Assembly: GCA_001314865.1 (NCBI GenBank)
Contig: LJZR01000002.1
Span: 124,001 to 188,000, forward strand
Length of the DNA: 64,000 nucleotides
Direction: 5' to 3'
Source of the DNA: Phormidesmis priestleyi Ana
GTDB taxonomy: Bacteria > Cyanobacteriota > Cyanobacteriia > Phormidesmidales > Phormidesmidaceae
The notes beneath the pieces were generated by a model. It was not told the origin of the DNA. It ran no database searches and saw only the letters and a list, made by a program, of their open reading frames with translations. Made by a program: the position numbers and the translations under genes. Shown piece after piece: positions 1 to 64,000 of the stretch. Numbering within the stretch: position 1 is the stretch's first letter; every line of letters starts with the position of its first letter.

Positions 1-809
1 GTTTCAATCTCACTAGTTTCAATCTCACTGGTTTCAACCGCGTAGCGGGTGCGGCCCTGTAAGCCAGGGAAAAAGGCCAGCCCTCGTGCATCGTCAAACC
101 ATTCTGAGGCTCGGTCAGGAATATTAACTAAATCACCCGCAAAAAATACGGCATCGACTCGGCCCACGGTTTCTACGACCTTTTGCAGGTTTGCAGGGGT
201 CATTGGCTTGAGCTGATGGTCAGATGTCAGGAGTATTTTAAGTGGGCGATCTGGGGGTGGGTTGGGCGCCAGGGTAAAGCGGTTGCTGGTGGCTGATTGG
301 CCGCTAGCATCGCGGCTGATAACGCGATAAGGAAGATGAAAGCCCGGTTTTAAACCGGGTATAGTGGCCTCATGTCGCCAAATGCGGCGACGAGTTACCT
401 CTGGGAATGCACGTCCTTGAACTCGTGAGTCGCTGTCTTCGCGGGTGCGGCTGAGCTGTGTGGTGACAGCGGCTATCTGTATCGGGGGATCGCTATATTC
501 CACAATATGTTCGGTGCCTTCAAACTCAGTGAACCAAACAACTTGCACCGATGAGTCGGTTGGTAGCTGTAGAAAAGGGTCAGTGAGGAGAGAGAGAAAT
601 TCTGGCGCGAGTGAGGATTGGGAAGACGCGGGCTGATTGAAGGGTTGATCGATCTGGGCGCTGCGATGAGGCAAATTGTTTAACTGCATGGCAAGCACAG
701 AGATGGCGGATAAGATAGCGATCGCACTTAGCAAAAATTGTCGGTGAAAAAGCTGTCGGTGAAAAAATCGCCGATAGGTGTTCTTTGTAGAAGTGTATGG
801 CCCAGGCAT
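1..809 (-). CDS. Metallophosphoesterase, membrane-anchored (C-terminus cut by window edge)
   Basis: This minus-strand frame stays open from an ATG at 809 to the left edge, about 269 residues. An N-terminal hydrophobic stretch at about residues 24-42 (LLSAIAILSAISVLAMQL) looks like an uncleaved anchor or signal. A beta-rich segment at about residues 70-150 resembles the fibronectin-like N-domain of purple acid phosphatases. It is followed by ILLTSDHQ and FFAGDLVN, which match the first two metal-binding blocks of calcineurin-like phosphoesterases. The later GNHE and GHxH blocks lie outside the window. The visible end is a 15-bp tandem repeat (positions 1-30) coding repeated ETSEI. The start has no clear ribosome site; an internal Met at 689 would remove the anchor. 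Substrate unknown. Confidence 0.75.
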   Translation of the reverse strand, partial: MPGPYTSTKNTYRRFFHRQLFHRQFLLSAIAILSAISVLAMQLNNLPHRSAQIDQPFNQPASSQSSLAPEFLSLLTDPFLQLPTDSSVQVVWFTEFEGTEHIVEYSDPPIQIAAVTTQLSRTREDSDSRVQGRAFPEVTRRRIWRHEATIPGLKPGFHLPYRVISRDASGQSATSNRFTLAPNPPPDRPLKILLTSDHQLKPMTPANLQKVVETVGRVDAVFFAGDLVNIPDRASEWFDDARGLAFFPGLQGRTRYAVETSEIETSEIE

Positions 810-888
810 AGAATCTGCTGTATCAGCGGTTTAAGCCTATCAAACAAAGCTTCGCTCAGTATAAACATGACAAAGTTAATAAAAATTA

Positions 889-920
889 AAGAAGCTAAGC
901 GCGATCGCACTTAGCTTCTT
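889..920 (-). terminator. Rho-independent terminator of the TPR gene
   Basis: An 11-bp perfect stem (AAGAAGCTAAG with CTTAGCTTCTT) closes a 10-nt loop that contains HIP1. Read on the minus strand it is followed by a T-rich run. It lies after the stop of the TPR gene at 1045 and before the phosphoesterase start at 809. Confidence 0.65.
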
Positions 921-1044
921 ATCTATCTCATCTGATTGTACTGGTGAACTGGCTCGGGCCTAGCAGGCCCAAGCGCCTGTCGTTCATACCGTCTTGATCG
1001 GGCTGATTTTGTTTGGCCGATTTTATAGGGCCGATTTTATAGGG

Positions 1045-2346
1045 CTAAAAAAGGTCTGAATCTCCTTTGCGGCCAATTTGTCCATAGGGTCGATGCGGGC
1101 CTTCGCCTAACTGTTGCTCTGCAAAGCGGAATGTAGGTGTTTCTTGCATTGAATCGTAAGCGGCATAACCTAACGGCAACAGCGTGAAAAAGCCCAACGT
1201 AATGCTGCCAGCTACGCATAAGCCTTTAATAGATTTAGAAGCGCTTAATGCCTCTATATATTGACCGCGCTGATAAAACCGCTTGACTTTAGCTGCTTGA
1301 ATAAAGGCCGGAATGCCAAAGGGGGGAAATACCACCAGCGTAGAAAACGCCGTTTGCCAGTTGCTTGGCGGGCAAGGCTGGCCCTTATATAAGTCGTAAG
1401 ACTGGTTCCACTCGGGCCGGTTGACTTCATCAAGGTGGCCAATGAGCTGAAACGTCTTGACTTCAGCAAGATGCAGGGGCACCAAATGCTCGCGAATGAG
1501 ATTGGGTAGCGTGTAGTAGTTTACGCCTGTGCCTAACTGACGATAAATATGAATATCTAACCGCGAGCCGTTGTGATGGACTTCAGCGGTTAGGCCCTTG
1601 GCGGCGAGGGGCTCTTTTAAGTGGGCGCTAAGCTTGTCGTCGTAGGCATTTTGCTGGACGGTTGCTAGCTTTTGCTTAGCCGCTTCTAACGTAAAGTCAT
1701 TACAGGCGGCAAGTTCCCAGTCGGCAACGGCACCCGGAATGTCGCCGAGCTGATAGCGCAAGTTACCCCGCTGCATATAGACCGCAGACATGGTGGGATT
1801 ACCCGTGAGCGCTTCGTCTAAGTCGATGAGGGCTTGACTGTAGTGGCCTTGACCTAAATGAACCAGAGCTCGTTGATAGTGAGGTTCAGGGTAGTGGGGC
1901 CAGTAGGCAATGGCTGCTGACCAGTCGGCAAAGGCACCGGCTTCGTTACCGCTTTGCTGGCGCAGCATCCCGCGATGATGATGGGCTTGGGCTACCCGGA
2001 AGTCGGCTTTAAGCGCAAGAGTCTCTGTTACCTGATTATTGACTGCCTGATGATTAACTGCCTGATGATTAACTGCCTGGTCATTAACTGCCTGATTATT
2101 AGCGGCTGGCGCGGCGGCGATGATCGCGTCAAAATCGGCGATCGCATTCTCTACATTTTTGATTGTGACCCAGCTTAGGCCACGCATTAGCAAAGGTTTG
2201 TTCGGCTGTGGGTGGCCTTTTTCAAGCGCTTCAGAAAAAGCTGCGATCGCCTGCTGATGAGCCGTTTTACGGGCATAGGACAGTCCACGGCGATAGGCCA
2301 ACTTAGCCTGTTGCTGCTGATACCAGCTAGAAAGTGAACGTGTCAT
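1045..2346 (-). CDS. TPR-repeat protein with C-terminal membrane segment
   Basis: 433 residues. The first half contains tetratricopeptide units (AYRRGLSYARKTAHQQAIAAF, then HYQRALVHLGQGHYSQALIDLDEAL and YMQRGNLRYQLGDIPGAVADWE), which usually form a protein-binding superhelix. After about residue 230 no family is recognised; a hydrophobic stretch at about residues 385-405 (SITLGFFTLLPLGYAA) is probably a membrane segment. Residues of about 84-103 are a degenerate NHQAV repeat coded by four 15-bp units at 2038-2097, so the gap between two TPR helices has expanded in frame. It stands alone between non-coding gaps. Function unknown beyond scaffolding. Confidence 0.8.
   Translation of the reverse strand: MTRSLSSWYQQQQAKLAYRRGLSYARKTAHQQAIAAFSEALEKGHPQPNKPLLMRGLSWVTIKNVENAIADFDAIIAAAPAANNQAVNDQAVNHQAVNHQAVNNQVTETLALKADFRVAQAHHHRGMLRQQSGNEAGAFADWSAAIAYWPHYPEPHYQRALVHLGQGHYSQALIDLDEALTGNPTMSAVYMQRGNLRYQLGDIPGAVADWELAACNDFTLEAAKQKLATVQQNAYDDKLSAHLKEPLAAKGLTAEVHHNGSRLDIHIYRQLGTGVNYYTLPNLIREHLVPLHLAEVKTFQLIGHLDEVNRPEWNQSYDLYKGQPCPPSNWQTAFSTLVVFPPFGIPAFIQAAKVKRFYQRGQYIEALSASKSIKGLCVAGSITLGFFTLLPLGYAAYDSMQETPTFRFAEQQLGEGPHRPYGQIGRKGDSDLF
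2038..2097. repeat. 15-bp tandem repeat, 4 units, inside TPR gene
   Basis: Four consecutive units close to ATTAACTGCCTGATG. The unit length keeps the reading frame and produces a repeated NxQAV peptide. Confidence 0.9.
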
Positions 2347-2625
2347 ACGAATTCCCTGGGGTGTATCTCTATTAAATCGGTAGTGCTTATAAATCGGTAG
2401 TGCTAAATCGGTAGTGCATTAAGAAATGCAGTTGTTCACGGTGCTACCCTAACCAGCTCACCGCTAAAATGAAATCGGAACTAAAACCGAAACAGCAGCT
2501 ACAAAGCAAACACCGTACTTTACGTATTTTCGGACAAATTATGCGGCAGCGTCTTCCGGCTATAGGAATATCTCCTTTATTCAGAACATGCCTAACGTAA
2601 TGTCTGACTCCACCACTCAACCGCC
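2347..2625. other. Intergenic region with three 14-bp direct repeats
   Basis: The gap lies between the divergent TPR and ABC ATPase genes and must hold both promoters. TAAATCGGTAGTGC occurs three times, at 2373-2386, 2390-2403 and 2404-2417. No further element was recognised. Confidence 0.7.
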
Positions 2626-2700
2626 TCTCAATTGCCTTCTTCTCAATTGCCTTCTTCTCAACTGCCTTCTTCTCAACTGCCTTCTTCTCAACTGCCTTCT
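2626..2700. repeat. 15-bp tandem repeat, 5 units, at the 5' end of the ABC ATPase frame
   Basis: Five units of TCTCAA(C/T)TGCCTTCT. In the ATPase frame they code SQLPS repeats. In the frame of the upstream ATGs (2588, 2600) they code NCLLL repeats and reach a stop at 2712. Confidence 0.9.
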
Positions 2701-3711
2701 ACAGTGCCCCTAAAATCAACCTCTGCATCGCCGCCGACTCAATCACAGCCAACTCGCTCCCAGCCCGCTGACTCTATTGTATCGGTTCAAAATCTGACCA
2801 AACGCTTCGGCAACACACCGGTGTTACGGGGCATTACGCTCTCTGTTCAACGGGGTACGGTGCTGGGTGTACTTGGCCCCAACGGTGCCGGTAAGACGAC
2901 CGCGATTAATTGCTTGACTACGTTGCTAACACCCGACAGCGGTACGGCCACCATTGCTGGCTATGATGTGGTGCGGCAGCCAGAAGCCGTGCGATCGCTC
3001 ATTGGCCTCACCGGTCAGTTTGCAGCTGTAGATGAAATTCTGACCGCGCGCGAAAATTTGATTCTGTTTGGTAGGCTGCTGCGCCTTTCTCGTAAAGCCG
3101 CTCACGATAGGGCTGACGAACTGCTCACCCAGTTTGACCTGAGCGAAGCGGCAAACCGGCAAGTCAAAACCTTCTCGGGTGGGATGCGGCGGCGGCTAGA
3201 TTTGGCCGCCAGCATTGTCGTACTCCCTTTGGTGCTGTTTTTAGACGAACCCACCACTGGGCTAGATCCGCGTAGCCGTCAGCAGCTATGGAGTGTTGTC
3301 CAAAGTCTTAAAGATCGCGGCGTTACGATTATTTTGACTACGCAGTACCTAGAAGAAGCCGATGCGCTCGCCGACCAAATTGTCGTGATAGACCACGGAC
3401 AGGTGATTGCAGAAGGCACCGTAGATGAACTGAAAGACCGGGTAGGTGGAAAATTTTGTGAGCTACGGTTGGCGAACTTAGAAGATATTCCTCAGGTTAA
3501 GGGGTTGCTCGCAGATATGGGAGATATTGTGACGGGTGAAATGAGTGAGGGTGGCGCGATCGCGATCGCCGCGCCTAAGGGAGCCAGTACCCTAACTGAA
3601 ATTGTCCTGCGTTTAGAGTCGGCTAATATTGCGATCGCCGATATCTCTCTACGCAGACCTAGCCTCGACGATGTTTTCTTTGCCTTAACGGGGCATACCA
3701 CCCAAGTGTGA
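2632..3711 (+). CDS. ABC exporter ATP-binding protein (DrrA-like)
   Basis: 359 residues if the TTG at 2632 is used; no ATG precedes the domain in this frame. Residues of about 1-48 are low-complexity and partly repeat-coded, and the conserved ATPase starts near SIVSVQNLTKRFG. Walker A is GPNGAGKTT, the signature is FSGGMRRRLDLA, Walker B is LFLDEPTTGLDPRSR, and the H-loop His is replaced by Gln in ILTTQYLEEA, as is usual in DrrA/NatA-type exporters. The C-terminal domain ends with ISLRRPSLDDVFFALTG, typical of the daunorubicin-resistance ATPase family. It should energise the two ABC-2 permeases at 4760 and 5684. Substrate unknown. The odd point is that the nearest ATGs (2588, 2600) are out of frame. 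Confidence 0.88.
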   Translation: MPSSQLPSSQLPSSQLPSSQLPSTVPLKSTSASPPTQSQPTRSQPADSIVSVQNLTKRFGNTPVLRGITLSVQRGTVLGVLGPNGAGKTTAINCLTTLLTPDSGTATIAGYDVVRQPEAVRSLIGLTGQFAAVDEILTARENLILFGRLLRLSRKAAHDRADELLTQFDLSEAANRQVKTFSGGMRRRLDLAASIVVLPLVLFLDEPTTGLDPRSRQQLWSVVQSLKDRGVTIILTTQYLEEADALADQIVVIDHGQVIAEGTVDELKDRVGGKFCELRLANLEDIPQVKGLLADMGDIVTGEMSEGGAIAIAAPKGASTLTEIVLRLESANIAIADISLRRPSLDDVFFALTGHTTQV

Positions 3712-3946
3712 AGAACCCAGCGTGAGGAATCAAGTACGAGTAGCCAAGCATGAGTAGCGGAGACTCCCCTTTCTCATTACTTGCTCTTAATCGCGAATGT
3801 TCGTTAAGCTATAGGCGTCAGGCTATCGTTTTTTAGCTACTTACAGCTTTTATCCTCTTTTTGAATTTATCCTTTAAGACAATTCTTTAAAGATTATTTC
3901 CTTTGTCTGACAACACCGTCTTCTTTAGTTTATTAAGAGTTATTCA

Positions 3947-4405
3947 GTGCAGCCCCCTTCAACAAATCTCTCCTCAGATACTGACTTGGATACTGGCTTA
4001 GAGATTAGACCAGATACCGCAGCGTCTCTTAATAAAAATCACAATTCGGCCACAACAAATTCGCTAATAGCCCATCCAGATGACCCCTGTGAGCATCATT
4101 CTCACCATGTGAATCAGGAGGCTGTGAGCCGTGAACATGTTCATAGTGAAGCTTCTAGAAAGCGAATTGTTAACCGACTTTCACGAATTGAAGGACACTT
4201 GCGTGGCATTAAAACCATGGTGCAAGATGATCGTCCTTGCCCGGATGTTTTAATTCAGCTAGCTGCGGTTCGAGGCGGCATTGAGCGCGTAGCAAGAATT
4301 ATTTTAGACGAACACTTAAGCGAGTGCATTACTCGGGCCGTTGATGAAGGCAACATTGAAGCCGAAGTAGAAGCGCTAAAATCGGCTCTCGACCGATTCA
4401 TATAA
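3947..4405 (+). CDS. CsoR/RcnR/InrS-family (DUF156) metal-sensing repressor
   Basis: 152 residues from a GTG start. The helical DUF156 core begins at about residue 68 (RKRIVNRLSRIEGHLRGIKTMV). Cys in DRPCPDV, and His and Cys spaced HxxxC in DEHLSECI, match the Cys-His-Cys ligand set of copper/nickel sensors. Formaldehyde-sensing FrmR proteins lack the last Cys. The N-terminal extension is His-rich (CEHHSHH, REHVH), as in the cyanobacterial nickel sensor InrS. Such proteins are tetramers that leave the operator when metal binds. It sits between the ATPase and the permeases on the same strand, so it probably controls this exporter run. Copper or nickel cannot be decided from sequence alone. Confidence 0.85.
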   Translation: MQPPSTNLSSDTDLDTGLEIRPDTAASLNKNHNSATTNSLIAHPDDPCEHHSHHVNQEAVSREHVHSEASRKRIVNRLSRIEGHLRGIKTMVQDDRPCPDVLIQLAAVRGGIERVARIILDEHLSECITRAVDEGNIEAEVEALKSALDRFI

Positions 4406-4759
4406 ATGTATATAAACAAACAAAAGAAGATTAAGAAGTGTTCAAAATTCTGTGCAATGGAATTCTGTGCGATGGACGCCCAATTCTTTTAACAAGCGAC
4501 AACTAACAATCAAGGGGCATGCTCTAGCTGGCAGTATGGACGAGCGTAGCAAAGAGGAGCCTCTAACGCGTTATGATGTAAAAACTCAGAATCATTTAAG
4601 ACTTTCTCAGTCGGGCCTGAGAAAACGACTTTGCCCCCACTTAAAACAATGGTAGAACTGCACAAATCTAGCGCCATTTAGTCTTTTGTTTTTTAAGCCT
4701 TTTGTTTGTTTTAAGCATTTTGTTTTTAGCCTTTTGTTTTTTATTGACCTTTTTACTGA
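4406..4759. other. Gap with hairpin and T-rich repeats, no convincing gene
   Basis: A hairpin at 4603-4624 pairs TTTCTCAG with CTGAGAAA. Positions 4680-4745 hold four imperfect copies of a CTTTTGTTTTTTAAG-like unit. A 67-codon open frame here shows no domain and overlaps the hairpin. The next permease starts at 4760. Confidence 0.6.
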
Positions 4760-5584
4760 ATGTTGCCTGATCCCCATGTAGCTGCGATCGCCCAGCAGAT
4801 GATTGCCCAGCGCCAGGAAACAGGCTGGCGACGCGCTATAGATGACAGCCTACTGATTACCGGGCGAAACCTGATTCGGCTACAGCGCAATCCGATTGTG
4901 ATTGTTGCGATCGCTATTTTTCCGATGGTCTTCCTCATTGGCTTTTGGGTAGTCGGCCAAAAGCTTATGGCGGCCCAGGGTGTGAACTACATTCAGTATT
5001 TGGTGCCCATTATTAACTTACAGGCGCTGTTTTTTGCGGGACTAGGCTCTGCGATTATGCTGGCCAAAGACATCGAAACCGGCATGATGGAACGCGCGCG
5101 GGTCATGCCCATTTCTCGGGTTGCGGTGGTAGCCGGACTGGTACTGGCCTACCTGATACGGGGGCTGCTTGCCACCTTCATTTTGCTGGCGGTCGCCTAC
5201 GGTTTGGGCTTTCGCTTTCAAGGTGGTTTTTTTGCCTTGTTGGGCTACTTTAGCCTGGTCATTATTTTTACTGCCGCCTGCATCACGGGCTACAGCATTT
5301 TGGCGCTCAAGCTGCGCACTCCCACTTTGGTAGATGCCGTTGCCATTATTCCTTATACGCCGCTGCTACTGCTGAGCAACGGGTTTAGTCCGACCGAAAA
5401 TTTTCCGATCTGGCTACAGCCTATTGTGCGCTACCAGCCAGTCAGCGTCACTTGCGATGCCCTGCGCGCCCTAGTAGAAGGCAGCGCAAACGGTGGTTCG
5501 CTCTATGTCGCCAGTTTACTTTGGCTGGTCGGCATTCTGGTGGCTTTGGGTAGTTGGTCGGTGCGACTGTACAAGTCGCTATAG
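4760..5584 (+). CDS. ABC-2 type exporter permease 1
   Basis: 274 residues with six predicted membrane segments, for example IVVIAIFPMVFLIGFWVV, AFFAGLGSAIMLA and FSLVIIFTAACITGYSILAL. The layout, with a long cytoplasmic N-terminus (QRQETGWRRAIDDSLLITGRNLIRLQRNP) and a large extracellular loop before the last helix (LSNGFSPTENFPIWLQPIVRYQPVS), is that of DrrB-like ABC-2 permeases. It probably pairs with the permease at 5684 and the ATPase at 2632. The start ATG follows T-rich repeats with no good ribosome site. Confidence 0.85.
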   Translation: MLPDPHVAAIAQQMIAQRQETGWRRAIDDSLLITGRNLIRLQRNPIVIVAIAIFPMVFLIGFWVVGQKLMAAQGVNYIQYLVPIINLQALFFAGLGSAIMLAKDIETGMMERARVMPISRVAVVAGLVLAYLIRGLLATFILLAVAYGLGFRFQGGFFALLGYFSLVIIFTAACITGYSILALKLRTPTLVDAVAIIPYTPLLLLSNGFSPTENFPIWLQPIVRYQPVSVTCDALRALVEGSANGGSLYVASLLWLVGILVALGSWSVRLYKSL

Positions 5585-5611
5585 GTTCGCGATTCGCCTT
5601 GCTTTCAGAAT

Positions 5612-5659
5612 ATTCGTGCTAGATTCCATTCGTGCTAGATTCCATTCGCGCCCGATTCC
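5612..5659. repeat. 16-bp tandem repeat, 3 units, between the two permease genes
   Basis: Units close to ATTCGTGCTAGATTCC start at 5612, 5628 and 5644; the third diverges. Confidence 0.85.
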
Positions 5660-5683
5660 ACTCGATTCCAAACGTTACTGCCT

Positions 5684-6550
5684 ATGTCCACTTTGCAAAA
5701 TGCTCAAGATGCCTGGAGTCAGCCCGATGGAACGATTAACGAGAAGGCGATCGCGGCTGTGGTTGCAGCGCGACAAGAAGGGGGATGGGGGCGATCGCTA
5801 CACGACATTCTCACCATTGCTCGTCGCAATCTCCTCATAGAATTTCGGAATCCAGCTGAAATCCTGGTTTCTACAGCCTTTCCGATCTCGCTATTTTTAG
5901 TGTTTACGGCTAGCTTCGCTAAAGTCGTCGCGCCTGGCGAAAGCTACAGCAGCTATGCGCAGTTCTTACTGCCTTTTACCCTGGTACAGGGGCTTATTTT
6001 TGGCTCTGTTAACGTCGGCAGCGTTTTTTATAACGATCTCGAAAGCGGTCGAGATGTGCGCTTGCGGGCGATGCCAATCGCGCGACTTGCCGCTGTAGGC
6101 GGACGTTTAGTCGCTGCTGCCGTCCGTATTTTGTTTCAAATCAGCGGTATTGTGCTCGTTGGTCACTTAGTCGGGTTTCGCTTTTATAGCGGACTGCTCA
6201 GCACCATTGGTTTTTTTCTGTTGCCGACTGTTTTTGTACTCTCTATCGCCCTTATTGCCGTTTATATCGCCATTGGGGCACAGTCCTCAGAAACCATATT
6301 GGCTGTCATGAACCCCTGGATTTTACCCTTCACATTTTTGAGTATCGGCTACGTCCCCAAAGAAGGCTTTCCCGACTGGGCCGTTGGCTTTGTCAGCCAT
6401 AATCCTGTCTCGATGGTGACTCAGGCCATGCGGGCGCTCGCCAATGGGGAACCGGCGGCCCAGTCTGTAATCATTACGCTCGCCTGGAGCTTGGCGCTGG
6501 TTCTACTGTTTGGCCCCTTGACACTCAGAGCCTACAAAAGAAAGATCTAA
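5684..6550 (+). CDS. ABC-2 type exporter permease 2
   Basis: 288 residues, homologous in layout to the permease at 4760: cytoplasmic N-terminus with QEGGWGRSLHDILTIARRNLLIEFRNPAEI, six hydrophobic segments, and the loop FLSIGYVPKEGFPDWAVGFVSHNPVS before the last helix. The pair would form a heterodimeric membrane channel driven by the ATPase at 2632. The first gene ends 99 bp upstream and the gap is filled by a tandem repeat, so co-transcription is likely. Exported compound unknown. Confidence 0.85.
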   Translation: MSTLQNAQDAWSQPDGTINEKAIAAVVAARQEGGWGRSLHDILTIARRNLLIEFRNPAEILVSTAFPISLFLVFTASFAKVVAPGESYSSYAQFLLPFTLVQGLIFGSVNVGSVFYNDLESGRDVRLRAMPIARLAAVGGRLVAAAVRILFQISGIVLVGHLVGFRFYSGLLSTIGFFLLPTVFVLSIALIAVYIAIGAQSSETILAVMNPWILPFTFLSIGYVPKEGFPDWAVGFVSHNPVSMVTQAMRALANGEPAAQSVIITLAWSLALVLLFGPLTLRAYKRKI

Positions 6551-6646
6551 ACTATGTAAGGTATAAAGAAACAACGTTCCTATTGCCCCGCTCCTGTTGC
6601 CCTACTTCTGCTGCCCTGCTCCTGCTGCCCTAGAGGATCTTTTCGT

Positions 6647-8215
6647 ATGTCTGCGTTCAACAGCTCTACCCCCTCTGAGAATGAACATTACGACGTCATT
6701 ATTATTGGGACAGGTGCGGGCGGTGGCACCCTAGCCCATCGGCTAGCCCCCAGTGGCAAAAAAATCTTGGTGCTAGAACGCGGTGCTTTTTTACCCAAAG
6801 AGAAAGCAAACTGGAGCACAGACGCCGTTTTTAGAGATGGCCGCTACCAAACCCAGGAAGTATGGGCTGACAACGACGGCAAGGATATTAACCCTGGGAT
6901 CGGCTACTGGGTAGGCGGCAATACCAAGGTATACGGCGGTGCCCTCTTTCGTTTTAGAGAAAAAGACTTTGACGAAGTTCAGCTGCATGAAGGTATTTCA
7001 CCGGCTTGGCCGCTCAAGTACGCTGACTTTGCACCCTATTATGATCAAGCAGAGCGGCTGTATCAGGTTCATGGCAAACAGGGCGACGACCCCACTGAAC
7101 CGCCTCGCAGTGCCGACTATCCTTATCCACCTGTGAGCCATGAGCCTAGAATCGCAGCGTTAGACAAAGCTTTTCAAGCGAAGGGACTCAAACCTTTTTA
7201 CCTGCCGCTATCGATTAAGCTCAACGAAAAAGACGCTTTTTTGAGCGAGTGCATTCGCTGTAACACTTGCGATGGCTTTCCCTGTTTTATTGATGCTAAG
7301 TCCGATGCAGATGTCAACTGCATTCGGCCTACCATGGGCAATGCCAATGTTCGCCTAATAACCGAAGCGAAGGTCAACAAGCTTCATACCAGTGAGTCTG
7401 GAACAGAGATTACGGGTGTAGAAACAGAAATTAATGGAGAGACTCATATTTTTTCAGGCGACATTGTTGTTGTTGCTTGCGGCGCAGTCAATTCTGCGGT
7501 GCTATTGCTGAACTCAGCGAATGAACAACATCCTAACGGGTTAGCCAACAGCTCTGACTTGGTGGGTCGGAACTTTATGAAACATCTGGCCGCTGCCATT
7601 GTTGGTCTGTCGCTTAAAGAAAACAAAACTGTGTTTCAAAAGACGCTAGCCATTAACGACTACTACTGGGGTGAGAAAGGCTTTGACTATCCGATGGGCC
7701 ATGTGCAGCTGCTAGGCAAGGTAAACCACCGCATGTTAGCCCTGGATGTACCTAAGATTGCGCCTACTCGGGCGCTCCGTATTGCTGCTAGACGCACTGT
7801 AGACTGGTGGCTAACTGGAGAAGATGCACCGGATGCTAACAACCGAGTCGCCGTGAAAAACGGTAAAATTTCGCTGCTGTATAAACCCAACAATATGACG
7901 GCATTCAAACGGCTGATCAAGCGGTGGGTCCAGGTGGTGAGCGAAGTGGATAATCAGGATTCGATAATTCCTTTGTCTTGGTATTTTAGTAAGATTTTGC
8001 CGGTTGGTGCGATCGCTCATCAAGTCGGCACCTGTCGCTTTGGCACCGACCCGACCACATCGGTTCTCGACCTGCACTGCAAAGCCCACGACCTAGACAA
8101 CCTCTATGTTGTAGATGGTAGCTTTTTCCCCTCTAGCGCTGCTGTGAATCCATCGCTCACCATTATGGCCAACGCCATGCGCGTCGGCGATCATCTCATT
8201 GAGCGCCTAAGCTGA
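6647..8215 (+). CDS. GMC-family FAD-dependent oxidoreductase
   Basis: 522 residues. The N-terminal Rossmann motif GTGAGGGTLAHRL with a later acidic LVLERG binds FAD. The C-terminal block has HQVGTCRFG, then VVDGSFFPSSAAVNPSLTIMANAMR, supplying the usual His and Asn of glucose-methanol-choline enzymes. A Cys cluster, CIRCNTCDGFPC plus a later Cys near residue 225, is a sub-family trait. Members oxidise alcohols or sugars; the substrate cannot be told here. No signal peptide is seen, so it is probably cytoplasmic. It follows the exporter genes by 96 bp on the same strand, with an imperfect repeat of about 15 bp in the gap at 6577-6634. A shared pathway with the exporter is possible but unproven. 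Confidence 0.88.
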   Translation: MSAFNSSTPSENEHYDVIIIGTGAGGGTLAHRLAPSGKKILVLERGAFLPKEKANWSTDAVFRDGRYQTQEVWADNDGKDINPGIGYWVGGNTKVYGGALFRFREKDFDEVQLHEGISPAWPLKYADFAPYYDQAERLYQVHGKQGDDPTEPPRSADYPYPPVSHEPRIAALDKAFQAKGLKPFYLPLSIKLNEKDAFLSECIRCNTCDGFPCFIDAKSDADVNCIRPTMGNANVRLITEAKVNKLHTSESGTEITGVETEINGETHIFSGDIVVVACGAVNSAVLLLNSANEQHPNGLANSSDLVGRNFMKHLAAAIVGLSLKENKTVFQKTLAINDYYWGEKGFDYPMGHVQLLGKVNHRMLALDVPKIAPTRALRIAARRTVDWWLTGEDAPDANNRVAVKNGKISLLYKPNNMTAFKRLIKRWVQVVSEVDNQDSIIPLSWYFSKILPVGAIAHQVGTCRFGTDPTTSVLDLHCKAHDLDNLYVVDGSFFPSSAAVNPSLTIMANAMRVGDHLIERLS

Positions 8216-8231
8216 TGATCGAAGCAGATAA

Positions 8232-8317
8232 ATGGCAGGATTTTAGATGGCAGGATTTTAAATGACAGGATTTTAAATGACAGGATTTTAGATGACAGGA
8301 TTTTAGATGACAGGGTA
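8232..8317. repeat. 15-bp tandem repeat, 5 units plus partial, between GMC gene and topA
   Basis: Units of ATG(G/A)CAGGATTTTA(G/A) start at 8232, 8247, 8262, 8277 and 8292, with a partial unit at 8307. Every unit contains ATG and most contain TAG or TAA in phase, so it does not code. Confidence 0.92.
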
Positions 8318-8395
8318 GATCAATCGTACTAAAATGATAGCGTTTGAGTTGCCTTTATATGGCATTTTAAGCAGTCATTGAGAAACGAGTGCAAA

Positions 8396-10732
8396 ATGGC
8401 TAAGCTCCTGCTGATAGAGAGCCCTGGAAAGTTAAAAAAACTCAGCCAGATTTTAGGCCCCGGTTGGATGGTAAAAGCCAGCATGGGCCATATCAGAGAG
8501 CTGACGAATGAAGGGGAAGACTCGCTGGGTTTTGAGATGGCAGCGCAGCAAGTTAGCTGTCAGTATGCGCCTAGAGACGCCCGCGCCAAAAAGACCATCG
8601 CTGGACTCCGCCAAGCGGTGAAGCAAGCGGATACCGTTTACATTGCGACCGACCCCGATCGAGAAGGGGAAACTATCGGCTGGCACTTACAGCAGGCGCT
8701 AAGGCTAAAGAATCCGTATCGCGTGGTGTATAGCGAAATTACGCCTGCCGCAGTTCGCCAGGCGGTGGCCAATCCCACCCGGTTGGATCAGTCTCTTATT
8801 GCTGCCGGTCGGGCGCGCGACTGCCTCGATAAGCTAGTGGGCTATAAGGGGAGCCGCCATGTGGTGTGGCCGCTCAACAATGGCGCAAAATCAATGGGCC
8901 GTGTGCAGAGTGCAACGCTGCATTTGCTGTGCCAGCGCGAGCATGAAATTCAGGCGTTTACCCCACAGGACTACTGGAGCGTATGGGTGGACTATCAGGA
9001 AGGCTTTAAGGCATTTTACAAGCGTAAGCCGACAGCGGGGCAGCCCAAACCGAGTGATGCTGAAGGCGATGACGCTAAAGACGAGAAGAAAACACCTGAG
9101 TCTGAAAAGGTAACGACGCAGGCTGAGGCGGATCGGTTAGTTGCGATCGCCCGCAACAACCCTCACCAAATACTTTCTACCGAAGGCAAACTCCAGCGCC
9201 AATCGCCCCTGCCGCCCTTTATTACCTCTACCCTTCAGCAGTCAGCCGGTGCCAAGCTGCGCTTTACCCCCGACCAAACCATGAAAGTGGCGCAGTCACT
9301 TTACGAAGCAGGCCACATCACCTACATGCGTACCGACTCGGTTGTCCTCTCTGCGCCCTTTTGCGCTGCGGTTAAAGACTATTTGAGCCAGCATGATCCA
9401 ACCAATATCCCGCAGAAAACTGCCCAACACAAAGCTGTCAAAGGCGCGCAGGCCGCCCATGAAGCCATTCGCCCTACCGAAGTCACTGCCACACCCTCGC
9501 AGCTTAGTCATGGCCTCTCGTCGGAGGCCGCTAAACTATACGAGCTGATTTGGAATCGGGCCGTGGCCTCTCAGTGCTGCCCTGCTCAGCTGCGCAAAAC
9601 GCGCGTGGTAACCCAAGCGGGCGCGGGCAACGACATCACCTACTGGGAAGCCAGAGGGCAAGTGGTAGAATTTGCGGGCTATACCCGCTACTGGAACAAC
9701 CTTAGTGCCGATTCGCAGCTGCCTGCGCTGCGCAAAGGGCAGGCCGTTACCCTCAAGCAAGCTCAGGCCGAACAAAAACAAACTCAGCCGCCACCTAGAT
9801 ACACCGAACCCAAGCTGGTACAGCTGATGGAACGTAAAGGAATTGGTCGCCCTAGCACCTACGCACCCACCATTAAAACGCTCAAAAGTAGAACCTATGT
9901 GCAGCTGATAAAGGGAAAGCTTCAGCCAACGGCGCTGGGTTTATCGTTAGATGCGGCCTTGGAGAAGCTACTGCCAGACTTGATTCAGCCAGAATTTACA
10001 GCGCAGATGGAAGGCGAATTGGATGCGATCGCCGCTGGCAAACAAGAATGGCAAACCTACCTCACCAGCTGGCATACCGACTATTTTGCGCCTGCGATCG
10101 CCCAAGCCAAAACCAAACTCTTAGCAGGCATCCTGCAAAGCGGCCATTCACCCGCCCATTCACCCGCTCATTCACCAGATCATGCATCAGCTGAATCTGC
10201 TCAGCCCAGCAAAAAGCATGTCGCCCCAAAGCGCATCAGCTCCCACCAAAAATCTCCCGCAGATCGTTTGAACCACTCACCCGCCCCAAAAACCGCTTCC
10301 CAAAAAAACGCTTCCCCAAAAACCGCTTCTTCACAAACCGCTTCCAAAAGCAAAGTCAGCTGCCCCAAATGCTCCCAACCCCTTGATAAAATTCCTTCTA
10401 AATCTAAAAAGCTCAAAGCCAACCACTTTCTAAAATGCGGCGATCCGACCTGTGACACCGTTATGTTTTGGAACCCTCAAACAAAGGGTTACGAACTCCC
10501 TTACGCCCAGCGTCAGGCAGATCCCAAAGCATTTACTAACCATTCTTGTCCTAGCTGCGGTGCGTTACTCATTCGCCACACTTATCAAAAAGAAGGCCAA
10601 ACCAAAGAAATGCTGCGCTGCTCATTGCTAGAAAATCGCAAAGGCAAATGCAAAGATGTGGCTTTCTTTAAAACCCGCGACGGCGCCCTGTGGTCTCCCA
10701 AATACGGCGAGTTAAAGATTCCAGCAAAATAA
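8396..10732 (+). CDS. topA: Type IA DNA topoisomerase I, divergent form with two C-terminal zinc motifs
   Basis: 778 residues from ATG 8396; a TTG six codons earlier is less likely because family members begin at MAKLLLIESPGK. The Toprim domain contains DTVYIATDPDREGETIGWH. The active-site tyrosine is Tyr310 in ITYMRTDS. The segment KGIGRPSTYAPTIKTL is conserved in the family. After residue 580 comes a His/Pro/Ala/Ser-rich linker with short repeats (SPAHSPAHSP), then two four-Cys zinc motifs starting CPKC and CPSC. It relaxes negative supercoils. The opening IESPGKLKKLSQILG differs from the VESPAKAKTI of standard bacterial TopA, so this may be a second paralog. Confidence 0.9.
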   Translation: MAKLLLIESPGKLKKLSQILGPGWMVKASMGHIRELTNEGEDSLGFEMAAQQVSCQYAPRDARAKKTIAGLRQAVKQADTVYIATDPDREGETIGWHLQQALRLKNPYRVVYSEITPAAVRQAVANPTRLDQSLIAAGRARDCLDKLVGYKGSRHVVWPLNNGAKSMGRVQSATLHLLCQREHEIQAFTPQDYWSVWVDYQEGFKAFYKRKPTAGQPKPSDAEGDDAKDEKKTPESEKVTTQAEADRLVAIARNNPHQILSTEGKLQRQSPLPPFITSTLQQSAGAKLRFTPDQTMKVAQSLYEAGHITYMRTDSVVLSAPFCAAVKDYLSQHDPTNIPQKTAQHKAVKGAQAAHEAIRPTEVTATPSQLSHGLSSEAAKLYELIWNRAVASQCCPAQLRKTRVVTQAGAGNDITYWEARGQVVEFAGYTRYWNNLSADSQLPALRKGQAVTLKQAQAEQKQTQPPPRYTEPKLVQLMERKGIGRPSTYAPTIKTLKSRTYVQLIKGKLQPTALGLSLDAALEKLLPDLIQPEFTAQMEGELDAIAAGKQEWQTYLTSWHTDYFAPAIAQAKTKLLAGILQSGHSPAHSPAHSPDHASAESAQPSKKHVAPKRISSHQKSPADRLNHSPAPKTASQKNASPKTASSQTASKSKVSCPKCSQPLDKIPSKSKKLKANHFLKCGDPTCDTVMFWNPQTKGYELPYAQRQADPKAFTNHSCPSCGALLIRHTYQKEGQTKEMLRCSLLENRKGKCKDVAFFKTRDGALWSPKYGELKIPAK

Positions 10733-10736
10733 ATAA

Positions 10737-10771
10737 AAAAGAGAGATCCCCCTGTTGAGGATCTCTCTTTT
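10737..10771. terminator. Bidirectional terminator between topA and dps
   Basis: AAAAGAGAGATCC pairs with GGATCTCTCTTTT around a short loop, giving an A-run before and a T-run after. It can end both the plus-strand topA and the minus-strand dps. Confidence 0.9.
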
Positions 10772-10811
10772 GTGACTGTCTAGCGGTTATAGCAGGTGAT
10801 TACAGGCAAGC

Positions 10812-11318
10812 TTAGCCAACCAAATGAGCTTCTAAGAACCACAGGCGCTTGTCGATAGTCCGAGAAATTTCTACATACAAATCGTTCGTATCCTGATCGC
10901 CTAGCTCATCGGCCTTATCAATGCTTTCGCGTAGATGCTTGGCATAGGCTGCGTAACGATCGGCTAAGGCTGCGACATGCTCCATCCCTTTAACCGCATC
11001 GAAGTCGTACTCTGGCAAGATAGATTCGGTAGCGGCGATGCGAACGGTGCCCATTGCTGTACCTGCTAGCGCAGTTACCCGCTCCGCTACCATGTCGCTG
11101 AACTCTTCTAGCTCGCCTGCCATTTCATCAAACAGGAGGTGTAGCTGATAAAAGTCTTTGCCTTTTACGTTCCAGTGGGCCTGCTTGGTTTGGGTGCGCA
11201 AGTCGGTGGTTGCCGCGAGTGTAGTGTTGAGCATGGCAACCACTGGCTGGCGAGTGTCTAGTGGGAGATCGATGCGAGTAGGATAGAAAGCGGCTTTGGA
11301 AGCTGTCGTTGAAACCAT
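10812..11318 (-). CDS. dps: Dps-family ferritin-like DNA-protection protein
   Basis: 168 residues from the ATG at 11318, chosen because GGAG lies six bases upstream; a longer frame to 11375 lacks such a site. The family core contains KQAHWNVKGKDFYQLHLLFDEMAGELEEF, carrying the His and Asp/Glu ligands of the inter-subunit ferroxidase site, and the later DLYVEISRTIDKRLWFLEAHL. Dps dodecamers oxidise and store iron and consume hydrogen peroxide; some bind DNA. It is transcribed alone toward topA. Confidence 0.92.
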   Translation of the reverse strand: MVSTTASKAAFYPTRIDLPLDTRQPVVAMLNTTLAATTDLRTQTKQAHWNVKGKDFYQLHLLFDEMAGELEEFSDMVAERVTALAGTAMGTVRIAATESILPEYDFDAVKGMEHVAALADRYAAYAKHLRESIDKADELGDQDTNDLYVEISRTIDKRLWFLEAHLVG

Positions 11319-11901
11319 AAGAGTCTCCGGGTTGAAAGAGGGTCTAATTGTCTTTAAAAGCGCTGCTTTTTGCAAAGGGCTGTAAAAAACATGATTAGCG
11401 CGGTAATAGTAGCCAAATAGTAACGTACTACCTGTTTCACTATGCCTGTTTCACTATTGTTTTTTGGTTTTCATTTAACTAAGTGGTTTTCGCTAGGTTT
11501 CGCGTTATGTTTTGCGCTTGAAAGATTAAGAGCCCATCCGTGAACTTCTATATTGTACTCGTAATGACTTCGCTTTGAAGGATATTTTGAAGAATGTTTC
11601 TAAACTGTGACGAAATAGAACGGCTTGATTTGGAATGGCTAGAGTGCTGAGCGACATGCCGCAGATTGTCTCGCGGTGTGCGGATGCCCTCGATATCTGT
11701 CTTCTTTGATGTTGATTAAGCATCGCCCTGATCTATGTTTCAACTGATAGCGATAGAGCTACAATTACTCCTGTAAACCCTATCTATATATAGTAGTCAC
11801 CCATTAGCCATCCAATTAGTCACCCATTAGCCATCCAATTAGTCACCCATTAGTCACCCAATTAGCCACCCATTAGTCACCCATTCACAAGCGAATCTTT
11901 T
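11319..11901. other. Long gap between dps and gatB with tandem repeats
   Basis: This 583-bp divergent gap should hold both promoters. At 11799-11885 a unit related to AGTCACCCATTAGCCATCCA recurs about four times, with shorter sub-repeats of CACCCATTAG, right up to the gatB start. A 65-codon minus-strand frame at 11526-11723 has no recognisable feature and is not called. Confidence 0.6.
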
Positions 11902-13395
11902 ATGACTGCCGCTGCACCTGCAAAACCCTCTGCAACAGCCAAATACGAAGCCGTCATCGGCTTGGAAACCCACTGCCAGCTCGGTACAGAGACCAAAATT
12001 TTCTCTACCAGCTCGGCGGCATTTGGCGCAGCACCTAACACCCACGTCGATCCGGTGACGATGGGCTTGCCCGGTGTGCTGCCCGTACTCAATGAAAAAG
12101 TGCTGGAGTACGCAGTCAAAACGGGTCTAGCGCTGAACTGTCAAATCGCACCCTACAGTAAGTTTGACCGTAAGCAGTACTTTTACCCTGACCTGCCTAA
12201 AAACTATCAAATCTCTCAGTTCGATTTGCCGATCGCTGAGCATGGCTGGCTAGAAATTGAAATTATCAAAGACGGTGAGCCGGTTCGTAAGCGCATCGGC
12301 GTGACTCGCCTGCATATGGAAGAAGACGCGGGCAAGCTGGTTCATGCTGGAAGCGATAGCCTGTCAGGATCGTCTTATTCGCTTGTGGACTATAACCGGG
12401 CGGGCGTGCCGCTCGTTGAAATTGTCTCTGAACCTGATATTCGCTCAGGGGAAGAGGCGGCAGCCTATGCAGAAGAAATCCGCCGTATTATTCGCTACTT
12501 GGGCGTGGGCGATGGCAATATGCAAGAGGGCTCGCTGCGCTGTGATGTGAATATTTCGGTGCGGCCGGTGGGTCAAAAGGAATTTGGCACTAAGGTCGAG
12601 ATCAAAAACATGAACTCGTTTAGCGCGATCGCTAAAGCCATTGACTATGAAATTGAGCGCCAAATTGCCGCTGTAGAAGCGGGCGAACCAATTTATCAGG
12701 AAACACGCCTGTGGGAAGAAGGGCCAGGACGCACCAAAAGTATGCGAATGAAGGAAGGCTCTAGCGACTATCGCTATTTCCCCGAACCCGATCTGCCGCC
12801 GATTGAAGTCTCTGCCGATCAGCTAAATGAATGGAGGGCTGAGCTGCCTGAACTGCCTGCTGCTAAGCGTAAGCGTTATGAAGAAGTATTAGGACTCTCG
12901 CCCTATGACACGGGTGTGATAACCGATGATCGGGCGGTGGCTGAGTATTTTGAGGCTGCGATCGCAACGGGTGCCGATACTAAGCTAGTCGTCAACTGGA
13001 TTATGAGCGACATTGCTGGGTATCTTAATGCCGAAAAGCTTAGCATTACCCAGATTAAGCTCACCCCCGAAGCCCTTGCCGAAATGGTGAAGCTGATTGA
13101 AGACGGCACGATCAGCAATAAAATTGGCAAAGACATTTTGCCAGAATTATTAAATAACGGCGGATCTCCCCGAAAAATTGTGGAGAGTAAAGGGCTTAGC
13201 CAAATTTCTGACCCTGCCGAAATCGAAGCGATGATCGACGCGGTGCTAGCGGCTAACCCCGACGAATTGGCCAAATTCCGCGCCGGTAAAACCAAGCTCA
13301 AGGGTTTCTTTGTGGGTCAGGTGATGAAGCAAACAGGCGGTCGGGCCGATCCTAAGCTGACAAATCAGCTCCTGAGCAAAAAGTTGGCAGGCTAG
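11902..13395 (+). CDS. gatB: Aspartyl/glutamyl-tRNA amidotransferase subunit B
   Basis: 497 residues, full length. The family opening [21 protein letters not shown] is present, followed by [29 protein letters not shown] and the glycine-rich [17 protein letters not shown]. The C-terminal YqeY-like tail ends [24 protein letters not shown]. GatB binds mischarged Glu-tRNA(Gln) or Asp-tRNA(Asn) and activates it for amidation within GatCAB. gatC lies far away at 57161, behind ycf3, so the subunits are not one operon here. The start is supported by the conserved N-terminus; a tandem repeat sits immediately upstream. Confidence 0.96.
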
Positions 13396-13500
13396 GAATT
13401 ACCGATAGGGCCTTGGCCAAACAGGCCAAAACTGGCTCAAACTACCTGTTCTATCGTGCAAATTCTATAATACGGACACTTCAGTTCTAGAATAAGTACA

Positions 13501-13530
13501 TAAGAGGGGTTCCGCCCCTCACCCCTCTTA
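13501..13530. repeat. Inverted repeat downstream of gatB
   Basis: TAAGAGGGG pairs perfectly with CCCCTCTTA across a 12-nt loop, and the internal GGGGTTCCGCCCC offers an alternative shorter hairpin. No T-run follows. Confidence 0.6.
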
Positions 13531-13568
13531 TGCCATACTGTGCTCATGTAGATGCACCCTGATGGTAA

Positions 13569-13606
13569 GGAGAGCACCCAAGTTGATTTGGGGCTCTCCT
13601 TTTTTT
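13569..13606 (+). terminator. Rho-independent terminator of gatB
   Basis: GGAGAGC pairs with GCTCTCC, extended inside by CCCAA with TTTGGG, and is followed by seven T. It lies about 170 bp after the gatB stop. Confidence 0.85.
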
Positions 13607-13682
13607 CTTTTTAAATCCGCTTCTTTTTCAATCTGCGTCTCTTTTAACCAGCTGTGTGGAAGAACCGGCTCACGGGTGATCC

Positions 13683-16316
13683 TCAGCTAGAACTATCCGC
13701 CTGCAATTGCGCTTTTGCTTTAGCCTCCAGATTTTCTAAGCGGCTCTTGAGGTCTTTATTCGTATTTTTTACCTCATCAAGTTCCTGCCGGAGGTCTGCG
13801 ATCGCCTGAGTGGACTTAATCTTTTTCGCCACCTTCTGCGCGGCCTCATCGGCTCTTCGCTTCACCCGCCCGTCGGGGCTGTGCTCAGCCAATCCTCGCA
13901 AAATCCGAATCGCGCCGCGCACTTCCATTTGCGAAAGTGCGCCAACAGTCGCAACCTGCGTCAGGAAAAAGTCCTCTCTTGATAGGGCTTCAAGGCGATC
14001 TAAAATGCGCTCGACAGCGAGCTTCTCTTGGCCGAGGGAAATAGCCCCTAAGGATCTAATCGCTACAAGGCGGAGCGCCTGGGGTACGCCGAGTTCGGTG
14101 TAGGGAAGGAGAAGCTCTAAGGCAGCTACGGAAGACTTAAATTGCGATAAGCCTGCGATCGCCCCACTTCGCACCACTTCATTCCAACCCTCACGCTCTT
14201 TGAGCACCATATCGAGTAGCTTGAGCGTCTTCTTCTCTCGATCCTTACCCTCTACAGTAGCCGCCCCCACTTTGCCAATCGCCTGCGCCGCCGATGCCTC
14301 CACGTAGTAGCTGTCATCGCCCTTTTCTACCAAGCCTTTCAGCGCCTTGTAGCTGTCTGCGGTTTTCACCTTGCCTAGCGCCGTAGCAACCGCTCGTCGC
14401 ACCTTGGGATGCTTGTCTTTTAGCCCTTTGAGCAAAGCAACCTCAGCCTGTGCTAGCTGCACCGATCCCAACTGCTCAGCCACCTCTGCGCGAACCGCCC
14501 AAAACGGATCTGTTTGTAGCGCTGTCTCCAGGCTAGCCACTGCTTCTAGGCTGCCTTTTTTCGCTAAGGCTTCGGCGGCAAACAAGCGAGAAATCGGGTC
14601 AGGATCGCTCGCAAGCTGCGCCTTGAGTTCGGGCACCGGATAGGTGAGTTCTACTGTTTTGAGCAAATGATTGCCAATGTCAAAACTAATAAAGTTGGGC
14701 TTTTTCTCCAGCGGAAAATACAGCGCCTGCTCCCGTTCATGGATTCGCACCGTGACAGGTTTTACCTCAACTTGGCCCGCTTCAGTGACATAGCCAAAGC
14801 CAATCGGCACCTTCAGATCAAACAATCCCTCCTGCACCTGAGACTTGCCGTCTTGAACCTGGGTTTGAGTCACGGTGATCTTTGCAAGGTTGCTATCGCT
14901 ATCCCAGCTGTAGCCCACCTTATAGTCAGGATGACCGCCCCGATATACATACTGATCGAACAAAAAGCGCAGGTTGCGACCAGTTGCCTTATCAATTGCC
15001 CGCAGCAAGTCAATCGTTTCTACCGTGCTGTGCGCGTTGTCAGTTAGCAGCGTGCTGAGCGCTCGGGTAAATAGCTCATCGCCTAGCGCCATCCGAATCA
15101 TGTGGTATACACAAGACCCTTTTTCATAGATGTGGCGGTCGTACAGCTCAATGGCTTCTCGATAAATATGGGTTACCAATGGCCGACGATAGCGGCTTTT
15201 GTCCTCGCTTAAATACGCCCGCGCGTGGTTGAGGTGATAGTACAGCGCCTCTTCTTTGCCCTTGGTTTCTTCCACCCACAACACCTCTGAATAGGTCGCT
15301 GCGCCTTCTTTAACCCACGCCTGCGACCAGTGGTTAATCACCACCAAATCGCCAAACCACTGATGTGCTAGCTCATGCGCGACCAAAGTCTCTGCTCGCT
15401 CATTGTCTAGGGCGGCGCGCTGGTCAATCATGCAGCGGTCGGTCAGCAGCGTGGTGGTGGTGTTTTCCATGCCGCCAAAAATAAAATCGCTGACGCATAC
15501 CTGGTCGTAGTTAGAAAAAACATAGTCGTAGCCAAACCATTTGCTGAGCGCTGTCATCATCTGCGGCGTTTTGCCCATGGTGAGCTTGGCTTCGGCCTTG
15601 CGTCCTTGCTCAAAGTAGTAGCGTACGGGCCTGCCCTGCCACTCGTCTGTGATTTCTTCAAATTCTCCAATGGCCAGGGTCATCAAGTAGCTGGGGTGAA
15701 CTTTATCCAGCTTCCAGTGGTAGATTTTGTCGCTGCCTTCAGTTTCGGTGCTTACCAGCTCACCGTTAGAGACTGCCATAAACTTTTTGGGTACGCGCAC
15801 CCGAATCTCGGAGGTGGCGAGCTGACCGGGATAGTCAAAACAGGGAAACCAAAAGCGGGAGTCTTCATCTTCGCCCTGTGTCCATACCTGGGTGGGCTTG
15901 TTGGGGTAATGCTTGTCGGGGCCAACAAAGTAAATGCCGCGCTGCGGATTTTCAACTGCGTAGTCGATAGCCAGGGTAAAGGGCTTGTCGTACTCGGTCG
16001 GATTTTTGAGCGATACATGCAGCTGCTCGCCGTCACAGTCAAAGGCCTGCTTGGTGTTGCCGACTTTGACGGATTTAATTTGTAGGGCTACGGCATCCAT
16101 GGTTAGGCTACTGAGGCCATCGACCACGGGCGCAATGCGAACTTTGCAAGTGCCGCTGTAGCTTTTGTTGGGAATGTCAAAGGCAAGGTCTAGGGCAATA
16201 TGTTCTACCTGTCCGGGCCGATCGGGGTTGTAATGGGGGTATGCACCAGGGAGTTCAAAAGGCTTTCGCCCATTTTGATCGGCTTGATCGAACAGAGAGG
16301 AGTAGATATTTGCCAT
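13683..16316 (-). CDS. pepN: M1-family aminopeptidase (PepN-like) with HEAT repeats
   Basis: 877 residues from ATG 16316, where MANIYSSLFDQADQNGRKPFELP begins; the frame runs 38 codons further upstream without homologous character. The exopeptidase motif appears as GGMEN rather than GAMEN. Zinc ligands are His314 and His318 of HELAH and Glu337 in WVKEGAA, spaced as expected. From about residue 585 the protein is alpha-helical HEAT-like repeats (LFAAEALAKKGSLEAVASLETAL and similar), and it ends in a short coiled coil (DEVKNTNKDLKSRLENLEAK). It would trim N-terminal residues from peptides in the cytoplasm. Confidence 0.9.
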   Translation of the reverse strand: MANIYSSLFDQADQNGRKPFELPGAYPHYNPDRPGQVEHIALDLAFDIPNKSYSGTCKVRIAPVVDGLSSLTMDAVALQIKSVKVGNTKQAFDCDGEQLHVSLKNPTEYDKPFTLAIDYAVENPQRGIYFVGPDKHYPNKPTQVWTQGEDEDSRFWFPCFDYPGQLATSEIRVRVPKKFMAVSNGELVSTETEGSDKIYHWKLDKVHPSYLMTLAIGEFEEITDEWQGRPVRYYFEQGRKAEAKLTMGKTPQMMTALSKWFGYDYVFSNYDQVCVSDFIFGGMENTTTTLLTDRCMIDQRAALDNERAETLVAHELAHQWFGDLVVINHWSQAWVKEGAATYSEVLWVEETKGKEEALYYHLNHARAYLSEDKSRYRRPLVTHIYREAIELYDRHIYEKGSCVYHMIRMALGDELFTRALSTLLTDNAHSTVETIDLLRAIDKATGRNLRFLFDQYVYRGGHPDYKVGYSWDSDSNLAKITVTQTQVQDGKSQVQEGLFDLKVPIGFGYVTEAGQVEVKPVTVRIHEREQALYFPLEKKPNFISFDIGNHLLKTVELTYPVPELKAQLASDPDPISRLFAAEALAKKGSLEAVASLETALQTDPFWAVRAEVAEQLGSVQLAQAEVALLKGLKDKHPKVRRAVATALGKVKTADSYKALKGLVEKGDDSYYVEASAAQAIGKVGAATVEGKDREKKTLKLLDMVLKEREGWNEVVRSGAIAGLSQFKSSVAALELLLPYTELGVPQALRLVAIRSLGAISLGQEKLAVERILDRLEALSREDFFLTQVATVGALSQMEVRGAIRILRGLAEHSPDGRVKRRADEAAQKVAKKIKSTQAIADLRQELDEVKNTNKDLKSRLENLEAKAKAQLQADSSS

Positions 16317-16480
16317 GGGGATAAAAAATGAGACAGTGTGAGATGGAGATAAGCAAAACTTTAGTTTTAAGAGTAACTTTTCCTTGTCGGTTTGCGGTTC
16401 TTTATACTGTCTTTTTTGATGCTGTCTCAATTCTTTGTTGCTGTCGTTTAGGCAGTGTTCTCTAGCAGGATTTTGATCTT

Positions 16481-17458
16481 ATGAATGCAGTTGCTTCTTC
16501 GGTAATTAATGGCTTGCTTTCAGTGAAGCCGCTGGCCAAGTTTGCTAAAAATAGAGCCCGAACGATGATGATGGATCGGGCCGAGACGTTGGGGATTTAT
16601 TGGCGTGATGAAGCGAGGGCGTTGAGAATGCGGGCTGCGGCTTCGACTCCGCTTGACCTGCGGCAAGCAGAGGGGTGCGAGGTAAATGCGATTTGGGAGG
16701 CGGATCTTAAGCAGATTGAGAATCCTGATTTGGTGTATCCGAGGTATTACACCACGAGCTTTCATGCGTATGATGAGGGAAATTTGGGTTGGTTGCCTGC
16801 TTCGGAGGTCGATGTGGCGGCGCGGGCGGTTCATGCTCGCATTTGGCCGGAGGGCGATGATCGAGCGGGTGTGAATGGAGATGCTAGCTTGAGAGCGAGC
16901 TATCACCAAGTTATTGCGCAAACCTTGCCAGTTGCACCCGAAACGATTGTGGACTTAGGCGCTGGGGTTGGGCGCAGCACGTTTACGCTGCAAGATACTT
17001 TTGTGAATGCGCAGGTGACTGGGGTGGATTTGTCGCCTTATTTTTTAGCGATCGCCCAGTACACGCAGTCTCAAGAAAGGCAAGACACGCCACCCATCCA
17101 ATGGATTCACGCGGCGGCTGAGCACACCGGCCTGCCTGCTAATAGCGTCGATTTGGTCTCTGCCTGTTTGATGTTTCATGAGCTACCTACTTCTGCCGCG
17201 CGTGAGATCATTGCCGAAGCCTATCGCTTGGTTCGGCCGGGCGGCCATTTTGCGATTATGGATATGAATCCCCAAAGCGAGGTGTACCGTAAAATGCCGC
17301 CCTATGTTCTCACTTTGCTCAAGAGTACCGAGCCGTATTTGGATCAGTATTTTGCGCTAGATATTTCCGAGGCCTTTGAGTCCGTTGGATTTACCACGCC
17401 GACTATCACCCAAAATACACCTCGCCATCGCAGCATTATTGGCAAAAAAAAGGCCTGA
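16481..17458 (+). CDS. Class I SAM-dependent methyltransferase
   Basis: 325 residues. The methyltransferase domain occupies the middle: motif I is VDLGAGVGRSTFTL, motif II is TGVDLSPYFL, motif IV region is VDLVSACLMFHELP, and EAYRLVRPGGHFAIMDMNP follows. The first 130 residues precede the domain and are not recognised. The substrate is unknown; UbiE/Coq5-like folds of this kind methylate lipids, quinones or small molecules. It is divergent from the aminopeptidase gene with a 164-bp gap. Confidence 0.8.
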   Translation: MNAVASSVINGLLSVKPLAKFAKNRARTMMMDRAETLGIYWRDEARALRMRAAASTPLDLRQAEGCEVNAIWEADLKQIENPDLVYPRYYTTSFHAYDEGNLGWLPASEVDVAARAVHARIWPEGDDRAGVNGDASLRASYHQVIAQTLPVAPETIVDLGAGVGRSTFTLQDTFVNAQVTGVDLSPYFLAIAQYTQSQERQDTPPIQWIHAAAEHTGLPANSVDLVSACLMFHELPTSAAREIIAEAYRLVRPGGHFAIMDMNPQSEVYRKMPPYVLTLLKSTEPYLDQYFALDISEAFESVGFTTPTITQNTPRHRSIIGKKKA

Positions 17459-17778
17459 TTGGCAAAAAAAAAGACCTAGCAATGCCAGGCCCGAGGGTTC
17501 CATGAATGATTAAAAGTTGGATATAAAAGAGCTTTGTAAACGGAGGATTAAAGGCGCTAAGAATATACTTAGCCCCATTGCTTTTAGGTCAGTTCGTGAG
17601 GTTAGCACATGGCGTTGGAGTAGCGCCTTCCGACTAAAGCATTGGGGACAATATAGAGAGCCTCAAGGTTTTAAGTTGTGCTCTACGTGACATTTTGGAG
17701 AAATAAACTTTTTTGGCGTTTTTTTTGGACTAACTGTACGGAGCCACAGAAAAAATGAATGGATGCTTTGCTAGCGGT
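17459..17778. other. Convergent gap with a direct repeat
   Basis: TTGGCAAAAAAAA followed by GGCCTGA or GACCTAG occurs twice, at 17440-17480 (the first copy in the end of the methyltransferase gene). A possible stem joins GGCCTG to CAGGCC near 17450-17492. Nothing else was recognised. Confidence 0.5.
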
Positions 17779-19353
17779 TTATGGTGCTCCCTTTAGGGAT
17801 TTGTTTAAGCTGCTTTCTGTGTCGCTTTCTGTGTCGCTCTCTGTGCCATTTTCTGGCCTAATTTCTTGATTTTCTGTGTCAATCTCTCGACTATTGAGAG
17901 CCGCTAGTATTTTTGTGTCTTGCGCGAGCTGATTGGCAATGGCGGCTGCGCCTTCCTGGTTAAGATGGCTGGGGTCGGCAAAGAGGGCAGGCTGCGATCG
18001 CCACTGTGTGAGCAAATCAACCACGCCAAATCCAAGGGCAGCACTCTGAGCCCGCAAAAACTGCTGAAACTGGCCTTCGTAGTACAGTCGGTAGTCGTCT
18101 AAGTAGCTACCGCTCAACGGCAAGTTGACAAAGATCAGCCGAGCGTTTTGGGCTTTGGCGAAGCCAGAAAGCTCCGCTAAAGCAGCCGTTTGCGGGCCAT
18201 ACAGCTGAAAAGGGGAATAGGCCCCGTCGTAGCGACCGAGCACCTGAGGGAACTGCTGATAGTAGGTTTGCGGCACAAAGCGATCACCCACCGCCGAAAA
18301 CCCAAGCGCATCTAAATTCCCAGATACATTAGGTAGCGGTGAGCGAGCCGTCACGATTATTCCTGAAGCAGTCGTCCCTGAAGCAGTCGTCCCTGAAACT
18401 GGCCCTGATTGAAAAGAGGTTGCGGTCGGTGTGAGCGTTTCTAAAAACAGTGCGTTAGGCAATGCGCCTGAGCGGATTGCCTGATAACCGGGGGATGCTG
18501 TGACACTCTCCCAGGTGCGATCGCGCCGACCATCGTTAAAGGCTCGCGACCCATCGCCCCACACAATCACCGCAGGCAAAGGCGCCGGCAACAGCTCACG
18601 GATCACAAAGTTCACCACCTGCGCTGTGGCACCGTTCACGCTAAAGTTAAACACCTTTAAGTTGGGATAGCCTCGACCCGCTAACGCCTGCTGCATCACC
18701 TGCGGATCAATCCCCTGCAATGCCCGAGAGCTGCCCACAATCAATACATCCGGCGTACCCATCGTCGCCACGTAGGAAAAATAGCCCGCTAGCTGCGAGT
18801 CAAACACATCGCTGCCTAGGCTGGGCAGGCCGGAGGTAGGACTCGCCTGCTCGGTACGCCGCTGAACTTCTAACAATTGCTGCAAATAACCGCGCATTTG
18901 ACGCTGAGCCACGATCCGAGAAGGGCTTTCAGGGGGGATCGATTGAGCGAGTGCGATCGCCTCTAACCACTGCGCCATCACGGCATCCCAATCAGCCGCC
19001 GATCGCGCCCTTTGCGCTAACCTTTGCGCCTGCGCTGCCAAATTCGCAGCCTGCTGGAGCTGCGCTGCTGCTGTCGTAGTTTCAAGTGTTGTTGTTGTAC
19101 TATCTTTCGTAGAATCGTTGTATGCCTCGCTTAGGGCAGGTGCTTCTATTGATTTTTCGACTTTAGCATCGATGACATCAGTGAAGCGATCGCTCGCCCA
19201 AGCTGAAAATCCCAGCACATTGGCTGAGCCTACTGCGACCAAGCTAGTCATCGCCAGCTTAATCACCCGGCTCGCAACGCCAGAGTGATTAAGGACTGGA
19301 CTGTTTTCAGCTCTGTTTTTAGCTCTGCGGTTAGTTTTATTCGCCTGATTCAT
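17779..19353 (-). CDS. Secreted or membrane-anchored SGNH-hydrolase-like protein
   Basis: 524 residues. An N-terminal hydrophobic stretch (VIKLAMTSLVAVGSANVLGFSAWA, residues 30-53) is a probable signal or anchor. From about residue 185, PDVLIVGSSRALQGIDP resembles block I of SGNH-type esterases, with NFSVNGATAQ and VIWGDGSRAFNDGRRD following, and DPSHLNQEGAAAIANQL carries the C-terminal Asp-x-x-His pair. Such proteins often act on acyl or acetyl groups of cell-surface polymers. Two tandem repeats expand it in frame: SGTTA-type at 18363-18392 and TESD at 17813-17848. The enzyme class is inferred and the substrate unknown. Confidence 0.65.
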   Translation of the reverse strand: MNQANKTNRRAKNRAENSPVLNHSGVASRVIKLAMTSLVAVGSANVLGFSAWASDRFTDVIDAKVEKSIEAPALSEAYNDSTKDSTTTTLETTTAAAQLQQAANLAAQAQRLAQRARSAADWDAVMAQWLEAIALAQSIPPESPSRIVAQRQMRGYLQQLLEVQRRTEQASPTSGLPSLGSDVFDSQLAGYFSYVATMGTPDVLIVGSSRALQGIDPQVMQQALAGRGYPNLKVFNFSVNGATAQVVNFVIRELLPAPLPAVIVWGDGSRAFNDGRRDRTWESVTASPGYQAIRSGALPNALFLETLTPTATSFQSGPVSGTTASGTTASGIIVTARSPLPNVSGNLDALGFSAVGDRFVPQTYYQQFPQVLGRYDGAYSPFQLYGPQTAALAELSGFAKAQNARLIFVNLPLSGSYLDDYRLYYEGQFQQFLRAQSAALGFGVVDLLTQWRSQPALFADPSHLNQEGAAAIANQLAQDTKILAALNSREIDTENQEIRPENGTESDTESDTESSLNKSLKGAP

Positions 19354-19527
19354 ACGCTTCTTCTGTCACCGCAACGTAACCTAGCGCACGCTACTAATTA
19401 TGTAATTACACTCAACTATCATATAAAGCGGTCCACACCCGCAAAACCGTAGGACAATTGGTTTTGGTCAATAGGTTGCATAGAGACGCAAAAAGGCGTA
19501 GAACAGGCGTAGTCAATATATACTAAT

Positions 19528-19541
19528 AGTACTTTAGTACT
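19528..19541. promoter_or_regulatory. Candidate LexA (SOS) box
   Basis: AGTACTTTAGTACT fits the published cyanobacterial LexA consensus RGTAC-N3-D-GTWC-B at every position. It lies 10 bp before the ATG at 19552 and just after a TATACT -10-like hexamer at 19519-19524, so it would cover the transcription start. No clear -35 was found. This is a motif match only. Confidence 0.55.
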
Positions 19542-19551
19542 GTCTACAATC

Positions 19552-20037
19552 ATGGTTCAATACACGCTTGCTCAGAGCCCAGAAGTTTTAATTGATGTCC
19601 CCGGACGCGACTCTAACAAAGCGCGTGAAAAGGCGATGGATCAGCTCATGGCTCTTATGGACGATGACCAACTTCCGACTGCGCTTGACGATGGCTTTAA
19701 TCCTAAGGACTTTATCGAAGTGAAAGATCAAAAAACAGAACCCTCAGAAGAGGAAAATGAGGTTGTAGATGCCGTTCAAGTGCTCAGCAACTTTTCTAAG
19801 CTCAAAGTAAAAGTGCAAGGCTCGCGAGAAGAAGCCCTCAAGGTAAGAGAGCTCATTGACCTGCTTTTTACCGATGAAGTGATTGATGAAGAGCAAATCG
19901 AAGAACTCAACAATGGCTTCAAAACGCTCAAAACTTTTGCCCAAAATAACCTGCGTTACCGCGATGCCCAAATCGAAGCTGAGTCAGCCCGCGAAGTGCT
20001 AGACAGCGCGCTCAATCTTCCCAGCAAAAAGAAATAG
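19552..20037 (+). CDS. Conserved-looking acidic protein of unknown function behind a LexA-like box
   Basis: 161 residues, soluble, acidic and mainly helical by composition. Residues 1-50 are followed by a charged linker (KDQKTEPSEEENEVVD) and a helical C-terminal half (SREEALKVRELIDLLFTDEVIDEEQIEELNNGF). I recognise no domain or catalytic motif. The gene stands alone between the divergent SGNH gene and a convergent methyltransferase, closed by a strong terminator. The LexA-like palindrome at its start suggests damage-related or LexA-type control, which is inference. Confidence 0.75.
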   Translation: MVQYTLAQSPEVLIDVPGRDSNKAREKAMDQLMALMDDDQLPTALDDGFNPKDFIEVKDQKTEPSEEENEVVDAVQVLSNFSKLKVKVQGSREEALKVRELIDLLFTDEVIDEEQIEELNNGFKTLKTFAQNNLRYRDAQIEAESAREVLDSALNLPSKKK

Positions 20038-20056
20038 AGCTATTCAGCACACTCTT

Positions 20057-20094
20057 AAAATCGTAGGGCATGCCTTTGTAGGCCCTACGATTTT
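20057..20094. terminator. Bidirectional terminator
   Basis: AAAATCGTAGGGC and GCCCTACGATTTT form a perfect 13-bp stem with A-run and T-run ends, between the convergent genes ending at 20037 and 20146. Confidence 0.9.
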
Positions 20095-20145
20095 GGCGCG
20101 TCAGGCGTTAGGCGTACCTTATAAGATCACATAAATTGATAGATC

Positions 20146-20766
20146 TCAAGCACTAGACTTGACCGCAACACCTCGATAAAAGTAGCCCATTATCTTGGGT
20201 AAATCCGGCGCGTAGAATTCTTCAACCGTGACCTCGTCAAACACCTCATTGACGAGCGCGTCCATTTTGCGATTGAGATGGCAGCCATCGGCAACGATTT
20301 TTTGAACGGGCGTAATTCTGTTTTGCCAGGTTTGAATTCCTGACTCATCGCTGAGTCCATGCTCAATAAAAAAGAACCGTCCCCCCGGCTTAAGGACTCG
20401 ATACGCTTCTTGCAGGGCCTTTGTGACATCTGGAATACTGCACAGCGTCCAGGTGCATACCACGTTGTCAAAGCTGGCATCGGGCATGGGCAAGTTTTCG
20501 CCGCTGAGCTGCTCCGTTTGAACTGGGATAGGGCTGGCGGTGATGCGTTTTTGCGCGATCGCACTCATCCCGCCATTTGGCTCAACCGTTGTTAGCGACT
20601 CCACTGCCGCCGGATAATGCGGCAAGTTCAGCCCTGTTCCAAACCCAATTTCCAGCACATCGCCCGTCACATTTTGCAACAGTTGCTTTCTATAGCCCGT
20701 CATCGAATCCGAAGACATCGACATCTCCAGCAGTCGCGGAAAAATTAGCTGTGAATAGATTCCCAT
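20146..20766 (-). CDS. Class I SAM-dependent methyltransferase (METTL7/PmtA-like)
   Basis: 206 residues. Motif I is VLEIGFGTGLNLPHYP, motif II TVEPNGGM, then FDNVVCTWTLCSIPD and ALQEAYRVLKPGGRFFFIEHG. The later WQNRITPVQKIVADGCHLNRK is characteristic of METTL7-like and phospholipid-methyltransferase-like proteins. The N-terminus IYSQLIFPRLLEM is amphipathic and may touch membrane. The target, perhaps a lipid or thiol, is inferred. It is divergent from argF, with 62 bp between the starts. Confidence 0.8.
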   Translation of the reverse strand: MGIYSQLIFPRLLEMSMSSDSMTGYRKQLLQNVTGDVLEIGFGTGLNLPHYPAAVESLTTVEPNGGMSAIAQKRITASPIPVQTEQLSGENLPMPDASFDNVVCTWTLCSIPDVTKALQEAYRVLKPGGRFFFIEHGLSDESGIQTWQNRITPVQKIVADGCHLNRKMDALVNEVFDEVTVEEFYAPDLPKIMGYFYRGVAVKSSA

Positions 20767-20828
20767 TATCTAAAACTTCTGCTAGCGTTTTAACTTGCTT
20801 AAATACCTACACATAACCCAAAAAAACT

Positions 20829-21752
20829 ATGGCGGCCCTCAAAGGACGAAATCTTCTGACCCTAGCGGATCTTACCGCAGATGAAATGACCCGACTGCTC
20901 ACCACCGCAGCCCAAATAAAGTCAGGAGAAATTAACCCCCAATGCCCCCAAAAAATCTTGGGTCTCGTATTTAAAAAAGCCTCTACCCGCACCCGCGTGA
21001 GCTTTACCGCCGCCATGTACAAGCTGGGCGGGCAGGTGATAGATCTCAATGCCAACCTCACCCAAATTGGCCGAGGCGAGCCGACTGCCGACACTGCCCG
21101 TGTGCTCAACCGCTACCTAGATGTCCTGGCTATTCGCACCTACGAGCAAGCCGAAGTTGAAGAATTTGCGCAGCACACCAACATTCCTATCATCAACGCC
21201 CTGACTGACTTAGAGCACCCCTGCCAAATTTTGGCTGACCTACTCACCGTGCAAGAAGAATTTGGTAGCTGCAAAGGCCTGACCATGACTTATCTCGGAG
21301 ATGGGAACAATGTGGCTCATTCGCTGATTCTGGGTTGCGCGCTGATGGGGATGAATGTTCGTATCGCTACGCCCAAAGGCTACGAGCCCGACAGCGCCAT
21401 TGTTAAAAAAGCAGAGCAACTCAGCGGCGGCAGTAGCGAAGTCGTAATCACCACCGATGCTAAGTCCGCCGTACAGGGCGCACATGCCCTATACACCGAT
21501 GTCTGGGCTAGCATGGGCCAAGAAGACTTAGCGGCGAAGCGTATTCCCATTTTTGAGCCCTACCAAATTAACCGCGAGCTGCTGACTCTTGCTGATCCTA
21601 AGGCAATTGTGTTGCACTGCCTGCCTGCTCACCGAGGTGAGGAAATTACCGAAGAGGTGATGGAAGGCCCTCAGTCGCGCATTTGGGATGAGGTGGAAAA
21701 CCGGATGCATGCACAGCAAGCGCTGCTCGCTGAGGTGTTAGGGGCGGTCTAA
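20829..21752 (+). CDS. argF: Ornithine carbamoyltransferase
   Basis: 307 residues, usual length. The carbamoyl-phosphate loop STRTRVSF, the HPCQILADLLTV segment and the ornithine-binding HCLPAHRGEEI are all present. It makes citrulline from ornithine and carbamoyl phosphate in arginine synthesis. Argininosuccinate synthase (argG) lies 4 kb downstream on the same strand but is separated by unrelated genes. No arginine operator was recognised in the short divergent gap. Confidence 0.96.
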   Translation: MAALKGRNLLTLADLTADEMTRLLTTAAQIKSGEINPQCPQKILGLVFKKASTRTRVSFTAAMYKLGGQVIDLNANLTQIGRGEPTADTARVLNRYLDVLAIRTYEQAEVEEFAQHTNIPIINALTDLEHPCQILADLLTVQEEFGSCKGLTMTYLGDGNNVAHSLILGCALMGMNVRIATPKGYEPDSAIVKKAEQLSGGSSEVVITTDAKSAVQGAHALYTDVWASMGQEDLAAKRIPIFEPYQINRELLTLADPKAIVLHCLPAHRGEEITEEVMEGPQSRIWDEVENRMHAQQALLAEVLGAV

Positions 21753-21778
21753 CGCGAGTGACTGACATCGGCTAGCGT

Positions 21779-21838
21779 CAATCCGAAAACCAATCCGAAA
21801 ACCAATCCGAAAACCAGTCCAAAAATCAGTCCGAAAAG
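21779..21838. repeat. 12-bp tandem repeat, 5 units, after argF
   Basis: CAATCCGAAAAC occurs three times exactly, then two variants (CAGTCCAAAAAT, CAGTCCGAAAAG), contiguous with a 12-bp period. Confidence 0.92.
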
Positions 21839-21873
21839 TGGATGCGATTGAGCTGAAAATCATACGGTAGCCG

Positions 21874-22404
21874 TTATTGGGCGGCCTGCTGAGCAAAATA
21901 CTCCGGCGCTAGTAGCGACATCAAAGCCATTGACTCATAGCCAGTCGCTGTTTTATAGCCATCTCTGATGATGCCTTCTAAAACAAAGTCTTCGCTTTCG
22001 TAAAGTGCTTTTGCGCGCGAATTTTTGAGCACAACATCTAGCCAGAGTCGGTGACAGCCATACTGCTCAAACGCTAGCGCTTTTGCGAGCCGAAGCGCCT
22101 GCCTACCGTAGCCTTTCCCTTTTTGGGTGATGACGATTCGCTTGATCCCCAGTGATAAATCAGGGTTTGTGATTCCGGTTAAAATGACGTAGCCTAAGCG
22201 CTGAGGGAATTCAGTAGCGCTACGTGTGACAATTGTGACAATGTAATGGGCTTCTTCTGAGGATGCGATCGCAGCTTTATGACGAGCTTTAGACCACTGG
22301 CCGATATAGCGAGCATTTTCAGGGGCTTGCTCAGTAGCCACTACAAAATCAAGATCTGAGATAGCTGTTGGCAGTAGGCTAAGGCGATTGGTCGTAAGAA
22401 TCAT
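21874..22404 (-). CDS. GNAT-family N-acetyltransferase (RimJ/RimL-like)
   Basis: 176 residues. The opening LTTNRLSLLPTAISDLDFV is typical of RimL-like acetyltransferases. The acetyl-CoA loop appears as QKGKGYGRQALRLA, and LDVVLKNSRAKALYESEDFVLEGIIRDGYKTATGYESMALMSLL is the conserved C-terminal half. It would transfer acetyl from acetyl-CoA to an amine, either a protein N-terminus or a small molecule; the acceptor cannot be told. The gene is single and convergent with argF. Confidence 0.85.
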   Translation of the reverse strand: MILTTNRLSLLPTAISDLDFVVATEQAPENARYIGQWSKARHKAAIASSEEAHYIVTIVTRSATEFPQRLGYVILTGITNPDLSLGIKRIVITQKGKGYGRQALRLAKALAFEQYGCHRLWLDVVLKNSRAKALYESEDFVLEGIIRDGYKTATGYESMALMSLLAPEYFAQQAAQ

Positions 22405-22870
22405 CTGTATAAAGTTGATAAAAAAACATAAACGCTCGTTTAAGCTGAAATAAGACGGATATCGGGCTGATATAAAGACTGTTTAAAGTGACAGGTTAAC
22501 GTGCTAACCGTCTTTATCGGATCAGCGGGTTGATACTATGGCTTTCAAACTAGAAAAAAATATGAGCCACCAATCCATATCCATTGACTCGCTGTTACAT
22601 TGAGGTATAAATTTTTACTGTAAAAAAATTTATATTTTTCTGATATTGCTCAAAAATTGCCAAAAAAACGGTTATCAGCAGTATCTCGCCAAAATTGAGT
22701 TCCTGTCAGTGTCGCTCTCGTAGTTCTATGGCTCACGACCTCTATTTTTCGTCACCGCATGTGTTTTTGCATGTGCCTTTGCCGCTGTCTTGGCTGACAA
22801 TAGGACATGCCAACGTCGGCCAACTTGGGAGTACTCTACATAAGCTGCTTGCAGGACATAAGCTGCCTGA
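22405..22870. other. Divergent gap, AT-rich, no clear gene
   Basis: 22600-22670 is strongly AT-rich, with ATAAATTTTT and AAAAATTTAT able to pair around 22608-22634. A 67-codon frame starting at 22695 overlaps the next gene and shows no domain; it is not called. Promoters of the GNAT and SDR-like genes should lie here. Confidence 0.5.
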
Positions 22871-22894
22871 ATGCTTAGCTTCTGGGAAATATCT

Positions 22895-23785
22895 ATGAGC
22901 GTAGAGCAAAGTCCAGAAGATGGGTTAGATCCGCGCCCCGCCCCGACAACATTGGATCAGCCGCTAGCCTTAGAGCCAGTTTTAGATCAGCCAGTTTTAG
23001 ATCAGCCAGTTTTAGATCAGCCAGTTTTAGATCAAAAAGTTGCTCTAGTCACTAGCAGCGCTCCAGGAATCTGCGCTGATACGGCTATGCAGTTGGCCAG
23101 GGCAGGCGCCAAGGTGATTGTCTGTGGGCGCAATGCCAATCAGGGGTTGGCTACCGTGAAGCAGATTCGCCGTGAAGGCGGTAGAGCAACCTTTGTGCTG
23201 GCCGATATTGCGATCGCTGCCGACATTCAGGCAGTGATTGATGAAACCATTGCCACCTATGGCCGGTTAGATATTTTGTTCAACAACGTGAGCAACAGCT
23301 ATGCCCGAGATAGTGTGCTCATAGATGTGTCCGAATCGATTTGGGATCGACTCGTTGAGCCATTGCTCAAGGGCACCTTTTTTTGCTGTCAGTACGCACT
23401 GCCCTTTTTGCAGCAGTCTAGCGGTGGCACTATTATCAACCTCATTGAGAAAACGCCCCAGAGTCACAACGATTCTGTCTTAACGATTTGTCAGGGAGGC
23501 GTTTTGGCCTTGACAAGTGCGATCGCTCAGCAGTTTCCTCCTCACACCGTCACCGCCAACCTCATCTGGGCTATCTCGGCCGCTGAATCTACAAATCCTG
23601 CCGACGCGGGTATGGCAGGTAGTTCGAGCGCTCTCCCTTCAGCAACCAGTAGCTTACTGCTCTCCCCTGTGCTGACGGGGCCACCTACCGAAAATCGTCC
23701 CTTTGCTGACGTTGCCGAAGCTGTGATGTATTTAGCCTGTCACGGTAGTACCTTGCATGGCGCAGCGCTTTTGATTCGTCCCTGA
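22895..23785 (+). CDS. Short-chain dehydrogenase/reductase-like protein lacking catalytic residues
   Basis: 296 residues from ATG 22895; an in-frame ATG eight codons earlier is the alternative. Residues 28-47 are four PVLDQ repeats coded by 15-bp units. The SDR fold follows: KVALVTSSAPGICADTA, then VCGRNA, LADIA and GRLDILFNNVSN. The key residues are changed. TGxxxGxG reads T53-S-S-A-P-G-I-C60, NNAG reads NNVS (130-133), and the YxxxK pair aligns with Leu196 and Gln200 in LTICQGGVLALT. The Ser of the triad is also absent. It may be a non-catalytic SDR-fold protein that binds a ligand or partner, or a gene losing its function, yet the frame is intact. Confidence 0.8.
   Translation: MSVEQSPEDGLDPRPAPTTLDQPLALEPVLDQPVLDQPVLDQPVLDQKVALVTSSAPGICADTAMQLARAGAKVIVCGRNANQGLATVKQIRREGGRATFVLADIAIAADIQAVIDETIATYGRLDILFNNVSNSYARDSVLIDVSESIWDRLVEPLLKGTFFCCQYALPFLQQSSGGTIINLIEKTPQSHNDSVLTICQGGVLALTSAIAQQFPPHTVTANLIWAISAAESTNPADAGMAGSSSALPSATSSLLLSPVLTGPPTENRPFADVAEAVMYLACHGSTLHGAALLIRP
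22976..23035. repeat. 15-bp tandem repeat, 4 units, inside the SDR-like gene
   Basis: CCAGTTTTAGATCAG occurs three times exactly, and a fourth time with one final base changed; it codes PVLDQ repeats. Confidence 0.93.
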
Positions 23786-23852
23786 CTTCCCTTTCTAAAT
23801 CTGGCAAATCTAAATCTGGTAACTCTGAATCTGGAACTCTAAATCTGGCAGA

Positions 23853-24536
23853 TTACTTTTCTTCTAGGTCTGTGGCTTCTCGGTCTGCGGCTTCTAAGTT
23901 TGCGGCTTCTGGATCTACGGCTTCTGGATCTACTGCTTCTCGGTCTGCGGCTGAAGCGTTGATTTCTTCCGACAAATTATATTCCCCAGTCCATACTGCC
24001 GTCAGCAGCGCCAGCCCTTGCTGGGTCAATATGGCTTCGTCCTCGCTGATCTCTACATCATCAGGATCACCACCGGCTGCTTCAATTAAGTCGCTCATCC
24101 ATATGTAGCAGGGGGTTGCTTCTTGGCGTAACAGCTGTTCTAGCCGCATCTGTTTTGCCAAGGGCAGCCTTCTTTGCAGCAGTACATACAGTGGCACGTT
24201 AGTGCGATGCTCTACGCCACCCAATACTTGCTGCAAGTACCAGGTTGCCTCAGCTGGACTGAGTTCTTCTAGCCGCTGCTCGGTGCGCCGTAAAATACGC
24301 TTTACAAAATCAATACCCAAGTAGGTGTTGAGGTACTCGGCTGGCAGGTCAGGATCGACTTCTACGCGCTCACAAATGCTTTGCCAGTCCACGTTAGGAT
24401 AGGCTGCTTTCAGCTTTTCAAAAGCCAGGTCGCTAATCTGAGCCGAGGCGCTCTGCATGTCATACGAAAAATCTTCTCCTGGCTTGGCTCCTGCGCCTAC
24501 CAGCATCCGAAAAAGTTCAACTGCACTGTCAGCCAT
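23853..24536 (-). CDS. Protein of unknown function with repeat-coded acidic tail
   Basis: 227 residues, soluble and mainly helical by appearance. Residues 1-190 contain LRRTEQRLEELSPAEATWYLQQVLGGVEHRTNVPLYVLLQRRL and SDLIEAAGGDPDDVEISEDEAILTQQGLALL. I recognise no family. The last 30 residues are six degenerate copies of a five-residue unit (A-D/N-x-E-A) coded by 15-bp repeats at 23861-23950, so the acidic tail seems to have grown by duplication. It is convergent with the SDR-like gene, with 67 bp between the stops. Confidence 0.75.
   Translation of the reverse strand: MADSAVELFRMLVGAGAKPGEDFSYDMQSASAQISDLAFEKLKAAYPNVDWQSICERVEVDPDLPAEYLNTYLGIDFVKRILRRTEQRLEELSPAEATWYLQQVLGGVEHRTNVPLYVLLQRRLPLAKQMRLEQLLRQEATPCYIWMSDLIEAAGGDPDDVEISEDEAILTQQGLALLTAVWTGEYNLSEEINASAADREAVDPEAVDPEAANLEAADREATDLEEK
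23861..23950. repeat. 15-bp tandem repeat, 6 units, at the 3' end of a coding region
   Basis: Six contiguous units close to CTTCTCGGTCTGCGG, diverged at several positions, all keeping the frame. Confidence 0.9.
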
Positions 24537-24590
24537 AGGTTTAGTCCTTTGTTCAACTGGCCTTCGACGCTGTGTAGCGCGATTGTCCCC

Positions 24591-24630
24591 TAGTTAAGCC
24601 TAATTAAGCCTAATTAAGCCTCGTTAAGCC
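24591..24630. repeat. 10-bp tandem repeat, 4 units
   Basis: TAATTAAGCC-like units (TAGTTAAGCC, TAATTAAGCC twice, TCGTTAAGCC) run up to the stop codon of the glycosyltransferase gene. Confidence 0.9.
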
Positions 24631-24636
24631 AGACGG

Positions 24637-25587
24637 CTAAGCGGCTTGGTCATCCCGATAAGCCGCATACACCGCATTGACGTTGTACCAGTTTAAAAAC
24701 ACTCGGCTCAGTTCTTGCGACAGCTGCGGATAACCCTGGCTAATGAGCCAGCGCAGCATAGGCTCCATGGTGCGTTCGTTGAGCAGTCCGCCCAGCGATA
24801 GTGAACCCCAAAGGATACGATGTAGCACTGTCATTTGAATCATCAGTCGCACATCTAAGGTGGGATGCTTTTTGTAAAACACCACACCCATTCTCGCCCG
24901 CTGAATTTCTTGATCGATCAGCTTAGGCAACTCCTCGGTTGAAAATGCTGGATGCCAGTGATAGCCAACTGCCTCCGGACATTTGATCAGCGATAGGCCG
25001 TTGTTTTTGAGCCGCACGCCTAGCTCCAAGTCCTCCCAGCCGTATTGTGTAAACTGGGCGTCAAATAGTCCTGCTTCTAGCAGCCAGCGCTTAGCGATCG
25101 CGACATTTCCGGTCGCAAAAAAGGCTCTCGAATAGTCTGTTACCTTAAAGGGCTCAGCAGTTGGATTCTCAAAATTGCAGGTGTTCACCACTCGGCCATA
25201 GGTAAAGACGCGCTCATTACCCTGCGCATAGGCTTTAGAGAGCGCATCAGCGTGGTACTGCAAAAAGTCGTTTAGTACGACCAAATCGCTGTCAATAAAA
25301 ACAATGGTATCGCCTTCAGCTTTTTGAACACCGAAGTTTCGAGCGATCGCAGCGCCCTCATGAGCCTGTTCGTACAGCTTCACATGCTTAAGTTCATTCG
25401 CGCTAGCGCGAATCCATTCCACCGTGCCATCGGTCGAACCATCATCCACCAGCACGACCTCATAGCCCTCAACCAAATAGCCCTCAACCGAGCCATCTGC
25501 CCGGAGTACCTGATTTTCCATTGCTCGCAGGCATTTTTCTAAAATTGGCCTGCGATTATAGGTTGGAATAACAACGCTGAAGAACAT
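24637..25587 (-). CDS. Family 2 glycosyltransferase
   Basis: 316 residues. It opens with FFSVVIPTYNRRPILEKCLRA, has VVLVDDGSTDGTVEWI for the nucleotide-sugar site, and VFIDSDLVVLND as the metal-binding DxD region. AGLFDAQFTQYGWEDLELGVRLKNNG is the conserved acceptor-side block, with the ED catalytic pair. No membrane segment is seen, so it probably acts on the cytoplasmic face. Sugar and acceptor are unknown. A 15-bp duplication codes YLVEGY twice at about residues 38-45. Confidence 0.88.
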   Translation of the reverse strand: MFFSVVIPTYNRRPILEKCLRAMENQVLRADGSVEGYLVEGYEVVLVDDGSTDGTVEWIRASANELKHVKLYEQAHEGAAIARNFGVQKAEGDTIVFIDSDLVVLNDFLQYHADALSKAYAQGNERVFTYGRVVNTCNFENPTAEPFKVTDYSRAFFATGNVAIAKRWLLEAGLFDAQFTQYGWEDLELGVRLKNNGLSLIKCPEAVGYHWHPAFSTEELPKLIDQEIQRARMGVVFYKKHPTLDVRLMIQMTVLHRILWGSLSLGGLLNERTMEPMLRWLISQGYPQLSQELSRVFLNWYNVNAVYAAYRDDQAA

Positions 25588-25707
25588 GAGTTCAATGTTT
25601 TTGTTTCCTCACATTCTATTTCATTGATTCGCCCGATTAACCGCTAATCAAACACATCCCCTGACATAATATGAAGCTGATCACTTCATAAACGGTAACC
25701 ACAAGTT

Positions 25708-26907
25708 ATGGGTCGCGCAGATAAAGTTGTTTTGGCATATTCAGGTGGTGTTGATACCACCGTCTGCATTCCGTATCTCAAAGCAGAGTATGGCGTCAAA
25801 GAAGTTATTACCCTAGCCGCCGATTTAGGACAGGGCGACGAGCTAGAGCCGATTCGTCAAAAAGCGCTCACATGCGGTGCCTCGGAGTCTGTGGTGACCG
25901 ATGTGACGGAGCCTTTCATCACTGACTATGCCTTTCCGGCGATTCAGGCCAACGCGCTTTACGAAAACCGTTACCCGCTCTCTACTGCGCTGGCTCGTCC
26001 CCTAATCGCCAAGCTGCTAGTAGAAACGGCCGCCCAGTATGGCGCAGATGCAGTCGCTCACGGCTGTACAGGGAAAGGAAACGATCAGGTGCGGTTTGAC
26101 GTGGCGATCGCAGCCCTCAACCCAGACTTGAAAGTGCTTGCCCCTGCTCGCGAATGGGGCATGAGCCGTGAAGAAGCGATGGCCTATGGTGAAAAATTTG
26201 GGCTGACCTTCCCGGTTAAAAAGTCCTCGCCTTACAGCATCGACCGCAATTTGTTAGGCCGATCAATTGAAGCAGGGCCGCTAGAAGATCCTTGGACTGA
26301 GCCGACCGAAGAAGTGTTTGTGATGACCCGTGCGATCGCCGACACACCTGACGAACCCGAGTATGTCGAAATCGGCTTTGAAAAAGGCATTCCCGTTAGC
26401 CTCAATGGCAACGCCCTGAGCCCAGTCGCCCTGGTTTCCCAGCTCAACGAAATCGTCGGTCGTCATGGCGTTGGCCGCATTGACATGGTTGAAAATCGCC
26501 TTGTCGGCATCAAGTCGCGCGAAATTTATGAAGCGCCTGCTCTTCTCGTGCTGATTCATGCCCACCGTGACCTCGAAAGCCTCACCCTCACTGGCGATGT
26601 CACCCAGTACAAACGCAATATCGAGCAGTCTTACAGCCAAATGATCTACAACGGCCTATGGTATAGCCCGCTCAAAGCCGCACTTGATGCCTTTATTGCT
26701 CAAACGCAGACACGCGTATCGGGCACCGTTAAGGTTAAGCTGTTTAAGGGCAATGCCATCATCGCGGGTCGCAAGTCAGAAAACACGCTTTATACAGATG
26801 AACTTTCCACCTATGGCGCCGACGATAAGTTCGACCATAAGGCCGCTGAAGGGTTCATTTACGTATGGGGCCTGCCAACTCGGGTATGGGCACAAAAAAC
26901 GCGCTAA
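25708..26907 (+). CDS. argG: Argininosuccinate synthase
   Basis: 399 residues, usual length. The N-type ATP pyrophosphatase loop is [16 protein letters not shown], with a Val where many enzymes have Leu. [14 protein letters not shown] and [15 protein letters not shown] follow, the citrulline/aspartate-binding blocks. It condenses citrulline and aspartate using ATP. With argF upstream it covers two consecutive steps of arginine synthesis. The start ATG has no strong ribosome site. A long inverted repeat follows about 60 bp after the stop. Confidence 0.96.
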
Positions 26908-26966
26908 TAAACGCGCTAACAGATCCGGTCAGGCCTGGGCTGAGATCGTGGCTGCCTATTAGATTG

Positions 26967-27024
26967 AACCCGAATGTCAATAATGCTTGATTGGGTCTTT
27001 GTCAGCATTATTGACATTCAGGTT
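26967..27024. repeat. Long inverted repeat after argG
   Basis: The arms AACCCGAATGTCAATAATGC and GCATTATTGACATTCAGGTT pair along about 20 bp with one mismatch, with a loop of about 15 nt. No T-run follows at once, only TATATAAATATTTATT. It could act as a terminator, an RNA-stabilising hairpin or a remnant of a small mobile repeat. Confidence 0.75.
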
Positions 27025-27486
27025 TATATAAATATTTATTGAAAAAATTAACAAAAAGTAGATGGCTACGCTTTACTCTTTTCAAAAAAAGTTAGCCCTA
27101 AGCCTCATCTAAGCTAGCGAATAAACTGACCTAACTTAGTATCAATTCACCGCTAAAGAGCCTTTTGATAATACTTTCAAGAATATATCTGATGATTTAT
27201 GAATGCTTCTATGGCGCTTTCTTACTCGTTTAGTTAGCCGGTTAAAATCATCATCAAACGTTACCGGTTTTTGCTCAGGCTAATCCGACTAAGACAGTAT
27301 GATATCTTTGATCCCATAAATAATTAAAGATGTTGAATTCGTTCATCACAGGGAGTCTTTTGAGCGGCCAAAAGCCGTTTGAAATGAGTACTTTTTCAGC
27401 CTATTCATAAAGCGTTATTTTGCGATATGAGAAAGTTGTCATAGACATGTTGTCGAAATCATTATCTCTTTTGATTTAAAGTCTCA
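27025..27486. other. Upstream region of the RRM gene
   Basis: About 460 bp without a gene. Small hairpins are visible: CCGGT/ACCGG ending in TTTTT (27239-27271) and CGGC/GCCG (27364-27375). Cyanobacterial rbp genes are known to be controlled by temperature through long 5' leaders; whether this leader does so is not shown here. Confidence 0.45.
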
Positions 27487-27510
27487 ATGTTTTTGGAGAG
27501 CCCACAGGCT

Positions 27511-27795
27511 ATGTCAATTTACGTCGGCAACTTGTCTTACAGTGCAAAAGAAGAAGAGCTAGAAGGCGTTTTTGCTAAGCATGGGAAGGTAAAACGCATC
27601 ACGCTCCCTACCGATCGTGAAACCGGTCGCCCTCGCGGGTTTGCCTTTATTGAAATGGAAAGCGAAGCCGATGAAGACAAGGCCATTGAGGCCTTAGACG
27701 GTGCTGAATGGATGAGCCGCGAACTCCGGGTCAACAAAGCCAAGCCTCGTGAGCCTCGTAACAATTCATCCTCAGGCGGTGGTGGCTGGCGCTAG
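27511..27795 (+). CDS. Single-RRM RNA-binding protein (Rbp type)
   Basis: 94 residues from ATG 27511; an ATG eight codons earlier is possible, but homologs start at MSIYVGNLSY and GGAGAG lies 10 bases upstream of 27511. RNP2 is IYVGNL and RNP1 is RGFAFIEM. A short glycine-rich tail (SSSGGGGWR) closes it. These proteins bind single-stranded RNA and are often cold-induced in cyanobacteria. The next gene is rpsU, the same order as the rbpA1-rpsU pair of Anabaena. Confidence 0.93.
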   Translation: MSIYVGNLSYSAKEEELEGVFAKHGKVKRITLPTDRETGRPRGFAFIEMESEADEDKAIEALDGAEWMSRELRVNKAKPREPRNNSSSGGGGWR

Positions 27796-28023
27796 CCCGC
27801 TCGCCTTGGCCTTAATTGAATACGCATGGACTTACGATCCCTGGCAGCAAAGCCTAGCAGAATGTGCTATTTGCCAATGCTGACAGGGGTTAATTTTTCT
27901 TAATGCCGACCAATGAGTATTGTTGGGTCAAAATAGACCGACTATCACGACTATCCAAGTCAGTCGTGAGGTACTATAGTCATTCGTCCTAAAATCTAGA
28001 TATATAAAGGAGGTGAAAAACAC

Positions 28024-28212
28024 ATGGCTCAAGTTGTCCTCGGACAAGATGAAAATCTCGAAGCAGCACTTCGACGCTTTAAGCGCAAAGTAGTGCGGGC
28101 AGGTATTTTCCAAGACATTAAGAAAAACCGCTATTTTGAGACACCTCCTGAAAAGCACAAGCGTAAGGCACTCGCTCGTCAGCGTCAGCGCAAACGTCGT
28201 TCTCGTCGCTAA
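28024..28212 (+). CDS. rpsU: 30S ribosomal protein S21
   Basis: 62 residues, basic, with the family core LRRFKRKVVRAGIFQDIKK and a C-terminal run of Arg and Lys. AAAGGAGGTG lies 8 bases before the ATG, the strongest ribosome site in the window. It follows the RRM gene by 228 bp, so the two may be co-transcribed or separately promoted. S21 helps 30S initiation. Confidence 0.96.
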   Translation: MAQVVLGQDENLEAALRRFKRKVVRAGIFQDIKKNRYFETPPEKHKRKALARQRQRKRRSRR

Positions 28213-28261
28213 CGTCGTTTTGGTTGCTTGCTAAGGATGTCGCTTAAATAGGATATCGCTA

Positions 28262-28307
28262 AAAATAAAGGGGTTGTGATCAGATGCGATCGCAACCCCT
28301 TTATTTT
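28262..28307. terminator. Bidirectional terminator between rpsU and prs
   Basis: AAAATAAAGGGGTTG pairs perfectly with CAACCCCTTTATTTT around a loop that contains HIP1. It serves both converging genes. Confidence 0.9.
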
Positions 28308-28330
28308 GTCTGTAACTATTCTCTAAAAAA

Positions 28331-29332
28331 CTATCCTCTAAACATGCTGCTCACCGAACTTTCCTCGTGAATTCGCGAAATAGTCTCGCCCAGCATATCC
28401 GCCACCGATAGCATCTTCAACTGCTCAAACTGTCTATCAGCAGGCACCGGAATGGTGTTCGTCACAATCACCTCTTCAAACAGTCCACTAGAGAGCCGCT
28501 CGACTGCAGGCGGCGAGAACACCGCATGAGTTGCACAGGCATACACCTCTTTGGCACCGCTGGCACGCAGCACCTTGGCCCCTGCGGCAATAGTCCCTGC
28601 CGTGTCAATCATATCGTCTACTAGCACCGCCGTTTTGCCTTCTACATCGCCGATGATGTTCATCACCTCAGCAACATTGTGAGCCTGCCTGCGCTTATCA
28701 ATAATGGCCAGCGGTGCATCGTTCAGCATCTTGGCAAAGGCCCGAGCCCGAGCAACACCGCCCACATCTGGCGAGACCACCACCAGATCCTCAATGCCCT
28801 TACTCGCTAAATATTTCACCAGTACGGGCGAGCCATATACATGGTCACAAGGAATATCGAAATAGCCTTGAATCTGCGCCGAGTGCAAATCAATTGAGAG
28901 CACCCGATTAGCACCTGCTTGCGTCATTAGGTTTGCAACGAGCTTGGCCGTAATCGATTCGCGGCCCGCTGTCTTTCTATCGGCTCTAGCATAGCCATAG
29001 TAAGGAACGACTGCCGTAATCTGTCTAGCCGAAGCTCGACGACAGGCATCGATCATAATAAGTAGTTCCATCAAGTTGTCATTCACCGGATGGCAGGTCG
29101 GCTGAATTAAATAAACGTCACAACCTCGAATTGATTCCTGAATTTGAACATACAGTTCGCCATCGGCAAAGCGCTTTCGCACCATGGGGCCAAGGTCAAT
29201 ACCCAAATAGCGAGCTACCTCCCGAGACAGCGCCCGGTTAGATGAACCCGAAAAAAGCTTAAGTCTACTGCTGTTATTGTTTTCAATGCGCGAAAGCACT
29301 GTATTGATTGGCAGTGTTGCAGAGCGGATCAC
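28331..29332 (-). CDS. prs: Ribose-phosphate pyrophosphokinase
   Basis: 333 residues. KLFSGSSNRALSREVARYLG opens the family. The ATP site includes PYYGYARADRKTAGRE, the Mg-binding DLHSAQIQGYFDIP is present, and the PRPP loop is VLVDDMIDTAGTI. It makes PRPP from ribose 5-phosphate and ATP for nucleotide, His and Trp synthesis. The N-terminus has about 20 extra residues before the conserved core, usual for cyanobacterial members. Single gene. Confidence 0.96.
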   Translation of the reverse strand: MIRSATLPINTVLSRIENNNSSRLKLFSGSSNRALSREVARYLGIDLGPMVRKRFADGELYVQIQESIRGCDVYLIQPTCHPVNDNLMELLIMIDACRRASARQITAVVPYYGYARADRKTAGRESITAKLVANLMTQAGANRVLSIDLHSAQIQGYFDIPCDHVYGSPVLVKYLASKGIEDLVVVSPDVGGVARARAFAKMLNDAPLAIIDKRRQAHNVAEVMNIIGDVEGKTAVLVDDMIDTAGTIAAGAKVLRASGAKEVYACATHAVFSPPAVERLSSGLFEEVIVTNTIPVPADRQFEQLKMLSVADMLGETISRIHEESSVSSMFRG

Positions 29333-29859
29333 GGCTGGCCCTCAAAACTTACGTGGAAATAGTCAATAAAACGGAACGGATGTCGCCAAAACGGATGCCG
29401 CCAAAACGGATGCCGCTAAAACGGTTGGTTTAATTTGTTGAAAATGTAAGCTAGAAGTCATTGATAATTGATCAAGCCATGGCTAAATAAGGCAAGCTAA
29501 ATAAAATATTGCCTTACTAGCCCTCAGCAGTAGCATTACCTTCCCCTAAGATCTTAATAGTCTGTGTAAAAGGGCGCGGTTAAGAAAAAGTTTTATATAG
29601 ATAAGATAGTGGCATTAATACCACTATCTTATCAAAACTTAATAATCATAGTATACGTAGGGAGGTCGCATTCAGAGAACTCGCATTTAGAGTCTATTGC
29701 TTATCTCCTCTTTGCCGTAAGTAAGTACTGAACAATCCCTATCATTCTTCACAGGCAGTGACTGTATCTTTGTGTAGTCTTTAGTAAATGTTATCCGGAA
29801 CGACTACTACCTGTCATCCGGAACGACTACTACCTGTCATCTAGTCACCCGTCATTTGG
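29333..29859. other. Gap with two tandem repeats
   Basis: 15-bp units close to ACGGATGCCGCCAAA lie at 29376-29420 (3 copies), just before the prs start. Two exact 23-bp units beginning ATCCGGAACGAC lie at 29793-29815 and 29816-29838, just after the DUF3067-type stop. The middle, 29440-29780, shows no gene. Confidence 0.7.
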
Positions 29860-30177
29860 CTAACCGTCATCCAGCAGCCATTCAGACGCGCGCGAACCCA
29901 AGTCTACCGGAATGCTAACAGCCTTGCCGAGTCGCGGTCGTTCGTTCGTTTCAGTGATAAAAGACTGAATTTGATCAGCCGCTCCCCAGGCGTTTAGGTA
30001 AGCGGTCACTTCGTCCAAGTGGGCCAGATAATCGCTCTCGCTCATTGGAAAGGAAGCCTGCTCCAGATAGCGCCACATCACCTGAAAAAACACTTTGCGC
30101 GGCAGTTTTCGCAGCTGAACATCATAGGAATAGCCCCATTTCTCAATCAGAAGTTCATGCAGGTCTTGTCCGGTCAT
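29860..30177 (-). CDS. DUF3067-type protein
   Basis: 105 residues, soluble. MTGQDLHELLIEKWGYSYDVQLRKL, FFQVMWRYLEQASFPMSESDYLAHLDEV and YLNAWG match the small DUF3067 family as I remember it from cyanobacteria and plastids; no biochemical role is known to me. It is divergent from the petC-petA pair with a 473-bp gap. A link with cytochrome b6f is only suggested by position. Confidence 0.75.
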   Translation of the reverse strand: MTGQDLHELLIEKWGYSYDVQLRKLPRKVFFQVMWRYLEQASFPMSESDYLAHLDEVTAYLNAWGAADQIQSFITETNERPRLGKAVSIPVDLGSRASEWLLDDG

Positions 30178-30650
30178 AGTGCAGAGCGATTACATATTAA
30201 TAATTTAGAGCAGTTAACTGAAAGGTAGGGAGTAGGTCTCTATTTGACGATTACGCATTTTATGGTAGCTGCTTTGCAGGGGAGAGGGGCGGCAGCGCTA
30301 AGCAACATTTATTTACATTTTTATTTGTCGGCTCAATCATCCCTAGCAAGTAGCCTGACGCACCTCTCAAAGCTACGATTCATATCCGCCAGAGGCAGTT
30401 ATAGGGCGGTAAGCGTAGGCGATCGCTCATGGCAGAAAGCTTTGAGATCTGGTGAGATCTGGTGAGATCTGTGGGAGTTCTGGGTGAGTTCTAGGTTAAA
30501 AAGGCTTTGAGGGTTCTGAACGATGTCATAATAATTTCAGAAACTGCTAACTTCTGTGACAAAAGCAGAAGTTTATGAGGACAGCGCTTGCCTAGCTAAA
30601 GCCTCAGTTTTTTAATTCATGTATCAATGTAGCGTTTAGACAGCTGACCT
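30178..30650. other. Divergent control region of petC and the DUF3067-type gene
   Basis: An 8-bp hairpin (AACTTCTG at 30549-30556 with CAGAAGTT at 30566-30573) lies about 80 bp before petC, probably in its leader. GAGATCTGGT is repeated three times at about 30451-30477. No operator of a known family was recognised, and the small open frames here have no features. Confidence 0.5.
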
Positions 30651-31190
30651 ATGACCCAAGCTTCTGGAAACCCCGACGTTCCTGATTTAGGACGTCGCCA
30701 ATTTATGAACCTGCTGACATTCGGAACCATCACTGGAACCGTTTTAGGCGCTGCTTACCCCATTATCAAATATTTTATTCCTCCCAGCAGCGGCGGCGGC
30801 GGTGGCGGTGTCACCGCAAAGGATGCCTTGGGTAACAACGTCAATGCTGCTGAGTTTTTAGCAGAACACAATCCAGGCGACCGGGTTCTGGTTCAAGGGC
30901 TCAAAGGCGACCCTACCTACCTTGTCGTTAAAGAAGAAGGCGGCCTCCAAAACTACGGCATCAGCTCTATTTGTACTCACTTGGGTTGTGTTGTGCCGTG
31001 GAATGCCAACTCGGGTAAGTTCATGTGCCCTTGTCATGGCTCTCAGTATGATGCTACGGGCAAAGTGGTGCGCGGCCCTGCACCTTTGTCCTTGGCCCTA
31101 GCCCACGCTGACGTCACCGAAGATGAAGACGTCGTACTCACCAACTGGACTGAAACCGACTTCCGCACAGGCGATAAGCCCTGGTGGTAA
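30651..31190 (+). CDS. petC: Cytochrome b6f Rieske iron-sulfur protein
   Basis: 179 residues. One N-terminal membrane anchor ([24 protein letters not shown]) preceded by the twin-Arg-like GRRQFM is followed by a glycine-rich hinge (SSGGGGGG). The 2Fe-2S cluster binders are CTHLGC and CPCHGS. It passes electrons from plastoquinol to cytochrome f in the thylakoid membrane. petA follows 91 bp downstream, the usual cyanobacterial pair. Confidence 0.97.
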
Positions 31191-31281
31191 CCCTTGGTGG
31201 TAAGGGTAGTAAGCCCTACTGGTAAACCAGACCTCCAACTTTCTTGTGTTTAATAGAACCCTAACTTGCTAGCACGTACGC

Positions 31282-32295
31282 ATGAAAACCTCAAACCCCG
31301 TTATCGAAGAGCTTGTTGAAGAGCTGGTTAAAAAGCTAAAAGCGGGCTTTAGTGCCTGTTCTCAGAGCGCAGGCCTTCTCCTCGTTGCTTTCGTATTACT
31401 TTGCTCTAGTAGCTGGGTAATGCCACAGGCCGCCCAGGCTTATCCTTTTTGGGCTCAAGAAAACTACGAAACGCCTCGCGAAGCCACTGGCAAAATTGTG
31501 TGCGCCAACTGCCACCTCGCTGAGAAAAAGACGATTCTCGAAGTACCTCAGGCTGTACTGCCTGACAGCGTCTTCAAAGCGACCGTCAAAATACCTTACG
31601 ACCTCGACTCGCAGCAGGTACTTGGCGACGGCAGTAAAGGCGGCCTGAATGTAGGTGCAGTGTTGATGCTGCCCGATGGATTTACCCTAGCGCCACAAGA
31701 TCGTATTCCTGAAGAGATCAAAGAAGAGGTCGGTAGCACCTACTTCCAAGAATACAGTGACGAGCATCCTAACTGGGTGATTGTGGGTCCGCTCCCTGGT
31801 GAGCAATATCAGGAAATTGTTTTTCCTGTGCTCTCTCCTGATCCTGCCGCTAACAAAAATGTCCACTTTGGTAAAAGCTTGGTATTCGTAGGCGGCAACC
31901 GAGGTCGTGGCCAGGTATATCCAACTGGTTTGGCGTCTAACAACAACGTTTACAACGCGCCCGCAACTGGCACCATCTCCGCTATAGAGAAAACAGACGC
32001 AGGTGGCTACACCGTTACTATTGCTAAGGAAGATGGCACCACAGCAACTGAAGAAATTCAGGTTGGTGTAGATTTGCTTGTGAACCAGGGTGACGCAGTC
32101 GAAGCGGGCATGCCGCTTACTAATAATCCTAACGTTGGTGGCTTTGGCCAAACTGAGAAAGAAATCGTGCTCCAGAGCCCAAACCGCATCAAAGGGTTGG
32201 TTGCCTTCCTCGCTGCGATTAGTCTCTCTCAGATTCTGTTGGCTCTAAAGAAGAAGCAGGTTGAGCGAGTTCAAGCTGCCGAAATGAGCTTCTAA
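31282..32295 (+). CDS. petA: Apocytochrome f
   Basis: 337 residues. The precursor has a signal ending at QAAQA, so the mature protein starts YPFWAQ, whose Tyr amine is the sixth haem ligand. The haem c site is CANCH. The single C-terminal anchor is IKGLVAFLAAISLSQILLAL. The leader of about 55 residues is somewhat long, and an internal Met would not leave a full signal. It is co-directional with petC and closed by a strong terminator. Confidence 0.97.
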   Translation: MKTSNPVIEELVEELVKKLKAGFSACSQSAGLLLVAFVLLCSSSWVMPQAAQAYPFWAQENYETPREATGKIVCANCHLAEKKTILEVPQAVLPDSVFKATVKIPYDLDSQQVLGDGSKGGLNVGAVLMLPDGFTLAPQDRIPEEIKEEVGSTYFQEYSDEHPNWVIVGPLPGEQYQEIVFPVLSPDPAANKNVHFGKSLVFVGGNRGRGQVYPTGLASNNNVYNAPATGTISAIEKTDAGGYTVTIAKEDGTTATEEIQVGVDLLVNQGDAVEAGMPLTNNPNVGGFGQTEKEIVLQSPNRIKGLVAFLAAISLSQILLALKKKQVERVQAAEMSF

Positions 32296-32344
32296 AGCGT
32301 TTGTTCTGAAAAGCAGCCCCTAGAACAACAATCTTTCGTTGATT

Positions 32345-32394
32345 AAAATAGCGAGTACTGGGTAGTTTTACAGCTCAGTACTCGCTATTTTTTT
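32345..32394 (+). terminator. Rho-independent terminator of petC-petA
   Basis: AAAATAGCGAGTACTG pairs perfectly with CAGTACTCGCTATTTT around a 15-nt loop, followed by further T. It lies 50 bp after the petA stop. Confidence 0.93.
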
Positions 32395-32534
32395 GGACTG
32401 TTTTATCTAGTCAATCAATGGTTTGTTGACAACAGTTTAGGGTTTTTATACATAGGCTTTACCGATAGCACTCTTCACGCTATAACCATAGGACTATTGC
32501 ATCTTTTGTGCGCCGTCATGGTGATATAAACAAC

Positions 32535-33005
32535 ATGGTGATGAAAAACTTTTTAATCGGTCTGAGTAAGTTTGTGCTTGGCATTATTTTAGCCATGCTG
32601 ATTATGTCCTTGGCTGGACTCTCCATGGTGCGCTATTTTATGACTCGTATGGTAGAGCCGCCTGATCGCCCCAGCTATGAAAACGATCTGCCAGAAGATC
32701 AGCGTCCTGTCGCCCAATCCCCTACCACAGCGGCAGCAGGCACACCCGAAACAGCCAATGCGGGCTCAGCGGCAGCGCCAGAGCTGGAGCCGCAACGAGA
32801 TGAAAATCCTGAGGGTAGCTACTCAGCTTCTGCTACTACAAACTTAAACCTGCGCTCTGGTCCTGGGACTAGCTATGACTCTATCGGTGGTGTCGGCATA
32901 GACGAAAGCGTGACCGTGATTGGCGAAGACAGCGGATGGCTAAACGTACTGCTTAGCGATGGAAATGAAGGTTGGGTTAGTGCCAATTACATCACTGCCG
33001 AATAG
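32535..33005 (+). CDS. Membrane-anchored SH3b-domain protein
   Basis: 156 residues from ATG 32535; the frame extends to a GTG at 32508, and ATG 32541 is also possible. Residues 8-30 form a membrane anchor (FVLGIILAMLIMSLAGLSMV). A Pro/Ala-rich linker follows, then a bacterial SH3 domain (TNLNLRSGPGTSYDSIGGV to GWVSANYI). SH3b domains usually bind peptidoglycan or peptide stems, so the domain probably faces the periplasm. No catalytic domain is attached. Confidence 0.85.
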   Translation: MVMKNFLIGLSKFVLGIILAMLIMSLAGLSMVRYFMTRMVEPPDRPSYENDLPEDQRPVAQSPTTAAAGTPETANAGSAAAPELEPQRDENPEGSYSASATTNLNLRSGPGTSYDSIGGVGIDESVTVIGEDSGWLNVLLSDGNEGWVSANYITAE

Positions 33006-33202
33006 GGCGATTTCGCAGTGATGTCATAAAAAGCGGTGGTGATGATGAAAAAAATGAGAGTCTTGTTAAGAAAGCTATATCATTTCAACAGTTGGTTACA
33101 GAACCTAGCGTTCCAACGATTCTCGTCATCATAGGGTGATAGCTTAGATTCGCTTAGGAAGAATTTAGGCCGTTCATAACCGGCCAGAGGCATATAAGTC
33201 TT

Positions 33203-33370
33203 ATGTACGACAACTCGAACAGAGATTGGGTCGGTTCGCTACTAATTGCGGCAATAGGCGCAGGCGTGATTACATCTTTTGCCGTGAGCCAAGGGCAAAA
33301 CCCATTGGAAGGACTAGGCATTACTGCGATCGCCGCTGTTGCTGCTGTTACGATAGACTGCCTACTCTAA
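33203..33370 (+). CDS. Small membrane protein, 55 residues
   Basis: A short frame from ATG 33203 to TAA 33370. It begins MYDNSNRDWVGSLLIAAIGAG and has two hydrophobic stretches (SLLIAAIGAGVITSFAV and ITAIAAVAAVTIDCLL) separated by SQGQNPLEGLG, as in a two-helix membrane hairpin. Codon use and HIP1 presence match neighbours. AGAGG lies 12 bases upstream, a weak ribosome site. No family is recognised. A 74-codon frame in another phase at 33226-33450 is poor in hydrophobic structure and is rejected in its favour. Confidence 0.6.
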   Translation: MYDNSNRDWVGSLLIAAIGAGVITSFAVSQGQNPLEGLGITAIAAVAAVTIDCLL

Positions 33371-33578
33371 CCCCTAACTCCCTCCCTTACAAACGGCGGC
33401 TAAGCGGCGACCAATTCATTTCAATTGTCGTGCCCCAATCCTATGGTTAGCCGCTGGCTGCGTAAAACCCATTTGACTTCCTGATAGAAAGAATATGAGC
33501 CTCTGGTGAAACGTTGAAGGTAAAGTTAACCCCGTTTTTCTGGAGCTTTATTGTTTACCCTGAAATCAGGTTCCAGCC

Positions 33579-34640
33579 ATGCTGTTTATCACTAACCGAG
33601 TCTTAGAACAAGGACTCACTCCCCTGCCAACAGAAGGTACAGAATTTCGACTTGCTCGCTCTGTCAACTTTGTTTTAGCCAACAACCAGGCCGAGCAGTC
33701 TTTTTACTGCTGCCGCCGCAGTGGCCCTTTTGACTATATTGAAATTGGCAGCACTAATCTGTTTGATGAAATCAAAGCGCTCAAAGCCGATCAGCTGCTC
33801 TTTTATATCCATGGCTATTCTATGCTGCCCGAGCAGGTTTTTGAACATGCCGAGCGACTTCAGCGGTTGTTAGATAGGCTGCAAGCAAGCAATCAGGTCG
33901 GTTTACTCAAAAATCCTAAAATTGTTGTTATTCCTTTAATATGGCCCTGCGACAACGATTTCGGTAAAGTGAAAGACTACTTTGATGACCAAAAAGCCGC
34001 TGATGCCAGTGGTACGGCCTACATGCGCTTTTTGCAAAAGTTTTTGTCATGGCGTGAGTCAAATAGCACTCTCGACAATCCTTGCCTCAAGCGGGTGAAT
34101 ATCCTCTCTTATTCCATGGGTAATCGGGTGCTGCGTAGTGCGCTCCAGCTATCAGCCAAGTACTACCCACAAAACAGCCTTGGTTTGCTCTTTAGAAACG
34201 TGTTTATGCCTGCTGCCGATGTTATTAACGAGAGTCTAAACCCCGACCAGGCAGGCGGTATGATTCCAGCTATGAGCCGTAATGTTGTAGTGTACTATGC
34301 TGCCGATGACTTGGCCCTGCGAGCTAGCAAAATTGCCAACGTAGATGGCCCAGTCGCCTCACGCAGGCTAGGCCATACTGGCCCAGAGAACATGAACAAA
34401 GTTCCTAGAAATGTTTACGCCATTGACTGCGATGACTTCAACAATATTTACGATGATCCGCTTGGTCACAGTTATTTTTTAGACGATCCGCGCACAGGCG
34501 AGCCAGGCCTGCTTCTGCGGCATGCTTGGGCTTGTCTGTGCACTGGCCGAGTTCCCATCACGCCAAGCTTTATGCCCGGTCGCTCAGATCCTAACAGCCG
34601 TACCGAAATCTTGAACGAACAAAATCTCCTAAATACCTAA
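33579..34640 (+). CDS. Alpha/beta hydrolase of DUF900 type
   Basis: 353 residues. QLLFYIHGYSMLPEQVFEHAERL supplies the HG oxyanion strand, and NILSYSMGNRVLRSALQ holds the nucleophile Ser in a GxSxG-like SYSMGN. The His of the triad is probably in DDPLGHSYFLDDP near residue 295. This pattern resembles DUF900 hydrolases, for which no substrate is known. No signal or membrane segment is seen. It stands alone, followed by the palindrome array at 34757. Confidence 0.75.
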   Translation: MLFITNRVLEQGLTPLPTEGTEFRLARSVNFVLANNQAEQSFYCCRRSGPFDYIEIGSTNLFDEIKALKADQLLFYIHGYSMLPEQVFEHAERLQRLLDRLQASNQVGLLKNPKIVVIPLIWPCDNDFGKVKDYFDDQKAADASGTAYMRFLQKFLSWRESNSTLDNPCLKRVNILSYSMGNRVLRSALQLSAKYYPQNSLGLLFRNVFMPAADVINESLNPDQAGGMIPAMSRNVVVYYAADDLALRASKIANVDGPVASRRLGHTGPENMNKVPRNVYAIDCDDFNNIYDDPLGHSYFLDDPRTGEPGLLLRHAWACLCTGRVPITPSFMPGRSDPNSRTEILNEQNLLNT

Positions 34641-34756
34641 AATCCAAGATCTAAAAGCCGTAGGAACATAGCATTTATGTCTTGTGTTTTGTGTCTCTAC
34701 GGCCTATGCCCCTATGGGCAGTTCATAGTAATATTCAAGAGTCAGCAATCCAAGAA

Positions 34757-34815
34757 GTTGATAATCAACAATCCAAGAAGTTGATTATCAACAATCCAAT
34801 AAGTTGATAATCAAC
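34757..34815. repeat. Three 13-bp palindromes at exact 23-bp spacing
   Basis: GTTGATAATCAAC (34757-34769), GTTGATTATCAAC (34780-34792) and GTTGATAATCAAC (34803-34815) are each perfect palindromes. The spacer is AATCCAAGAA or AATCCAATAA. They lie between the convergent hydrolase and sigC genes. Confidence 0.93.
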
Positions 34816-34878
34816 AAGTTCAGAGTCAGCAAGTCATTTTATGCCAAAAACATTGTCTCTGCCTGACTTTCCAGCAAC

Positions 34879-36159
34879 CTAGTTCAGCGACTCTAAATAA
34901 TCGCGTACTCTATTACGGCGCTTAGGTTGACGCAGCTTTTGCAGCGCCTTTGATTCAATCTGACGAACCCGTTCACGAGATAGCTCTAGTGTCCGACCAA
35001 TTTCAGCAAGTGAGTAGGGTACACCATCGCCCAGTCCAAACCTCAGCGTGATGACTTCTTGCTCACGGGTGGTTAAGTCAGTGAGCAGCTGCTTGAGATC
35101 TCGCTTTAATGACTCTCTCATGAGCAGTTCTTCTGGTGAAATGTCTTCTGTTTCCAACAGGTCGCCGAGTTCTGTATCTTTGTCTTTACCTACTTTGGTG
35201 TCTAAAGAAATTGCGCGGGGGACTTTTTGCAATACTTCGCGAACTTGAGCTACGGTCATGTCTAGCTCTGCTGCAATGTCTTCTAGCTTGGCAGTACGTC
35301 CTTGGTTTTGAGAGATTGTGCGCTGGGCTTTTTTAATTTTGTTGAGCTTTTCAGTAATGTGTACCGGCAGGCGAATTGTACGACTTTGGGTTGCGATCGC
35401 CCGAGTAATACCCTGACGAATCCACCAGTAGGCATAGGTACTAAAGCGATAGCCTTTAGTAGGATCAAACTTTTCAACGGCGCGCTCTAGGCCCAAGGTT
35501 CCTTCTTGAATCAGATCAAGCAGTTCCAAGCCCCGGTTCTGATACTTTTTGGCCACTGACACCACTAGGCGCAAATTCGCCTTAATCATATGCTCTTTGG
35601 CCCGCACACCTTCAGACTGCACCCTCATCAGCTCATCTACGCTTAGGCCAGCTAGCTCTGCCCACAGCTTTTTGCCTGCAATCAGTGTCGGTTTTAGCTC
35701 GTCAATAGAGACCCCTGCCGTGATTGCCCAACGCTCTAAAGAAGGCTTGTGGCTGAGCTGAGCTGTCAGCTGAGCTTTGGTATTCAACAGGTTTACATAT
35801 GTCGTCAGGGGGCCGTTTGTTTTTTCGGCGGCCTTATTTCGCAGGGTGAGTAGCTCCATGTGCTGTTGTACACGCTGAGCCTCAGCGACTTCTTCATCTC
35901 GCTCTAGCAGACTAACGCGGCCAATCTCTTGCAAATATAGCCTTACTAGGTCGGTGGTACGAGCAGCTCTAGGCTTAGTATTCACCTCAGAATCTAAACC
36001 TTCGATATGCACATCGCCACTTTCACCAGCACTGACATCACCACTTATATTGGATTCGGTCAGTGAGAACTCAATTCCTAACGGCTTCCGCAGCTCATCT
36101 GCATCATCGGGAAAGATGCTGGCAGTGCTTTTGTCGAGGTAGTCAGACGTAGCTTTCAT
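34879..36159 (-). CDS. sigC: Group 2 sigma-70 factor, SigC-like
   Basis: 426 residues. Region 1.2 appears as TTDLVRLYLQEIGRVSLLERDEE. Region 2 has KANLRLVVSVAKKYQNRGLELLDLIQEGTLGLERAVEKFDPTKGYRFSTYAYWWIRQ. Region 3 begins IRLPVHITEKLNKI, and region 4 ends LAEIGRTLELSRERVRQIESKALQKLR, the -35 recognition helix. The absence of a long region 1.1 and the KPRAARTTDLVRLYL entry fit SigC more than SigA. It is a non-essential sigma used in stress or stationary conditions in related species. The sub-group call is by memory of sequences. Confidence 0.85.
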   Translation of the reverse strand: MKATSDYLDKSTASIFPDDADELRKPLGIEFSLTESNISGDVSAGESGDVHIEGLDSEVNTKPRAARTTDLVRLYLQEIGRVSLLERDEEVAEAQRVQQHMELLTLRNKAAEKTNGPLTTYVNLLNTKAQLTAQLSHKPSLERWAITAGVSIDELKPTLIAGKKLWAELAGLSVDELMRVQSEGVRAKEHMIKANLRLVVSVAKKYQNRGLELLDLIQEGTLGLERAVEKFDPTKGYRFSTYAYWWIRQGITRAIATQSRTIRLPVHITEKLNKIKKAQRTISQNQGRTAKLEDIAAELDMTVAQVREVLQKVPRAISLDTKVGKDKDTELGDLLETEDISPEELLMRESLKRDLKQLLTDLTTREQEVITLRFGLGDGVPYSLAEIGRTLELSRERVRQIESKALQKLRQPKRRNRVRDYLESLN

Positions 36160-36594
36160 GATGGGTGCGAGGTAGCAGGACAGGTGAATAATTGGTGAAG
36201 CTCATCCCTTGAGCAATAGTATTCCCAGCCGATGGAAGGCAACAGCAAAGAGTACATAGAAGCCAGCAGGGCTGTGAGAGATATTCAGGCAAAGAGACCT
36301 TGAAAAGCGTTTATGAGAGGTTCTTATATTTAGATATCAGGTGTCAGTAAAGATTTTCCGCAATTTTTCAGTCATAAAACTGTGAAATAAAACAGTTCAC
36401 AGCACGAAGGTACTGCTAGGCAGGTAATAAAAGCACAACAGGTTAAGTGTTGTTTATTTAGAAAACTGCTCTATTAAAGAAATATCAGGTTAGCTGAATT
36501 CACTTTAATCGATTATTCCAGGTTTCTCAGTGGCACATAGACGTAATCTTTGTCACAAGGATGACGTTGAAGACTGGGCAGGGAATCTTTTTCG
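36160..36594. other. Gap upstream of sigC, no gene seen
   Basis: 435 bp of AT-rich sequence between the sigC start and the histidine kinase stop. It must contain the sigC promoter. I see no strong hairpin, repeat or open frame. Confidence 0.5.
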
Positions 36595-38850
36595 TCAAAG
36601 CCCCTCAGCTAGCGGCTGCTGAAGAATTTGGATAGTAAACGTAGTGCCCAATGTCTCAGCAGATTTACAGATGAGCGAGCCACCATGCCGCTCTGTCACA
36701 ATCTGATAGCTGATAGATAACCCCATGCCTGTGCCCTTGCCGATGGGCTTAGTGGTGAAAAAGGGATTGAATATTTGCGATCGCACCTCATCTGACATTC
36801 CTTCACCGTTATCACTAATTTCAATGATGATCTGTTCTCCGATGGCTTTAGTCGTCAGGGTGATTTGAGGATTGCGGGCGGTCTCTAACGCATCGATCGC
36901 ATTGCCCAGTATGTTCATAAAGACCTGATTGAGCTGGCCTGCATAGCAAAGCACAGATGGCAGATCACCGTAGTTTTTAATCACCTTAATAGCTGGCCTG
37001 AGCTGCTGTGCTTTGAGCTTATGTCCTAGGATTAGCAGCGTGCTGTCTAGCCCACAGTGAATATCTACTGACTTTTTCTCAGCCTCATCTTTTCTAGAAA
37101 ACGTTCTGAGAGAAGATACAATCTGGCGAATCCGTTCTGCGCCTAGTTTCATGGAGGCTAGCGAATTCAATAAATCCTCCGTCATAAATTCAAAATCCAG
37201 ATCGTCTAGTGCTTCAACAATTTCCTCTGGCGGATCAGGATAGTAGGTTTTGTACTGTTTCAACAAATCCACGAGGTTCTCGGCATACCGGGTAGCAGGG
37301 CCTACATTGCCATAGATAAAGCTCACCGGATTGTTAATTTCATGCGCGACTCCGGCTACTAACTGGCCCAGACTAGACATTTTTTCGGTCTGTATCAGGC
37401 GCGTTTGGGTCTGCTGCAATTCAGAAAATGCCTGTTCCAAATCTTTCGCCTGCTGCATGAGACATATTTCCGTGCGTTTACGCTCGGTGATGTCATTGTG
37501 AATCGCTACATACTGGTAGGGGTATCCGGCCTCGTTTAAAAAGGGCACAATCGTTGTACAAACCCAGTAATGGTCACCTTCTTTGGTTCGGTTTCTCATT
37601 TCACCGAGCCAAACATGACCATTACTAATGGTGTGCCACATCTCTTCAAAAAATTCTCGTGGATGATAGCCAGAGTTGACTAGGCGATGGGTTTGCCCAA
37701 TGAGCTCAGCCTGGGTGTATTTAGAAATTTCTCGAAACTTATCGTTGACGTAGGTAATGCGCCCCCGATGGTCAGTAATGGCTACATTCGAGGAACAGTC
37801 TAATGCGAACTTTACATCGGCTAGATCTTTGAGTGACTTTTTGAGCCGGGCTTCAATTTGCTTGCGATCGCTAATATCACTCAAGCAGCCATACCAAATA
37901 ATTGAGCCGTCAGACTGTGGCTGGGGTTTAGCAAGGGTGCGCATCCAACGCAGCCTGCCCGACGGCAGCATCACCCGACACTCGTACTGGTACACCGTCA
38001 TTGTCAGTGCAGACTCTCTAACCGCCGCTTTAAGGCCTTTTTGATCCTCTTCATGTATCATACTGAGCATATTGATACCAAGCTGTTGAAAGCTTTCGGG
38101 CGAAAGGTGCAGCAGCCGATAACTATCGGAAGAAACATACGGAAACGAGACCTTAGACTGGCTGTCTAACCGCATTTCGTAGAGCAACTCAGGTACATTG
38201 TCAGCTAGCTTTTGCAACCGAGTTTGGCTGAGAGCTAGCTCAGCAGTTCGGGCCTCCAAACGGCTAGAGAGTAGGTGGTTGAGTTGTTTGAGCTCTAGCT
38301 CACTATGCTTTCGGGCGGTCATATCTTGCGCTAGCGCGTTCCATAAAATCAGGCTTGGGTCGGCCTGTACGGCTGCAGGCTGCATTGTCAGCCCAATCCA
38401 TTTGGTTTTACCGCTAGCTAACACAATTCGCCCTTCCCATTCCCATAGGCGAGGCAGCTTTGCGGCACGGGCGATCGCTAGCTCAAATGGACCGCGATCT
38501 TCTAAACAAATCGCCTTAAACAGGCAGTACCCCCCTAAATCCGATTGCTTTAAATAATCTGCATAAGTCTCCTGATCCACAACCTTTGTCAAATCGACAT
38601 GATTATCTTGATCGCGCATTCCTGCCATTTCCAACAGCCTGTAGCAACCTGCATTAGCGCGTGGGTAGCCTACTATCAGCCCTGTCGAAGTCGTTAGCAC
38701 CTGAGAAATGGCCCCAGGAATATCATCCATCCACTGCTGAAAATCATCGGGATGCTCAGCTTGAAGGTGCCTAGCTTCTACCGCTTCGTTACCTGTGCTC
38801 TTGCTGAAGTCGCTAGGGCTTGTTGTTGGGGGGAGTGAGGAAGCTTTCAT
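36595..38850 (-). CDS. PAS-domain sensor histidine kinase
   Basis: 751 residues from ATG 38850; the frame extends 41 codons upstream without conserved content. Three PAS modules are visible: one at about residues 30-190, one near 220-345 (SPESFQQLGINMLSMIHEEDQ), and one near 350-465 with RITYVNDKFREISKYTQAELIGQTHRLVNSGYHP. A coiled coil leads to the HisKA box with His503 in VAGVAHEINNPVSFIYGN. The ATPase has NILGNAIDAL, DNGEGMSD and GTGMGLSISYQIV. There is no membrane segment, so it is cytosolic. No response regulator is adjacent, so the partner is unknown. Confidence 0.9.
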   Translation of the reverse strand: MKASSLPPTTSPSDFSKSTGNEAVEARHLQAEHPDDFQQWMDDIPGAISQVLTTSTGLIVGYPRANAGCYRLLEMAGMRDQDNHVDLTKVVDQETYADYLKQSDLGGYCLFKAICLEDRGPFELAIARAAKLPRLWEWEGRIVLASGKTKWIGLTMQPAAVQADPSLILWNALAQDMTARKHSELELKQLNHLLSSRLEARTAELALSQTRLQKLADNVPELLYEMRLDSQSKVSFPYVSSDSYRLLHLSPESFQQLGINMLSMIHEEDQKGLKAAVRESALTMTVYQYECRVMLPSGRLRWMRTLAKPQPQSDGSIIWYGCLSDISDRKQIEARLKKSLKDLADVKFALDCSSNVAITDHRGRITYVNDKFREISKYTQAELIGQTHRLVNSGYHPREFFEEMWHTISNGHVWLGEMRNRTKEGDHYWVCTTIVPFLNEAGYPYQYVAIHNDITERKRTEICLMQQAKDLEQAFSELQQTQTRLIQTEKMSSLGQLVAGVAHEINNPVSFIYGNVGPATRYAENLVDLLKQYKTYYPDPPEEIVEALDDLDFEFMTEDLLNSLASMKLGAERIRQIVSSLRTFSRKDEAEKKSVDIHCGLDSTLLILGHKLKAQQLRPAIKVIKNYGDLPSVLCYAGQLNQVFMNILGNAIDALETARNPQITLTTKAIGEQIIIEISDNGEGMSDEVRSQIFNPFFTTKPIGKGTGMGLSISYQIVTERHGGSLICKSAETLGTTFTIQILQQPLAEGL

Positions 38851-39112
38851 TAAAGAAGTATGGATTGAGGTTATCGAAAAGAAAAACCGCTTTGAATTAA
38901 TATTCCCGACCCACAAAGTTAGCCAAGACGGTAATCGTACGGAAGTACACCAGTACAAACCCTGATAAATCAACTTTTGCTACTGAACTGAGACAAAAGT
39001 CTGGGCACTCTAACTGCGGACAACCTTAGAGAGACGGCCAGAAAGAGGATCAGAAGGATGGCCCCAAAGACGGCAGCACAGCAACCAGAAAATAGGAAAA
39101 AACAAGAAAACT

Positions 39113-40384
39113 GTGATGAAGGCTAAATGCTTGGCAACAGAAAGAGCGTATTGGCTAGCTTGGTCGAGCATTAAAGACGTCGGGCCGGTGACTATTAAGC
39201 GACTATGGGAGCGATTTGGTTCTTTGGGTAAGGCTTGGCAGGCGACAGCTGGAGACCTATTGAGCGTAGATGGCATCGGCCTGCTAACTGCAGAGCGGAT
39301 TACAGTGCAGCGATCAAAGCTGAATCCGGCAGAAATGCTGGTGCAGCATGAGAAAGAGAATCAGTTTTTTTGGACACCGGCTGATCGCGACTACCCGGCT
39401 CTACTATTTGCCATTAACGATCCACCGCCAGTGCTGTACTATCGCGGCAGCTTACGGCTAAATGAGATGCCGAATGCGCTGACAGTGGGTATTGTGGGGA
39501 CGCGTCGGCCTTCTAACTACGGTAGGCGTTGGACGCAGCGACTGAGTAGCCAACTAACCCGACAAGGCGCCCTCATTATTTCTGGGCTAGCCGCTGGGAT
39601 TGATACGGTGGCGCATTCTAGCTGTCTGACACAGCAGGGGTTAACGGTGGCAGTGTTAGGCACGGGTGTAGATGTGGTGTATCCGCACCATAACAACGAC
39701 CTGCATCAGCAAATTGCAACAACCGGTTTGCTTGTGAGTGAGTATCCCGATGGAACCGGGCCAGACAAGACGCATTTTCCGCAGCGCAATCGAATTATTG
39801 CTGGCTTGAGTCGGGCCATTTTAGTCACCGAGGCACCGGCGCGTTCGGGCTCGCTTATTACGTCGCGGCTAGCGAATGACTACTGTCGTGACGTGTATGC
39901 GCTGCCTTGCAATTTAGAGAATAAGCAGGGCGAAGGTTGTCTGAATTTGATCGCACAGGGCGCACAGATGATTTTAGGTGAGTCAGCGCTGATAGAGTCG
40001 CTAGCAGCAATCCCAGCAGTAGAGACTGTTTTCCCCGGTCAAACAGCGGTCGTACAGACAGCAGATCAAGCAGCCGATCAAGCAGCAGATCAATCGGCTG
40101 ATTTAGCCGATCCAGATTTACTGGATTTATTAGCGGAAAAAGAACTGCCTGAAAATAACAAAGCGGATGGAATTTTAGCAACGCAATCTGCGCCAGAATT
40201 GCTACTGGAACTACCGGACTTACTTCAGCAAGTGCTGAGGGCTGTTTCGATTGAGCCGGTAATGCTTGATCAGATTGTGCAGGGTTCGCAGCTAGAAACG
40301 GGGAAGGTGCTAGGTGCATTGGTACAGCTAGAATTGTTGGGTCTAGTGACACAGCTACCAGGGATGCGGTATCAGAAAGGGTAG
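39113..40384 (+). CDS. dprA: DNA-processing protein DprA (Smf)
   Basis: 423 residues from GTG 39113, or 422 from ATG 39116. An N-terminal helix-hairpin-helix region (IKDVGPVTIKRLWERFGSLG) precedes the Rossmann core, with VGIVGTRRPSNYG, IISGLAAGIDTVAH, AVLGTGVDVVYP and FPQRNRIIAGLSRAILVTEA. It loads RecA on incoming single-stranded DNA during transformation. A linker of about 65 residues rich in DQAAD repeats (12-bp units near 40071-40105) joins the C-terminal winged helix (PVMLDQIVQGSQLETGKVLGALVQLELLGLV). Competence is implied, not shown. Confidence 0.93.
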   Translation: MMKAKCLATERAYWLAWSSIKDVGPVTIKRLWERFGSLGKAWQATAGDLLSVDGIGLLTAERITVQRSKLNPAEMLVQHEKENQFFWTPADRDYPALLFAINDPPPVLYYRGSLRLNEMPNALTVGIVGTRRPSNYGRRWTQRLSSQLTRQGALIISGLAAGIDTVAHSSCLTQQGLTVAVLGTGVDVVYPHHNNDLHQQIATTGLLVSEYPDGTGPDKTHFPQRNRIIAGLSRAILVTEAPARSGSLITSRLANDYCRDVYALPCNLENKQGEGCLNLIAQGAQMILGESALIESLAAIPAVETVFPGQTAVVQTADQAADQAADQSADLADPDLLDLLAEKELPENNKADGILATQSAPELLLELPDLLQQVLRAVSIEPVMLDQIVQGSQLETGKVLGALVQLELLGLVTQLPGMRYQKG

Positions 40385-40565
40385 AGAGAAACAGAGCAAA
40401 AGCGAATCAGGGGCAGATAAATGACTGAAACAGCCTATCTGAAACTAATCAGGGCAAACTGATATAAAGATCACAGGATGATGTTTGTCGCTGCTGGCTT
40501 CAAACCCTAATTGATTTTGTGACTGACCTGATTATTGTCTGACCTGATTATTGCCTCGTTTTTGT

Positions 40566-42014
40566 ATGGCTTCTATTACTAACCGCGCCCAGCCTGCTCT
40601 CGACTTTATTCCGCCCAACTACAGTGGTTGGCTGCGACGGTTAATGCAGCCCTTAATGCCTGCTGTCACCGCGTATAAAACAGATGTCGCTGAGCTAGAG
40701 ACGCACAATGTAGAAACTTTGGTACAGCAATATCGAGATTTTGAGCTGGGTAAAACTCGGATTTTGCTCGCGTTCCGTCATCCTAACCCAACTGATCCTT
40801 ACGTGCTCAGCCATTTGCTATGGCGAGCCCTGCCACAGACGGCTCGAAAATTAGGAACTCCAATGGGCACGACACATGCTCACTTTATCTATGATCGCGG
40901 TATTCCGCTGTGGGCAGGTAGTTATTTGAGATGGGTGTTCTCACGGCTAGGCGGCGTTCCCATTCAGCGCGGTAAGCTAGATTTAATGGCGCTTAAAACG
41001 GCGCGAGGCTTATTGTTAGACGGGCAGTTTCCCTTGGCGGCGGCTCCTGAAGGGGGCAATAATGGCCACAATGAAATTATTAGCCCGCTAGAGCCTGGAA
41101 TTGCGCAGCTTGCGTTTTGGTGTGCAGAAGATATTGCGGCGGCGGGCCGACCTGAGTCAGTGGTGATTTTGCCGGTGGGTATTCAGTATCAATATCTCAA
41201 TGCGCCCTGGGCTAAGCTAGAAAAGTTGATGACGCAGCTGGAAGCAGATAGTGGGATTGGCAGGTCTTCTCAGGCAGAAATGACGAATCTACGGCAGATG
41301 TTGATGTCATCAGCTGCGCTGGCGGACTCCCCAGCCGGAAATCAGGCTGAGCTATATGTGCGGCTGTACCGGCTAGCAGAGCATTTGCTGACGCTGATGG
41401 AAGGCTATTATCGTGAGTTTTACGGGGTGGACTTAGACCTGTCGGGTGAGGCGATCGCCAATGGGGCCGCTCAGCTAGACGACCGTAGTGCAGAGCCCAA
41501 TGCGCTTTTGGCCGAACGCCTGCATCGGCTGATGAATGAAGCGCTACAGGTCGCAGAGTGTTATTTTCAAGTACGGCCTAAAGGGAGCTTTATTGATCGT
41601 TGTCGTAAGCTAGAGCAGGCAGGCTGGGATCGAATTTTTCGATCAGATACGACGAGTTTGTCGCCGGTGGAGCTAGGGTTGGCTAATCGAGTGGCTGAAG
41701 AGGCTGACTTGAGAATGTGGCATATGCGCCTTGTAGAGAGATTTGTGGCAGTCACGGGCTGCTATGTTAAGGAAAGTCCTAGCGTTGATCGATTTGCTGA
41801 GACGACGCTGCTGCTGCGTGATATGGTGGCCAAAATTAAAGGCGAAGTGGTTTCTCAGGCGTTGCTGGGCAAGCAAAAGGCTATTGTGACCGTAGGTGAG
41901 CCGATTGAGGTCAGCTCAAGGCTAGATGGCTATAAGCAAAAAAGAAGATCTGCGATCGCTGATTTGACTAAAGACCTAAGCACAGAGCTAGAGTCTTTGA
42001 TCATCACGGGCTAG
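40566..42014 (+). CDS. PlsC-type glycerolipid acyltransferase
   Basis: 482 residues from ATG 40566, five codons inside the open frame. The catalytic HxxxxD motif is HPNPTD near residue 77, and APEGGNNG is the later acceptor-binding block, replacing the common EGTR. VFSRLGGVPIQRG lies between them as in 1-acyl-glycerol-3-phosphate acyltransferases. The protein is about twice the length of PlsC; the C-terminal 240 residues (RLHRLMNEALQVAECYF and after) are unrecognised and helical. It probably acylates a lipid precursor at the membrane. Confidence 0.75.
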   Translation: MASITNRAQPALDFIPPNYSGWLRRLMQPLMPAVTAYKTDVAELETHNVETLVQQYRDFELGKTRILLAFRHPNPTDPYVLSHLLWRALPQTARKLGTPMGTTHAHFIYDRGIPLWAGSYLRWVFSRLGGVPIQRGKLDLMALKTARGLLLDGQFPLAAAPEGGNNGHNEIISPLEPGIAQLAFWCAEDIAAAGRPESVVILPVGIQYQYLNAPWAKLEKLMTQLEADSGIGRSSQAEMTNLRQMLMSSAALADSPAGNQAELYVRLYRLAEHLLTLMEGYYREFYGVDLDLSGEAIANGAAQLDDRSAEPNALLAERLHRLMNEALQVAECYFQVRPKGSFIDRCRKLEQAGWDRIFRSDTTSLSPVELGLANRVAEEADLRMWHMRLVERFVAVTGCYVKESPSVDRFAETTLLLRDMVAKIKGEVVSQALLGKQKAIVTVGEPIEVSSRLDGYKQKRRSAIADLTKDLSTELESLIITG

Positions 42015-42085
42015 AGGATCTTAGAAATTCCGTCTATTTCCGCTGTAGCGCCTTTCGTTTCCTTTTGTCTCTCTTGTCTCTTTTG

Positions 42086-42146
42086 AAGCTTTTCTCTTTC
42101 TGAAGCTTTTCTCCTTCTAAAGTTTCTAAGCTAAAGTTTCTAAGAT
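42086..42146. repeat. Imperfect tandem repeats after the acyltransferase gene
   Basis: GAAGCTTTTCTC(C/T)TTCT occurs twice and CTAAAGTTTCTAAG twice in sequence, between convergent genes. Confidence 0.75.
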
Positions 42147-42802
42147 TTGACTAACGGTTCCATGCGTTCGGCGATGACAGCATAAAAGGGATCGCCACTG
42201 CCCATGCCTAGCATTTGCAACAGGGCAGGGGTATCAGACTTTTTGATGACGCTCTCAATGTTACCGAAGCCCGGAATCATCTCAAAATAGCTTTTAACTA
42301 AGGCGACACGAGCCCCTTCACTGTTGTCTCTCCAAGCCGCGATCGCCTTTTCATAAAACATCCGATTAGAAAAGCTAAAAATGGCAATGCCACCTGGCTT
42401 AAGCACTCGATACACCTCAGCAAAAATTTGCTCAGGGTACTGAATGTACTGTACCGAAACCGTGTTCACCACCACATCAAAAGAACAATCTTCTAGCGGG
42501 AAGATCTGATTTTGGTTGAGATTTTGGACAAAGTAATGATCGAGCTGTTTGTTTCGCGCCAGCTCTTCGCCGTTGAGGCCATGCCCTTCAACATGGGCGT
42601 ACTGAACATCGGTCGGCAGATGAGAAACCCAGCTGCTCATAAAGTCAAATACGCGGCTGTTGGGGGAGATGCGATCGCGATATAGCGCAGTCAGCTGAGC
42701 AATAAACCCCTCGTCAACATGGGTCACAAATCGGGGCGAGCGGTAAAACAAGGCATCGTCAGACGGATCGAGCTTTGTTCTTTGATTGTCTTTAAGTAGC
42801 AT
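42140..42802 (-). CDS. SAM-dependent methyltransferase-like protein
   Basis: 220 residues. The glycine-rich motif I is unusual: SRVFDFMSSWVSHLP replaces DxGxGxG. Motif II (VEGHGLN), FDVVVNTVSVQYI and IFAEVYRVLKPGGIAIFSFSNR are clear class I features. The changed motif I may alter or lower SAM binding. No substrate can be named. It is divergent from the guanidine hydrolase gene with a 251-bp gap. Confidence 0.75.
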   Translation of the reverse strand: MLLKDNQRTKLDPSDDALFYRSPRFVTHVDEGFIAQLTALYRDRISPNSRVFDFMSSWVSHLPTDVQYAHVEGHGLNGEELARNKQLDHYFVQNLNQNQIFPLEDCSFDVVVNTVSVQYIQYPEQIFAEVYRVLKPGGIAIFSFSNRMFYEKAIAAWRDNSEGARVALVKSYFEMIPGFGNIESVIKKSDTPALLQMLGMGSGDPFYAVIAERMEPLVKS

Positions 42803-43053
42803 AAATTTTTACACATTAATTGGGGCAATTTTTAATTATGGCTTTGACAGCTCATATGGTTTGATGTTCTTTAGCATGACTGATCGCGCTGTTATTGCCC
42901 AACAACCTTTTTGCTTAATTCACGCTTTTAAAAGTCGCTTTTGTCAACATTTTTTCACCAGTAGAATTTTTTCACCAGCACCATTTTTTCCACCCGCATA
43001 ATTTTTCACCAGCACCCCTTTCAGTTCTGAGCCATCTCTAGAGACTAACTACT
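42803..43053. promoter_or_regulatory. Upstream region of gdmH with repeated TTTTTTCACCAG
   Basis: Copies of TTTTTCACC(AG) lie at about 42951, 42968, 42984 and 43002, just before the gdmH start. I found no guanidine-I riboswitch core and no GTA-N8-TAC NtcA site by eye in this 251-bp gap. The repeats could be slippage products or binding sites. Confidence 0.45.
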
Positions 43054-44247
43054 ATGACTGACCAGCCAACCTTTCAGCCGCCTGATGACACCTCACCAGC
43101 AGCCAAAAGTGAAGCCCAATATGCGCTAGAAAAAGAAGCCAGACTACCGCTTACAGGCTGGCAGCAGGAAGTAGACCAAGGGCTGGAATTTGGCCTAGAG
43201 GCCGCAGAGAGCATTCGTGATAGAACGATTCCGACCTTTTCGCGGGGCGAACTGCCCCACTATGCTGGGATCAATACCTTTATGAAAGCGCCCTACCTAG
43301 AAGATGTGCGCAAAGTAGGCAATTACGACGTCGCTATTATGGGCGTACCCCACGATTCAGGAACAACCTATCGACCGGGGACGCGCTTTGGCCCTCAAGG
43401 CATTCGCCGCATTTCAGCTTTGTATACTCCCTACAACTTTGAGCTAGGCGTCGATTTGCGTGAGCAAATCACCATGTGCGATGTGGGCGATGTATTTACC
43501 ATTCCAGCCAACAACGAAAAGTCTTTTGACCAAATTTCTAAAGGCGTTGCGCATGTCTTTAGCTCGGGTGCCCTGCCCATTATTCTCGGTGGCGATCACT
43601 CGATTGGCTTTCCGACTGTACGCGGCGTGTGCCGTCACTTAGGCGACAAAAAAGTCGGCATTATTCACTTTGATCGCCATGTAGATACCCAAGAGACCGA
43701 CTTGGACGAACGGATGCATACCTGTCCCTGGTTTCATGCCACCAACATCGCCAATGCCCCGGCCAAAAATTTGGTACAGCTTGGCATTGGCGGCTGGCAG
43801 GTACCGCGCCCCGGCGTTAAAGTATGCCGTGAGCGAGCGACCAATATTTTAACCGTGACAGACATTACTGAAATGGGGCTAGATGCAGCAGTGGACTTTG
43901 CCGTCGAGCGAGCGACAGACGGCACTGACTGCGTTTATATCAGTTTTGACATTGACTGTATTGATGCGGGATTTGTCCCCGGAACCGGCTGGCCTGAACC
44001 CGGTGGTCTGCTGCCCCGCGAAGCGCTGTATTTACTGGGTAAAATCGTCGAAAGGGTGACCGTATGTGGATTGGAAATTGTTGAGGTGTCGCCGCCTTAT
44101 GATGTCAGCGATATGACCTCTCTGATGGCGACTCGGGTCATTTGTGATGCGCTCGCCCATCTGGTGCTCTCCAATCAGTTGCCTCGTACTAAGCCTGACT
44201 ATATTAATGAAACGGCCAACATGAGCTTGGGGAGTGATTGGGAATAG
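43054..44247 (+). CDS. gdmH: Guanidine hydrolase (GdmH-type, arginase superfamily, nickel-dependent)
   Basis: 397 residues. Arginase-fold metal ligands are His182 in GGDHS, Asp207, His209 and Asp211 in HFDRHVD, and Asp299 and Asp301 in SFDIDCID. Arginases and agmatinases normally have Ala between the Asp and His of DAHxD; here it is Arg208. The later block is AGFVPGTGWPEPGG with Trp where others have Thr. As I recall, these traits and the long N-terminus match Sll1077 of Synechocystis 6803, shown to be a nickel-dependent guanidine hydrolase giving urea and ammonium. HypA-like and HypB-like genes follow at once, then an ABC importer, the same order as sll1077-sll1082. Standard annotation would be agmatinase. 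Confidence 0.88.
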   Translation: MTDQPTFQPPDDTSPAAKSEAQYALEKEARLPLTGWQQEVDQGLEFGLEAAESIRDRTIPTFSRGELPHYAGINTFMKAPYLEDVRKVGNYDVAIMGVPHDSGTTYRPGTRFGPQGIRRISALYTPYNFELGVDLREQITMCDVGDVFTIPANNEKSFDQISKGVAHVFSSGALPIILGGDHSIGFPTVRGVCRHLGDKKVGIIHFDRHVDTQETDLDERMHTCPWFHATNIANAPAKNLVQLGIGGWQVPRPGVKVCRERATNILTVTDITEMGLDAAVDFAVERATDGTDCVYISFDIDCIDAGFVPGTGWPEPGGLLPREALYLLGKIVERVTVCGLEIVEVSPPYDVSDMTSLMATRVICDALAHLVLSNQLPRTKPDYINETANMSLGSDWE

Positions 44248-44256
44248 AGTAGGGGT

Positions 44257-44640
44257 ATGCATGAAACCGATATGACCAAAGCGCTGATTTTTACAGTGCG
44301 AGACTGGCTAGATAAGCAGTCGGAAAAATCGGCGGCTCAACTTCAACCTGGGCCGCCGAAGGTGGAGCGTGTGCATTTAGTAGTGGGTGAGTTTACCTGT
44401 GTAGAACCGGCCAGTCTTCAGTTTGCGTTTACCGCCCAAACCAAAGGAACGTTTTTGGAGGGCGTAGAGTTGGTGATACAAGATAAGCCGCTAATAGCGT
44501 TTTGTCATCCTTGCCAGCAGGAATATAAGCCGCAGATAGGATCGCAATATGCCTGCCCAACTTGCGGCGCCCCGATGGATGATATTCGCTCTGGGCGCGA
44601 GCTGAAAATTGAACGAGTCGAGTTTTCTAACGCGACGTGA
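44257..44640 (+). CDS. HypA-like nickel chaperone for guanidine hydrolase
   Basis: 127 residues. It starts MHETDMTKALI; the MHE start provides the His2 nickel site of HypA. The zinc domain has CHPC and CPTC, two CxxC pairs near residues 84 and 106. The start lies 9 bp after the gdmH stop, so translation is probably coupled. In Synechocystis the homolog helps load nickel into guanidine hydrolase rather than hydrogenase. No hydrogenase structural gene is seen in the window, which agrees. Confidence 0.88.
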   Translation: MHETDMTKALIFTVRDWLDKQSEKSAAQLQPGPPKVERVHLVVGEFTCVEPASLQFAFTAQTKGTFLEGVELVIQDKPLIAFCHPCQQEYKPQIGSQYACPTCGAPMDDIRSGRELKIERVEFSNAT

Positions 44641-44712
44641 TGAATAGTCCGTTGATACGACTTAGTTCAGGAAGAAACGAAGCAAGTACATTTGTCCTCT
44701 TTGAGAGTTTTT

Positions 44713-45411
44713 ATGCATCAAACATTTGACGCCGTGCTAGAGATGAATCTACTACAGGCCAATCAGGACGGGGCTGATGCGAATCGCGATCGCTTCAATC
44801 GCTGGGGGATCACTTGCCTAAATTTGATGAGTAGCCCAGGGTCGGGCAAAACGCAGCTGCTAGAAGAAACCTTGCGATCGCTCCAGTCTGAGCTGCGAAT
44901 GGCTGTGATTGAAGGCGATATGACCACGCAGCTAGACGCCAACCGTCTGCGCGAATGCGGCGTTCCTGTGATTGCTATTAACACCGGCAGAGCCTGCCAT
45001 TTAGACTCTAAGATGGTCGCAGGCGGCCTGCATCAGCTTGAGCATGAGCTAGAACAAGAAAATGGCCAACCCAGCGACTTTGATCTGGTATTTGTAGAAA
45101 ACGTTGGCAACCTCGTGTGTCCTGCTGAGTTTGAAGTGGGAGAACATGCCAAAGTTGCGTTGCTCAGCATCACCGAAGGCGAAGATAAGCCCCTGAAATA
45201 TCCAATTATGTTTCGCGAAGCCGACTGCCTTTTGATTACCAAAATGGACTTAGCGCCCTATTTAGATGTCAGCATTGAAACTATCATTGCCAATGTTCGT
45301 CAACTTAATACCCATGCAAAAATCATTCCGGTATCCTCTAAGACTTATGAAGGATTAGATGACTGGTATGCTTGGGTTCGTCATCAGGTAAATTTACGGA
45401 GAAGGTCTTGA
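44713..45411 (+). CDS. HypB-like nickel-loading GTPase for guanidine hydrolase
   Basis: 232 residues from ATG 44713; a TTG seven codons upstream is less likely, as HypB proteins begin near MHxT. The P-loop is SSPGSGKT (from Ser40), with [13 protein letters not shown] and TKMDLAPY as the G4 region. The metal site of the G domain is kept: Cys-His in GRACHLDS and Cys in GNLVCPAEF. The N-terminal CxxCGC nickel site and His-rich stretch of some HypB are absent. GTP hydrolysis would drive nickel transfer together with the HypA-like protein. Confidence 0.88.
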
Positions 45412-45928
45412 CCTAAACCGAAAACAAGGCTGATGATGACAAGGCCATAGTGTAGATTATATAAGGGTTCTATCTAGTCAACTGTCTTAAGTGTGCTATC
45501 TATTAGGGTTGTGTAGCTTTTATTCTATCGACTACGCATTGCAATTTGCCCCCGTTGAGTTTGACCTAAGTTAGCTTATGTTGTTTTTAATTAAACCTTT
45601 CATCCGACGCCGCCGTAAGATGGCCTATTCTTTGGGCGGTAGATCTTTGAGCGGCAAGTCTTTAAGCGGTAAGTCTTTGACTGCCAAACCTTCGTCTATT
45701 TACCAATGCTTCATGGATTAATTCATGAACATGAATCGGTTCATCGCTCTCTACAGTTTAGTTTTATCCACAGAAGGCAAAAGAACCGGAGGTTTTTCTT
45801 CGTTCATATTTTTTAAAAAATGATTTAAAAAACAATCAACAATACTAAATGTATTGATATGTTCACAGTGAACTTATTAGCGTTTGTGCTGTTCGCTACG
45901 CTAATCATGTTTTTTGTTGAGTATTGAT
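45412..45928. other. Gap between the chaperone genes and the importer genes
   Basis: 517 bp. A 15-bp unit (GAGCGGCAAGTCTTT-like) recurs three times at 45634-45678. ATTAGCG and CGCTAAT (45876-45882, 45899-45905) can pair. The palindrome at 45861 is listed separately. The length suggests the importer has its own promoter. No riboswitch fold was recognised. Confidence 0.6.
45861..45873. promoter_or_regulatory. Perfect 13-bp palindrome, candidate operator
   Basis: GTTCACAGTGAAC lies 55 bp before the importer lipoprotein start. A symmetric site here suits a dimeric repressor or activator. No regulator gene is adjacent and no family can be assigned. Confidence 0.45.
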
Positions 45929-46984
45929 ATGAGAAGGCGTCGGTTACTCTCGCTTTGTTTGGCATTTTTCTGCACGATGCTTGTGGCCGTAGGCTGCGGC
46001 TCTACGAATGATGATGCAGTGACGACAGGCGATGTCAGCAGTGCGGGGAATGAGAGCAGTGAGATCGGTGAGCCGATTGTAATTGGCTATAGCAACTGGC
46101 CCGGCTGGTGGCCATGGGCGATCGCCGAGCAAGAAGGCTTGTTTGAAGCTAACGGCGTCAATGTCGAAATGAAGTGGTTTGACGGCTACATCGAATCGAT
46201 GGAAGCCTTGGCAGCTGGTCAGTTAGACGGCAACTGCCAAACCCTAAACGACACCATTTCTTTTGCCGGAAATGCGGTGAATGGAATGGTTGCCGTGCTA
46301 GTAAACGACAATTCGGCAGGCAACGACAAAATTATTGTAACTGAAGAAATTAATAGTGTCGCTGATTTAAAAGGGAAAAAGGTCGCGATAGAAGAAGGCG
46401 TTGTGGATGACTTTTTACTGGCGCTGGCATTAGAGGAAGCAGGCATGTCGCGGGACGATGTGGAAATTGTGCCATTGGAAACGGGTGCTGCCGCCGCTGC
46501 CTTTGCCGCAGGCCAAGCTGATGCCGTGGGGGCTTTCCCTCCCTTTTGGACGACCGCCCTCACTCGTGAAGGCAGCAAAGAGCTGATTACCTCTAACGAT
46601 TTTCCCGGTGCTATTCCTGACCTATTGGTGATGAGCCAAGCCATTATTGACGAGCGCCCAGATGACGTACAGGCGATTGTCAATACCTGGTTTGATGTAC
46701 TGGCTTTTATGGAAGAAAATCCTGAGCGCGCAGATGAAATTATTGCGGAGCGAGCGGGCGTAGGCACCGAGGAACTGGAGATGCTTAAAGAAGGGACTCG
46801 AATGTTTTCAATAGAAGACAACCTCAAAGCCTTTAGTGAGGGCGAGGGCATTCAGCACATGCCGTCGGCAGCTAAAGAGATGGCGGCATTTATGGTGGAT
46901 GTCGGGTTTATTCCAGAAGCGCCAGATCTGGAGCCGATTTTAGATAGTCAGTTTGTTGAAGCTTATGCGGCGGCTCAGTCGTAA
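45929..46984 (+). CDS. ABC importer substrate-binding lipoprotein, probably for guanidine
   Basis: 352 codons including the stop, starting at ATG 45929; a TTG five codons earlier is possible. The signal ends at the lipobox AVGC, making Cys23 the lipidated residue. The mature NitT/TauT-type binding domain opens IVIGYSNWPGWWPWAIAEQEGLF, with Trp57, 60, 61 and 63 in seven residues, a set that could hold a flat cation. GQLDGNCQTLNDTISF and GQADAVGAFPPFWTTAL line the cleft. It precedes its permease (47102) and ATPase (48078). Guanidine as ligand is inferred from the gdmH neighbourhood. Confidence 0.85.
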   Translation: MRRRRLLSLCLAFFCTMLVAVGCGSTNDDAVTTGDVSSAGNESSEIGEPIVIGYSNWPGWWPWAIAEQEGLFEANGVNVEMKWFDGYIESMEALAAGQLDGNCQTLNDTISFAGNAVNGMVAVLVNDNSAGNDKIIVTEEINSVADLKGKKVAIEEGVVDDFLLALALEEAGMSRDDVEIVPLETGAAAAAFAAGQADAVGAFPPFWTTALTREGSKELITSNDFPGAIPDLLVMSQAIIDERPDDVQAIVNTWFDVLAFMEENPERADEIIAERAGVGTEELEMLKEGTRMFSIEDNLKAFSEGEGIQHMPSAAKEMAAFMVDVGFIPEAPDLEPILDSQFVEAYAAAQS

Positions 46985-47101
46985 TCTCTCTTAAAAAGGG
47001 ATGGTAAATAAAAGGGATGGTAAGGAGATTGTTGTGAAACGCTAAATCGCTTAAAACTAAATCGCTTAAAACCTAATAGCGCCCCTAGGAGCTGCTAACC
47101 A

Positions 47102-47953
47102 ATGGAAGTTAAAATTGCCCCGCCTCGTCGAGAACTGCACGAACAGCCTGCACGAAAGAGCCTAAAGCCCCGAACATTTTGGCTCATGGGTGAAGCCATT
47201 CCGGCCCGCCTAGACTGGAGTTTGCGTCTGCTTTCGATTGTTCTTCCGCTGCTGCTTTGGGGGCTAATTTCAAGTACTGGTTTGGTTAATCCAACGTTTT
47301 TTCCTTCGCCAGTTAAAGTGGCCCAGGCGTTTGGCGGAATGCTGGCGCAAGGGATTGTTTTTGAGGATATACGGGCTAGCGTTTTTAGGGTGGGTTTAGG
47401 GTTTTTGCTTGCAGCGATCGCATCTGTGCCTTTAGGAATTGCAATGGGGGCGTTTGCGGCGGTGCGATCGCTCCTAGAACCGATTATTGGCATCGTTCGC
47501 TACATGCCGGCACCAGCCTTTATCCCGCTGCTGATTATCTATTTGGGTGTAGAAGAAGCGCCTAAGGTGGCCCTTATTTTCATTGGCGTGCTCTTTTTTA
47601 ACACGCTGATGATTATGGACGCAGTAAAGTTTGTGCCCAAGCATTTGCTGGAGGCTACCTACACGTTAGGCGGCTCGCGTAGGCAAACGCTTATGCAGGT
47701 GATTACGCCCTTTGTTGTACCCAACATTCTTGACGCCTTTCGGATCAACATGGCCGCCGCTTGGAATCTGGTGGTCGTAGCAGAGTTGATTGCCGCCAAT
47801 GAAGGATTGGGCAAGCGGATTGCGCTGGCGCAAAAAACGCTCGGTATTGATAGAATTTTTGCCTATTTAATTGTGTTGGGTATTATCGGCTTTTTGATTG
47901 ATCTCTCTTTGCGCATGTTGCTAAGGGTGACCTGTAAGTGGGCGGTTGACTAA
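47102..47953 (+). CDS. ABC importer permease, NitT/TauT type, probably for guanidine
   Basis: 283 residues with about six membrane helices (for example LLSIVLPLLLWGLISSTGLV and VFRVGLGFLLAAIASVPLGIAM). The coupling loop is LLEATYTLGGSRRQTLMQVITPFVVPNI, equivalent to the EAA motif that contacts the ATPase. TAGGAG lies 11 bases before the ATG, a good ribosome site. The lipoprotein gene ends 117 bp upstream. Two copies form the channel in related importers. Confidence 0.9.
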   Translation: MEVKIAPPRRELHEQPARKSLKPRTFWLMGEAIPARLDWSLRLLSIVLPLLLWGLISSTGLVNPTFFPSPVKVAQAFGGMLAQGIVFEDIRASVFRVGLGFLLAAIASVPLGIAMGAFAAVRSLLEPIIGIVRYMPAPAFIPLLIIYLGVEEAPKVALIFIGVLFFNTLMIMDAVKFVPKHLLEATYTLGGSRRQTLMQVITPFVVPNILDAFRINMAAAWNLVVVAELIAANEGLGKRIALAQKTLGIDRIFAYLIVLGIIGFLIDLSLRMLLRVTCKWAVD

Positions 47954-48077
47954 ACGACTTAATTTTCGATGATCTATATTCTCCATCCTCTATTTCAAGG
48001 ATCTTCAATGATCTGGCTAAATAACCCAAGTATGTTGATCTAGCTTCTAACCATAGTTCACTAGAGTGATCTAACTT

Positions 48078-48839
48078 ATGCACCTCGAAGTTTCTAATTT
48101 ATACAAACAGTTTTCAACGGCTAAGGGCTCTATTACGGCGCTAGAAGGGCTTAATTTGCAGGTTGAAACCGGAGAGTTTGTATGTGTTGTGGGAGCCTCT
48201 GGCTCGGGAAAATCAACGTTGCTGCGACTCATTGCCGGACTCGATCAGCCGACATCGGGCGCGATTACAGTGGATCAGGAGAGGGTTACAGGGCCTGGTG
48301 CTGATAGGGGCATGGTGTTTCAGGACTATACGCTGTATCCATGGATGACGGTGCAAAAGAATGTTGAGTTTGGCCTGAAGCTGCAAGGGGTGAATAAAAA
48401 GGAAAGGCGATCGCAAGCTTCCTACTATTTAGATATGGTGGGCCTAACGCAGTTTGCTCAAGCGCTGCCGAAGCAGCTTTCGGGAGGGATGAAGCAACGA
48501 GTTGCGATCGCTCGTGCCCTCACCAGTCAGCCCAAAATTTTGTTAATGGACGAGCCCTTTGGCGCTTTGGACGTACAAACAAAAGAAAGTATGCAACAGT
48601 TCCTTTTAGAACTTTGGAACCGTACTGGCACCAGCATTTTAATGATTACCCACGATGTTCGAGAAGCTGTCTTTCTCTCCCAACGCATTTATGTGATGAC
48701 CGCTCGCCCAGGTACGATTCGCGCAGAAATTAAAGTGGATCTAGGAAAAGAAAGAACAGCGAATACCCGTGAGGTGCCTAGGTTTAAGACTTATCATGAT
48801 CAGGTATTAGACCTGCTGACAGAGAAAATGGTTGCCTAG
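48078..48839 (+). CDS. ABC importer ATP-binding protein, NitT/TauT type, probably for guanidine
   Basis: 253 residues. Walker A is VGASGSGKSTLLRL, the Q-loop is in MVFQDYTLYPWM, the signature is LSGGMKQRVAIARAL, Walker B is LLMDEPFGALD, and the H-loop is MITHDVREAVFLS. Family members of this type energise uptake of small nitrogen or sulfur compounds. It ends the guanidine locus. Confidence 0.9.
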   Translation: MHLEVSNLYKQFSTAKGSITALEGLNLQVETGEFVCVVGASGSGKSTLLRLIAGLDQPTSGAITVDQERVTGPGADRGMVFQDYTLYPWMTVQKNVEFGLKLQGVNKKERRSQASYYLDMVGLTQFAQALPKQLSGGMKQRVAIARALTSQPKILLMDEPFGALDVQTKESMQQFLLELWNRTGTSILMITHDVREAVFLSQRIYVMTARPGTIRAEIKVDLGKERTANTREVPRFKTYHDQVLDLLTEKMVA

Positions 48840-48967
48840 ACAATAACTGCCTACCCAGCCGCTCGCCGTCAGCCGCTCGCTGTCAAAGTATGCGAGTGTT
48901 GTGACGATTGGCCATACAGCTTACAATATCTTTCCTGCCATATGGTCTGGTTTTGCAGGCGATAAAT

Positions 48968-50260
48968 ATGTCATTGCACGCTTTTGCCTCTAAAGACAAC
49001 TGGCAGCAAGAAGGGGCAGCCCGCTTTTGCATAGGCGAAGCCTTTTTTCGAGCGAGCAGTCAAACGGGTCGAGACTTAGGCGTATTAGCTGCGATCGCGC
49101 TCCGAAAAAGCACTCCCCTCGCGAATAAAACTCATTCAGCCAAAAACAGCTCGCTGCGAATACTAGACGCCATGACTGGCTGCGGTGTTCGGCCTTTGCG
49201 ATACATTTTAGAAGCCGGTGCTGACTATGTATGGGCCAATGAAGGCAACCAAGACCTACACGCCAGGCTCAGCGAAAATCTCAACCGCAGCCTGCCACCT
49301 AACCGCTATTGCATCACCCATCAAGACGCCAACGTTGTTTTTTTTGACTGCCACCAGCGTCAGGACTTTTACGACTTAATCGACATTGATAGTTTTGGCT
49401 CACCCATGCCAGTTTTGGCTAACGCGCTATGGGCCATTAAGCTCGGTGGCTTTTTGTATCTCACCAGTACTGACGGTCGTGCCACCAGCGGCCATGCTCC
49501 CGATGCTAGTTTGCAAACCTACGCAGCCTACGCCCGTGCTCATCCGGCAGTTCACGAACAGGGGCTAAGATTATTGATCGGCCTGGCGGCGCAGCAGGCC
49601 GCCGCCAGAGGGCTATCTGCGAAGCCCGTTTTTGCTTTTTACCAGGGCGAGGTGAACCGTGTGATGGTTCAGATTGTGCGTCAATCGTCATGGGATTCTA
49701 GAAATTATGGTTTTTTAAGCTACTGTCACAACTGTGGTCAGTTCGCTACAGTGCCGTGGAAAAAGCTGGGTCGCACCGCCTGCATTTGCGGCATCGCCAT
49801 GACAGATACAACGATTCAAAAGCCAGTCATTCAAAAGCCAGTCATCAGTGGCCCGATGTGGTTAGGGCCTCTCCATAATATTGAGACGCTAAAAGTAATG
49901 AAGCAGGCGGCCATCGATCTCCAGCAGACGTCAGTAGAGTCTTCAGATGGGTTTGAGACTTTTGGACGTGAAACTTCAGGCTATAAAACTTCAGGCTATA
50001 AAACTTCAGAGCGCTGGGCCAAATGCCAGGCGCTGCTTGACATAATGCAGGCTGAAGCCGAGTTGCCGCCCTATTATTATCCGCTAGCAGAAATTGGCCG
50101 CCGTGGGAAAATAGACATTCCGCCCCGGCAGGCGTTGCTCGACCAGCTAAAACAAGCGGGGTTTACGGCAACTCAAACACATATCAGTGCCCAGGCAATT
50201 AAAACCGATGCGCCGATGGCAACATGTGTTCAGTTGGCTAGTTGTGCGCGGAAAACTTAA
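48968..50260 (+). CDS. Trm1-type tRNA (guanine-N2) dimethyltransferase
   Basis: 430 residues from ATG 48968; twenty upstream codons are open from a TTG. The SAM site is LDAMTGCGVRPLRYILEAGA, with ANEGN after, and DIDSFGSPMPVL corresponds to the catalytic DPFGSP motif with Ser for Pro. YCHNCGQ and CICG are a zinc ribbon. In eukaryotes, archaea and Aquifex this family makes m2,2G26 in tRNA; it is uncommon in bacteria generally. Two 15-bp duplications expand it in frame: IQKPV at 49814-49843 and TSGYK at 49971-50000. Confidence 0.85.
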   Translation: MSLHAFASKDNWQQEGAARFCIGEAFFRASSQTGRDLGVLAAIALRKSTPLANKTHSAKNSSLRILDAMTGCGVRPLRYILEAGADYVWANEGNQDLHARLSENLNRSLPPNRYCITHQDANVVFFDCHQRQDFYDLIDIDSFGSPMPVLANALWAIKLGGFLYLTSTDGRATSGHAPDASLQTYAAYARAHPAVHEQGLRLLIGLAAQQAAARGLSAKPVFAFYQGEVNRVMVQIVRQSSWDSRNYGFLSYCHNCGQFATVPWKKLGRTACICGIAMTDTTIQKPVIQKPVISGPMWLGPLHNIETLKVMKQAAIDLQQTSVESSDGFETFGRETSGYKTSGYKTSERWAKCQALLDIMQAEAELPPYYYPLAEIGRRGKIDIPPRQALLDQLKQAGFTATQTHISAQAIKTDAPMATCVQLASCARKT

Positions 50261-50359
50261 ACTCTTTCAGACAAGTGTCACAGCGATCGCGCCGACCGAA
50301 TCCACTCATCTGTACCCTAAAACTATCCGTATCAAAAACGCTTGCGATTAAAAAACGTC

Positions 50360-51028
50360 ATGAAAATAGTCTTTGTAGGTTTGGCCATTGCCGCCGTCGC
50401 GATTGGCGGAGGAATGGGCTATGCGGGAATGCAAACCTCTACCATTCCAAACTTATACGCGCAGGCGACTGACAAAGCGAGTCGTCAGGAATCGGCAAAT
50501 GCGGCAGATGGCAGCTTTTCTGCTACCTCCGAAGATTCTGTTAGCGCATCCGACAACGCTATTGTGATTCCAGCGGGCCAACTTAACCAAATGGTGACCG
50601 ATGCGATCGCCAGCCGCCCCTCCACTGCCCCCATCCTCGACATCGCCAAAGATATCAACACCTCAATTAAAAATGGCCGCGTCGAGAGTGGAGCCACCCT
50701 TAACCTATCTGATCTACCCCTAGCGGCGCTTCCCGACGAAGGTCAAAAAGCCATAGAGCAGCTCACCCAAACCTTTCCCTTCCTAGCCAACCGCGATGTA
50801 TACATGGGCATTGAAGGCAGCCCGCAAATTGTAGATGGCGCCCTTAGCCTAGATGATACGCATATCAAAATTGGCCCGCTCAAGCTCCCCATTGCCAAGG
50901 TTGCCAACCAACTGGGCATTTCTCAAAGTGAGATAGAACAGCAAATAGGCACCTTACTCAATCAGCAAGGGCTAAACCCCAGCGACGTTAAAATTGTCAA
51001 CGGTGAGCTGGTCATTGAGGGGCAATAA
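50360..51028 (+). CDS. Exported or membrane-anchored protein, DUF2140-like
   Basis: 222 residues from ATG 50360, with a TTG six codons earlier. Residues 1-22 are a signal or anchor (IVFVGLAIAAVAIGGGMGYAG). The rest is soluble: IVIPAGQLNQMVTDAIAS, then GIEGSPQIVDGALSLDDTHIKIGPLKLPIAKVANQLG. That end resembles lipid-binding-like YpmS/DUF2140 proteins of Firmicutes; the likeness is weak. Function unknown. Confidence 0.65.
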   Translation: MKIVFVGLAIAAVAIGGGMGYAGMQTSTIPNLYAQATDKASRQESANAADGSFSATSEDSVSASDNAIVIPAGQLNQMVTDAIASRPSTAPILDIAKDINTSIKNGRVESGATLNLSDLPLAALPDEGQKAIEQLTQTFPFLANRDVYMGIEGSPQIVDGALSLDDTHIKIGPLKLPIAKVANQLGISQSEIEQQIGTLLNQQGLNPSDVKIVNGELVIEGQ

Positions 51029-51077
51029 AGGTCATTAAAGTCCGTGTGTGAAGTCTTTATACAGCGATTTATGCGTG

Positions 51078-51449
51078 CTACTGCTCCTGAATCAAGCGCA
51101 TGTAATTTTGCTTGAGTTGAATCGTGTTAGCGGTCATTTTTTCAGAGAGTCCTGCTTCTGCGTTGCTCAGGCTTTCGTAAAACAGTGCTGAGCGCTGCGC
51201 AGACAAATATTCTTTCCAGAGCTGCCGAAGCAGTTTGGCCGCTTCGGGACTGTCCTGCTCAATTTGAGCAGTAATGGCCGTGAACTGCTCACTAGCCTGA
51301 GCATAGTTTTTGCTATCTTTTGCCAGCGCAATTGCCCCTGCGAGCGCCACTTCTAGTAGGCTTTTTTCAGCTTGGGTCTGAGACTCAGTGGGTAGATCTG
51401 CTTTTGCTGGCGACATCGCAGATGGTTCAGATTGGGATAACTCAGACAT
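51078..51449 (-). CDS. Small helical protein of unknown function
   Basis: 123 residues from ATG 51449, chosen because residues upstream of it in the open frame look untranslated. Composition is helical, with AGAIALAKDSKNYAQASEQF and AKLLRQLWKEYLSAQRSALFYESLSNAEAGLSEKM. No membrane segment or catalytic motif. It is convergent with the exported protein at 50360. Confidence 0.7.
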   Translation of the reverse strand: MSELSQSEPSAMSPAKADLPTESQTQAEKSLLEVALAGAIALAKDSKNYAQASEQFTAITAQIEQDSPEAAKLLRQLWKEYLSAQRSALFYESLSNAEAGLSEKMTANTIQLKQNYMRLIQEQ

Positions 51450-51596
51450 GGAAATCGGCCCTTCAATAAAAGATATTTCTAGTCTAGTGATCCACAAAAG
51501 CGGCGCGGTGCGATCGCTCTCAAGCATGAACTTTTTTTGAGCATGAGCTTTTCCTAATAGCCCTTGCCCTTGCGACTTGCCCTTGCGTGGCCCTTG

Positions 51597-52187
51597 TTAT
51601 CGGCAGTAGGTTGTACAGCCCCAGTGCTGCGATCGCGGTAGCCTACGACCGCGCCAGCCCCGTTTTCGCAACTCCTTAGCAATGAGGCGATTAATTCCCC
51701 CATGCGCGACTAAGACGACCGATTCGGCATTGCGCGATTGCCCTTCTAACAAATCTGCCGCGGCTTTGGCCCGAGCCCGGCTCAAGGCAAGCGATTCAGA
51801 TCGGGATGTATAGCCCATGCGCCACAGCAAAAGAGCGATCGCCGACCAGGTAAGCGCCGAGAAACGCAGCTGACTAGGAAAATCGACCGGAAACTCAATC
51901 TCACGAAACTCTGAATTAACCACGGGCGGCATCCTCACGCCCAATAGCTCAGCCGTATGCATGGCGCGAGGTCGATTACTCGCAAAAACCACGTTCGCCT
52001 CAGCCACAACTTGCTGCACAGCCAAAGGAGGCAACGCTCGCTGGGCAATTCGCGCCGCATCGTAGCGCTCTACAAACCTACGAAACTGATTGCCAGGCAC
52101 CCGCTGACTTAAAGAAACCACCGGCGGGCCGTGGCGAATGAGCGTAATAGAACGGGCAAAAGAACAGACCATAGAAGTGACAGACAA
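51597..52187 (-). CDS. Histidine phosphatase family protein
   Basis: 196 residues, start at 52187 or 52172. ITLIRHGPP is the phosphate-binding RHG motif with the catalytic His, FASNRPRAMHTAELLG supplies the second Arg, and VVLVAHGGINRLIAKEL the later His. This phosphoglycerate-mutase-like superfamily includes many phosphatases; the substrate is unknown. The gene is divergent from bioB with a 133-bp gap. Confidence 0.85.
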   Translation of the reverse strand: MSVTSMVCSFARSITLIRHGPPVVSLSQRVPGNQFRRFVERYDAARIAQRALPPLAVQQVVAEANVVFASNRPRAMHTAELLGVRMPPVVNSEFREIEFPVDFPSQLRFSALTWSAIALLLWRMGYTSRSESLALSRARAKAAADLLEGQSRNAESVVLVAHGGINRLIAKELRKRGWRGRRLPRSQHWGCTTYCR

Positions 52188-52320
52188 GTTAAATGGAACT
52201 TATAGAATTAAAAGGGGATTTCTCCAGCGGCGGGCGATAGCGTAAAATCGGCAGTGAGATAAGCCCGCACATAAAAAATCAGCATCAGTTACCGACATTT
52301 AGGGTCGGTTCAAGATATCT

Positions 52321-53355
52321 ATGGTGAACGTCGTTTCTAACCCTGCGCTCGATCCTCTTTCAGGACTGCTCGACTGGCGGCAGCTAGCAGACAAATCTTT
52401 GACAGGTGACGCACTCACCCATGTAGAAGCAATTAGTGTTCTCACCGCACCCGATGAAGTCATTCTCGACCAGCTCGCTGCGGCCTATCGCGTTCGTCGC
52501 CACTACTGGGGCAATCGCGTTCGGCTACACTTCTTGCTCAATGCCCAAAGCGGACTGTGCCCCGAAGACTGCCACTATTGTTCCCAGTCTAAGATTTCAG
52601 GCGCTGACATTGAAAAGTATCCGCTGATGGCTAAAGAAAAAATTGTCGCTGCCGCCGGACGGGCTCATCAGCTGAAGGCGGGCACCTTTTGTATGGCAAT
52701 ATCAGGCCGCAGCCCCTCCCCCAAAGTATTCGACGGCATTTTAGACGCGGTACGTACGGTTAAAGCCCAATACCCCATGCGCGTATGCACCACACTTGGC
52801 CTTCTCAACGAAAATCAGGCCCAACAACTCAAAGCAGCAGGTGTAGATCGGATTAATCACAATCTCAATACCGCTGAAACTCACCACGACGATATTTGCA
52901 CGACCCATACCTTTCAAGATCGCCTTTCTACGGTGAAAGCAGTACAGGCAGCTGGGCTCACCACCTGCTCAGGCGGCATTTTTGGGATGGGCGAGTCCGA
53001 TGATGACATTGTCGCCCTTGCCTGTTCACTGCGCGAGCTAAATGTAACCAGCGTCCCTTTGAACTTTTTAATTCCCATTCCAGGGACACCCTTTGCCGAG
53101 CGTAATGAACTAACGCCACAACGCTGCCTACGGATTCTGTGTCTGTTTCGGTTAATGCTGCCTGAACAGGAAATTCGGATTGCGGGCGGACGGGAGGTTC
53201 ATTTGCGATCGCTTCAGCCTCTTGGCCTCTATGCGGCTAACTCCATCTTTGTAGGCGACTACCTAACCACTCCTGGACAAGCCGCCCAAAAAGATTTTGA
53301 GATGATTCGCGATGCAGGATTTGTCCTTGAACCCATCCCCGAATCAATCCAGTAA
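52321..53355 (+). CDS. bioB: Biotin synthase
   Basis: 344 residues. The radical-SAM cluster motif is CPEDCHYC. The 2Fe-2S ligands are the Cys in [10 protein letters not shown], the Cys in RVCTTLG and the Cys in [11 protein letters not shown], with Arg in [35 protein letters not shown] is the substrate/SAM block. It inserts sulfur into dethiobiotin. No other biotin gene is adjacent. The start has only a weak ribosome site. Confidence 0.96.
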
Positions 53356-53471
53356 TTCAAGCCCTACAAGCGGTAGTAAACATGTCCGTGAAATCATGTA
53401 CCCGTCTTTGTAAATCTACGTACATTAGGGAACTGGATTAGGCAACCGGGGTCTTGTTATGCATGGATAGT

Positions 53472-53511
53472 GTCGAGCCCTCTTTTGGTAGCTACTAAAA
53501 GAGGGCTCGAC
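53472..53511. terminator. Perfect 15-bp hairpin downstream of bioB, possible terminator
   Basis: GTCGAGCCCTCTTTT pairs with AAAAGAGGGCTCGAC around a 10-nt loop. There is no T-run after it, so a factor-dependent or attenuating role is possible. It sits 117 bp after the bioB stop. Confidence 0.5.
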
Positions 53512-54101
53512 CTAGACTAAATTTAATCAGGGATGTTGAAACGGTTGTCTTGTAAGTGCTTTTAAGTAAGGTTTTTTGAGTAAGTGCTTTTGGAATGGGT
53601 CAGACACTCTAGACTAGGAGCTGCTAAAGGTTCGCTAAAAAGCCCAGCAATGTCACGCAAGTAATGTCACAAAGGCATTTTAAGAGGTGTCACTAAGGCG
53701 GGTCTTTCTCGGGTGAGGAATTTACTTTGCGAGATTACTCAAATTACAACAGTTATTTAAATAGTCACTTAGAAAAATGTCCGACAGATCAGGGCTTGTG
53801 GTATCCAAGTCAGTACTTGTAGTCATAAGTTTACAAACACCTACTTATTACTTGTGTGCCGCTTTAACAGCAACACATGTACATGTAGATAGCTTTTGTA
53901 GATTATGTGCTTAAAGCGATGTACTTAAAGTTACTTGGCTTAGCTTTCGGATCTCCTTGTATGCTTTTGTATTCTCTTGGACGCGCTTTTGTTCGCGTAG
54001 TCTTTAAACAAGCATGGTTTTTGATAAGGCTCAAAACAGTGGTTCTTTAGCAGTTTTTTTATAGTTTCAATATGCGCCGCTCTTTCTATCTAGTAGTCAA
54101 A

Positions 54102-54173
54102 CCAGTTGTTGGGCCAGTTGTTGGGCCAGTTGTTGGGCCAGTTGTTGGGCCAGTTGTTGGGCCAGTGGTGAGG
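54102..54173. repeat. 12-bp tandem repeat, 5 exact units plus a variant
   Basis: CCAGTTGTTGGG repeats five times without a change, then CCAGTGGTGAGG. In the open frame it codes PVVG repeats. Confidence 0.95.
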
Positions 54174-54347
54174 CCCGGCACCTCTGTTCTGGCCAACATT
54201 TGTCTATCTGTTTTATCTCCCGGTAGGTTAGTTGATCCAACATTTATTTCTAAACTATTTGTTGGATCAAAACTAGGCTTAAAGCTTGGCTCAAAGCGGC
54301 TCAATCTCAAGCGATTTGGCAATATTTTGCCCGCTTTTAAGCAGCCT

Positions 54348-54806
54348 ATGGCTCAGTATCTGATCGGACTACTGCTAATGCCTTTGTCAGTCATCATCAG
54401 CGGCTGCGAAGTCTCACCTGACAGCAGTGCGACTTTGTCTCCTAACACAGTCAACACCGCGCAAACCGATTCGCCGTCTGAACTGGTTATTAAATATCCA
54501 GTAGCCAACGTGGACGATAGTGCGTTTATCCAGGTAGCTGAAAATAACCTGACGGTTGTACAGGTTCAGGCTCAAGATATGGAAGGCAGTAAACTCATTT
54601 ACCGCCTGCAAAATGGCGAAGATATGGACAAGTTTGTGATGGATGAAAACACGGGCCTGCTGAGCTTTAAAAATCTTCCTGATTGGGAGCAGCCTCAAGA
54701 TGCGGACAGCAATAACAACTACATGGTTTTGTGGCAAGTTTTAAGCTCAACGGGGCAAGCCAAAAGCCAGTTTCTGATTGTTCAGGTTACGGATCTACCC
54801 GATTAA
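54348..54806 (+). CDS. Lipoprotein with a cadherin-like domain
   Basis: 152 residues from ATG 54348, where MAQYLIGLLLMPLSVIISGC gives a complete lipoprotein signal with the lipid-bearing Cys at residue 20. The open frame extends to ATG 54072 through PVVG repeats; that would bury the signal, so the shorter form is preferred. The mature part resembles one cadherin repeat: VQAQDMEGSKLIYRLQ, FVMDENTGLLSF, and DWEQPQDADSNNNYMV, ending FLIVQVTD. Such domains bind calcium and act in adhesion. Membership is inferred from pattern. Confidence 0.7.
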   Translation: MAQYLIGLLLMPLSVIISGCEVSPDSSATLSPNTVNTAQTDSPSELVIKYPVANVDDSAFIQVAENNLTVVQVQAQDMEGSKLIYRLQNGEDMDKFVMDENTGLLSFKNLPDWEQPQDADSNNNYMVLWQVLSSTGQAKSQFLIVQVTDLPD

Positions 54807-54985
54807 CCGGCTTCTAAATCTGCTCTATGGGGGTGGCTCTTGGATGCGCTTTTTGATAGCTGCGGCTGTTATTGTCATGAGTACTATAAAGTGCTTGATG
54901 CCACGAATTTGTGGTGGGTTCAGCTATCAATTAGGCATAATATAAGAGGGCGCTTAAAAGCGACTGTTGTTCATCCCGTAGCTGC

Positions 54986-55756
54986 ATGAGTCGCCGCATA
55001 TTCATCGGAGATGTTCATGGACACTATGACGGATTGATGTTGTTAGTGGCCATGATTGCACCTACCCGACAAGACACCCTACACTTTGTCGGAGACCTGA
55101 TTGATAGAGGGCCTAAAAGTGCTCAGGTTATAGAATATGTTAGGCAGAACGACTATCCCTGTGTGCTGGGAAACCACGAGCATCTACTACTAAACGCTTT
55201 TCCGGAAAAAGATCCTCATATTGGGGCTTTTCAAAGCTGGCTCAATAGCGGTGGGCAGCCGACGCTAACTAGCTATCCAAGTACAGAGGCGCTTCTTGAA
55301 GATGTTGATTGGCTCAAAACGCTGCCGCTATATCTTGACTTGGGCGACATTTTTTTGGTTCATGCGGGTTTAGATCCAAGCAAGGCGATCGCGCAGCAAA
55401 CTCAGATGGATTTCTGCTGGATTCGAGATCTGTTTCACGCTCAGCTATCTGCCTTCTTTTCCCATAAGCGCATTATTACTGGGCATACCATTACCTTTAC
55501 ACTGCCGGACGTCAGTCCGGGCAAAATCGCCACAGGCCCCGGCTGGCTAGATATTGATACGGGCGCCTACCATCCTAAAAGCGGTTGGCTCACGGCATTA
55601 GATATTGACCATGGGCTGGTGTATCAGGCTAATACGCTCACTGGCGCTAAGCGAATGGCCACACTAGAAGATGCGTCGGTCGAAATTGATCCGGCGGCGG
55701 TGAGGCCGCGAAAGAGGCGTTATGTTAGTCCTCACCAAAATTTGCAGCCCCTGTAA
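54986..55756 (+). CDS. PPP-type serine/threonine protein phosphatase-like metallophosphoesterase
   Basis: 256 residues. All metal-binding blocks are seen: FIGDVHGHYDG, FVGDLIDRGPKS, VLGNHEHLLL, then VHAGLDP and IITGHTITF. This layout is that of bacterial PPP phosphatases such as PrpA. The two-metal site would hydrolyse phosphoserine, phosphothreonine or small phosphoesters. No signal is present. Neighbours give no hint of target. Confidence 0.88.
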   Translation: MSRRIFIGDVHGHYDGLMLLVAMIAPTRQDTLHFVGDLIDRGPKSAQVIEYVRQNDYPCVLGNHEHLLLNAFPEKDPHIGAFQSWLNSGGQPTLTSYPSTEALLEDVDWLKTLPLYLDLGDIFLVHAGLDPSKAIAQQTQMDFCWIRDLFHAQLSAFFSHKRIITGHTITFTLPDVSPGKIATGPGWLDIDTGAYHPKSGWLTALDIDHGLVYQANTLTGAKRMATLEDASVEIDPAAVRPRKRRYVSPHQNLQPL

Positions 55757-55987
55757 TTATGCTGCCGTATGCTTGCGGAGCCATAATGCGTCTCTTTCAT
55801 GAATCCTTGGCTTTTCAGCTATGCTAGAGGCTAAATTGGATGGCCAAATGGGATCAAAAGGGTGCAAAATGAAGCGAAAATAAAAATTCAGTATGTGGCG
55901 TGATAAAAGATACCGTAATTTCTCTAGGGCGATCGGGAATATTAATCACACAACACTCTGACAGGTTCTGCGGAACCGGTAAACACT

Positions 55988-56524
55988 ATGACCATGCAGC
56001 TAACTGCTAATCAAATCGGCTCGTCGCTTAAGGCTGGAATTGAGGCTGGAATTGAGGCTGGAATTGGCTCCGGCCTTGCTGAAGCGCTGGCGGGTACAAT
56101 CCGCCTTAACAACGTACTCAGCAGTATCCACGCCTATGCTGATATGAGCCCCGATATGGCTATGCGTCGGCAGGTCAATAGCTGGATGCTCAGACGCGAT
56201 CGCCAAGACCTCTCATGCACCCAATGGTGCCAGCTCTTTGGCGCCCGGCAGCCGCACAACCCAGCGCTAACCTTCATTTATGAGTCGTTTGGTCAGTACT
56301 CGGGTCTTCACTTTGGTCGGGTGCGGCCCAATGACAGCCTAAATAGCCACCTGCATTTTCCATTGGTATGCTGGTTTGATTGGACAATCACCTTTTGCGA
56401 AGAGTTCTTCCAATCATTTGGGGTGGATTTGAGCGATCGCTTCGACGAAGCTGACTTTGATACTATCGGTGAACTGGTTGATTTTTTAGCCGAGCAGATC
56501 AACACCGCTGAGTTCGATTCATAG
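55988..56524 (+). CDS. Protein of unknown function, with repeat-coded AGIE segment
   Basis: 178 residues, soluble. Residues 16-27 are AGIEAGIEAGIG, coded by three 12-bp units at 56032-56067. The middle contains WCQLFGARQPHNPALTFIYESFGQYSGLHFGRVRPNDSLNSHLHFPLVCWFDW. The end (FFQSFGVDLSDRFDEADFDTIGELVDFLAEQI) faintly recalls carrier-protein-like DUF1493 sequences, without a DSL serine. No function can be given. Confidence 0.7.
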   Translation: MTMQLTANQIGSSLKAGIEAGIEAGIGSGLAEALAGTIRLNNVLSSIHAYADMSPDMAMRRQVNSWMLRRDRQDLSCTQWCQLFGARQPHNPALTFIYESFGQYSGLHFGRVRPNDSLNSHLHFPLVCWFDWTITFCEEFFQSFGVDLSDRFDEADFDTIGELVDFLAEQINTAEFDS

Positions 56525-56639
56525 TGTAGCTTCACCTAAAATTACTTAAAAATCCATTACGTTTAGGCGATCGCATCGACTCTCGTTTGATAGGCTTGAT
56601 AGAACGTAGAGAGACCTGTAGAGAGCCCTAGGGATTTTC

Positions 56640-57158
56640 ATGCCAAGAACCCAAAAGAACGACAACTTCATTGATAAATCATTCACCGTCATGGCCGACA
56701 TGATTTTAAAAATGCTACCGGCCAAGCAGCAGGCTAAAGAAGCCTTCGCCTACTATCGCGATGGGATGTCGGCGCAGGCCGATGGTGAATATGCCGAAGC
56801 CATGGACAACTATAGAGAAGCCTTGACCCTAGAAGAAGATCCCTACGATAAAGGCTACATCCTATACAACATGGGCCTTATCCACGCAAGCAACGGCGAG
56901 CACGAACAAGCCCTTAACCTATACAAAGAAGCGCTAGATCTAAACCCTCGGATGATTCAGGCGCTCAACAACACAGCGGTGATCTACCACTACCGCGGCG
57001 AACAAGCAGAAGCCAGTGGTGACCTTAGCACTGCCAACAACATGTACGACGAAGCAGCCCGCTATTGGCTAGAAGCTGTTCGCCTTGCGCCCAACAACTA
57101 TTTAGAAGCCCAAAACTGGCTAAAAACCACAGGCCGCTTAAATCTGGAGACGGTGTAA
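56640..57158 (+). CDS. ycf3: Photosystem I assembly protein Ycf3
   Basis: 172 residues, usual length. It opens [45 protein letters not shown] and has three TPR units ([42 protein letters not shown], and the last near WLEAVRLAP). It binds PsaA/PsaB during assembly at the thylakoid. gatC starts 2 bp after its stop, so the two are probably one transcript. Confidence 0.96.
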
Positions 57159-57160
57159 GC

Positions 57161-57454
57161 ATGATTGATACTGATCAGGTTCGTAAGGTCGCAAGGCTTG
57201 CCCGATTACAGCTTACCGAAGCCGAAGAACAGCAGTTTACTGGCCAGCTCAACAGCATTCTGGAATATGTACGGCAGCTTGATGAGTTAGATACCGAAGA
57301 TGTTCTGCCGACCACTCGGGCAATTGAGGTGAGTAACATTACTCGGCTTGACCAGCTAGAAGTTTTTGTCAATCGCGAAGATATCTTAAACAGTGCGCCT
57401 GACCGAGAAGATGACTTCTTCAAAGTGCCAAAAATCATGGGTGGCGAAGAATAA
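57161..57454 (+). CDS. gatC: Aspartyl/glutamyl-tRNA amidotransferase subunit C
   Basis: 97 residues from ATG 57161, with GGAG 12 bases upstream inside the end of ycf3. QVRKVARLARLQLTEAEEQQFTGQLNSILEYVRQLDELDTEDVLPT is the GatC family core. It stabilises GatA in GatCAB. The partner gatB lies at 11902. Confidence 0.95.
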   Translation: MIDTDQVRKVARLARLQLTEAEEQQFTGQLNSILEYVRQLDELDTEDVLPTTRAIEVSNITRLDQLEVFVNREDILNSAPDREDDFFKVPKIMGGEE

Positions 57455-57502
57455 CTCCAAAGCGCCACCCTGCCTTATGACAGGAGGGCGCTTCTGAGTA
57501 GA

Positions 57503-57544
57503 TTTGCTCTTGTGAATTTGCTCTTGTGAATTTGCTCTTGTAGA
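57503..57544. repeat. 14-bp tandem repeat, 3 units
   Basis: TTTGCTCTTGTGAA occurs twice, then TTTGCTCTTGTAGA, in the convergent gap between gatC and pth. Confidence 0.9.
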
Positions 57545-57568
57545 TTTGTAGAAAAACGAGTTGAATAC

Positions 57569-57613
57569 GCCCTATCCCCCATAGCCGACCAAGCTCGCTA
57601 TAGGGATAGGGCG
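57569..57613. terminator. Hairpin between gatC and pth, probable bidirectional terminator
   Basis: CGCCCTATCCC pairs with GGGATAGGGCG and an inner ATAGC with GCTAT, forming a long stem. T-runs are weak on both sides. Confidence 0.6.
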
Positions 57614-57675
57614 AAGCTGAAGCGAAAAGCTATCAGGTCAAAGCTATCGGATCAAGGCTCTCAGAATCAGCCCAA

Positions 57676-58380
57676 CTAAAGCTCGACCGCTCGACCGTTA
57701 TAGAGATTCATCGACCGCTCAACGCCTTTTCGTAGGCTTAAGTCAATCGCATCAACAGCCATTGGAATAACGGCATCGACAATTTTCCTATCTTCAGGCG
57801 CGAAGCGACCCAGCACATGTGAAACCACTGCCTGATCGCGTTCCTCTCCTTTTTCAGTGCTGCCAATCCCTACCCGCAGGCGCGGAAATTCTTTAGTCCC
57901 TACATGGGCAATTATCGACTTCATCCCGTTATGCCCGCCTGCACCCCCCGACAGGCGCAGCCGCAGCTTGCCCGTTGGTAGATCCATGTCGTCATACACC
58001 ACCAGTATCGACTCAGGCGCCAGCTTGTACCAATCCAACACCGCTCGCACCGCTTGGCCAGACTTGTTCATGTAGGTCGTAGGCTTAAGCAGCACCACTC
58101 GATTGTCCTGGAGAGAGGCTTCGCTCATACGCGTACTACGTAACTCACCGGCTACGCCCTGAAATCGCTTATTTTCCACTAGCGAAACGCCGGGATAGCT
58201 TTTGGCTAGGGCCTCTATCACCTCAAAGCCAATGTTATGACGGGTGCGTTCATACTTTGCGCCTGGATTCCCAAGGCCCACGATCAGACGTGGTAGCACT
58301 ATCTCGCTGGTTAGCTCACTGGTCGAATGGTCTGGAGACTTACTGGCTGCGGACTGATTTTCTGAAGCGGTTCTGGCCAT
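57676..58380 (-). CDS. pth: Peptidyl-tRNA hydrolase
   Basis: 234 residues. LIVGLGNPGAKYERTRHNIGFEVIEAL carries the catalytic His. LLKPTTYMNKSGQAV, VVYDDMDLPTGKLRLRLSGGAGGHNGMKSI and FPRLRVGIG follow. The first 28 residues are a Ser-rich extension (ENQSAASKSPDHSTSELTSE). It recycles peptidyl-tRNA released from ribosomes. tatA lies 23 bp upstream on the same strand, so the order tatA-pth is probably co-transcribed. Confidence 0.96.
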   Translation of the reverse strand: MARTASENQSAASKSPDHSTSELTSEIVLPRLIVGLGNPGAKYERTRHNIGFEVIEALAKSYPGVSLVENKRFQGVAGELRSTRMSEASLQDNRVVLLKPTTYMNKSGQAVRAVLDWYKLAPESILVVYDDMDLPTGKLRLRLSGGAGGHNGMKSIIAHVGTKEFPRLRVGIGSTEKGEERDQAVVSHVLGRFAPEDRKIVDAVIPMAVDAIDLSLRKGVERSMNLYNGRAVEL

Positions 58381-58403
58381 GAATCTTTTATTCGCTGTAC
58401 CTA

Positions 58404-58805
58404 CTATGCTGCATCTGTTTGGTCAGCTGTCGGGGCGATAGTTTCAGTTTCTGTGTCACTGTTAGCAGCTTCTACAATCTCTGCTTCAATCTCTGCTTCG
58501 CTAGGTTCTGCCTGAACTTTTTCGGGCGTTTTTTCGGGCGCTTTCTCAACGTCCTTTTCAGCAACATCTGGGGCAAGCGCCCTTGGTTTTTCTAAGGTCG
58601 CCTTCATTGGCTCGGCTACGGTTTTCTCTAGGCGCTCAGCTTCTTTTTTAAACTCGTTCTCAAATTCTTTAGAGGCATCTTGGAACCCCTTGAGCGCCTT
58701 ACCCATGCTGCGGCCAATTTCGGGCAGTTTTTTCGGCCCAAATACCAGCAAGGCCACAATCATGATCAGGCCCATCTCAGGCAGGCCAATTCCAAAGATG
58801 TTCAT
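58404..58805 (-). CDS. tatA: Sec-independent translocase TatA/E-type subunit
   Basis: 133 residues. A short N-terminal helix (FGIGLPEMGLIMIVALLVFGPKKLPEIG) and the amphipathic GRSMGKALKGFQDASKEFENEF are the TatA pattern, with the FGPKKLP hinge. A long acidic tail with Glu/Pro/Lys repeats follows (VEKAPEKTPEKV), where short duplications are seen in the DNA (TTTTCGGGCG twice). It forms the twin-arginine pore. TatA or TatE/TatB cannot be told apart safely. Confidence 0.92.
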   Translation of the reverse strand: MNIFGIGLPEMGLIMIVALLVFGPKKLPEIGRSMGKALKGFQDASKEFENEFKKEAERLEKTVAEPMKATLEKPRALAPDVAEKDVEKAPEKTPEKVQAEPSEAEIEAEIVEAANSDTETETIAPTADQTDAA

Positions 58806-58898
58806 AAAAAATATCCGTAGCGTTATGTAGTAAGTACCTTGAAATTATAAAGGGCAGGTGTAAACTACACCCGCCCTTGTAAACCCAAAACCTACTTA

Positions 58899-59102
58899 TT
58901 AGCCGCCAAGACTGCGCCAGTCTACATCAACGTTATTGATTATGAGAGATGAGTTATAAAGCTGAAGGATAATCAGTAAAAACACGAGGAAAAGAACCAT
59001 GAACACGCCCATCACAGGGGTTGTTCCCCACCCAGGTGTCACTTTTCCGTACTCAGAATTTAAGGGCTTAAGGAGATTGCCCAACTTCGTGCGCTGTGCC
59101 AT
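58899..59102 (-). CDS. psbH: Photosystem II protein PsbH
   Basis: 67 residues. [47 protein letters not shown] is the family pattern, with one membrane helix. It lies in the PSII core near CP47 and supports QB function. It is divergent from psbN with 67 bp between starts, the arrangement found in many cyanobacteria. Confidence 0.97.
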
Positions 59103-59169
59103 GAATCAATCGGTGATTAATTTACTTTATATTCTGTAATATCATAGAGGAAATAACGAGCAAAACCCC

Positions 59170-59310
59170 ATGGAAAATCTAGATTCTGCAACAGTTCTTA
59201 TTGTTTCAGTTGCAGCTATCGTTGGCGCTTTCACGCTCTATGCGGTGTATACAGCGTTTGGCCCACCCTCAAAGCAGCTCAGCGATCCGTTTGAAGATCA
59301 CGAAGATTGA
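59170..59310 (+). CDS. psbN: PsbN, photosystem assembly factor
   Basis: 46 residues, ATG 59170 to TGA 59310. The single membrane helix (TVLIVSVAAIVGAFTLYAVYTAFG) and the following PPSKQLSDPFEDHED match PsbN, usually about 43 residues. AGAGGAAA lies about 20 bases upstream. PsbN is not a stable PSII subunit but helps PSII assembly and repair. Confidence 0.95.
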   Translation: MENLDSATVLIVSVAAIVGAFTLYAVYTAFGPPSKQLSDPFEDHED

Positions 59311-59514
59311 TTCGTCTGGTTAAGTCCTAGTTTATGGCTCATGTTTGATTGACAATTTGCATTGACATTTTTTGAAACTCCCGCGAATCTGAGGACGAGC
59401 TGCAATGCTTTGCCTCAGATTCGCCACGAGTGCTAAAATCGATAGCTCAGTTAATTATTTCATTCGTTCGTAGTTTACTTCGCTGTTCGGCTCAGCCGTC
59501 CTTACCGTTTTCAA

Positions 59515-59763
59515 ATGATCAAAATTCGACTCAAGCGCTTCGGCAAAAAGCGTGAAGCTAGCTACCGCATCGTTGCCATGCGAGCCCAAGATCGCCGCGA
59601 TGGCCGTCCTCTTGAGGAAGTAGGTTTTTACAATCCCAGAACGGATGAAACCCGTTTGGATGTTCCGGCTATTGTAAAGTGGCTAAAAGAGGGTGCTCAG
59701 CCCACTAAAACCGTGGAACACATTCTTAAAAAAGCAAACCTGTACGAACAGCTAGGTGGCTAG
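59515..59763 (+). CDS. rpsP: 30S ribosomal protein S16
   Basis: 82 residues. [22 protein letters not shown] and the later [20 protein letters not shown] are the family core. The next gene starts directly after the stop. The order rpsP, KH protein, PhoH-like is common in cyanobacteria. Confidence 0.97.
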
Positions 59764-60205
59764 TGTGACTCAGTCTGAATACGAGGCGCTTGCTCGCTTC
59801 TTGATGAATCCTTTTTTGGATAAGCCAGCGTCGCTAAAGTTTCATTCAGAAACTTTAGCGGGCGGTAAAAAACTGTGGCTTCGGGCTGCGTTTGATGAAG
59901 AGGAAGATAAAGGGCGAGTATTTGGCCGGGGTGGTCGCAATATTAAAGCGGTGCGGACGGTGATTGCATCGGCGGCTCAGCGCTCAGATATGACGGTAAA
60001 CCTCAGTGTATTTGGCGAGCCGGAGCCAGAGCGCTCAGATAGAAGCGATAGAGGCGATCAGAGCAGCGGCGGTCGTGGTGGACGCAGTGGCGGTGGCCCT
60101 CGCGGGGGACGTGGGGGAGATTCTCGCTCTCGTGATACTCGTGATAGTAGGCCGCCTCGGCCCAGTACAAACCCTGCCCCTCCAAAGAAAAAGCCAAAGC
60201 CTTGA
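59764..60205 (+). CDS. KH-domain RNA-binding protein with RGG-like tail (KhpA-like)
   Basis: About 146 residues. GTG 59764 directly follows the rpsP stop and has AGGTGG four bases upstream; a GTG at 59756 overlapping rpsP is the alternative. The KH domain holds VFGRGGRNIKAVRTVIASAA, with the GxxG loop. The C-terminal third is Gly/Arg/Ser-rich (RGGRSGGGPRGGRGG), then Pro/Lys. KhpA binds RNA, often with KhpB. It is translationally coupled to rpsP. Confidence 0.9.
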
Positions 60206-60577
60206 ATCTCAAAGCTTTGACGTAGGCGCGGGTAGGTTTGGCTTTTAGGCTTGGTATAGCGTTGGCGGGACGATGTTTTTTTAAGCCGCGCGTTAATTTA
60301 ACGAAAAAGATTTGGCATGCAAACCGTCTGCTGGCCAGATCTTTTTTTTATTGAGTAGCTGATTGATTGACTGATATTAAGCGGCTTGAGTCAGTTTGAG
60401 TGGGTTTAAGTGGCTTTAAAGTTTGCGCTCTTTTGCAGTTATCTGTTGAAGCGAGTTTAAAGCGCTAGATTGAAGGGATACTATCGCGCGCTATTTTTGC
60501 TTTTCAAATCTTTACTTTTTTCAAATCCTAATTTTTTAACCAATCAGATCTTTTAGCAGGTTTTTATAGCTAGCTGC
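60206..60577. other. Gap between the KH and PhoH-like genes
   Basis: A terminator at 60304-60349 splits the gap. The remainder, 60350-60577, shows short GTTTGAGTGGGTTTAAGTGG-like repeats at 60380-60420 and no gene. Confidence 0.5.
60304..60349 (+). terminator. Rho-independent terminator of rpsP-KH
   Basis: AAAAAGATTTGGC pairs with GCCAGATCTTTTT (one wobble pair), followed by three more T. It stands 99 bp after the KH gene stop. Confidence 0.88.
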
Positions 60578-61531
60578 ATGGGAAATCACTACACATTTAG
60601 CTTGATGAGTTCTGAGAGGGCGATCGCACTCGCAGGCCCGCATGAAGAAAACATCAAGCGCATTGCGCAGCAAACGGGCGCTAATATCGTTTTGCGTGGT
60701 AGCGATTTAGAGATCGCCGGGACTGAAAACCAAATTGAGCGCACCCAAAAAATTGTAGCGACCCTAGAGCCTATTTGGAGCCAAGGTCAAACCGTTGCGA
60801 CGACCGATGTCATGACGGCTATTCATGCCTTAGACACTCACCGAGAAGATGAGCTTAAGGCGATTCAAAATGATGTGATCGCCCGCACTCGTCGGGGGCA
60901 GGTGATTCGAGCTAAAACTTTCCGGCAACAGCAGTATATTCAGGCGCTGCGCAAAAGCGACCTTACTTTTTGTACGGGGCCTGCGGGTACGGGCAAAACC
61001 TTTTTGGCCGCAATGGTGGCTGTGAAGGCGCTGATGAATGAAGAATATGAACGGCTGATATTGACTCGGCCAGCGGTAGAAGCAGGCGAGCGGCTAGGCT
61101 TTTTGCCTGGTGACCTGCAAGAAAAAGTGAATCCTTACCTACGGCCTTTGTATGACGCGCTGCATGAACTGCTCGATCCAGAGCGCATTCCTCACCTGAT
61201 GGAGCGGGGTGTGATTGAAGTTGCGCCGTTGGCCTATATGCGAGGCCGCACGTTGAGCAATGCCTATGTAATTTTGGACGAGGCGCAAAATACAACGCCT
61301 GCCCAAATGAAAATGGTGCTCACTCGTTTGGGGTTTAACTCTCGGATGGTGGTTACTGGCGACGTTACCCAAACGGACTTGCCGAGCTATCAGCAATCGG
61401 GCTTGGCTACTGCGATCAAAATTTTAAGAAAGGTAGAAGGGATTGCCTTTTGTGAGCTGACTAAGGCGGATGTGGTTCGTCATCCGCTAGTGCAGCGGAT
61501 TGTCGGTGCCTATGAGCAGTTTGAAGCGTAG
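60578..61531 (+). CDS. PhoH-like ATPase
   Basis: 317 residues. An N-terminal KH-like part (NIKRIAQQTGANIVLRGSDLEIAG) precedes the ATPase, with Walker A TGPAGTGKTFLA, LTRPAVEAGERLGFLPGDLQEKVNPYLRPLYDAL, Walker B ANAYVILDEAQNTTPAQMKMVLTRLG and VVTGDVTQTDLP. Family members (PhoH/YbeZ) are linked to RNA metabolism and ribosome maturation. The name comes from E. coli, and phosphate control is not shown here. Confidence 0.93.
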   Translation: MGNHYTFSLMSSERAIALAGPHEENIKRIAQQTGANIVLRGSDLEIAGTENQIERTQKIVATLEPIWSQGQTVATTDVMTAIHALDTHREDELKAIQNDVIARTRRGQVIRAKTFRQQQYIQALRKSDLTFCTGPAGTGKTFLAAMVAVKALMNEEYERLILTRPAVEAGERLGFLPGDLQEKVNPYLRPLYDALHELLDPERIPHLMERGVIEVAPLAYMRGRTLSNAYVILDEAQNTTPAQMKMVLTRLGFNSRMVVTGDVTQTDLPSYQQSGLATAIKILRKVEGIAFCELTKADVVRHPLVQRIVGAYEQFEA

Positions 61532-61534
61532 ATT

Positions 61535-61591
61535 TTTGAAACTGCTTTGAAACTTTTCTTTGAAACTGCTTTGAGACTGCTTTGAGACTGC
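61535..61591. repeat. 11-bp tandem repeat, about 5 units
   Basis: TTTGAAACTGC and TTTGAGACTGC units at 61535, 61546 (variant), 61559, 61570 and 61581, between the PhoH-like and SNF2 genes. Confidence 0.9.
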
Positions 61592-61699
61592 TTTTAGAGC
61601 TTTGAGACTTTAGAATCAAACCGCTATTTGGCTTGATATTGTTCTAAGATTTAGCCGTTCGTTTATTGCCTTCTATTGCCTATTCAGGCGTTTTACCGC

Positions 61700-64000
61700 A
61701 TGGCGACTTTACATGGAAACTGGCTGCCCGACCTTCAGCGCTTTTGGATTTGGGGTGAAACCTGGCAAAAGGTAAAAGCTGCTGCGCTGCCTGATTTGTC
61801 GGATGAGGCCCTGCCGAGCCCTGCTAAACAGCCCTATCAGCTTGATCAAGCTGCGCTGTCAGCGGTTTTTCAGACTGCCAGTGACCAGGCTGAAGAGTTG
61901 GACTTGTCTTGGATGTGTGCTCAGGTGATGGGCACGGGCTCCAAAAAGGTCAGTGCTAAAGCGACTAAGTCTACCGCTAGTAAAACAACTGCTACGCGAA
62001 AATCTAAGCAGAAGGCGGAAAATTGGCAGTCCCGGCTGGTTGTATTGCCCACTGAGTTTGCTGAGGATCAGCTGCTGCCGATGCTTTCGGCCAATGCGCT
62101 TGCCGGTTTGGCTCAGGAGGCGTCTACTGTTGCGGCGCTATATCCCTGGCAAATTTCGGGCAGTTTGCTAGATCCGCTGGTGACGATTAGGCTTTTAAGC
62201 GCTTTACCGCTTGGCCATTCGGAGGCAAATGCATTTGTCGGCGATGACTTGCGCTACTGGTCTCACTTGGTTCGGTGGTGTCTGGATTTGCTGGCTAGGG
62301 GAAAGTTTGTGCCGGTGGTGAGCGCGGATAACAAGGGGGCGATCGCGTCCTGGCAGCTGTTACTTGATAGCGCCTTAGATCAATCTCGGCTAAAGGATTT
62401 TTGCGATCGCATCCCCCTCATTTGCCGTAGCTACCTCGCCCCCCTCGCCAGCAAAAAATCTCAAAAAGTCTCATCTTTCCGGGTTGATCTGCCGCAGTCA
62501 GCCGAACCTCTCGTTCGTAATTTTTTAGCCACCCTTGTTGACGCCCAAGTTCGCAGCCTGGCCCAAAGCAACGAACTTTCTGCCGCAACACCTCTGAGCA
62601 AAGACTTGCCCCTGCGTGAGTGGCTCGATGCCCTAGGCGCACCCGACCCGCATTTTGAGTCGACCCCTACAGGCGTGGTGCGCCTGAACGATGCCATTAA
62701 TACCTGGACAGCTCCCCTACAAAATCTCGCCGATACGGTTGAGGGCTATCGCACTTGCTTTGCCCTCACGCCACCGCCCGCTGGTGAGATGAACTGGGCG
62801 CTCCAGTACGGCTTGCAAGCTATAGATGACGATGGCTTTAGGGTTGATGCCGAAACCCTATGGCAGCATCCAACTGACAGTTTTATTTACCAAGATCGGG
62901 AAATAGAAGCGCCTCAAGAAACCTTACTTGGCGGACTAGGCCGTGCGGCCCGGCTGTACGAGCCGATTAAACCCACGCTGACTGGGCAGAGCCCGACGCA
63001 ATGTGGGCTTGACCCGATTGAGGCGTATCAGTTTTTAAAAGCCTCTGCTTGGCGACTGCAAGACAGCGGTTTTGGTGTTATCTTGCCTGATAATTTAGTT
63101 GATCCAAGTAAGGTTAGCGCCAGTCGGTTGGGCTTACAGATAAGTGCGACGGCCCCTCCGACACAGCAGCGGTTGGGTTTGCAAAGTCTGCTGAACTTTA
63201 AGTGGGATCTGGCCGTAGGCGGTCAGGTGTTAACCCAGGCCGAATTTGAGGATTTGATCACGCAGGGTACGCCGCTAGTTGAGATCAACGGTCAATGGAT
63301 AGAGCTGCGCCCGCAGGATGTGCGAGCGGCCAAGGAATTTTTTGAAAAACGCAAAGGCCAAACTAAGCTATCGGTAGAAGAAGCCTTACGCATTAGCACG
63401 GGCGATAATCAGCTAATTGATAAGCTGCCTGTGGTGAAGTTCGACGCTTCTGGCAAGCTCGACGAACTCATTACCACCATGACCACAGGCAACCAAAGCC
63501 TGACACCGATATCGGAGCCTGATGGCTTTGAAGGTCAGCTGCGCCCATATCAGGCTAAGGGCGTTTCCTGGCTCTCCTTTTTGGAGCAGTGGGGTTTGGG
63601 CGCTTGCCTTGCCGATGATATGGGTTTGGGGAAAACCATTCAGTTCATTGCCTTTTTGCTGTATCTCAAGCAAGAGAAAGCCTTGGGCGGGCCAGTGTTG
63701 CTGGTATGCCCGACTTCGGTGCTGACTAACTGGCAGCGAGAGGTGAAAAAGTTTGGGCCTGAGCTCAATACGCTGGTTTATCACGGTGACAAGCGACCCA
63801 AGGGGGCAGCGCTGCTAAAAGCCGTAGAAAAGCTGGATTTGATCATCACGAGCTACACACTCGTACAAAGAGATTTAAAGGATCTCAAAAAAGTGGCCTG
63901 GCGAGGCATGGTGCTAGACGAAGCGCAGAATATTAAAAATCCGGCAGCTAAGCAGTCACTGGCTGTTCGTGAGGTGGAAAGTGAGTTTCGCGTTGCTCTG
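61700..64000 (+). CDS. SNF2-family helicase (C-terminus cut by window edge)
   Basis: 767 codons from ATG 61700 to the right edge with no stop. Residues 1-600 are the long N-terminal region typical of bacterial SWI2/SNF2 proteins, with a Lys/Ala/Thr-rich insert (VSAKATKSTASKTTATRKS) near residue 90. From about residue 610, QLRPYQAKGVSWLSFLEQWGLGACLADDMGLGKTIQ gives motifs Q and I, then PVLLVCPTSVLTNW (Ia), DLIITSYTLVQRD and MVLDEAQNIKNP (DEAQ box, motif II). It would be an ATP-driven remodeller of protein-nucleic acid complexes, often called HepA/RapA-like. Its target is unknown. Confidence 0.93.
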   Translation, partial: MATLHGNWLPDLQRFWIWGETWQKVKAAALPDLSDEALPSPAKQPYQLDQAALSAVFQTASDQAEELDLSWMCAQVMGTGSKKVSAKATKSTASKTTATRKSKQKAENWQSRLVVLPTEFAEDQLLPMLSANALAGLAQEASTVAALYPWQISGSLLDPLVTIRLLSALPLGHSEANAFVGDDLRYWSHLVRWCLDLLARGKFVPVVSADNKGAIASWQLLLDSALDQSRLKDFCDRIPLICRSYLAPLASKKSQKVSSFRVDLPQSAEPLVRNFLATLVDAQVRSLAQSNELSAATPLSKDLPLREWLDALGAPDPHFESTPTGVVRLNDAINTWTAPLQNLADTVEGYRTCFALTPPPAGEMNWALQYGLQAIDDDGFRVDAETLWQHPTDSFIYQDREIEAPQETLLGGLGRAARLYEPIKPTLTGQSPTQCGLDPIEAYQFLKASAWRLQDSGFGVILPDNLVDPSKVSASRLGLQISATAPPTQQRLGLQSLLNFKWDLAVGGQVLTQAEFEDLITQGTPLVEINGQWIELRPQDVRAAKEFFEKRKGQTKLSVEEALRISTGDNQLIDKLPVVKFDASGKLDELITTMTTGNQSLTPISEPDGFEGQLRPYQAKGVSWLSFLEQWGLGACLADDMGLGKTIQFIAFLLYLKQEKALGGPVLLVCPTSVLTNWQREVKKFGPELNTLVYHGDKRPKGAALLKAVEKLDLIITSYTLVQRDLKDLKKVAWRGMVLDEAQNIKNPAAKQSLAVREVESEFRVAL

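Follow-up and report, generated by a model that had tools for sequence, protein, structure and literature searches.

A pseudoenzyme family with an SDR fold at one cyanobacterial locus, probably non-catalytic and kept by selection

Introduction

What keeps a short-chain dehydrogenase (SDR) gene in a genome once the residues of its active site have been replaced? The question is raised by a reading frame, here called pSDR, in the cyanobacterium Phormidesmis priestleyi Ana. We analysed a stretch of 64,000 nucleotides (the window), to which all coordinates refer unless another locus is named. pSDR lies at 22895..23785 on the forward strand, from ATG 22895 to TGA 23785, and encodes 296 amino acids; an alternative in-frame ATG at 22871 gives a protein of 304. 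An earlier sequence-only reading had reported an intact frame over 296 codons, and translation confirms its coordinates and residues.

Non-catalytic SDR-fold proteins or domains exist elsewhere, namely human HSDL1 and the pseudo-ketoreductase part of animal fatty acid synthase. They belong to other lineages and other contexts.

The SDR mechanism uses an Asn-Ser-Tyr-Lys tetrad (PMC11614110). The tyrosine alone can be replaced: BcSDR, a 'divergent' SDR of Burkholderia cenocepacia, still binds NADP (PMC11614110). NmrA, HSCARG and MAT2B are named as SDR-fold regulatory proteins in PMC3793261.

An SDR fold without the SDR catalytic set

By descent and fold pSDR belongs to the classical SDR superfamily. 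It matches the Pfam models adh_short (E 1.1e-29) and adh_short_C2 (5.2e-25), with KR also at E 0.001. The same threshold gives 194 NCBIfam models, the best 25 of which are all SDR models with scores well short of the curated cut-offs, together with 476 different PDB sequences (best E 3e-24). AlphaFold2 models were obtained for the window protein (pLDDT 82, pTM 0.78; core mostly above 90, residues ~231-270 low) and for the relative from strain PCC 7375 (pLDDT 86, pTM 0.89). The first matches classical SDR crystal structures (top Z 30.8) and the second classical SDRs in Foldseek (E 2.9e-19). Both models predict an intact SDR fold, as the sequence-only reading had supposed, and they lean to this fold because intact SDRs were part of the input alignments.

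The SDR core starts at residue 45. Residues 1-44 form a tail, modelled with low confidence, which is partly encoded by a 15-bp tandem array (22974..23034, forward strand; 4.1 copies, 100% matches) that reads as VLDQP repeats. This repeat tail was not seen in the frames of the relatives. The window as a whole is rich in tandem arrays of 12-15 bp (64 TRF rows, for example 2626-2700, 8232-8314, 22974-23034 and 23861-23952), some of which lie in coding frames and add peptide repeats to protein ends. A scan for promoters and terminators gave six promoter-like sites, with 2.7 expected.

The motif columns were placed in a MAFFT alignment of 81 sequences, including 70 other SDRs, with the intact SDR L014 as reference row. 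In this alignment TGxxxGxG reads TSSAPGIC (residues 53-60; 23051..23074, forward strand like all motifs given here). Its three glycines correspond to Ser54, Gly58 and Cys60; the first (Gly1) has become Ser and the third (Gly3) Cys, while Thr53 and the second (Gly2) are kept. NNAG reads NNVS (Asn130-Asn131-Val132-Ser133; 23282..23293), with both asparagines kept. The catalytic Tyr is replaced by Leu196 (23480..23482), the catalytic Lys by Gln200 (23492..23494) and the catalytic Ser by Glu185 (23447..23449), in a shortened loop. These replacements agree with the sequence-only reading, which had noted the missing Ser and gave no replacement for it. Two further losses were found: the tetrad Asn (N-x-x-G, helix alphaE) is Leu157 (23363..23365), and the PG that should follow beta6 is missing. 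At beta6, before the place of this PG, stands a family signature, NLIW (residues 222-225; 23558..23569; 7/7 in the family alignment). The earlier statement that every catalytic element is changed thus holds for the tetrad and is slightly too strong for the cofactor motifs, because Gly2 and both asparagines of NNAG remain.

One family at one locus

The changes are common to a family of proteins. Profile searches covered 63 genomes of the window's taxonomic family, and the order comprises the same 63 genomes. They gave ten full-length pSDR members including the window's, from three genera of this one cyanobacterial family: four from the window's Phormidesmis genus (g1), one from g4 and five from the Adonisia/PCC 7375 genus (g3). 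One extra fragment, cut by a contig end, was found in genome G015 in a search of 58 relatives. By matching coordinates, eight of these sequences lie on contigs with names: Leptolyngbya sp. BC1307, Phormidesmis priestleyi ULC027bin1, Phormidesmis sp. RL_2_1, Vasconcelosia minhoensis LEGE 07310, Leptolyngbya sp. PCC 7375, Adonisia turfae CCMR0081, Leptolyngbya sp. Heron Island J and L. cf. ectocarpi LEGE 11479.

In the alignment none of the ten full-length members has kept Ser, Tyr, Lys or Gly1, so the sequence-only reading's question whether orthologs share the losses is answered by nine other proteins. A private loss in the window strain was considered and is rejected on the same count. Gly1 is Ser or Ala throughout, and each member has lost one of Gly2 and Gly3 as well. 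The tetrad Asn is kept in a single full-length member, that of Vasconcelosia, and in the G015 fragment. Hence neither the TGxxxGxG motif nor the Asn-Ser-Tyr-Lys tetrad of a functional classical SDR is found in the family. The other 70 SDRs keep Lys without exception and Tyr and Ser in 69 cases. The exception, L065 (4001-4738 of that locus), is an SDR from an alphaproteobacterial Baikal MAG with Val for Tyr, Gly for Ser and Thr for Asn, and with Lys kept; it is a second divergent SDR and falls outside the pSDR clade.

Loss is concentrated at the catalytic and the nicotinamide/pyrophosphate positions, and the Rossmann core and adenine-side residues are kept. Across 45 canonical SDR positions, the ten catalytic or pyrophosphate/nicotinamide-side ones are kept in a mean of 2.0 of the ten members and the 35 others in 7.0, in a grouping drawn post hoc from the column table with 3 of 48 rows (C-terminal end) dropped. 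Positions that survive in no more than one member number seven among the ten and 5 among the 35. Thr53, Asp104, Asn130, Asn131 and Ala132 touch the cofactor and were counted among the 35; moving them by hand gives a contrast of about 4.4 versus 6.6 of ten members. All ten members keep Thr53, Ala64, Ala68, Ala72, Gly84, Asp104, Gly123, Asn130, Asn182, Thr207, Asn222 and Ala274. New residues have also become fixed: Phe171 and Leu223 occur in 10/10 members and in 0/57 other SDRs, Gln166 in 9/10 versus 1/57. The C-terminal region is poorly conserved, is modelled with low confidence and varies within g1; in the genus of strain PCC 7375 the C-terminus is conserved.

The ten members form one clade with support 100/100 in an 80-row tree, from which the partial sequence L015 was left out. 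They do so again (100/99) without the motif columns and the stretch from Ser to Lys, in a 69-row tree that omits 12 of the 81 rows (L015 and 11 others, most of them long-branched). This pattern would follow from a single ancestral loss of catalysis. In both trees the intact rows with the shortest path to pSDR come from a clade of intact cyanobacterial SDRs (L013, L014, L018, L163-L172), although support for the branch that joins the two is weak.

A class-wide draw of 388 genomes, with seven candidates scored per genome, returned 34 genomes with a match at E 1e-45. They are those of the same ten members (E 1e-87 or better) and 24 with a match that is not a family member (E 3.9e-46 to 2.9e-61). 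Thirteen of these 24 matches were aligned, and all motifs are intact in every one. Outside the family, the highest-scoring profile matches come from the intact cyanobacterial clade (E about 1e-46 to 3e-61), which differs from pSDR in its intact motifs and in its gene neighbours. It was not found at the pSDR locus: its 13 loci, with about 1.5 kb of flank on each, match only SDRs among 10 reference proteins. A glutamine-synthetase-like and/or a class-I amidotransferase-like (peptidase C26) gene often adjoins the intact SDR (flanks of L014, L163, L164, L165, L167, L168 and L171). By gene names assigned by eye, these flanks look like a gamma-glutamyl amine pathway cluster.

The pSDR genes share one genomic place. 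The order argG-GT2-N227-pSDR-(GNAT and/or the short gene Lipo)-map is conserved over g1, g3 and g4, and the copies are therefore orthologous by place. In the window the convergent neighbour is N227 (23853..24536, reverse strand), a conserved cyanobacterial protein without a match in Pfam or NCBIfam. Beyond it lie GT2 (24637..25587, reverse strand), a family 2 glycosyltransferase, and ArgG (25708..26907, forward strand), which we take to be argininosuccinate synthase; all three are conserved in synteny. The other flank of pSDR carries a GNAT acetyltransferase gene (21874..22404, reverse strand), as it does in some relatives; in the window an ornithine carbamoyltransferase gene comes next, in the place of map. 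N227 itself was present in 20 of 23 related genomes searched and carries its own 15-bp repeat array at the C-terminus.

pSDR is cleanly absent from the same site in G001, G002 and G006 (g1) and in G028 (g3). Hence the gene is dispensable. At the three g1 loci (L149-L151) there is no recognisable pSDR remnant, and the flanking genes nearly touch around N227/map. Finding pSDR at one site in three genera points to a gene that their ancestor already had and that some lineages later lost. Genomes that lack pSDR at this site still have N227, GT2 and map, so that no neighbour is an obvious partner. A functional tie of pSDR to N227, GT2, map or GNAT is unsupported, because these genes occur without it.

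Purifying selection on pSDR

If the active site is gone, is the gene still constrained? The ratio omega (dN/dS) was estimated with our own script under a one-ratio codon model, for nine of the ten members (L044 of G061 was left out); synonymous changes between genera are saturated. Omega is 0.100, and omega = 1 is rejected (2dlnL 726). Under the same model N227 has 0.091, SDR2 (an intact SDR beside map) 0.102, GT2 0.058, Map 0.038 and ArgG 0.057.

The sequences within g3 are less diverged, and there omega is 0.057 for pSDR, 0.097 for SDR2 and 0.078 for N227. Within g1 the values are 0.195, 0.093 and 0.098, so that selection on pSDR is about two-fold weaker than on its neighbours. The window branch alone has an omega of 0.19, which does not differ from the background (2dlnL 0.01) and differs from 1 (2dlnL 14.97). 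pSDR is therefore constrained in both groups, less so in the window's genus. Purifying selection, with omega between 0.06 and 0.20, is clear, and the dN/dS comparison that the sequence-only reading had proposed comes out well below 1, window branch included.

Thus pSDR shows two of the marks of a pseudoenzyme: homology to an enzyme family with the catalytic residues lost, and conservation under purifying selection. As far as these sequences can tell, pSDR is very probably not catalytic by the SDR mechanism and is under selection, as the sequence-only reading had proposed; the shared losses, the lack of a Tyr-Lys pair and an omega below 1 all support it. The usual hydride transfer is not expected, because Tyr, Lys and Ser are all gone.

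What may pSDR do?

Catalytic residues are lost in all members and the gene is nevertheless kept by selection, which makes a binding or regulatory role probable. On balance we favour the reading that pSDR, which belongs to an SDR-fold pseudoenzyme family restricted to one lineage, is non-catalytic and acts by binding as a regulatory or scaffold subunit. After an ancestral loss of catalysis, pSDR would work without SDR-type hydride transfer. Its retained core and the helices alphaE and alphaF would most likely serve to build an oligomer, either of pSDR alone or mixed with an active SDR. Some adenine-nucleotide binding may persist through the retained Asp104, Asn130 and Thr53. Against this reading speak the clean absence of the gene in four genomes, the weaker selection in g1, a frame-shifted C-terminus in one g1 member, the poorly conserved C-terminal region and the lack of an obvious partner among the neighbours.

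Helix alphaE is part of the subunit interface in classical SDRs. In pSDR it spans residues 147-174 (23333..23416) and carries a QYALPFLxxS signature, with 11 of 28 columns identical in at least nine of the ten members. Conservation of the core and of alphaE, while the former active site varies freely in g1, agrees with a protein acting through its surface. That pSDR acts by oligomeric or protein contact is a serious possibility, which we hold tentatively. More speculative, and rather unlikely, is a bolder version in which pSDR, as a new family of regulatory subunits, either caps an active SDR of its own cell, for example one of the FabG type, or joins it in a hetero-oligomer. In this version the two sub-lineages would have evolved different replacement pockets (Glu196/Arg200 in the Adonisia/PCC 7375 genus, Gln200 in the Phormidesmis genus), so that the dead active site would have been rebuilt twice, for a non-redox ligand.

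A first alternative is a sensor of the NmrA/HSCARG kind, which would bind NAD(P) without turnover and signal the redox state to a partner. The adenine-side residues speak for it, since Asp104, Asn130 and Thr53 are invariant and Ala132 is found in nine of ten members. NAD(P)-sensing SDR regulators have precedent (PMC3793261). In addition, CGR follows beta2 in members from g1 and g4, and a basic residue at this place can favour NADP (PMC11614110). The glycine loop argues the other way: besides the family-wide change of Gly1, the two sub-lineages differ in whether Gly2 or Gly3 is lost, as expected if pyrophosphate binding is unselected. Furthermore, at E 0.001 only adh_short, adh_short_C2 and KR match in Pfam, and NmrA does not. 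The comparison with NmrA-like sensors made in the sequence-only reading is therefore not supported, and with its altered glycine loop such sensing by pSDR is possible and disfavoured; we consider it unlikely.

Alternatively, the active site may have been repurposed for other chemistry or another ligand by new residues. In g3 the places of Tyr and Lys are taken by Glu196 and Arg200 in 5/5 members, the Ser loop is 0.90 identical, and the part of the gene after NLIW has an omega of 0.020. In addition, one classical-fold SDR still binds NADP with Leu in place of Tyr, and another base has been proposed for it (PMC11614110). However, the g1 members and Vasconcelosia have no Glu/Arg pair (Leu, Ala, Asn or Ile occur with Gln or Arg), and the Ser loop is only 0.18 identical within g1 and g4. 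Hence no common active site is visible. BcSDR moreover keeps the glycine motif and Lys, and the pSDR proteins do not. Repurposing thus seems distinctly unlikely.

Could the frame merely be surviving in a gene that has lost its function? Slow decay would explain the patchy absence of pSDR, the weaker selection and variable C-terminal part in g1, and the repeat-driven N-terminal growth in the window protein. It would also suit genome G004, where a 15-bp PVEQR repeat shifts the C-terminal frame (L010, 1240-1480) and the usual C-terminus continues in another frame; this frameshift may be an assembly error. The L010 row keeps the shifted C-terminus in the alignment, the first tree and the column counts, and was cut before the shift for omega. 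Against decay stand omega values of 0.057 to 0.195 (a value of 1 is rejected in the overall fit as well as for the window branch), losses that are selective by position, new residues fixed family-wide, and a frame intact in 9/10 full-length members over long divergence. A decaying gene is rejected as the main reading, given omega below 1 and the shared losses, and we regard it as improbable.

That pSDR is an ordinary active SDR misread through misalignment is hardly credible despite its strong SDR-family scores, since the 81-sequence alignment places each motif, no column of the family alignment has an invariant Lys, and the window protein has no Y-xxx-K anywhere, so that the alternative Tyr-Lys pair considered in the sequence-only reading is absent.

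Discussion

We thus prefer to see pSDR as a non-catalytic binding subunit, and the known systems nearest to it each differ in a definable way. Classical SDRs of the FabG and glucose 1-dehydrogenase types (PF00106/PF13561) share the fold, the core length and many core residues. Unlike them, pSDR lacks Ser, Tyr and Lys in 10/10 members and the tetrad Asn in 9/10; its glycine loop is remodelled, its Ser loop shortened and its PG not intact. BcSDR also has Leu for the active-site Tyr, a change conserved across an order, but it keeps TGxxxGxG, Lys, Ser and Asn and binds NADP (PMC11614110). pSDR is not a divergent SDR of this kind, in which Tyr is replaced and the glycine motif and Lys remain, since Lys and Gly1 are each kept in 0/10 members. 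In NmrA, HSCARG and MAT2B an SDR core is likewise thought to act by protein contact and not by turnover; they bind or sense NAD(P), and MAT2B even keeps YxxxK and Ser (PMC3793261), whereas pSDR has no NmrA Pfam match.

SDR pseudoenzymes and regulators are thus already known. What is new here is the combination of tetrad and glycine-loop changes at one cyanobacterial locus. A search of open-licence papers found no description of the pSDR family, and a classical-SDR clade in which tetrad and glycine loop are changed together, at one locus in one cyanobacterial family, is apparently undescribed.

Family scores would give pSDR the annotation 'SDR oxidoreductase', which is almost surely wrong. In pSDR the catalytic set and the standard glycine loop are lost and selection stays, whereas the SDR regulators named in the cited literature keep dinucleotide binding. 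Because the losses occur under selection and intact relatives are available for comparison, pSDR offers a tractable case of an enzyme turned binder in named cyanobacterial genomes, those of Leptolyngbya sp. PCC 7375, Vasconcelosia minhoensis and Adonisia turfae.
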